DNA from: an uncultured Elusimicrobium sp.
GTDB taxonomy: Bacteria; Elusimicrobiota; Elusimicrobia; Elusimicrobiales; Elusimicrobiaceae
NCBI GenBank assembly: GCA_947305555.1
Contig: CAMZDW010000011.1
Coordinates: 1 to 33,008 of the forward strand
DNA length: 33,008 nucleotides
Direction of reading: 5' to 3'
The translations under genes and the position numbers were made by a program. The notes beneath the pieces are model-generated. The model searched no databases. It was not told the origin of the DNA and worked only from the letters and a program-made list of their open reading frames with translations. Below are positions 1 through 33,008 of this stretch, one piece after another; positions within the stretch are counted from its first letter, which is position 1; each line of letters opens with the position of its first letter.

Positions 1-2
1 TG

Positions 3-92
3 ATTGATGCCGCCGATGAATTTAAACAAGCTTTCGGCAGAAAACGCTACCATCATTACAACATTATGTTAAAGTTAGGATGCCGTTTCTAA
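3..92 (+). CDS. C-terminal end of an unidentified protein (5' truncated by window edge)
   Basis: An open frame enters from the left edge and gives 29 residues before TAA. The end, about YNIMLKLGCRF, alternates hydrophobic and polar residues and finishes on phenylalanine, as the last strand of an outer-membrane beta-barrel often does. That reading is only a suggestion, because 29 residues are too few to name a family. A clear intrinsic terminator follows 19 bases after the stop, which supports this being the true end of a plus-strand gene. Confidence 0.5.
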   Translation: MDAADEFKQAFGRKRYHHYNIMLKLGCRF

Positions 93-110
93 TTTTTGCT
101 TGCCAGATAA

Positions 111-146
111 AAAGCCACTGGTTTTAAAAATCGGTGGCTTTTTTAT
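111..146 (+). terminator. Intrinsic terminator
   Basis: AAAGCCAC (111-118) pairs with GTGGCTTT (134-141) around a 15-base loop, and the right arm runs into a T tract. It closes the truncated gene at the left edge and separates it from the MgtC-family gene. Confidence 0.8.
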
Positions 147-173
147 TCATAAAGTTTCTTTCCCAACAACAGT

Positions 174-202
174 TTGCTTTTTCGTCCTACGTATTGTATC
201 AT
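174..202 (+). promoter_or_regulatory. Candidate promoter for the MgtC-family gene, possibly leaderless
   Basis: TTGCTT (174-179) and TATCAT (197-202) are separated by 17 bases. The predicted transcription start, about 7 bases after the -10 element, falls at or next to the ATG at 209. No Shine-Dalgarno sequence is visible before that ATG, so the mRNA may be leaderless. Confidence 0.5.
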
Positions 203-208
203 AGAACT

Positions 209-838
209 ATGGAAGAAATCTTAATCAAAATTCTATTGGCTATTATACTGGGTGGCGCACTTGGCATGGAGCGCCAATACCACGATAAACCCGCCGGATA
301 TGCAACCAATTGCTTAATCTGCGTAGGAGCCATGTTGTTTACTATTTTGTCCGAATATATGGGCCAAGCGGGAGGAGATCCCGGCCGTATCGCGGCCCAG
401 GTAGTAACAGGTGTAGGCTTTATCGGAGCAGGCTCCATTCTGCGTGATGGAAATAAAATTTCCGGGCTTACTACAGCAGCTGGTGTATGGTTGGTAGCTG
501 CAATCGGAATGACTATCGGTTACGGGCAATATATGTTGGCTATGATGACGGCTACCGCCATTTTAGTTTTCCAACTTGGGGCGCGCCGAACTATTAAGTT
601 GGTAGAGTATCTAAAACATTACGACACTCTTTATCTGGTTTGTGAACCGAATTGGAAAACCATTGAAAAGATTTCTGAAATGTTGAAAAAACAAAAAGTT
701 GCCGTCTTAAAACAAGAAGTAACCAAACAAGACAATCGTTTTCATGTGTGCATTACTGCCACATTTACCGGGCCGGAATTTCAGAATATTACCAAAGATT
801 TACTGGAAATGCCCGAAGTATACAGTCTGTATAAATAA
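209..838 (+). CDS. MgtC/SapB family inner-membrane protein
   Basis: A 209-residue membrane protein of the MgtC/SapB family. Members affect magnesium limitation, acid tolerance and the membrane F-ATPase in some pathogens, but in most bacteria their role is unclear. The N-terminal two thirds carries the family signature: GMER (about 19-22) and KPAG (27-30), then RIAAQVVTGVGFIGAGSIL (60-78) and GLTTAAGVWLVAAIG (86-100), with about four membrane segments. Residues 130-209 form a soluble ACT-like tail. The frame is open back to 134, but the start at 209 begins directly with the first membrane helix and agrees with the promoter. The aminotransferase gene starts 20 bases downstream and is probably co-transcribed. 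Confidence 0.85.
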   Translation: MEEILIKILLAIILGGALGMERQYHDKPAGYATNCLICVGAMLFTILSEYMGQAGGDPGRIAAQVVTGVGFIGAGSILRDGNKISGLTTAAGVWLVAAIGMTIGYGQYMLAMMTATAILVFQLGARRTIKLVEYLKHYDTLYLVCEPNWKTIEKISEMLKKQKVAVLKQEVTKQDNRFHVCITATFTGPEFQNITKDLLEMPEVYSLYK

Positions 839-858
839 TTAGGAGAATATCATAATCT

Positions 859-1989
859 ATGACCGCTGAATTAAAACCAATCCCTCTATTTAATCTTAAA
901 GAACAACATGATTCGCTAAAAAAAGAAATTAACGCTGCCGCAACTGAAGCATTAAATTCTATGCATTGGCTACTCGGCCCGCAAACCGAGCAATTTGAAG
1001 AAGAATTTGCAAAAACCATTGGCGTAAAACATTGTATTTCTTGTTCCTCCGGGGCAAGTGCTATTCAAATCGCGCTAAAAGCGGCTGGAATTGGAGAAGG
1101 AGATGAAGTTATCACTACGCCTTTTACTTTTATTGCGACGACGTCCTCCGTTTCTTTAACGGGAGCTAAATTTGTATTTGCAGATATTGATCCTGTTACA
1201 TATAACCTGGACGCCGAAGATGTAGAACGGAAAATTACAAAAAATACAAAAGCTATTTTACCCGTCCATCTGTACGGTTATCCGGCCAATATGGATGCTC
1301 TTATGCACATAGCTAATGAGCACGGCCTAAAAGTCATTGAAGACTGTGCCCAAGCGCACCTGGCTATGGCGGATGGAGTCATGGTAGGTGGAATCGGGGA
1401 TGCAGGGTGTTTTAGTTTTTATCCCAGTAAAAATTTAGGTGCGTGCGGAGATGCCGGCTGTATTACTACTAACGACGATGAAATCGCCGCTCGGTGTCGA
1501 TCGTTACGCCACAGTGGGCGTGCCTTAGGAAAAGCATACGAATACGATTTGGAAGGCTCCACGTTGCGCATGGATGAAATCCAAGCCGCCATTTTGCGCG
1601 TTAAGCTGCCGCATTTGGAAGAGTGGACCGAAAAACGCCGAAAAGCGGCTGCTTGGTACGCGGAAGGATTAGCCGGTGTGCCGGTAGTTTTACCCCCCAC
1701 CCCTCCTGCTGGATATGCCCAATCCTACTACGTTTACACCATTCGCTGCGAACACCGCGACGAATTACAAGCGTATTTGAAGGAAAAAGGAATTGGTTCT
1801 GCCGTTTATTATCCGGTTCCGCTCTACAAGCAACCGGCGTATAAACACCTGGGCTTTAAGGCCAAAGATTATCCGCAAGCGGAAAAAGCAGCCAAAGAAG
1901 TGCTTTCTATTCCGATGTTCCCGGAAATCACCGAGGAGCAAGTAAACCGGGTGTGTGACGCCATCCGCGAATTTTACGAAGGGAAATAA
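859..1989 (+). CDS. DegT/DnrJ/EryC1/StrS family PLP-dependent sugar aminotransferase
   Basis: A 376-residue protein of normal family length. These enzymes transfer an amino group, usually from glutamate, to a nucleotide-linked keto sugar for surface polysaccharide or glycoprotein synthesis. Visible features are the phosphate-binding [12 protein letters not shown] region (62-73), the aspartate in EDCAQAH (161-167) that contacts the PLP ring nitrogen, and the Schiff-base lysine K191 in FYPSKNLG. The C-terminal half keeps the family sequence [22 protein letters not shown] lies 12 bases before the ATG, a rather long spacing. The exact sugar substrate cannot be read from sequence. The GT4 glycosyltransferase gene at 4.9-6.0 kb could belong to the same kind of pathway, but nothing here links them directly. 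Confidence 0.92.
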
Positions 1990-2000
1990 TACAAACTAAA

Positions 2001-2030
2001 ACGCGGACTTCTAAGGTCCGCGTTTTTTTA
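2001..2030 (+). terminator. Intrinsic terminator between convergent genes
   Basis: ACGCGGAC (2001-2008) and GTCCGCGT (2016-2023) form a perfect 8-bp stem with a 7-base loop, followed by seven or more T. It ends the plus-strand aminotransferase transcript. Read from the minus strand it is followed by TTTAGTTTG, so it may also stop parB transcription, whose stop codon is 32 bases away. Confidence 0.9.
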
Positions 2031-2054
2031 TATCGCTAAACGTAAGAATAGTTG

Positions 2055-2957
2055 TTACAACATTTTATTTTTTAAGCGGCTGGCAATATTATCTAACTCA
2101 TCTAACGAATGGTAGTGAATCACCAACGTGCCTTTCTTCATATTCCGCCCATATTTTACTTCTACTTTTGTCCCTAGGGCAGATTGCAACTCGCTCTCAA
2201 AACTCGCTACTTCGGCCGGTTTTGCGCCTTTATTGGCTTTTTTATCCGGGAATAACAAAGCGCGCGCTGCATTTTCGGCTTGACGGACCGACATTTTACT
2301 TGCGGCCATCTTTTTGAACAGAATACCGCGTTGGGTGGGATTGGTTACCATCAATAAAGCGCGTCCGTGCCCTTCGGTAATCGTTCCGTTTTGCAACGCT
2401 TCTTGAATTTCCGGCTCTAGCTCCAACAAACGTAATGCATTGGATACCGCTGCTTTGGATTTACCGCAGTAACTCGCCAAATTGCTTTGGGTAATAGCAA
2501 ATTTACTCATTAAATTACGGTAGCCTAGTGCCGTTTCTATCGGGTTTAAATCTTCCCGTTGAATGTTTTCAATCAAAGCAAGCGCGCACATTTCCTGGTC
2601 GCCTAAGTGTTTATGAACAATCGCATCAATTTCTGTAAGTCCGGCCAATTGTGTAGCACGGAAACGGCGTTCCCCGACGACAATTTCATATTTATCCAAC
2701 CCGGCGTCATACACAACCACGATCGGTTGCGTTAACCCATGTTCTTTGATGGATTGGGCAAGCTCTTGCAATTTTTCTTCGTCGAAGACACGACGAGGTT
2801 GAAAACGGTTGGGAACAATTTTACTAATTTCAATTTTATGAACGGAAACACCCGTTTGCGGAGCTGTTTGTACTGCTTCCTCCGTCGTCATTTGGGAAAT
2901 TTCTTGAGTTTGTTTAATTAAGGCATCCAATCCTTTGCCTAACGCTTGTCTGGTCAT
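2055..2957 (-). CDS. parB: ParB chromosome-partitioning protein (CTP-dependent parS clamp)
   Basis: A 300-residue ParB/Spo0J protein. It loads at parS sites, spreads as a CTP-switched sliding clamp and organises the origin for segregation and SMC loading. The N-terminus LGKGLDALI (6-14) matches the ParA-interacting tail of chromosomal ParBs. Box I GERRFRA (95-101) and box II ENIQREDLNPIE (130-141) form the CTP-binding site. A helix-turn-helix lies at about 154-180, and the last 50 residues are the dimerisation domain. The gene starts 2 bases after the parA stop with an AGGA ribosome site, so parA and parB are one operon. Three matching parS-like palindromes lie 0.9-2 kb upstream. Confidence 0.96.
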   Translation of the reverse strand: MTRQALGKGLDALIKQTQEISQMTTEEAVQTAPQTGVSVHKIEISKIVPNRFQPRRVFDEEKLQELAQSIKEHGLTQPIVVVYDAGLDKYEIVVGERRFRATQLAGLTEIDAIVHKHLGDQEMCALALIENIQREDLNPIETALGYRNLMSKFAITQSNLASYCGKSKAAVSNALRLLELEPEIQEALQNGTITEGHGRALLMVTNPTQRGILFKKMAASKMSVRQAENAARALLFPDKKANKGAKPAEVASFESELQSALGTKVEVKYGRNMKKGTLVIHYHSLDELDNIASRLKNKML

Positions 2958-2959
2958 GG

Positions 2960-3793
2960 TTATCCTCCGAAATCGTAATTGATGGGCGTACCGCCGGTCA
3001 TTTTAAAATCTTGATACATTTTTGCATCAGCCCCTCGGCGTACTAAAAATTCAATAGCCAATTGAATATATGCATTTGCTCCGCGGCAAGCCGGGTCATA
3101 ATCAAAAATGGCTTGGCCAAAGCTAGGAGCTTCTGCTAACCGAATATTGCGTGGAATAGGCGTTTTATAGACTTGTTCTCCAAAAAATCGGCTGACCTCA
3201 CTAAATACTTGTTTGGAAAGATTGATACGAGAGTCATACATTGTTAAAACCCCCCCATCCATTTTTAACTTGGGGTGTAAAAACTGTTTAATTTTAGCCA
3301 CGGTACTCATAAAGTGGGCCAATCCTTCCATCGCGTAATATTCGCATTGCACGGGAGTGATTACACTATCTGCGGCCATCATGGCATTTAGCGTAAGCAA
3401 ACCTAAAGAGGGTGGGCAATCAATAATGATGTAATCATACATAGAACGATATGGAGCTAGGGCATCTTTGAGCATATTCTCACGGCCACGGACATTGACG
3501 AGTTCCACCTCTGCCCCGGCCAAATTTTTACAAGCGGGTAACACATCTAACATTTCGTTAGAAGATTGACGAACTACCTGGTTAAATGAAGCTGTTTTGG
3601 TAAGTAAATGATAAATGGATTTATCTCCATCTTCCACGGTTACTCCCAAGCCGGAACCGGCATTTCCTTGCGGGTCAAAATCGACCAAAAGAACTTGCTG
3701 GTTCAGACAAGCAAGCGCGTACGATAGATTGATAGAAGTCGTCGTTTTACCAACGCCGCCTTTTTGGTTTGCTACTACTACAATTTCTGCCAT
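2960..3793 (-). CDS. parA: ParA/Soj chromosome-partitioning ATPase
   Basis: A 277-residue Walker-type partition ATPase that binds DNA in its ATP form and is stimulated by ParB, moving or positioning origins. The deviant Walker A motif KGGVGKTT (11-18) has the signature lysine K11 and the P-loop lysine K16. VDFDPQGNAG (37-46) and IIIDCPPSLG complete the nucleotide site. There is no N-terminal DNA-binding extension, so this is the short chromosomal (Soj) type rather than the plasmid P1 type. The start is set by GGAGGG 3 bases before the ATG, with an AT-rich leader behind it. The C-terminus has about 20 extra residues after the usual core. It is the first gene of the parAB pair. Confidence 0.96.
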   Translation of the reverse strand: MAEIVVVANQKGGVGKTTTSINLSYALACLNQQVLLVDFDPQGNAGSGLGVTVEDGDKSIYHLLTKTASFNQVVRQSSNEMLDVLPACKNLAGAEVELVNVRGRENMLKDALAPYRSMYDYIIIDCPPSLGLLTLNAMMAADSVITPVQCEYYAMEGLAHFMSTVAKIKQFLHPKLKMDGGVLTMYDSRINLSKQVFSEVSRFFGEQVYKTPIPRNIRLAEAPSFGQAIFDYDPACRGANAYIQLAIEFLVRRGADAKMYQDFKMTGGTPINYDFGG

Positions 3794-3850
3794 AAACCCT
3801 CCAACAAGAATATACTTATATTAAACATTAATTTGCAGTAAAAAGCAATT

Positions 3851-3866
3851 GTTTTCACGTGAAAAC
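3851..3866. promoter_or_regulatory. parS-like centromere site 1
   Basis: The perfect 16-bp palindrome GTTTTCACGTGAAAAC contains the 12-bp core TTTCACGTGAAA of the canonical chromosomal parS (TGTTTCACGTGAAACA). It lies between parA and lepB, and its last base is the first base of the lepB stop codon on the complementary strand. The same 16-mer occurs twice more at 4853 and 4896. Confidence 0.92.
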
Positions 3867-4834
3867 TAATCTACAAAACGTATTCGTTTCGGCGGCCAAT
3901 GAATAAACCAGGCCTCTCCTTTAATATTCTCACGCGGGACGGGCCCCCAGAAGCGAGAATCACAGGAATTATCCCTATTATCCCCCATTGCAAAATACGT
4001 GTTGGGGGGAACTATCACTGGTCCAAATTGATCACGTAAAAACATTCCATAGTATGAGTCTAACTGATGATTTTCCCATAGCGCTTGATAAACTTCACTA
4101 GGGAGTTCCTCTTGATAATGGACCCGTTCAACGTCGTCGTATTTTTCATAATCTCGCTGCGGTAAAGGTTGCCCGTTAACATATGCCCGGGAATCTCTTA
4201 CCTCAACCGTATCTCCGGGTAAAGCGATGACTCTTTTTACAAAGTCGCGCCCATATTGGCTTCCACCGCAGTTTTCCTGGGAACGATCTTTAGCAGGGAA
4301 TTGAAAAATAATAATATCTTCCGGTTTAATATCTTTAAAACTCCCCACAAAGTGTTTCGTGAACGGAATGCGGAATCCATACACGGCCTTATTTACAAAC
4401 AAATGATCCCCTTCTAAAAAAGTATCCCGCATGGAGGCGGAGGGGATTTTGAAAGCCTGAAGGAAGAAAAACATAACAAATGAAGCTACAAATCCGGCAA
4501 AATAAACAGTATTACACCAATCTAACGCTGATTTTTTTAGCGAGTTCTGCTTTGAACTATCTGCTTTTTGTACACTAAAAAATCGATAGATACTGTAAGC
4601 CAAAATAAGTGCTGATCCCAGTAGCATCTTTTTTATTGGAAAAGGCTCGCCGGCACCTCCCCCTGAAACAAAAAGATACAAGTACCAGGCACTATTTAAA
4701 ATACAAATTAAATAAAGCGTATGCCAGGATGAGAAATTTTTAATATTAGTTAAAAATCCTTTTTTATCGAGACACCGCGTAATAAGCGTAAAAACATACA
4801 TCAAACAAGCAATAATAAATAACCGCTGTTCCAT
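3866..4834 (-). CDS. lepB: Signal peptidase I
   Basis: A 322-residue inner-membrane serine protease that removes signal peptides from exported proteins. The catalytic serine is S134 in IPSASM and the general-base lysine is K200 in GRDFVKRVIALPGD. Box E reads MGDNRDNSCDSRFWGPV near the C-terminus. Hydrophobic stretches at about 4-20, 38-57, 69-86 and 109-128 suggest several membrane segments before the periplasmic catalytic domain, more than in the simplest family members. About 40 residues lie between boxes D and E (roughly 220-260), a periplasmic insertion. AGGAG sits 5 bases before the ATG. The gene lies between parS sites 1 and 2, an unusual place for lepB. Confidence 0.95.
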   Translation of the reverse strand: MEQRLFIIACLMYVFTLITRCLDKKGFLTNIKNFSSWHTLYLICILNSAWYLYLFVSGGGAGEPFPIKKMLLGSALILAYSIYRFFSVQKADSSKQNSLKKSALDWCNTVYFAGFVASFVMFFFLQAFKIPSASMRDTFLEGDHLFVNKAVYGFRIPFTKHFVGSFKDIKPEDIIIFQFPAKDRSQENCGGSQYGRDFVKRVIALPGDTVEVRDSRAYVNGQPLPQRDYEKYDDVERVHYQEELPSEVYQALWENHQLDSYYGMFLRDQFGPVIVPPNTYFAMGDNRDNSCDSRFWGPVPRENIKGEAWFIHWPPKRIRFVD

Positions 4835-4851
4835 ATTTACTCCTTTTATAA

Positions 4852-4869
4852 AGTTTTCACGTGAAAACT
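4852..4869. promoter_or_regulatory. parS-like centromere site 2
   Basis: AGTTTTCACGTGAAAACT is an 18-bp perfect palindrome with the parS core. It lies upstream of the lepB ribosome site, in the gap between the glycosyltransferase gene and lepB. Confidence 0.92.
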
Positions 4870-4894
4870 ACGCTCCTTTTTCTGCCGTTGTGAT

Positions 4895-4912
4895 AGTTTT
4901 CACGTGAAAACT
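4895..4912. promoter_or_regulatory. parS-like centromere site 3
   Basis: An identical 18-bp palindrome lies 43 bases from site 2, centre to centre. Its last base touches the stop codon of the minus-strand glycosyltransferase gene. Sites 2 and 3 form a close pair, while site 1 is about 1 kb away on the other side of lepB. Confidence 0.92.
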
Positions 4913-6006
4913 CATGTAGATAAAATTTGTTTATAAAGTTGTTGATATTGTGGAAAAACATCCTGTTGAGAACGGCTTTTCTCTAACGAAGATTCTCCTT
5001 GTCTTTTGCGCAATTCCGCATTGGTAGCAAGTTCTGTTAAAAAACAGCTGAGAAGGGTAATATCACCGGGGGGGAAAACAAACCCATTTTCTCCATGTTT
5101 TACCCTTAAAGGCATATCTCCCACTTTGCTTACCACACAAGGTAATCCCACCTGCATTGCCTCCAATAAAGATAATGGCAAACTTTCTTCCTGGGAGGGG
5201 AGAACAAAAACATCCGCCATATTCAGCCATTCATTTATATTTTGTTGTTGCCCTGCCAAGAGCACCTGTTTTTCCAGTTGGCTCTCCCTTATAAAATTTT
5301 CTAATTTTGCGCGTTCGCTTCCATCTCCCACATAGACTAAACGGGCTTTTGGACAGGTGCGTAAAATATTACGAAAGGATTGTAAGGAAAGTATGGGATT
5401 TTTAACAGGTTCTAAACGAGAAACTTGTATAAAAATAACGGAATCTTGCGCAAAATGATGCTTTTCTCTCATGGAAATACGAAGAGAAAAATCTTTAAAA
5501 TAAAGAGAAGAATCCGCTCCGTTTGGCAAAAAATACACCTTATCTTTTATATATTTTTGATGTTTTACCAAATATTCAGCCGTGGAAAAGGATTCCGCCA
5601 CTGTTAAATTATCTCGTCCTTTCAATAAAAAATCGATCGCTTTTTGATAAAAAGGGCGTTTAGAAAAATCAAAGTGGGGGGTAGTGATTAATTTAATTTT
5701 CCGCCCGGAACACGCAATTCTGGCGCCTTCTATCGCCCAATAAAGCATGGCGTGCACGATATCCGGCTGAAAAGAATCCAGCTCTTGTTGAATTTTTTTA
5801 ATGATTTTTCCGGGCCAGGTTTTACGTAATAAATTGAGAGAAACAACCTCTACCCCTCTTTCTTGTAAAGATTTTGCTACTTCACCCAAAGGCCTCAAAC
5901 ATAAAACACGAACTGTATTTTGCTGAGACATTTGTAAAACTAGGGATTCCAAGGCTTTTTCCGCGCCCCCCAGTTCTGTGGAAGTAATGAGGTAAAGGAT
6001 TTTCAT
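4912..6006 (-). CDS. GT4-family (GT-B fold) glycosyltransferase
   Basis: A 364-residue retaining glycosyltransferase that moves a sugar from a nucleotide donor to a lipid-linked or polysaccharide acceptor at the cytoplasmic face of the membrane. The N-terminal acceptor domain starts with LITSTELGGAEKAL (6-19), including the GGAE loop. The donor domain has VSRLEPVKNP (195-204), VYVGDGSE (224-231) and the E-x7-E motif E274...E282 followed by AMQVGLPCV. The substrate is unknown; lipopolysaccharide or capsule assembly is the usual context. It is the most upstream gene of the minus-strand run that continues into lepB and parAB. Confidence 0.92.
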   Translation of the reverse strand: MKILYLITSTELGGAEKALESLVLQMSQQNTVRVLCLRPLGEVAKSLQERGVEVVSLNLLRKTWPGKIIKKIQQELDSFQPDIVHAMLYWAIEGARIACSGRKIKLITTPHFDFSKRPFYQKAIDFLLKGRDNLTVAESFSTAEYLVKHQKYIKDKVYFLPNGADSSLYFKDFSLRISMREKHHFAQDSVIFIQVSRLEPVKNPILSLQSFRNILRTCPKARLVYVGDGSERAKLENFIRESQLEKQVLLAGQQQNINEWLNMADVFVLPSQEESLPLSLLEAMQVGLPCVVSKVGDMPLRVKHGENGFVFPPGDITLLSCFLTELATNAELRKRQGESSLEKSRSQQDVFPQYQQLYKQILST

Positions 6007-6012
6007 TCTCTT

Positions 6013-6023
6013 ATTATATTATA
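6013..6023 (-). promoter_or_regulatory. Possible -10 elements of the glycosyltransferase gene
   Basis: On the minus strand two overlapping TATAAT hexamers occupy 6023-6018 and 6018-6013, just upstream of the ATG at 6006. No convincing -35 box is seen. The transcript would have a very short leader and only a weak AAGAG ribosome site. Confidence 0.4.
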
Positions 6024-6054
6024 TACTTCTACTAAAAATCACGTATTTTTCATC

Positions 6055-6082
6055 TAAAAAAACGGGCCGTAACACGACCCGT
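6055..6082 (-). terminator. Intrinsic terminator of the oxygen-defence operon
   Basis: Read on the minus strand, ACGGGTCGT, loop GTT and ACGGCCCGT form a 9-bp stem with one G-U pair, followed by seven T. It lies 59 bases after the rubredoxin stop and ends the five-gene operon before the glycosyltransferase gene. Confidence 0.87.
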
Positions 6083-6141
6083 GGCAAAATTATAAAAAAA
6101 TACTTAAAATTTAAGCATTTTTTTTAAAAAGGCCCCAAAAT

Positions 6142-6303
6142 TTAATTTTCGGCCTTGAACTGGTCCTTTCCTACCCCGCAAACCGGGCATACCCAGTCCT
6201 CTTTTACATCTGCCCACGCTGTACCGGCCGCAACGCCATTATCCGGGTCACCTACTGAAGGGTCATATACGTATCCGCAAATTTCACAAACATATTTTAC
6301 CAT
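6142..6303 (-). CDS. Rubredoxin
   Basis: A 53-residue protein, [20 protein letters not shown] onwards, that fits rubredoxin along its whole length. The two iron-binding knuckles are CEIC-GY (C6, C9) and CPVC-G (C39, C42), giving one Fe(Cys)4 centre. Rubredoxins pass electrons to flavodiiron proteins and to superoxide reductase, and genes for both lie upstream in this operon. AGGAGA stands before the ATG. The flavin reductase gene ends 26 bases upstream. Together the two genes resemble a split version of the high-molecular-weight rubredoxin (Hrb) of acetogens. Confidence 0.96.
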
Positions 6304-6329
6304 AGTTGTTTTCTCCTTTTACAAATATT

Positions 6330-6845
6330 TTAAGAAATGTGTGTAGCTCTGGCCGGAGTTTTACCTTTAATGACATGATGATAATAATCATAGGTCATTG
6401 CTTTGGCATCGGCATTTAATACACCCACATCTTTCACTTCCCCTATAAAAAGGGTATGTGTTCCTACGTCGATCGTCTGTTGAACTTCTACTTCTAAATA
6501 CGAAAGTGTATGTTCTTTGACGATAGGACAACCTAGAAATCCTATCTCATATGGAATTTTTGCAAACTTATCAAAGGTGCGGCCTGTACGAAATCCGAAG
6601 GTCCCAATAAACGGAAGAGTCGCGCTTTCGTCTAACGGCATCGCAGCAAAGACTCCGCTTTTAGAAATTAATTCATGAGTCAAACACTGTTTATTGACGG
6701 AAATAGCCACTCGCGCCGGCTGAGCGGTTACCTGAAAAACGGTATTTACAATCATTCCGTTTTTTTGTCCGTCGTAGGCGGTTGTAACAATATACAAACC
6801 GTAAGTGATATAAGAAAGCCCTTTATTAATTTCTTCCGGTGTCAT
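6330..6845 (-). CDS. Flavin reductase-like (FMN-binding split-barrel) protein
   Basis: A 171-residue protein of the flavin reductase-like family, of normal length for a stand-alone domain. The sequence starts with GLSYITYGLYIVTTAYDGQ, in the style of the reductase domain of Hrb. NTVFQVTAQPARVAISVNK and the central TGRTFDKF and LGCPIVKEHTLSYLEVEV stretches match the FMN-binding core. It probably takes electrons from NAD(P)H and passes them through rubredoxin to the flavodiiron protein. Its ATG overlaps the fprA stop as ATGA, so the two are translationally coupled. The electron donor is inferred from family knowledge. Confidence 0.88.
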   Translation of the reverse strand: MTPEEINKGLSYITYGLYIVTTAYDGQKNGMIVNTVFQVTAQPARVAISVNKQCLTHELISKSGVFAAMPLDESATLPFIGTFGFRTGRTFDKFAKIPYEIGFLGCPIVKEHTLSYLEVEVQQTIDVGTHTLFIGEVKDVGVLNADAKAMTYDYYHHVIKGKTPARATHIS

Positions 6846-8035
6846 TTTATTTTTTCCGTTAATTTTTGACTAACCTGTTGGCCCAGTTCAAAGCATGTTT
6901 TTTTGATAGCTTCGTCGGGAACAAATGGAGATTTTACCGCCGGGGCCACGATTTCCACACCCATTTCTTCCAATGTTTTAGTTAAACTATCCACCGGGGC
7001 ACCGTTCCAACCGTACGAACCAAACGCCGCACCGATTAGCCCTTTTTTACGCAAACCTTTTAGATAACAAATCACATCCGCCATCGCCGGAAAAATTTGG
7101 CTGTTTAAGACGGGAGAACCTAAAAGTAATGCAGATGCATTTAATAGTTCAAGTGCCACTTTACTTCGGTCATTGGCATGCATGGAAAGCATTTTTACTT
7201 CTGTACCACCGGTACGTAGTCCGTCGGCAATTTGCCGCGCCATTTGCTCCGTGCTTCCCCACATCGTATCATAGACAATTACAGCTTTATTCGTCGGAGC
7301 TTGCGTGGCCCACTGGGTATATAATTGCACAATTCTTGTTGGGTCTTTACGCCAAATAAATCCGTGATCCGGGGCTATCATCTTCGGAGATAACTCCATT
7401 TTTTTGACTTGTTCTAACAAGCGCAATACAATATCACTATAGGGAAGGACAATATTAGCGTAATATTTTTCCGCCTCCGTTAACCATATACGCTCGTCGT
7501 TCTCATCATCAAAGAGTTTGCTGGTAGCATAATGCATCCCAAATACGTCGTTACTAAACAAAATATTTTCTTTTTCTAAATAAGAAAACATGCTGTCCGG
7601 CCAATGGAGCATTCTCGCTTCTATAAAGGAAATCGTATCTCCGCCCACGTCGATTTTATCCCCGGTTTTTACTATTTTAAAGTTCAAATTTTTATGAAAA
7701 TGACCGGTTAAATCTTTTAGTCCCATCGCCGACACATACACCTCTTTAGGCTCCACAGCTGCCACTGTCTGCGGTAGTGCACCGGCATGATCTAATTCGG
7801 AATGGTTGGAAATAATAATTTCAATTTTTTTAGGGTCTATTACACTGGCAATTCGTTCCATCATTTCGCCGTAAAACTCTTTTTTAACGGTATCAATAAG
7901 AGTGGGTTTTTCACCCATAACTAAATAGGCATTGTACGTCGTGCCGCGTTTGGTGGAATAACCGTGAAAATCGCGAATATTCCAATCAATCGCACCGACC
8001 CAATAAACATGGTTTGAAATTTTTACTGCCTGCAT
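6842..8035 (-). CDS. fprA: Flavodiiron protein (oxygen and/or nitric oxide reductase)
   Basis: A 397-residue A-type flavodiiron protein that reduces O2 to water, or NO to N2O, in anaerobes. The metallo-beta-lactamase-like domain (about 1-245) has the diiron ligands H78, E80, D82 and H83 in NHSELDHAG, H144 in LHWPDSM, D163 in NDVFG and H224 in APDHGFIW. The flavodoxin domain (about 250-397) begins with VIVYDTMWGSTEQMA, the FMN phosphate loop. There is no rubredoxin domain at the C-terminus; separate flavin reductase and rubredoxin genes follow. Preference for O2 or NO cannot be told from the sequence. A GGGGAGA ribosome site precedes the ATG. Confidence 0.96.
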   Translation of the reverse strand: MQAVKISNHVYWVGAIDWNIRDFHGYSTKRGTTYNAYLVMGEKPTLIDTVKKEFYGEMMERIASVIDPKKIEIIISNHSELDHAGALPQTVAAVEPKEVYVSAMGLKDLTGHFHKNLNFKIVKTGDKIDVGGDTISFIEARMLHWPDSMFSYLEKENILFSNDVFGMHYATSKLFDDENDERIWLTEAEKYYANIVLPYSDIVLRLLEQVKKMELSPKMIAPDHGFIWRKDPTRIVQLYTQWATQAPTNKAVIVYDTMWGSTEQMARQIADGLRTGGTEVKMLSMHANDRSKVALELLNASALLLGSPVLNSQIFPAMADVICYLKGLRKKGLIGAAFGSYGWNGAPVDSLTKTLEEMGVEIVAPAVKSPFVPDEAIKKTCFELGQQVSQKLTEKIK

Positions 8036-8062
8036 GATACAATCTCCCCTGTGATTAAAAAA

Positions 8063-8446
8063 TTAATTTTCTGCTTGCCACAACCCGTGCAAATTACAAT
8101 ATTCTCGCGCTGTCACTTTTTCGGCGGTTGTTGCAAAAAATGCTTCTGGTTTTTCCCCTGGTTTTAAATACTTACGTTGAACTTTTCCACAAGCACAAGT
8201 AAGTTCAATCCACTCAATATAATGCGCCTCGGTAGACGGATGTTCCACACTGCCGATTTTCACCAAATAACCCCCGTCCACTTTTTCTATTACCGGAACA
8301 TGTTTTTCCGCTGCTCCATCGGAAGTTCCTGCTTTTTCCAATTTCATGGGCTGAGCGCAACAAACCAATTGGCCGGCTCCAGTATGCACTACTTCTATCC
8401 GGTTACCACATACCGGACACGTGTAAATTTCGTTTAAGTTAGTCAT
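8063..8446 (-). CDS. dfx: Desulfoferrodoxin (two-iron superoxide reductase)
   Basis: A 127-residue class I superoxide reductase, which reduces superoxide to hydrogen peroxide without making O2. The N-terminal desulforedoxin-like domain has C10, C13, C29 and C30 for the structural Fe(Cys)4 centre I. The catalytic centre II has E47-K48-H49, H69, H75, C117 and H120, all in place. Peroxide formed here can be removed by the Tpx encoded immediately upstream, and electrons can come from the rubredoxin three genes downstream. It starts 12 bases after tpx with a GGGGGAAT ribosome site. Confidence 0.97.
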
Positions 8447-8458
8447 ATTTTATTCCCC

Positions 8459-8965
8459 CTATATTAACTTTTGAATTTCTATAAGCACTTCGTCGTAATC
8501 TGGTTCGTGCGACACTTCCTTCACAAATTGAATATAACGAACTATTCCTTGGGCATCAATAATGAATAAAGCACGGGTTAGTAATCCCAAATCCTCTAAT
8601 AAAACGCCGTAATCTCTTGCAAAACCGAAATCCCGGTAGTCCGAAGCCGTAATCACGTTTTTGATGCCATTTGCAGCACACCAACGTGCTTGAGCAAATG
8701 GTAAATCCTTACTAACGGTTAGTACGCGTACGTTATCCGATAATTTGCTAGCTAACACATTAAAACGGCGTGTTTGTACATCACACACCGGTGTATCTAT
8801 AGAAGGAACACACGAAATTACGACTATTCTCCCGTCGAAATCTTGTTTTTGAATTAATTCCAGTGAATTGCCAATTAATTTAAAATCAGGAGCCTTTTGT
8901 CCAATTTGAATTGTATTTCCGGCCAAAGAAACCGGTAAACCGTTCATTTGAATTTTTTCAGACAC
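8459..8965 (-). CDS. tpx: Thiol peroxidase (Tpx-type atypical 2-Cys peroxiredoxin)
   Basis: A 168-residue peroxiredoxin of standard Tpx length that reduces hydrogen and alkyl peroxides using thioredoxin. The peroxidatic cysteine is C61 in PSIDTPVCDVQTRRFN. The resolving cysteine is C96 in ARWCAANG. The start is GTG, chosen because a perfect AAGGAGGT ribosome site lies 5 bases before it. It is the first gene of the five-gene operon tpx-dfx-fprA-flavin reductase-rubredoxin, and it is divergent from dnaA. TATACT at 8999-8994 on the minus strand is a possible -10 element, but the -35 is unclear. Confidence 0.96.
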   Translation of the reverse strand: MSEKIQMNGLPVSLAGNTIQIGQKAPDFKLIGNSLELIQKQDFDGRIVVISCVPSIDTPVCDVQTRRFNVLASKLSDNVRVLTVSKDLPFAQARWCAANGIKNVITASDYRDFGFARDYGVLLEDLGLLTRALFIIDAQGIVRYIQFVKEVSHEPDYDEVLIEIQKLI

Positions 8966-9191
8966 AATAAACCTCCTTATCTTATATGAAAAGAGTATAT
9001 AAAATTTTTAGGATTTACCGCCTTTTTTATTCTGCTAAAAAAATAACTATATCTTAAAAAAAGCATATTTTACGTAAAAATCAATTTTAAACCATTTTGT
9101 ATGTTATTTAATACCAAACTAGCCAATTTTTACAAAACAACCAAATTTAAGCGTTTTTAACCATTTAAACGCTATTTTTAATTTTTTATAG
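8966..9191. other. AT-rich gap between tpx and dnaA with an inverted repeat
   Basis: This stretch carries no gene. It is very AT-rich and holds one clear inverted repeat, AGCGTTT (9150-9156) and AAACGCT (9167-9173), followed on the plus strand by ATTTTTAATTTTTT. The hairpin resembles a terminator, yet no plus-strand gene lies before it, so it may be part of the origin architecture or guard dnaA from read-through. ACCATTT occurs twice, once near 9090 and once at 9160-9166. I see no consensus DnaA box in this gap. Confidence 0.5.
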
Positions 9192-9221
9192 TTGACCAAC
9201 CCTTCCCATAAGTGGTATCAT
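9192..9221 (+). promoter_or_regulatory. dnaA promoter
   Basis: TTGACC (9192-9197) and TATCAT (9216-9221) are separated by 18 bases. The predicted start of transcription is near 9228. That excludes the in-frame GTG at 9212 as the translation start. Confidence 0.65.
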
Positions 9222-9249
9222 TTAATAAACCCTTAATAGGTGGACTAAT

Positions 9250-9258
9250 TGTGGATAA
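9250..9258 (-). promoter_or_regulatory. DnaA box overlapping the dnaA start codon
   Basis: TGTGGATAA on the plus strand is the complement of the perfect DnaA box TTATCCACA. The GTG start codon of dnaA (9251-9253) lies inside it, so DnaA binding here could block its own expression. Confidence 0.75.
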
Positions 9259-10591
9259 CTTAGCAACATACCCCGAATTAATTCCCGTTTTTAAAGATAT
9301 TGAAACTATTATCGGAAAGGACACGTATGACATGTGGCTTCGTCCCACTCATTTTTTGTATGAGAATACAACGCTTACCCTTTCCCTACCTAACCAATTT
9401 TGGGCACAAACTATTCGGGACCGTTATGAACGAATCATTATGGATGCTTTTTTAAAACATCTTGGAGTTAATATTACTATTATTTATGAAATTCAACCAC
9501 AAACTCCTTCTGTTACACCTGTTCCAAGACCTGAAGTTATTATTCCAAAAAATCCTTTTTCTTCCCGCTTAAATACGTCTTATACATTTGATAATTTTAT
9601 TGAATCTCCTTCTAACCGTTTTGCTTATAAAGCGGCTGAAGCTGTGGTCCATAAATTAGGTGCGCGGGAAAATAATCCGCTGGTAATTTATTCCTCTCCA
9701 GGTCTAGGAAAAACACATTTATTACACGCAATCGGTAACCAAATTCTCAAAGAACATCCCGAAACAAAAGTACTCTATATGTCCGGTGAAGAATTTGTGA
9801 GTGAATATATTGAAGCACTGCAAAATAAAGAAGCAGAAAGTTTCCGAAAAAAATACAGAACTCTGGATTGTTTCTTAATGGATGATATTCAGTTTGTATC
9901 CGGAAAAGAAGCGTGTACATTAGAATTTTTTAATACGTTTAATGCTTTATTTGAAAGCCGAAAACAAATTGTTTTATCTTCCGACAGAACACCACAACAA
10001 CTAGAATGGGATGAACGCCTTTCATCACGTTTATTATCCGGAATTATCACGGAAGTAAAGCGGCCAAATTTAGAAACACGTATTGCTATTTTACGCCAAA
10101 AACGTGATTCTATTAATTTTGATATTGGCGATGATGTACTTGCTTTTATTGCTGAAGGAATCCAAACTAATGTACGTGAATTAGAAGGCTCTTTATTTCG
10201 CTTAGTTGCTTACTGTAGCATGCATAGTGTAGTACCTACTATTTCGATTGCTAAAGAATTACTTTCAGATATTTTGGTTAGTACACAAGATAAATCCGTT
10301 AATGTAAACGTAATTAAAAAAATAGTAGGAAAACACTTTAATATTAAAATGGAAGATTTTAATTCTAAACGAAAAACACAATCTGTCGCTTGGCCGCGGC
10401 AAATTGCCATGTTTTTAACCACAGAATTAACCGATTTATCTTTACCGGAAATCGGCCGGGAATTTAACCGTGACCATAGCACGGTTGTTCATGCACGTGA
10501 TGTAGTGAAAGAAAAAATTGAAACAGATCCGTTTTTTACCGCTGAAATTAATCAAATTATAGCGGAAGTAAAAGCTGTGGATAAACCGTAA
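9251..10591 (+). CDS. dnaA: Chromosomal replication initiator DnaA
   Basis: A 446-residue AAA+ initiator that binds DnaA boxes and melts oriC. Domain I (about 8-85) is followed by a short proline-rich linker. The AAA+ domain has Walker A SSPGLGKT (148-155) and Walker B FLMDDIQ (208-214), and domain IV has the DnaA-box recognition helix with DHSTVVHA (408-415). The frame is open to a GTG at 9212, but I place the start at GTG 9251. AGGTGG (9238-9243) lies 7 bases before it, the promoter predicts an RNA start near 9228, and domain I then begins at a normal distance. The gene is AT-rich in third positions compared with gyrB and gyrA. Confidence 0.96.
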
Positions 10592-10726
10592 ATAACACGT
10601 GGATAAAAAGTTTATTTGATGGATTATTTTTAGTCCGGTTTATAATGTGTATAAAAAGACAGGGTTATAAACAGTAAGTAAAAAAAATTTGTATAGCCAA
10701 ATTAACAAAATCCACACTATAAACAG
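10576..10726. other. Candidate oriC (DnaA-box cluster across the dnaA end and the dnaA-dnaN gap)
   Basis: A perfect box TGTGGATAA lies at 10576-10584, within the last codons of dnaA. CGTGGATAA (10598-10606) and TGTGTATAA (10646-10654) each differ by one base. Weaker two-mismatch sites in the other orientation are TTATAAACA (10665-10673) and AAATCCACA (10708-10716). TATAAACAG occurs twice, at 10666 and 10718. The gap is strongly AT-rich, including an A/T run at 10681-10690 suited to unwinding. The direction of flanking genes switches close by, at dnaA, as expected for a bidirectional origin. No experiment or skew plot was possible. Confidence 0.65.
10616..10646 (+). promoter_or_regulatory. Possible dnaN promoter
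   Basis: A perfect -10 TATAAT lies at 10641-10646. TTGATG at 10616-10621 could be its -35, with a long 19-base spacer. It sits inside the DnaA-box cluster, so dnaN expression may respond to DnaA. Confidence 0.5.
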
Positions 10727-10749
10727 GACATATTACAGGAATTATAAAT

Positions 10750-11859
10750 ATGAAAATAAATATTACTAAGTCAACTCTGTTGGAAGGAATTCAAATTATA
10801 TCTGCAGGGGTTTCATCCCGTACTACATTACCCATTCTGCATAACTTTTTATTAGAAACGTATAAGGGTAAGTTAAAACTGGTCCGTACAGATATGGAAA
10901 TGGCCACCGTGCATTATGTAAATGCTGAAATAGAAGAGACAGGTAGTATTACGATTCCTTTAAAAGAATTTGCTGATATTATTAAAAACTTACCCGACGA
11001 TAAAGAAATTAATCTTTATTCGGATGAAAATAATAAATTTCATATTAAATCGGGAAAAAGTAAATTTTGGGTTATTGGTACTCCTAAAAGTGAATACCCG
11101 GCGATTCCGGAAGTGGAGCATGAAAACAGTATAAAATTAAATCCGCTCGATTTACAAAGTATGATAGAAAAAACGGCTTTTTCTGCTTCTACTCAGGAAA
11201 CGCGGTATATTTTAAACGGTCTTTTATGGAATAATACGTCGGATAAATTTGAAATTGTAGCTACTGACGGTGGACGTTTAGCTATTGCTTCTCATGAACC
11301 CTTAGCCGGTTCTAAAGAGTTTAAAATTATTATTCCGACTAAAATTTTAAATGAGGTATGTCGTTTTATTACAATAGCCAAACCAACAAAAGATAGCACA
11401 ATCCAAGTAAGTGTATCCTCTAATCAAGTTAGTTTTGTAATGAATGAAACCACTTTTATTTCCCGTTTAATTGAGGGAAATTTTCCAAACTATCATCAAG
11501 TAATTCCGACTAAAAAAAATATTAGTTTTGAAGTTTTTTCCAAAGAGTTATTAGCCTCTACCCGTCGGTCTGCCTTATGTTCAGGGGAATTTGGAAGTGT
11601 GGTGAAATATAAGTTAGAAGATAATACCTTGACAGTTTCTTCTAATTCACAAAATATGGAATTTACGGATGAAATTCCGGTGGAATATAATCAAGAAATA
11701 TTTGAAGCGGCTTTTAATCCACAATATATTATTGATGTACTTAAAAATATTACGTCGGAAAAAGTGTCTTTTTCGTTTATTAATTCTTCACAACCTGTGT
11801 TAGTAGAACCTGTGGGAGACACTACATTTAAGTATGTGATTATGCCGGTGCGTGCGTAA
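10750..11859 (+). CDS. dnaN: DNA polymerase III beta subunit (sliding clamp)
   Basis: A 369-residue clamp of standard length that holds DNA polymerase III and other proteins on DNA as a ring-shaped dimer. It has the typical start MKINITKSTLLEGIQIISAGVS, then RTTLPIL (25-31), the domain 2 stretch ETRYILNGLLW, ATDGGRLA, and the clamp-type C-terminus YVIMPVRA that lines the binding groove. AGGA lies 10 bases before the ATG. The TAA stop overlaps the ATG of the next gene by one base, so the DUF721 gene is translationally coupled to it. Confidence 0.97.
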   Translation: MKINITKSTLLEGIQIISAGVSSRTTLPILHNFLLETYKGKLKLVRTDMEMATVHYVNAEIEETGSITIPLKEFADIIKNLPDDKEINLYSDENNKFHIKSGKSKFWVIGTPKSEYPAIPEVEHENSIKLNPLDLQSMIEKTAFSASTQETRYILNGLLWNNTSDKFEIVATDGGRLAIASHEPLAGSKEFKIIIPTKILNEVCRFITIAKPTKDSTIQVSVSSNQVSFVMNETTFISRLIEGNFPNYHQVIPTKKNISFEVFSKELLASTRRSALCSGEFGSVVKYKLEDNTLTVSSNSQNMEFTDEIPVEYNQEIFEAAFNPQYIIDVLKNITSEKVSFSFINSSQPVLVEPVGDTTFKYVIMPVRA

Positions 11860-12155
11860 TGAAATTTGGTCAAAATCCCCGAAAAATATGGCATAGCAGC
11901 GCAGATTTACAAAGCCGTTTTAATCGTTTAAATACGCGCTTAAACCGCTTGCTGATTTTGGACCATGTGTGGACACAATTAGTTGGAATAAGGGGAAAAT
12001 TTTGGGTATTAAAAGCAGTTCAAAATGATACCTTGCATGTGCAAGTAAAATTAGCAGTAGCACGTACAGAATTAATAGCCAAGAAGCAACATTTAATTCA
12101 GGAATTAAATAAACATTTTAGTACGCCCTGGATTAAAAAAATTGAAATTGAATAA
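11859..12155 (+). CDS. DUF721/DciA-like protein
   Basis: A 98-residue basic protein similar to DUF721. The recognisable part is the C-terminal half, from VWTQLVG to the LHVQVKLAVARTELIAKKQHLIQELN stretch, which is the usual KH-like core of the family. In several phyla DUF721 proteins (DciA) help load or control the replicative helicase DnaB when DnaC or DnaI is absent. The position between dnaN and gyrB, where recF often lies, is typical for this family. It overlaps dnaN by one base and precedes gyrB by 28 bases. The helicase role is inferred from family and position, because the sequence is short and divergent. Confidence 0.75.
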   Translation: MKFGQNPRKIWHSSADLQSRFNRLNTRLNRLLILDHVWTQLVGIRGKFWVLKAVQNDTLHVQVKLAVARTELIAKKQHLIQELNKHFSTPWIKKIEIE

Positions 12156-12180
12156 ATTTTGTTATTTTTACAAGGAGTAG

Positions 12181-14658
<2,478 letters not shown>

Positions 14659-14664
14659 TAAAAC

Positions 14665-14689
14665 GCGCCGGGCAAGTTATTTCCGGCGC
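14665..14689 (+). other. GC-rich hairpin between gyrB and gyrA, no T tract
   Basis: GCGCCGG (14665-14671) pairs with CCGGCGC (14683-14689) over an 11-base loop. It is followed by ACCGATTTGATCG rather than a T run, so it does not look like a full terminator. It may tune gyrA expression, stabilise the gyrB message or mark a processing site. The gyrA ribosome site AGGAGA lies 20 bases downstream. Confidence 0.55.
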
Positions 14690-14719
14690 ACCGATTTGAT
14701 CGTATTAGGAGATTTTTAA

Positions 14720-17236
14720 ATGAGTGAAGAAAATGTGAACCAACCGCAAACCCAGGACGTCAACGTCAATGTGGATTTGTTTGGTGATATTCAACAACGT
14801 GATATTGCCGGTGAAATGCGCTCGTATTACATCGATTACGCCATGAGCGTTATCGTTGGGCGTGCCTTACCGGATGTGCGTGACGGCTTAAAGCCGGTAC
14901 ATCGCCGTGTTTTGTATTCCATGAATGAGATGGGTTTAAAATACAATAAACCCTACAAAAAATCCGCCCGTGTAGTGGGGGACGTGCTCGGTAAATACCA
15001 TCCGCACGGGGATACGGCAGTATATGATACGCTGGTCCGTATGGTACAGGATTTTTCGCTCCGTAAACCGTTAATTGACGGACAAGGGAACTTCGGTTCT
15101 ATTGACGGAGATTCTGCCGCCGCTATGCGTTATACGGAATGCCGCTTGCAGAAAATTTCCGAAGAAATGCTGGGCGATTTGGATAAAGATACCGTCAAAA
15201 TGATTCCCAACTACGACGGATCTTTATTAGAACCCTCCGTTTTACCGGCCAAACTTCCGGCTCTTTTGGTAAACGGTTCTTCTGGTATTGCCGTCGGTAT
15301 GGCCACCAACATTCCTACCCACAATTTGGGCGAAGTGTGCGACGGAATTATCGAATACATCAAAAATCCGGAAATTACCACCAAAGAAATGATGAAAATC
15401 ATCAAAGGGCCGGATTTCCCAACGGGTGCTATTATCCGTGGGACCAAGGGAATCTACGAATATTTTGAAACGGGACATGGTAGCGTTAAAGTACAAGCTA
15501 CTACGGAAATTGAAGAACGCAAAGGTGGTCGTGAAGCTATTATTGTAACGGCCATTCCGTATCAAGTCAATAAAACGGCATTAATCGAAAATATTGTAGC
15601 GTTAGTACGCGATAAAAAAGTGATGGATATTGCCGATATTCGCGACGAGTCGGACCGCCGTGGAATGCGCCTAGTCATTGAAATTAAACGCGATGGTAAT
15701 GCTCAAGTGGTCTTGAATCACCTCTACAAACATACGCAATTGCAAACCTCTTTCCCGGTCAACATGTTGGCGATTGTGGATGGGCGGCCGCGTGTGTTGT
15801 CGCTCAAAGAAGTGATGAAAGCGTACGTTAAACACCGCAAAGAAATTGTCACTAACCGCACAAAATTTGATTTAAACAAAGCGCAAAAACGCGAACATAT
15901 TTTGAACGGGTTGCTCATTGCGATTGCAAATATGGACGAAGTCGTTGCCATCATCCGCAAAGCCAAAGACCCGACGGAAGCAAAGTTTACGCTCATGACG
16001 CGCTTTACACTTACCGAAGTGCAAGCACAAGCCATCCTCGATATGCGTCTGCACCAATTGACGCAATTGTCCGCGTTGGCCATTGAAAATGAACGCAAAG
16101 ATTTATTAAAACTCATTGAAGAATTGCAAGATATTTTAGCCAATCCTCAACGGGTGTTGGATATTATCGTAGCGGAACTGACCGAGCTGAAAAAAACGTA
16201 TGGCGATCCGCGCCGCACCGAAATCGGGCCGGATATGACGGATTTCTCGATGGAAGATTTCATTGAGAAAGAAGATGTAGTCATTACCATTTCCAATGAC
16301 GGTTACGCTAAACGCATCCCGGTTTCTACCTACAAGAGTCAAAACCGCGGCGGGAAAGGTATTATCGGCAGCAAAACCAAGGAAGAAGATTTTATGGAAC
16401 ACTTGTTCATTACTTCTTCTCATGCGACGATTTTGATGTTCACCAACCGCGGACGTGTGTTTGCCTTGCGTGCGTTTGAAATTCCGGAAGGGAACCGTAT
16501 GTCCAAGGGGAAAGCACTTGTTAACCTCTTGCAACTGAACGGAGAAGAAAAAGTAACCTCGGCCGTTGCCATTGAGGATTTTGATCCCAAACACAGCGAA
16601 AACACCTATTTGACCATGTGTACACGCTACGGCAGCATCAAACGCGTAGAATTGGCGGAATTTGCCAATATTCGCCGTGCCGGTATTATTGCGATGGGAT
16701 TGGAAGAAGGCGATGTGCTCATCAGTGTACAAATGACGTTTGGCAAGTCTGATATTATCGTAGCCACCAAGAACGGAAAATCCATCCGCTTTGATGAAAA
16801 TCAAGTGCGAGCCATGGGTCGTCCGGCCAAGGGTGTGCGTGCCATTAATTTGGGACAAGGCGACGTTGTCGTCGGTATGGAGCATGCTCCGAACGACGAG
16901 CCACAACCGGATGTGCTTTCCGTTTGTGAAAACGGCTTTGGAAAACGCACCGAATTTAGCGAATATAAACGCCAAAATCGCGGTGGCATGGGTGTAATCA
17001 CGATTAAGACAAGTGCACGCAACGGCTCCGTAGTCGGTATCAAGCTGGTTGATGAAAGCAAAGACTTAATGATTATTACCGAAAAAGGTATGACTATCCG
17101 CGTACGTTGCGCCGATATTCGCTCCGTCAGCCGTAATGCGCAGGGTGTAACGCTGGCGAAGATGGAACCGGGTGACAAGATTGCCCGTATTGCACCGGTG
17201 GTCAAAGAAGAAGACAAAGAAGAAGACGAAGAATAA
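14720..17236 (+). CDS. gyrA: DNA gyrase subunit A
   Basis: An 838-residue type IIA topoisomerase cleavage subunit. The catalytic tyrosine is Y138 in AAMRYTE. The quinolone region reads [11 protein letters not shown], so position 83 (E. coli numbering) is threonine (T99) and position 87 is aspartate (D103). Threonine at this position is also natural in some species and is not by itself evidence of acquired resistance. The C-terminal wrapping domain has a gyrA box variant QNRGGKG (541-547) in place of QRRGGKG. The presence of a box, though altered, and the gyrB partner next door favour gyrase over topoisomerase IV. The tail is very acidic (EEDKEEDEE). Confidence 0.96.
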
Positions 17237-17269
17237 TAACAAACTGTTCTTATGGTTTCGTAATTCGCA

Positions 17270-17300
17270 GCAAGGCGGTAACGTGAAGTTGCCGCCTTGC
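17270..17300. repeat. Strong imperfect hairpin after gyrA
   Basis: GCAAGGCGGTAAC (17270-17282) pairs with GTTGCCGCCTTGC (17288-17300) with a GTGAA loop. Twelve of the 13 pairs are Watson-Crick and one is G-U. No T tract follows, so it would protect the gyrA mRNA end or be part of a structured RNA rather than a simple terminator. Confidence 0.75.
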
Positions 17301-17487
17301 CTGCTATGAAGGGCCAACCATTTTCCAAAACTGTTTATTTTGTGCGCCCTTGCCAACTTGCTGTACCTCGCAGCACGGCTCGACGGACAACTGGCCGCGC
17401 AAATTAAAAGCGGTTTTGAAAAATCAGGTAATCTTCTACAAAGTTAGTCTGTTACGAACAACGGTTCTCAACTTCTAGGATTCACAA

Positions 17488-17520
17488 AAAAGGGACCCTT
17501 TTTTGTTGTCCCTTTTCTTT
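17488..17520 (+). terminator. Intrinsic terminator before the GH13 gene
   Basis: AAAAGGGAC (17488-17496) pairs with GTCCCTTTT (17508-17516), followed by CTTTCTTTT. It would stop gyrA read-through or end a small RNA from the gap. Confidence 0.72.
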
Positions 17521-17569
17521 CTTTTAAAAGAGTCTCTTTTTTTATGAAGTTTTACTTCTAAAAAAAGGG

Positions 17570-17598
17570 TTTACAATTTGTGCACAAAGTGCTATAAA
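17570..17598 (+). promoter_or_regulatory. Promoter of the GH13-ATP synthase operon
   Basis: TTTACA (17570-17575) and TATAAA (17593-17598) are separated by exactly 17 bases. The RNA would start near 17605, 15 bases before the ATG and overlapping the AGGGGAG ribosome site region. No other promoter is obvious before atpZ. Confidence 0.75.
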
Positions 17599-17619
17599 TT
17601 TTATAGGGGAGAATAGGGT

Positions 17620-19071
17620 ATGCGAACTAATCCACATATTTTAGAAATTAATACACGTTCGTGGCTTCATCGTTTATCAGAAGAATACGGACATCCGTTC
17701 ACATTAGGAGATGTCCCTGAAGAGTTTTTAGATAGAGCAAAAACACTGGGTTTTGATGCTATTTGGTTGATGGGCGTTTGGCAAGAAAGCCCGTCGGCGC
17801 GGGCGATTGCTCGTGCTTCTAAAGAAGTGCAAGATCAAATTCGTGCCGTCAAACCGGATTTTAATACGGAGGATATTTCCGCCTCTCCTTATGCGGTGTA
17901 TGATTACGTGGTGGATGATTCGTTAGGGGGAAATGAAGCCATTCAAAAATTGCGGGAACGTTTACGTGAAAAAGGAATTTTGCTTTTATTGGATTTTGTA
18001 GGCAATCATATGGCTATTGATGCTCCCGTTGTCAACGAAAATCCGGATTTATTTATCAATACGGGTACGCAGGGACCTTCCATCCATAAAGATTGGTTTT
18101 TTCAAAATAAAAACGGCATTTATATTGCACACGGACGTGACCCCTATTTCGCCCCATGGACAGATACCGCGCAGCTAAATTATTTTAATCCCAAGACGCG
18201 TGAATTTATGCTTAATAATTTGCGCCGTATTGCTCAAATGTGCGACGGCGTTCGCTGTGATATGGCAATGCTTGCCCTAAATAAAGTGCACAGGGATACT
18301 TGGTGGGAATTTATTGGGGGAGATCTGCCGAAAGAAGAATTTTGGCTCCAAGCGCTTACAGCCATACGCGAAGATCACCCAGAATTCGTATTTATTGCCG
18401 AAGTATACTGGGGGCTAGAGTGGGAAATTCAAGAGATGGGATTTGATTACACGTACGATAAGGTGCTGTATGACCGGTTGCGTTTCTCCAATCCCGAAGA
18501 TATTAAAGGCCATTTGCGCGCCGAACATTTGTATCAAATGCGTTCGCTCCGTTTCACCTCCAATCACGACGAAGAGGAGGCATTGAAGGCTTTTGGACGT
18601 GAAAAATCACTCGCAGCCAGTGTAATTATTGCTACGTTACCCGGGGCACGGTTATTTCACTTGTTCCAAATTTTGGGACGTAGCACACGGATGCCTATTC
18701 AATATGCGCATGATTCTTTCCCCATAGAAGAAGAAGTACGTGCCTATTATCATAAACTTTTTACGATTGCTTCCGCACCGGCCTTTCATGGGGGACAATG
18801 GTCTATGTACGGGGTGGAAAGTGCAGGGGATGACACGTTCCACAACATTTTAGCTTGGCAGTGGAAACAGATGAATACTGGGAAACTGGTGGTTATCAAT
18901 TATAGCCCGAGTCCGGCCCAGGCGCATGTAACTCTAAAAGGATTCCAAGGCGAAATTACGGAAGAGTTTTCCGGGCGGAAAATTAATATCTCTCCGGAGG
19001 TAATTTCCCAGGGAGCTACCCTTCAACTATTGCCGTACGAAAGTAAAATCTTTACGTATACGGTTCATTAG
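17620..19071 (+). CDS. GH13 alpha-amylase family enzyme
   Basis: A 483-residue glycoside hydrolase family 13 protein with all four conserved regions. They are DFVGNH (125-130), GVRCDMAML with nucleophile D214, FIAEVYW with acid/base E261, and FTSNHDE with H316 and D317. The TIM barrel begins at the N-terminus (ILEINTRSWL) and a beta-rich C-terminal domain covers about 395-483. There is no signal peptide, so it acts in the cytosol, probably on glycogen-derived glucans or a small alpha-glucoside. Hydrolase versus transglycosylase cannot be decided. It starts behind its own promoter. Only 9 bases separate its stop from atpZ, so it heads the ATP synthase operon, a notable arrangement. Confidence 0.9.
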   Translation: MRTNPHILEINTRSWLHRLSEEYGHPFTLGDVPEEFLDRAKTLGFDAIWLMGVWQESPSARAIARASKEVQDQIRAVKPDFNTEDISASPYAVYDYVVDDSLGGNEAIQKLRERLREKGILLLLDFVGNHMAIDAPVVNENPDLFINTGTQGPSIHKDWFFQNKNGIYIAHGRDPYFAPWTDTAQLNYFNPKTREFMLNNLRRIAQMCDGVRCDMAMLALNKVHRDTWWEFIGGDLPKEEFWLQALTAIREDHPEFVFIAEVYWGLEWEIQEMGFDYTYDKVLYDRLRFSNPEDIKGHLRAEHLYQMRSLRFTSNHDEEEALKAFGREKSLAASVIIATLPGARLFHLFQILGRSTRMPIQYAHDSFPIEEEVRAYYHKLFTIASAPAFHGGQWSMYGVESAGDDTFHNILAWQWKQMNTGKLVVINYSPSPAQAHVTLKGFQGEITEEFSGRKINISPEVISQGATLQLLPYESKIFTYTVH

Positions 19072-19080
19072 GGAGGAGCT

Positions 19081-19335
19081 TTGGGATTCGGGGGTTTTTC
19101 TAAACAAGACCATCTGCAAATTTCTTCGTTGGGAATGGAATTTGCGGTAGCAGAGCTTTTAGGAATTGGTCTTGGATTTTGGTTAGATAGTAAGTGTGGA
19201 ACAACCCCTTGGATGTTACTGGTAGGAGCTGTAGTTGGTTTTGCGTTGGGATTTTATATTATTTTCCGCGCTGCCAAAGAAATGGAAAGACAAGCCCAGG
19301 CAGGTAAGGTAAAAAAAGACAATGGACGTAGCTGA
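19081..19335 (+). CDS. atpZ: AtpZ/AtpI-like ATP synthase accessory membrane protein
   Basis: An 84-residue protein with two membrane helices (about 22-38 and 44-64) and a charged tail, typical of the AtpZ/AtpI group. It ends one helix hairpin with FWLDSKCGTTPWMLLVGAVVGF, as AtpZ proteins do. Family members help assemble the c-ring or handle magnesium. The start is TTG, with AGGGAGG just before it; the alternative ATG at 19135 would remove the start of the family domain. Its 3' end overlaps atpB by 14 bases. Confidence 0.8.
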   Translation: MGFGGFSKQDHLQISSLGMEFAVAELLGIGLGFWLDSKCGTTPWMLLVGAVVGFALGFYIIFRAAKEMERQAQAGKVKKDNGRS

Positions 19336-20083
19336 AATTATTTCTCATCACATTTTAGATCACGACTGGGGTTTATCTCTTGGTGGGTGGCGTTTGCCTA
19401 TCACGACACATTCAGTTACTATTTTTGTGGTCAGTGTACTTTTGTTGGTGGGGCTTGTGTATATTTCCCGCGCACGGGCAAGCCGGAGTGGACGGCTACT
19501 GACCACGCTTGCAGAATCCTACATTACCTTCGTTCGTGACAGTCTGGTTCTTCCCAATATGGGAGCGGAAGGACGAGGTTTCTTGCCGTATTTTTGTACG
19601 TTATTTTTGTTTATTTTGTCGATCAATTTAGCCGGAATGATTCCGGAAATGAAAACGGCAACTTCTAACATTTCTGTAACAGCCGCCTTGGCGATTTGTT
19701 CCGGTGGGGTAATCTTATACAGCGGGTTAAAATACCACGGAATAATTGGTTTTCTAAAAGGGTTTGTTCCTTCGGGAACACCCGTGTGGCTGGTACCGCT
19801 TATTTTTCCATTAGAAATTATCAGCACAATTATCAAAGTTTGCGTATTGGCGATTCGTTTATTTGCCAATATGCTTTCAGGACACATGGTGCTGTTATGT
19901 CTGCTATTAATTATTTTTATTGTGGGTAAGATGCATATCGCTGCCGGTGCAGGGGCACTTTTACCGGCGATGGTGTTGGAAATTTTTATGACGTGTTTGG
20001 AGTTGTTAGTTGCTTTTTTGCAGGCGTATGTATTTACACTGTTAACCGCTATTTTTGCAGGAAGTGTCATTCATACGCATTAA
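19322..20083 (+). CDS. atpB: ATP synthase F0 subunit a
   Basis: A 253-residue membrane subunit that forms the proton half-channels next to the c-ring. The essential arginine is R179 in LAIRLFANMLSGHMV, equal to R210 of E. coli. Five or more membrane helices are visible, with LPYFCTLFLFILSINLAGMIP (88-108) and the final helices ending in AFLQAYVFTLLTAIF. The start lies inside the atpZ coding region. The ribosome site is weak, so coupling to atpZ translation is likely. Confidence 0.96.
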   Translation: MDVAEIISHHILDHDWGLSLGGWRLPITTHSVTIFVVSVLLLVGLVYISRARASRSGRLLTTLAESYITFVRDSLVLPNMGAEGRGFLPYFCTLFLFILSINLAGMIPEMKTATSNISVTAALAICSGGVILYSGLKYHGIIGFLKGFVPSGTPVWLVPLIFPLEIISTIIKVCVLAIRLFANMLSGHMVLLCLLLIIFIVGKMHIAAGAGALLPAMVLEIFMTCLELLVAFLQAYVFTLLTAIFAGSVIHTH

Positions 20084-20116
20084 TTTATTTACGGGCGTTG
20101 CCCAAAGGAGAAAAAA

Positions 20117-20344
20117 ATGGAACTTGTAGCACTTAAATATATTGCCGCCGGGATCGGCGCAGGACTGACCGTAATCGGGGCGGGCCTTGGTTTAGGTAAA
20201 ATCGGTGCGGCCGCCTTGGAAGGGACTTCTCGCCAACCGGAAGCAGGTCCGGATTTACGTACCACCATGATTATTATTGCTGCTCTGTTAGAAGGGGCTG
20301 CCATGTTGGGGTTAGTCATCTGCTTGCTTACGATGGTGATGTAA
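20117..20344 (+). CDS. atpE: ATP synthase F0 subunit c
   Basis: A 75-residue two-helix proteolipid with the conserved loop SRQPEAGPD (38-46) and the ion-binding carboxylate E59 in helix 2. Set against the sodium-binding c subunit of Ilyobacter, the ligand Q32 is leucine, S66 is glycine, T67 is alanine and Y70 is leucine. The sodium site is therefore absent and the ring is probably proton-specific. A strong AAAGGAG ribosome site, the best in the operon, fits the need for many copies per complex. A short GGGC-GTT-GCCC hairpin lies just before it. Confidence 0.96.
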   Translation: MELVALKYIAAGIGAGLTVIGAGLGLGKIGAAALEGTSRQPEAGPDLRTTMIIIAALLEGAAMLGLVICLLTMVM

Positions 20345-20365
20345 TAAACAACGGGAAAAACCGCT

Positions 20366-20860
20366 ATGGAAGATTTACTCAAGCCCGATTACGGGGTGAT
20401 GATTCTTACAATTTGCAACTTTCTGCTTCTGGTATATTTGCTGAAGCGTTTTGCTTGGAACGGGCTGATTGGTGCGCTGGAAAAACGGGAAGAAAAAGTG
20501 GCCAGCGACGTCAAACAAGCTGCAGATGACCGGCAAACTGCTGAAAAATTAAAACAGGAGCTGGAAGAGCGATTGTCCCAAATTTCAACGGAAGCTTCCA
20601 AAAAAATGGCGGAAGCTGTTAAATTGGGGCAAGCACAAAGAGCAGAATTATTAGCCCAAACGCAAGAACAAGCCAAACGCTTATTAGATCAAACAAAAGC
20701 ACAATTAGAAGCAGAAAAGAATCAAGCGTTGGCAGAAGTGCGTAATGAGATCGTTCGCACGGCTGTGTTAGCTGCCGAAAAAGTAGTACGCGAACAGATT
20801 AGTACACAAGCCGCAAATGAGGCGGTAGATCGTGTGCTTGCAGAGATTGAGAAGAAGTAA
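20366..20860 (+). CDS. atpF: ATP synthase F0 subunit b
   Basis: A 164-residue stator subunit with one N-terminal membrane helix (about 10-29) and a long charged helical region rich in alanine, glutamate, lysine and glutamine that dimerises as a coiled coil. Length and order are normal. It ends 2 bases before the atpH start, whose ribosome site lies within the atpF end. Confidence 0.94.
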   Translation: MEDLLKPDYGVMILTICNFLLLVYLLKRFAWNGLIGALEKREEKVASDVKQAADDRQTAEKLKQELEERLSQISTEASKKMAEAVKLGQAQRAELLAQTQEQAKRLLDQTKAQLEAEKNQALAEVRNEIVRTAVLAAEKVVREQISTQAANEAVDRVLAEIEKK

Positions 20861-20862
20861 TT

Positions 20863-21390
20863 ATGAACAGTACAAACCGGATTGCAGCCCAACGTTATGC
20901 GGCGGCTTATGATGCATTAAGTAAAACAAACGAGGAAGCTTCTCGCAGGAGCGTCTTGTTGCATGAAGTTCAAATGGCTTTGGATTCCCAACAAGAAGCC
21001 ATGAACAGTCCGCGAATTACGCTACAAACAAAAAAAGAAGTGGTGCGTACGGCATTATCTGGTTCTCCGGAAACAGCGAACTTTATTGAACTGTTGTTGG
21101 AAGCAAAACGGTATTATTTACTGCCGGAAATTACACGTCGTGTAGCTACATTGTTAGATGATCGTTTGGGTATTGTCCGGGCGCAGGTGTATGCGGCTAA
21201 AGAACTCACGGCTGCGCAGAAAAGGCATACGGAACAAGTATTGGCTAAGCGTTACGGCGGAGAAATAAAAGCGGATTTTATTACAGATCCCAGTCTTTTA
21301 GGTGGTTTAAAAATTATATGTCGCGGCGAACAAATAGACGGAAGTTTGCAAAGACGATTTGCTAAATTGGAAGAAGAATTAACAAAATAA
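20863..21390 (+). CDS. atpH: ATP synthase F1 subunit delta
   Basis: A 175-residue subunit that links the F1 head to the b stator. The N-terminal helical domain starts with NRIAAQRYAAAYDAL. The C-terminal domain contains YAAKELTAAQKRHTEQVL and ends with the family-type stretch DPSLLGGLKIICRGEQIDGS. It is placed between atpF and atpA, as usual. Confidence 0.94.
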   Translation: MNSTNRIAAQRYAAAYDALSKTNEEASRRSVLLHEVQMALDSQQEAMNSPRITLQTKKEVVRTALSGSPETANFIELLLEAKRYYLLPEITRRVATLLDDRLGIVRAQVYAAKELTAAQKRHTEQVLAKRYGGEIKADFITDPSLLGGLKIICRGEQIDGSLQRRFAKLEEELTK

Positions 21391-21402
21391 CGGTATTTTT
21401 AT

Positions 21403-22929
21403 ATGGCAATCAGACCCGAAGAAATAACCAGCATTATCAAAAGTAAAATTGAACATTTTGATACCTCGGTAGATATTAATGAAATTGGAACCGTCATCCA
21501 AGTGGGTGACGGGATTGCCCGTGTGCACGGGTTGAACCAAGTCAAAGCCTCTGAATTGGTAGATTTTGGCAATGGCGTAAAAGGCATGGCGATGAACTTG
21601 GAATATGACAATGTGGGTTGTGTGCTAATGGGGCCGGACCAACAAGTTCATGAAGGTACTACCGTAAAACGTACGGGGGAAGTAATCAGCATTCCGGTAG
21701 GACCGGATGTGATTGGGCGTGTAGTGGATCCTTTGGGTAAACCCTTAGACGGTAAGGGGGAAATCAAAACGGAAAAAACAATGCCGCTAGACATTGTTGC
21801 TCCGGGAATCATTGATCGCCAGCCTGTCAAGCAGCCACTACAAACCGGGATTAAAGCCATTGACTCCATGGTCCCGATAGGCAAGGGGCAGCGCGAGTTG
21901 ATTATTGGTGACCGCCAAACGGGGAAAACCGCCATTGCGTTAGATGCCATTATTAACCAGAAAAATATTCCGGCAGCAGAGCGTTGTATTTGTATTTATG
22001 TAGCAGTCGGCCAAAAACAGAGTACGGTGGCCCAAGTGGTTAAAACATTAACTGATTTTGGCGCGATGGATTATACCGTGGTTGTGTCTGCAACGGCATC
22101 TGATCCGGCGTCGCTTCTGTATATTGCGCCGTATGCCGGTTGTGCTATCGGCGAATATTTCATGTGGCAAGGAAAGGATGTGCTGATTGTGTATGACGAT
22201 TTGTCTAAACATGCACAAGCCTATCGCCAAATGTCCCTTTTGTTGCGTCGTCCGCCAGGACGTGAAGCCTATCCCGGGGACGTGTTTTACTTGCATTCAC
22301 GCTTACTGGAGCGTGCCTGCAAACTGTCCAATGAAAATGGCGGCGGTTCACTGACGGCGTTGCCTATTATTGAAACGCAGGCTAACGACGTGTCTGCCTA
22401 TATTCCTACCAACGTAATCTCTATTACGGACGGACAAATTTATTTGGAAAGCAGTCTCTTTTTAAGCGGTATTAAACCGGCGGTGAACGTCGGGTTATCC
22501 GTTTCGCGCGTAGGTGGTTCTGCTCAACGTAAAACAATGCGTAAAGTGGCCGGAACATTGCGTATTGATTTGTCTCAATATCAAGAGCTGGCTGGTTTTG
22601 CTCAGTTCGGTTCGGAGTTGGATAAAGAATCCCAACGCCAAATTGAACGTGGTAAACGCATGACAGAACTATTGAAACAAAACCAATATTCACCGCTTAA
22701 GGTGGGAGAAGAGGTTTTGGTCTTGTACGCAGGAACACATGGATACTTGGATACCGTTTCAGTAGCAGACGTGCTTAATTATGAACAACAATTGCTTAGC
22801 TACGTGCGTAGCGAACACGCTGCGGTGTTGGATGAGTTGAACCAATCCCAGGAATTGACCGAAGCGTTAGAAGGGAAAGTAAAATCTTTGTTAGATGAAT
22901 TTAAAACGGTTTTTAGAGCCGGTAAATAG
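21403..22929 (+). CDS. atpA: ATP synthase F1 subunit alpha
   Basis: A 508-residue non-catalytic nucleotide-binding subunit of normal length. Walker A is GDRQTGKT (169-176, K175). The arginine finger lies in [37 protein letters not shown] is the highly conserved central segment. The gene ends 9 bases before the HldD-like epimerase gene, which separates it from atpG. In most bacteria atpG follows atpA directly. Confidence 0.97.
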
Positions 22930-22938
22930 GAGAAAAAC

Positions 22939-23877
22939 ATGGACGCGAAATCTCGAAAAAAATATTTAGTTACCGGTGGGGCCGGATTTGTGGGCAGCAA
23001 TATTGCCAAAACCTTGGATGCGCAAGGTCACGAAGTTACTGTATTGGATGATTTTTCTAAAAACGGAAACTTCAAAAATTTGATTGGTTTTAAGGGGGAT
23101 GTCATTACCACCGATTTGTTTACTTCTGCTCCAAAAGATATGTATTTTGATGCCATCTTTCACGAAGCGGCTATTACCGATACAACGGTGATGGACCAAA
23201 AAGCGATGATGGAACAAAATGTAGAAGCCTTCAAAAATTTGTTAAACTTCGCTGCGGAAAATGAAATCAAAAAAGTAATTTACGCTTCCAGTGCGGCGAC
23301 GTATGGTAACGGACCTGTTCCCAACGTAGAAACGCAACCGACACACCCGGAGAATGTGTACGGCTTTTCCAAAGCCATTATGGATAATGTCGCCCGTCAG
23401 TTTGCCGAAGATAACAACGACATGACGATTATCGGGCTTCGTTATTTCAACGTGTATGGTCCTGGGGAATATTATAAGGGCAAAATGGCCAGTATGGTGT
23501 TCCAGTTATATAACCAAATGAAAGCCGGTAAACGGCCGCGCGTATTTAAATACGGAGAACAACAACGCGATTTTGTGTATGTGAAAGATATTGTCAAAAT
23601 CAATTTGTGCGCCCTTACGAATGGAAAAGAAACGGGTGTATTCAATGCTGCTACAGGGGTGCCGCGCGATTATAACGCCATCATTGAAAACTTAAATAAG
23701 GCGTTGGGTACCCATTTAGAGCCGGAGTATATCGATAATCCGTATCCGTTCTTCCAACTTAAAACACAGGCGGATATCACCAAGTCTAAAGAAAAACTTG
23801 GTTATACGCCGGACTATACCTTGGAAGAAGGGATTGCGGATTACGTGTCCATTTTAGAGGGACGTACCGCCCAGTAG
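22939..23877 (+). CDS. hldD: HldD-like NAD(P)-dependent sugar-nucleotide epimerase, inside the atp operon
   Basis: A 312-residue extended short-chain dehydrogenase, most similar to ADP-glyceromanno-heptose 6-epimerase, which makes the heptose donor for lipopolysaccharide core. It has the Rossmann motif TGGAGFVGS (12-20), IFHEAAITDTT (73-83), YASSAATYG (115-123), the catalytic Y141 and K145 in VYGFSK, and K180 in YYKGKMAS, matching K178 of E. coli HldD. QRDFVYVKD and the QLKTQADIT stretch also match. It lies between atpA and atpG with gaps of 9 and 6 bases and the same strand. A related epimerase specificity cannot be excluded. Confidence 0.82.
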   Translation: MDAKSRKKYLVTGGAGFVGSNIAKTLDAQGHEVTVLDDFSKNGNFKNLIGFKGDVITTDLFTSAPKDMYFDAIFHEAAITDTTVMDQKAMMEQNVEAFKNLLNFAAENEIKKVIYASSAATYGNGPVPNVETQPTHPENVYGFSKAIMDNVARQFAEDNNDMTIIGLRYFNVYGPGEYYKGKMASMVFQLYNQMKAGKRPRVFKYGEQQRDFVYVKDIVKINLCALTNGKETGVFNAATGVPRDYNAIIENLNKALGTHLEPEYIDNPYPFFQLKTQADITKSKEKLGYTPDYTLEEGIADYVSILEGRTAQ

Positions 23878-23883
23878 GAGCTT

Positions 23884-24783
23884 ATGGAATCATTACGCGA
23901 TATCCGGCAAAATATTAAAGCCATCAAATCCACGCAGCAGATTATGCAAACGATGAAGATGATTTCAAACGCGCGTATCCGCAAAGCGCAGGATGCGATG
24001 ACGGCTGCTCGGCCGTTTGCCAAGAAAATGCTGGAGATGGTAACTGATTTGAAGCAGGAAGTGTTAGCGCTTCCACAACCGGAAATGGGTGAAAGTTGGG
24101 CCAGTCGATTTTTTATCAACCGTACGGGAAACCCGGATAAAATAGGTGTACTCGTCATTACGGGCGATAAGGGATTAGCCGGTTCATTTAACGCCGTTAT
24201 TTTGCGTGCGTTGATGAAATTTCTAAGAGAAAATCGTAATAAGCAAATATTTGTGTTCGCCGTGGGCAAAAAAGGACGTGATTTTTTGGCTCGGTTGCGC
24301 ATGCCAAACCTACAAATAGTGTACGAAAGCGTAGGTATTTTTCCTAAAGTATCTTACGCACACGCAGAACTTTTGGGGGAGGCCATGATGAAGTTCTTTT
24401 TGAAAGAGAACCTTGGCAATATAACGTTAATTTATAACGATTTTAAGTCCATGGCCAGCCAAAACCTTGTCCAACAGGAATTTTTACCCTTTGATCATTT
24501 GCCGCAAGCACAACCGGACCAGCACGAATTTGAGTTTGAACCGGGCGTGTTAGATATTTTCAAATTGCTTGTGCCGCGTCTTATCAAAGCGAACATGTAC
24601 CGTATTTTGTTGGAGTCACAAGCCGCCAACCTGGCTGCCACTACGAATGCCATGGATGCGGCCAGCAAAAATGCCGGTGAAATTGTAGAAGCCTTAGGTC
24701 TTAAATTAAATAAAGTACGTCAAGCGGGAATTACCAATGAAATTTTGGATATTGTCAACGGAGCAGAGGCTCTTAATAATTAA
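23884..24783 (+). CDS. atpG: ATP synthase F1 subunit gamma
   Basis: A 299-residue central stalk subunit, slightly longer than the typical 285-290. The N-terminal helix has RQNIKAIKSTQQIMQTMKMI (8-27) and the C-terminal helix ends LNKVRQAGITNEILDIVNGA. The ribosome site TAGGAG overlaps the hldD stop codon, which ties its translation to the epimerase gene. Confidence 0.96.
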   Translation: MESLRDIRQNIKAIKSTQQIMQTMKMISNARIRKAQDAMTAARPFAKKMLEMVTDLKQEVLALPQPEMGESWASRFFINRTGNPDKIGVLVITGDKGLAGSFNAVILRALMKFLRENRNKQIFVFAVGKKGRDFLARLRMPNLQIVYESVGIFPKVSYAHAELLGEAMMKFFLKENLGNITLIYNDFKSMASQNLVQQEFLPFDHLPQAQPDQHEFEFEPGVLDIFKLLVPRLIKANMYRILLESQAANLAATTNAMDAASKNAGEIVEALGLKLNKVRQAGITNEILDIVNGAEALNN

Positions 24784-24790
24784 CGAATAG

Positions 24791-26218
<1,428 letters not shown>

Positions 26219-26221
26219 TCT

Positions 26222-26632
26222 ATGGTCAAAAAATTACGCCTCAATTTAATCACACCGGAAAAACAACTGCTTTCCAACGAGGAAGTAGACTTTGTGGCGT
26301 TGCCGGCTTTCTTGGGTGAAATGGGAGTTTTGCCTGGGCATGTAAACATGCTGGTACAGCTTGGCATGGGCTCTCTTCGCTATAAGAACGGAAAAGAAGA
26401 AAGCGAATTTGCGGTGCTTGGCGGATTTGTAGAAATTGTGGATGATGAAGTCAATGTCTTTGCTGAAGGAGCTGATTTGGCTGAAGAAATTGATGAAGAA
26501 GCCGAGAAACAAAAAATAAAAGCAGCCAAAGCCTCGCTTTCGCGCAAAGATGCCGATATTGATTTTGAGCTGGCAGAAATGGAATTAAAACAATCGATTG
26601 CACGTATGAAGGTAAAACGTCGTCGACGTTAA
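26222..26632 (+). CDS. atpC: ATP synthase F1 subunit epsilon
   Basis: A 136-residue rotor subunit that couples rotation and inhibits ATP hydrolysis. The N-terminal beta-sandwich contains LITPEKQLLSNEEVDFVALPAFLGEMGVLPGH, split here by the usual loop, and VLGGFVEI. The C-terminal helical hairpin is rich in alanine, glutamate and lysine and ends in a basic KRRRR tail. It starts 3 bases after atpD. No terminator follows, so transcription may continue into the SPFH gene. Confidence 0.94.
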   Translation: MVKKLRLNLITPEKQLLSNEEVDFVALPAFLGEMGVLPGHVNMLVQLGMGSLRYKNGKEESEFAVLGGFVEIVDDEVNVFAEGADLAEEIDEEAEKQKIKAAKASLSRKDADIDFELAEMELKQSIARMKVKRRRR

Positions 26633-26664
26633 AATTTTAAAGAAGGAATAATTAAGGAGAATTT

Positions 26665-27471
26665 ATGAATAGAACCCCTGGAACTGTAAATTGGACGGCT
26701 ATTTTTATCCCGTTCTTTTTGTTGGTGCTTGTATTTTTAGCATTTGGCTCGTACTTTACGGTATCGGCCGGAAACGTAGCGGTAAAGCTGCGTTTTGGTA
26801 AACTTGTCGGCGCCTATGGAGAAGGTATCCATTTCAAATTGCCGCTTGTAGATACAGTAGAAAAATTTTCTGTGCGTATTAAAAAAGATTCTTTTGATAC
26901 GGAAGCCTTTTCTAAAGACTTACAGACGGTTGGTTTGACCCTGGCAATCAACCACCGCATTTTGCCCAAAACGGTAGAATCTATCTATCGCAATTTAGGG
27001 CCGGAATATACGTCCACGGTATTAAAACCGATGGTGGAAGAATGGACGAAAGCTGTCATCGCCAAATATTCGGCAGACAGTTTGATTTCCAACCGTATTC
27101 AGGTAGCCAAAGAACTGGATGAAATTCTAAAAGCAAAAATGGCAGAGAAAGAAGTTATTGTATCTGATATCGCCATTACCAACTTTGAATTTTCCAAACA
27201 GTTTTTAAAAGCAGTAGAAGAAAAGCAAATTGCCGAGCAAGAAGCCAAACGCGCGACGAACCTCGTTGAGAAAGTGAAAAAAGAAGCGGAACAGAAAATT
27301 TTGCAAGCAGAGGCAGAAGCCAAATCTTTACGCTTGCAACGTGAAGTGGTTTCGGATAATTTGATTAAACTTCGCCAAGTAGAAGCACAATTAAAAGCAA
27401 TTGAAAAATGGGATGGCCGCATGCCGACGTATCTGGCTGGCGACCAAATGCCTTTTGTAATGACAAAGTAA
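26665..27471 (+). CDS. SPFH/prohibitin (band 7) membrane protein
   Basis: A 268-residue protein with one N-terminal membrane helix (about 10-34). An SPFH domain follows, starting VSAGNVAVKLRFGKLVGAYG (33-52) with GIHFKLPLVDTVEKF. A long charged coiled coil covers about 195-250, with an EKQIAEQEAKRA stretch typical of prohibitin-like proteins. Such proteins form large membrane rings that organise domains or regulate the FtsH protease. A strong AAGGAG site stands before the ATG, 32 bases after atpC, so it may be part of the same transcript. Whether it serves the ATP synthase is unknown. Confidence 0.88.
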   Translation: MNRTPGTVNWTAIFIPFFLLVLVFLAFGSYFTVSAGNVAVKLRFGKLVGAYGEGIHFKLPLVDTVEKFSVRIKKDSFDTEAFSKDLQTVGLTLAINHRILPKTVESIYRNLGPEYTSTVLKPMVEEWTKAVIAKYSADSLISNRIQVAKELDEILKAKMAEKEVIVSDIAITNFEFSKQFLKAVEEKQIAEQEAKRATNLVEKVKKEAEQKILQAEAEAKSLRLQREVVSDNLIKLRQVEAQLKAIEKWDGRMPTYLAGDQMPFVMTK

Positions 27472-27505
27472 CAGTAATTGTTATTTTGTAATTGCGTTGA
27501 AAACC

Positions 27506-27534
27506 TTGACGTAGTTTTTTGTTTTTAGTAAATT
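27506..27534 (+). promoter_or_regulatory. Possible promoter of the pilin-like gene
   Basis: TTGACG (27506-27511), 17 bases, then TAAATT (27529-27534). The -35 is good and the -10 is weak. Confidence 0.45.
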
Positions 27535-27569
27535 TAGCGGAAGGTTACCACCCGTTAGGAGGATGTGTG

Positions 27570-28106
27570 ATGAATAAAAATAAAAGAGGATTTACGCTGA
27601 TAGAGTTATTGGTAGTAGTACTTATTATCGGTATTTTATCTAGTGTGGCGTTACCACAATATCGAAGATCAGTAGATAAGGCTCGGTATGCGGAAATTCA
27701 TGCAACGGGCAGACAATTGGCCCGGATGTTGGAAGTGTATTTTGATGAAAACGGGGAATATCCACACCGTTGGCGTGATTTGAGTGTTGAAATCCCTAAT
27801 TGTAGCGAACCGAATACCAATGATGCCGATTTGACGTGCGGTCGTTTCTTTTGTGATTTGGGAAATGAAGAAGGTGGACTCAGCCTTAATTTTTACTGTA
27901 AATTCGGTTCACGGGCAAACCAAGAACCTGGATTGCCGTTGGTAAGATATTTTTATGCTCACACAGGTAGTGCAGATGCCGGCAGATTTACTTGTCAAGC
28001 TTATAGTGCAGGAGACTCTACTGAAGCTGATAAAAAACGCGCAAAGGCCGTGTGCAAGAGTTTGTGTATACAAGCCGGTGATAATTCTAACTGGTGTTAC
28101 ATCTAG
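27570..28106 (+). CDS. Type IV pilin-like / pseudopilin protein
   Basis: A 178-residue protein with a class III signal: a short basic leader MNKNKRG, then [20 protein letters not shown] with glutamate at position 5 of the mature protein. Prepilin peptidase should cut after G7. The N-terminal helix continues to about residue 50, and the globular part carries eight cysteines (in NC, TC, FC, YC, TC, VC, LC and WC contexts), suggesting disulfides. The start is set by TAGGAGG 7 bases before the ATG, although the frame is open to 27519. It could be a pilus subunit or a type II secretion pseudopilin. The assembly genes are not in this window. Confidence 0.9.
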
Positions 28107-28128
28107 TACAAACATGGAACAACTTTCT

Positions 28129-28168
28129 ACCGCGTTTCTTTCCTAATCGGTGGAAACGCGGTTTTGTT
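28129..28168 (+). terminator. Intrinsic terminator of the pilin-like gene
   Basis: ACCGCGTTTC (28129-28138) and GAAACGCGGT (28153-28162) form a perfect 10-bp stem with a 14-base loop, followed by TTTTGTTTG. Confidence 0.85.
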
Positions 28169-28215
28169 TGGAAATTTTTCGCGTTAGATAATAGCGCAGT
28201 TGCGTTTCAAAAAGT

Positions 28216-28221
28216 TATAAT
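28216..28221 (+). promoter_or_regulatory. -10 element before the Sel1-repeat gene
   Basis: A perfect TATAAT lies 9 bases before the ATG, with no clear -35 at the right distance. The leader would be only a few bases and shows no Shine-Dalgarno sequence. Confidence 0.45.
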
Positions 28222-28230
28222 AATAACAAT

Positions 28231-29364
28231 ATGAAAACTTTTATCAAAATTTTTCTTTTTTTAGCGTTGGGAATTGGCCTTTATTGGTTTGCTTTTCACC
28301 AAACTCCGGAACAAAAAAACTTTGCTAAAACATTGGCCGAAGCAGAACAAGAAAATGGGGAGGCCATGTTGCGCGTGGGAGATCTTTATCTGGAAGGAAA
28401 AGGCACCGAGCCAAATGCCGCTCAGGCGGAGGCGTGGTACCGCAAAGCGTTGACGGCCGGTAGTACAGAGGCCGCGTGGAAATTAGCCCAAGTATTTATC
28501 CAAGGAAAAACAAATCCGTCTAATCTAGAAGAAGCTGTTGTGTATTTGCAAGTGGCTGCGCAAGAGGAGAACGCAGAAGCACAAAACGAATTGGGCCGTT
28601 TTTATGAAAAAGGTTTGGGGGGACTTACTGCCCACGCAGGCCAAGGCCTTTATTGGCGAATATTGAGCGCCCAGAATGGAAATCCGAAGGCAGTTTCTTA
28701 CGTAAAAAAAGTACAACGGGAAAACCCAACCTTGTACGAACAAGAAATGGCTTTTTTGCAAGATATAAAATTGGCCCGGGAGGGAGATGGATCCGCCCGC
28801 TTACGCGTAGCCCAAGTTTATCAAGCAGGAGATAAAATTGCCGCGGATGATAAAGAGGCTGAAAAATGGCTTTCCTTAGCTTGGCAAGAAAATAAATTGC
28901 CTCAAGCCGGCTACGAACTGGCCCAAATTTATTTAGATACGGCGAGTCCTCTTGCGGATGAATCGAAGGGGGTAGCATTACTGGGAGAACTGGCTCAACA
29001 AGCTTATCCGCAGGCGCAGTATGCACTTGGTGAGCGAGCTTATAAAGAGGAGCCTCCCAATTATAAAGATGCTTTTGCCTGGTTTTCGAATGCGGCCTCT
29101 ACAGGTTATGCGCCGGCACAATATATGACCGGTTTTATGCTTATGCAAGGGCAAGGAATGACTCGTTCTGTCCCACTTTCCATCAAATTTTTTAGAGATG
29201 CGGCCGAGCAAGATTATTCCTCCGCGCAATATGTTTTGGGGCAGATTTACTACAAAGGGTTAGGGGTGTCTCCCGATAAAAAAGCAGGCAAGATGTGGCT
29301 GGACCGCGCTGTAGAAAACGGCAGTGTAGCGGCCCAAGCGTTTTTAGAGTCGCTTCGTTCTTAA
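28231..29364 (+). CDS. Sel1-like repeat (TPR-related) protein with N-terminal membrane anchor
   Basis: A 377-residue protein with one N-terminal hydrophobic helix (about 4-22), so it is either anchored facing the periplasm or exported. The rest is a chain of about eight Sel1-type helical repeats, each near 36 residues. They are recognisable by A-x-x-x-L/V-G-x-x-Y and A-x-x-W-Y/L/F-x-x-A patterns, for example LRVGDLYLEGKGT, YVLGQIYYKGLGV and MWLDRAVENG. Such repeats bind proteins or peptidoglycan-linked partners; no enzyme motif is seen. The stop codon overlaps the stop of the convergent gene. Confidence 0.88.
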   Translation: MKTFIKIFLFLALGIGLYWFAFHQTPEQKNFAKTLAEAEQENGEAMLRVGDLYLEGKGTEPNAAQAEAWYRKALTAGSTEAAWKLAQVFIQGKTNPSNLEEAVVYLQVAAQEENAEAQNELGRFYEKGLGGLTAHAGQGLYWRILSAQNGNPKAVSYVKKVQRENPTLYEQEMAFLQDIKLAREGDGSARLRVAQVYQAGDKIAADDKEAEKWLSLAWQENKLPQAGYELAQIYLDTASPLADESKGVALLGELAQQAYPQAQYALGERAYKEEPPNYKDAFAWFSNAASTGYAPAQYMTGFMLMQGQGMTRSVPLSIKFFRDAAEQDYSSAQYVLGQIYYKGLGVSPDKKAGKMWLDRAVENGSVAAQAFLESLRS

Positions 29365-29990
29365 TCCTTTTCAAAAGTGGGCGTTGTGATTTGGCCTGTT
29401 TCTAAATTATAATCGATAAAACGCAGTTTTTTATTTCCTGTAGAAGGCGTTCGTATCATCAAAACTACGTGTTTAATATCGTAACCTGGTAGGCCCCGTT
29501 CTAGATGGTCCAGCGGAACAGGTTGTCCATTCGGAAGCGAAATCGGCAACGAAACTACCTCAAAGCCCTTGCTATCATAAGCCGATCCCAGTATAATCGA
29601 TTCACTTTCTTCTAACGTTCCAATCTGAACACCCCTAAAAATAATGGGTGTCGAAATTCCTACATTTATTTGTGTTTCGGGAATTACTACGATTGTTGGC
29701 GTAACAACAGGGGCTTGCTCTTTTTGTTGGATGATTTTTTGATAAGCGACAATTCGATTTAAACGAACATTTAATTCCCGTTCGGAAATAGCGGGGATAA
29801 ATATTTGATAACCCGAAAATGCTTGATAAGGAATTTTTATAAGGGGAGATGTTTGTCTGGCTAAAATAGAGCGAGTTACTGTTCGTTGATGTGAAAAAGG
29901 TCTTAAAAATCGTCCTTGTGCCCAAACCGTTGGGGAAGCCAGCAATAACATAGTAAGAAACAGAAGGCAGGCTGCACTTTGTTTACGCAT
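29361..29990 (-). CDS. Exported protein of unknown function
   Basis: A 209-residue protein I do not recognise. It has a clear signal peptide, with a basic MRKQ start, a hydrophobic core at about 7-18 and a likely cut after VWA at residue 24. The mature part is rich in beta-prone, proline-containing segments such as VVTPTIVVIPETQINVG and VVSLPISLPNGQPVPLDH. The frame is open 4 codons further to 30002, but GGAGAG sits 4 bases before the ATG at 29990 and no ribosome site precedes the longer start. It is convergent with the Sel1 gene, and both stop codons lie within one TTAA. Confidence 0.72.
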   Translation of the reverse strand: MRKQSAACLLFLTMLLLASPTVWAQGRFLRPFSHQRTVTRSILARQTSPLIKIPYQAFSGYQIFIPAISERELNVRLNRIVAYQKIIQQKEQAPVVTPTIVVIPETQINVGISTPIIFRGVQIGTLEESESIILGSAYDSKGFEVVSLPISLPNGQPVPLDHLERGLPGYDIKHVVLMIRTPSTGNKKLRFIDYNLETGQITTPTFEKD

Positions 29991-30056
29991 TTTTCTCTCC
30001 ATATTTTTGAATTAAAGGTAAGTATTTTGTTTAGTTAATAAGCCAGACCAAAACAA

Positions 30057-30085
30057 ACAATAGTACCTGTTTTCTACATTGTAAA
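30057..30085 (-). promoter_or_regulatory. Possible promoter of the exported-protein gene
   Basis: On the minus strand TTTACA (30085-30080) and TATTGT (30062-30057) are separated by 17 bases, about 67 bases before the ATG at 29990. Confidence 0.4.
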
Positions 30086-30180
30086 ATATTTTTGATTTTT
30101 TTCCCAAAAAATTTAGTCCCAAATGTAAGATAGGTCTTTTAGTTCAAGATAAATTCAAAATTAGCAGTCTAAAAAAGGGG

Positions 30181-30209
30181 TTGACAAAAATAAAATAATT
30201 GCATATAAT
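30181..30209 (+). promoter_or_regulatory. Consensus housekeeping promoter of hrcA-grpE-dnaK
   Basis: A perfect -35 TTGACA (30181-30186) and a perfect -10 TATAAT (30204-30209) are separated by 17 bases. This is the strongest promoter in the window. Such a strong promoter is expected where a repressor holds it off. Confidence 0.93.
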
Positions 30210-30210
30210 T

Positions 30211-30237
30211 TTAGCAGAGGTTTTGAAAGAGTGCTAA
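30211..30237 (+). promoter_or_regulatory. CIRCE operator (HrcA binding site)
   Basis: TTAGCAGAG (30211-30219), nine bases, then GAGTGCTAA (30229-30237). The consensus is TTAGCACTC-N9-GAGTGCTAA. The right arm is perfect, while the left arm differs in its last three bases. It begins one base after the -10 box and covers the RNA start, ideal for repression by HrcA. Confidence 0.9.
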
Positions 30238-30270
30238 AATAAATTATTTGTTTTAGACGGGAAAAATACC

Positions 30271-31371
30271 ATGAGAATCTTAAAACCGGAAGTTGCTAAA
30301 GCACGCAAAGAAAAAATTTTACGCTGGGTGGTGCAACAATATGTGGAAACTCGCCGCCCGGTGGGATCCCAGTTGATTGCGTCATCTGCTTTGCCGGATG
30401 TATCCAGTGCCACGATTCGCAATATCATGGCAGAATTGGAAGAAGAAGGGTATTTATACCAGCCACATACTTCCGGCGGCCGTATTCCCACAGATAAAGC
30501 ATACCGCTATTACGTGGATTATTTAGCCAATGTGCAAAAAATGGCTGCCCAAGAACGCCAGCGTATTGAAGAAGCGTATGATGCGCGCGTCAATGAGGTA
30601 GATAACATGATGGCGCAAACATCACGGCTACTGGCAATGCTTTCGGGCGCGGCAGGATTTGTGTATACCTCTAACGTGCAGGATCAGCGCGTACAACGGT
30701 TGGACTTTATTCCGTTAGCGCCGGGTGCTATTTTGGCGGTGTTAGTCACGCAATCGGGGGCGGTACGTCACTGGCCGGTACGCACGAATTATATAGTCAA
30801 TCCGTCCCGTTTGCGTATTTTGAGCCGATTTATGAACGACGAAATTGCCGGACATACGCTAGCAGAAGCCCGCCAAATTTTATGGCAACATATTCATTCC
30901 GGGCATCGCGAAATTGCCGGTATGGCCGATTTGGCTTCGCAGGTTCTCAAAGATATGGAACGCCCACAAACCGATAACGAACTGTATGTAGAAGGATTTG
31001 GGCAACTGTTAGAAAATACCACCGCGGAAGATTATGAAGATTTAAAACAAATGATGCGTGTGGTGGAAGAACGTGAACGATTTTCTTCGCTTTTAAGCGA
31101 AAAAATGACAGACTTAGAAAAGTCCAATAAAAAATTAAATGTCAGTATTGGTAGTGAAAATGCACTGAGCGAACTCAAAAATTTGAGTATAGTTTCCACC
31201 ACCTGCCGGGTGGGGGATAAAACCGTCGGGATGGTGGGGATTATCGGCCCGAAACATATGGAGTATACGCGGGTGATGTCGTTGGTGAATTTTATTGGCA
31301 GTTTATTAGAATCGTCCATGCAGTATTTGACGGTCCTGCCTACTACCGGAGATGAAGAAGAGTATGAGTAA
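30271..31371 (+). CDS. hrcA: Heat-shock repressor HrcA
   Basis: A 366-residue repressor that binds CIRCE elements and is kept active by the chaperonin GroEL. The N-terminal winged helix has RRPVGSQLIA (29-38) and SSATIRNIMAELEEEGYLYQPHTSGGRIP, split by its turn (about 45-73), then TDKAYRYYVDYL. The central and C-terminal parts include GMVGIIGPKHMEYTRVMSLV, the family end motif. The ribosome site is weak (GGGAAA). The CIRCE just upstream means it represses its own operon. Its end overlaps the grpE start. Confidence 0.96.
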   Translation: MRILKPEVAKARKEKILRWVVQQYVETRRPVGSQLIASSALPDVSSATIRNIMAELEEEGYLYQPHTSGGRIPTDKAYRYYVDYLANVQKMAAQERQRIEEAYDARVNEVDNMMAQTSRLLAMLSGAAGFVYTSNVQDQRVQRLDFIPLAPGAILAVLVTQSGAVRHWPVRTNYIVNPSRLRILSRFMNDEIAGHTLAEARQILWQHIHSGHREIAGMADLASQVLKDMERPQTDNELYVEGFGQLLENTTAEDYEDLKQMMRVVEERERFSSLLSEKMTDLEKSNKKLNVSIGSENALSELKNLSIVSTTCRVGDKTVGMVGIIGPKHMEYTRVMSLVNFIGSLLESSMQYLTVLPTTGDEEEYE

Positions 31372-31912
31372 GAAACATCACAAACAAACGGGCGAACCGT
31401 GCGTGGCAGAAACAGTAGACGCAACACAAACTGCGACGGAAGAAACGGTGGCTCCGGAAGAACCGGCCCAGCCGGATTATCACGAACAATATGTGCGTTT
31501 GTATGCGGAGTTTGAAAATTTCCGCAAACGCACGGAACGGGAAAAAGCTTCTTTCCTAGCCTATGGAAAAAAGCAACTAGCGGAAAAATTACTTCCGTCT
31601 TATGAAATTTTACTTCGGCAACAAGAAAAATGGGATAAAGAAAAAGACCAACTGGCAACAGAAACAAAAAATTTGCTGGAGGGGGTAAAGATGATTACGG
31701 CGGAGCTGAGCAAAGCGTTCCGCTCGGAAGGAATAGAAAAAATGGACGTGCTGGATAAACCGTACGATCCGGCTACTTCGGAAGTGGTAGCAATGGTTCC
31801 TTCCTCAGAAGCACAAGACGGTTTTGTGCTGCAAGAAGTGCAAATGGGATTCACCATGGACGGCAAAGTACTGCGCTTGGCGCGGGTAATTGTCGGCCAA
31901 CACGCGGAGTAA
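31364..31912 (+). CDS. grpE: GrpE, nucleotide exchange factor for DnaK
   Basis: A 182-residue cochaperone that releases ADP from DnaK. A charged, disordered N-terminus (about 1-40) leads into the long helix with EQYVRLYAEFENFRKRTERE. The C-terminal beta domain ends with VLQEVQMGFTMDGKVLRLARVIV. Two in-frame ATGs exist, at 31352 and 31364. I prefer 31364, where ATGAGTAA overlaps the hrcA stop, because the GGAG before 31352 touches that ATG. Both are possible. Confidence 0.93.
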   Translation: MSKKHHKQTGEPCVAETVDATQTATEETVAPEEPAQPDYHEQYVRLYAEFENFRKRTEREKASFLAYGKKQLAEKLLPSYEILLRQQEKWDKEKDQLATETKNLLEGVKMITAELSKAFRSEGIEKMDVLDKPYDPATSEVVAMVPSSEAQDGFVLQEVQMGFTMDGKVLRLARVIVGQHAE

Positions 31913-31951
31913 CTTTTGCACAAAAAAACAATTTAATAAGGAGACAGTATT

Positions 31952-33008
31952 ATGGCAAAGATTATTGGAATTGACTTAGGAACTTCTAACACGGCTGCGG
32001 CTGTGATGGAAGGCGGCAGAGGAACGATTATTCCGTCTGCGGAAGGAAGCTCTATCGGTGGTAAAGCATTCCCTTCATACGTGGCTTTTACAAAGGACGG
32101 ACAACGGCTCGTAGGTGAACCGGCCCGCCGTCAAGCTATTGCCAACCCGGAAGGGACGGTAACGGCTTTCAAACGTAAAATGGGCGAAAATTATAAATAT
32201 AACTTGCGCGGACAAGAATTTACGCCGCAACAACTTTCCGCTTTCGTTTTGCAGAAAGTAAAAAAAGATGCCGAAGCCTTTTTAGGTGAAAAGGTAGAAA
32301 AAGCGGTCATCACTGTTCCGGCCTATTTTAACGATAACCAGCGTCAAGCCACCAAAGATGCCGGCCGTATCGCGGGGCTTGATGTAGTGCGCCTAGTGAA
32401 CGAACCGACGGCTGCTGCTTTGGCTTTTGGTATTGATAAAGCCGGCAAAGAACAAAAAATCTTGGTTTTTGATTTGGGCGGCGGAACGCTCGATGTAACC
32501 ATCATGGAAATGGGTAAAGAAGGCACGTTTGATGTGCTCGCCACTTCCGGCGACACGCAACTGGGCGGTACCGATATGGATAACGCCATTATCGCCTGGA
32601 TGGTAGATGAATTCCGCAAACAAACGGGCATTGATTTGTCCAAAGATAAACAAGCTGCACAACGCTTGAAAGATGCGGCAGAAAAAGCCAAAATCGAACT
32701 TTCCACCACCATGGAAACGGACATCAACTTGCCGTTTATTTCTGCCGGAGCGGACGGCCCGAAACACTTGGAGTTGCGCTTGTCGCGCGCTAAACTGGAA
32801 AGCTTGGTGGACGATATTGTAAAACGCTGCGGTAAATCCGTCAATCAAGCGTTAAGCGACGCCAGCTTATCGGCCAGCCAAATTGACCGCATTATTTTAG
32901 TCGGTGGTCCGACCCGTATGCCGATTGTGCAAAAATACGTGGAAGACCTGGTAGGCAAAAAAATTGAACGCGGTATTGACCCGATGGAATGCGTGGCTAT
33001 TGGGGCCA
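31952..33008 (+). CDS. dnaK: Hsp70 chaperone DnaK (3' truncated by window edge)
   Basis: The first 352 codons of DnaK are visible, covering most of the ATPase domain. Motifs are [16 protein letters not shown] (4-19), [17 protein letters not shown] (122-138), [11 protein letters not shown] (150-160) and DLGGGTLDV (174-182). AAGGAGA precedes the ATG by 8 bases. Two features are unusual for a Gram-negative-type bacterium. The segment [18 protein letters not shown] (29-46) replaces the common NAEGxRTTPSVVAF. The roughly 23-residue insertion between KRKMG and the YTPQ-like FTPQQLSAF is missing. Both are shared with archaeal and some Gram-positive DnaK. It is the third gene of the CIRCE-controlled operon. 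Confidence 0.96.

Follow-up and report, generated by a model that had tools for sequence, protein, structure and literature searches.

We analyzed a 33,008-nucleotide stretch of DNA (the window) from an Elusimicrobia metagenome genome (G000, 80% complete), in which dnaA, dnaN, gyrB, and gyrA lie in this order. In the region 9500–10250, the cumulative GC skew reaches its minimum, at ~9500–10000 inside dnaA, so that the replication origin probably falls within the window. At the protein level, GyrA is 97–98% identical to its counterparts in the uncultured Elusimicrobium genomes RUG14017 and RUG12698. The subject of this study is the block between the gyrA stop codon (TAA, 17234–17236) and an amylase-like gene (17620).

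A first-pass annotation had described a GC-richer, structured block behind gyrA and had offered small RNA, repeat, or remnant as explanations. The structured block is real, and the concrete claims that we took up all hold, except for the meaning of a short direct repeat. Its GC content is 46%, compared with 23–37% in most gaps of at least 60 bp; three other gaps reach 43–50%, and two of them (19072–19321 and 20084–20365) may hold short genes. The intrinsic terminator placed just past the block is likewise there and probably marks the end of the gyrA transcript. Further downstream, the amylase promoter is conserved in relatives both with and without the repeat described here. Table 1 lists the features of the locus.

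Table 1. Features at and around the block behind gyrA (window coordinates).
Feature	Position	Strand	Basis and remarks
gyrA, upstream gene	14720–17236	+	NCBIfam PRK05560.1 and TIGR01063, far over cut-off
Left module, AACAAAC from 1 nt past the stop	17237–17266	+	Extended alignment, 38 copies
Hairpin 1	17267–17304	+	Fold; no T-run behind it; no call in the terminator scan
Palindromic core, imperfect, ~127 bp	17317–17443	+	Covariance model R1, alignments
Right module, ATCTTCTACAAAGTTAGTCTGTTACG	17425–17456	+	Same sequence in many copies; outer boundary approximate
Second left-module-like stretch, AACAACGGTTCTCAACTTCT...	17457–17483	+	By eye only
Intrinsic terminator, T-rich tail to ~17519	17484–17506	+	Terminator scan; 10-bp stem
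Amylase promoter, TTTACA-17-TATAAA	17570–17598	+	Intergenic comparison, 52 relatives

Positions 17237–17456 are one copy of a dispersed palindromic repeat, which sits after the gyrA stop codon and ahead of the terminator. Each unit consists of a left module (AACRRC beside the stop codon), hairpin 1, a palindromic core, and a right module. The family motif of the left module is AACRRC ... TTCGTAACTTC; a pattern scan for the left motif that allowed up to three mismatches did hardly better than a reversed control. The 13-pair hairpin of the first-pass annotation (arms 17270–17282 and 17288–17300, 12 of 13 positions complementary) is part of hairpin 1, which folds as 16 pairs at −29.1 kcal/mol. 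Across copies, hairpin 1 is variable in sequence but still paired in most, and it is missing in some. The annotation's near-direct repeat, TCGCAGCA-x-GGC, is present at 17265–17276 and 17368–17379, where it connects an arm of hairpin 1 with the variable apex of the second hairpin; it is not kept in other copies and looks like coincidence. The larger second palindrome, which the annotation had missed, is the conserved core of the repeat family. From stop codon to core, the gyrA copy measures 77 nt. The right module overlaps the modeled end of the core, and the left-module-like stretch behind it is probably the start of the native gyrA 3′UTR.

Rfam gave no match in the window at gathering score. 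At E values up to 5, there were only chance-like matches over the terminator, the best being STnc250 on the − strand (35.8, gathering score 42). Rfam having yielded nothing beyond these, we dropped the small-RNA reading, against which the pairing data below also speak. We found no promoter-like site inside the block, and we expect that it is transcribed only as the gyrA 3′ untranslated region.

DNA-level searches of 61 genomes returned matches in 25. Many of these align with the block itself, and a single genome (G011) has as many as 12 places. Matches repeated within a genome cover query positions 66–222, and those from query position ~300 on represent only the conserved amylase promoter region. 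An iterated profile search of the loci led to 38 strong copies, 36 of which make up alignment A1 (L048, a duplicate of L111, and L018, a partial copy, were dropped); loci (L) and genomes (G) are numbered as sets that probably overlap in part. The covariance model R1, built from copies that it also counts, finds between 1 and 36 copies in each of 18 of the 37 genomes of the genus – 36 in G026, 22 in G011, 21 in G033, and 2 in G000 – and no copy in the 24 sister-family genomes scanned. Across the phylum, R1 matches occur in 30 of 294 genomes: 27 belong to the genus, 2 to another genus of the family, and 1 is distant, with two weak matches (best E 4.4e-6). A scan of viral contigs gave one match, on a phage-like contig (L197), which was set aside as chance (17.6 bits, non-palindromic in look).

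Might the block instead be a unique small-RNA gene, or random structured DNA? Its strong fold is compatible with that, as is the DNA-level search of its own genome, which gave one match only. R1, however, finds a second copy in G000 (contig C51:1789–1925, 82.5 bits), more decayed than the one behind gyrA, and both R1 and the DNA-level search of 61 genomes recovered the family in relatives. Two of the outcomes by which the annotation would have been refuted, a single genome copy and no conservation in close relatives, are thereby not borne out. These results and the pairing test below refute the reading and leave it next to no probability. With a family of dispersed copies behind gene stops, the block counts as a genomic repeat and not as an isolated small-RNA gene; of the options first offered, repeat is supported, in the form of a mildly decayed copy.

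Units stand in tandem in G034, G001, and G033, with a period of ~175–215 bp. On alignment A1, RNAalifold predicts 32 pairs, 22 of them with double changes. In the observed alignment, 94.6% of cells are paired, versus 72.6% in shuffles and at most 47.8% when slid; the covariation score is 0.530 versus 0.154 in the control, and 9 of 500 shuffles reach the observed number of pairs with double change. The A1 pairs include few one-sided intermediates. The two-hairpin plan is conserved, and the arms of the core have been rewritten with compensatory changes.

For a wider count, we used 71 of the 92 matches of a search over 70 sources chosen from the loci collected, having dropped by hand reverse-strand echoes of the palindrome, duplicate loci, and partial and weak matches. 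The modeled pairs of these copies comprise 2266 cells: 2094 Watson–Crick, 64 A.C, 36 G.T, and 72 other. Among 18 representatives at 75% identity, there are 8 G.T versus 12 A.C. If each distinct pair and type is counted once, A.C hardly exceeds G.T (21 versus 19), and we use the comparison only to deny an excess of G.U. The gyrA copy, on which R1 matches 17314–17447 with 105.1 bits, has 28 of its 32 modeled pairs in Watson–Crick form (median over the 71 copies, 30). A copy in L114 combines arms from two subfamilies, and its pairing is poor (21 of 32 Watson–Crick).

These counts bear on the reading of the block as a structured 3′UTR RNA element, an mRNA stabilizer or terminator-like structure that is under RNA-level selection and repeated by chance. 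Compensatory change in the core would suit such an element, as would the fixed spacing behind stop codons in sense orientation and the fold of 17237–17520, which reaches −95.1 kcal/mol on the + strand (z = −5.2, with none of 200 shuffles as good) and a z of only −2.9 on the − strand. Selection on RNA structure is, however, expected to favor G.U, and the non-Watson–Crick cells of the 71 copies show no G.U bias on the transcribed strand, where G.T falls below A.C. Moreover, close relatives carry no copy behind the same genes, and much of the genus has few copies or none. We regard this reading as unlikely. The missing G.U excess, with the scarcity of one-sided intermediates, points to a palindrome maintained at the DNA level and not as a selected RNA; it takes more than a strong fold and covariation to prove an RNA gene. 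The surviving mismatches are those more stable on the strand opposite the gene, which is only a hint.

Copies of the repeat lie in sense orientation just behind stop codons. In 46 of the 71, a frame of 90 or more codons has its stop beside the left module (37 TAA, 8 TAG, 1 TGA). When the test was confined to the 65 copies with at least 450 bp on both sides, a sense frame of at least 90 codons stopped 20–140 nt left of the core in 45, clustered at 70–85 nt; several copies that lack hairpin 1 have a distance of 36–42 nt. To the right of the core, stops on the opposite strand occur in 22 of the 65, at scattered distances. Copies with no sense stop nearby are second array units, are located close to gene starts, or lack a clear gene. 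The upstream genes include gyrA, rpsI, and parB (the latter two named by eye). Among the 67 copies with a downstream gene, raw counts give a pilin-like ORF as the next gene downstream in 19 and as the gene upstream in none.

Small genes beside copies recall an attC-like site of an integron or SALIN, with the pilin and lipoprotein genes as cassettes, and a long imperfect palindrome that conserves its pairing and little of its sequence would fit this too. Against it, no integron integrase (TIGR02249) exceeded the cut-off in the 16 copy-bearing genomes scanned, which gave Xer-like scores only and no tracking of the repeat. By eye, the copies lack the GTTRRRY/RYYYAAC ends that characterize attC, and the upstream genes gyrA, rpsI, and parB are not cassettes. 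The integrase scan largely refutes this reading, and we consider it highly improbable.

Pilin-like genes near repeats (L113, L026, L155, L161, L176, L235, L240, and others) have a promoter composed of TTGAC, a run of 10–14 T, and a −10-like box. Of the 16 distinct TTGAC/T-run promoters in the collected loci, 14 precede a pilin-like ORF; their T-run lengths are 10 (1), 11 (6), 12 (6), and 14 (1). From their sequence, these promoters look like a means of phase-variable pilin expression.

Close relatives differ in the presence or absence of the repeat at the same gene. In 52 relatives with both gyrA and the amylase gene, the gap is mostly 114–190 bp. In one of them, L031 (GyrA 97.5% identical), the gap measures 153 bp and contains no repeat; L032 (RUG12698), which is as close, has the left half of the repeat followed by a short lipoprotein-like ORF. 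In L048 (RUG129), a core behind gyrA is split by ~270 bp. Core copies in the same position were located by BLAST and from the sequences in L042, L069, and L085. A comparison of G011 with G083 concerns what we take to be a GGGtGRT-type gene, behind which G011 has a copy and G083 another terminator. Their 95.6% DNA identity reaches only as far as the stop codon, with no return over the 1.5 kb compared; since the whole downstream flank differs, flank replacement explains the difference as well as insertion does.

Direct repeats specific to a locus were scored for 68 copies, and the own-locus score ranks first in 13; such repeats can come from tandem duplication of units. The gyrA locus gave no signal (score 9, rank 34 of 68). 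None of the compared loci shows a clean duplication of the target site or an empty site from which both ends could be fixed.

We also considered duplication of the upstream gene end. At L121 (G019, contig C44), the C-terminal codons of the upstream gene (LFPTLKKLEE) recur just right of the core with synonymous changes, and at L003 the end of parB (KNKML*) recurs behind the copy, as it does in the relative L205. Over 45 copies, the own-locus mean is hardly above the cross-locus mean (9.2 versus 8.8), so gene-end duplication, though visible in these two cases, is not a general rule.

Other palindromes occur at gene ends in the same loci. A second type, GTTTCCAAATTTGAG ... CTCAAATTTGAAAAC, lies directly behind gyrA stops or native terminators in L042 and L069 (5519–5669 in both), L085 (at the gap start), L236, and L240; R1 scores it weakly (31.9 bits), and in L042, L069, and L085 it sits directly at the gyrA stop besides the core copies. 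A short dispersed palindrome, GTCATCCTGAACTTGATTCAGGATC or close to it, is nested in gene-end hairpins downstream in L003, L110, L112, L010, and L207.

No mobilizing enzyme was found among the three families tested, namely Y1 transposase, reverse transcriptase, and integron integrase. Besides the integron integrase, neither reverse transcriptase (PF00078, 22 genomes) nor Y1 transposase (PF01797, 23 genus genomes) has a distribution that tracks the repeat. The latter result concerns the reading of the repeat as a REP/REPIN-type element moved on one folded strand by a RAYT (Y1 HUH) transposase, to which palindromes, tandem units, and intergenic placement would lend themselves. In G026, moreover, an ORF that we take to be RAYT-like, from motifs judged by eye, adjoins a copy (L030:810–1322). 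PF01797, however, was detected in just 3 of the 23 genomes of the genus in that scan (a set that did not include G026); it is missing from G011, which is 99% complete and has 22 copies, and present in G002, which has none. The G026 ORF also appears by eye to have a different palindrome of its own. For the repeat, we judge this reading very unlikely. The palindrome beside the G026 ORF, GTAGGTCAGGCAC...GTGCCTGACCTAC, is GTAG-tagged and lies just upstream of it; together they are possibly a REPIN system in this phylum.

We conclude, with a probability of roughly 70%, that 17237–17456 is a copy of a palindromic intergenic repeat of the MITE/ERIC/YPAL kind, specific to its lineage and non-autonomous. 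The family shares with repeats of this kind several dispersed copies of a non-coding unit shorter than about 300 bp, and inverted repeats that can form a long hairpin. Copies presumably spread through a process at the DNA level that makes use of the folded or paired palindrome, the mobilizing enzyme being supplied in trans. The two copies in G000, mildly to clearly decayed, are probably immobile now. The gyrA transcript would read through the block as far as the terminator, and its 3′UTR would then fold into two strong hairpins; these could passively slow 3′–5′ decay, which would not be why the repeat is there. For gyrA itself, we expect an ordinary structured 3′UTR before a terminator. Strict placement at the stop codon in sense orientation is unusual for a MITE, and the repeat could have a 3′UTR function. 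A bolder proposal – miniature mobile DNA of a new class, inserting specifically behind stop codons in sense via one folded strand and contributing to gene-end turnover and the seeding of variable pilin genes in gut Elusimicrobia – strikes us as a long shot.

The family comes from a phylum of animal gut bacteria that has been little studied, and it is apparently undescribed: open-access literature on Elusimicrobia(ota) repeats or Avelusimicrobium, searched by title and abstract, held no description of it. Its palindrome arms are rewritten in concert at the DNA level without an RNA-type G.U signature, and it is strictly anchored at stop codons. With these two properties, the mode of movement – by a folded single strand or by double-stranded ends – becomes testable by comparison.

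Among known systems, integron attC sites are long imperfect hairpins in which structure is better conserved than sequence. The Elusimicrobia repeat resembles them in both respects, but no integron integrase came up in the 16 copy-bearing genomes scanned, and its copies lie behind housekeeping genes. Proteobacteria, Neisseria, and streptococci are the groups in which dispersed palindromic repeats are best known (PMC2229807). REP, BIME, and REPIN elements are similarly extragenic palindromes, sometimes in arrays; in contrast to REP/RAYT systems, no RAYT tracks the Elusimicrobia repeat in the genus genomes scanned, and REPs are 20–40 bp long according to the abstract of PMC3733652. ERIC (IRU, RU-1), likened here by description only, appears in PMC2759123 as a 127-bp intergenic repeat of enterobacteria; the match to the 127 positions of our core is a coincidence of length. 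A table in PMC2229807 gives ERIC TA ends and target duplication, whereas no TA-type ends can be defined here. Closest in kind, again by description, is YPAL (RU-2) of Yersinia, a palindromic, intergenic unit of ~168 bp that is not A+T-rich, has 3–26 bp duplications beside its dyad symmetry, and is reported to be coexpressed with upstream genes, possibly affecting their RNA stability (PMC2229807); it is listed among stem-loop families in PMC2267715. The Elusimicrobia repeat shares with YPAL the palindromic intergenic unit and differs from it in its two hairpins, its stop-codon-anchored left end, its tandem units, and its place in another phylum.
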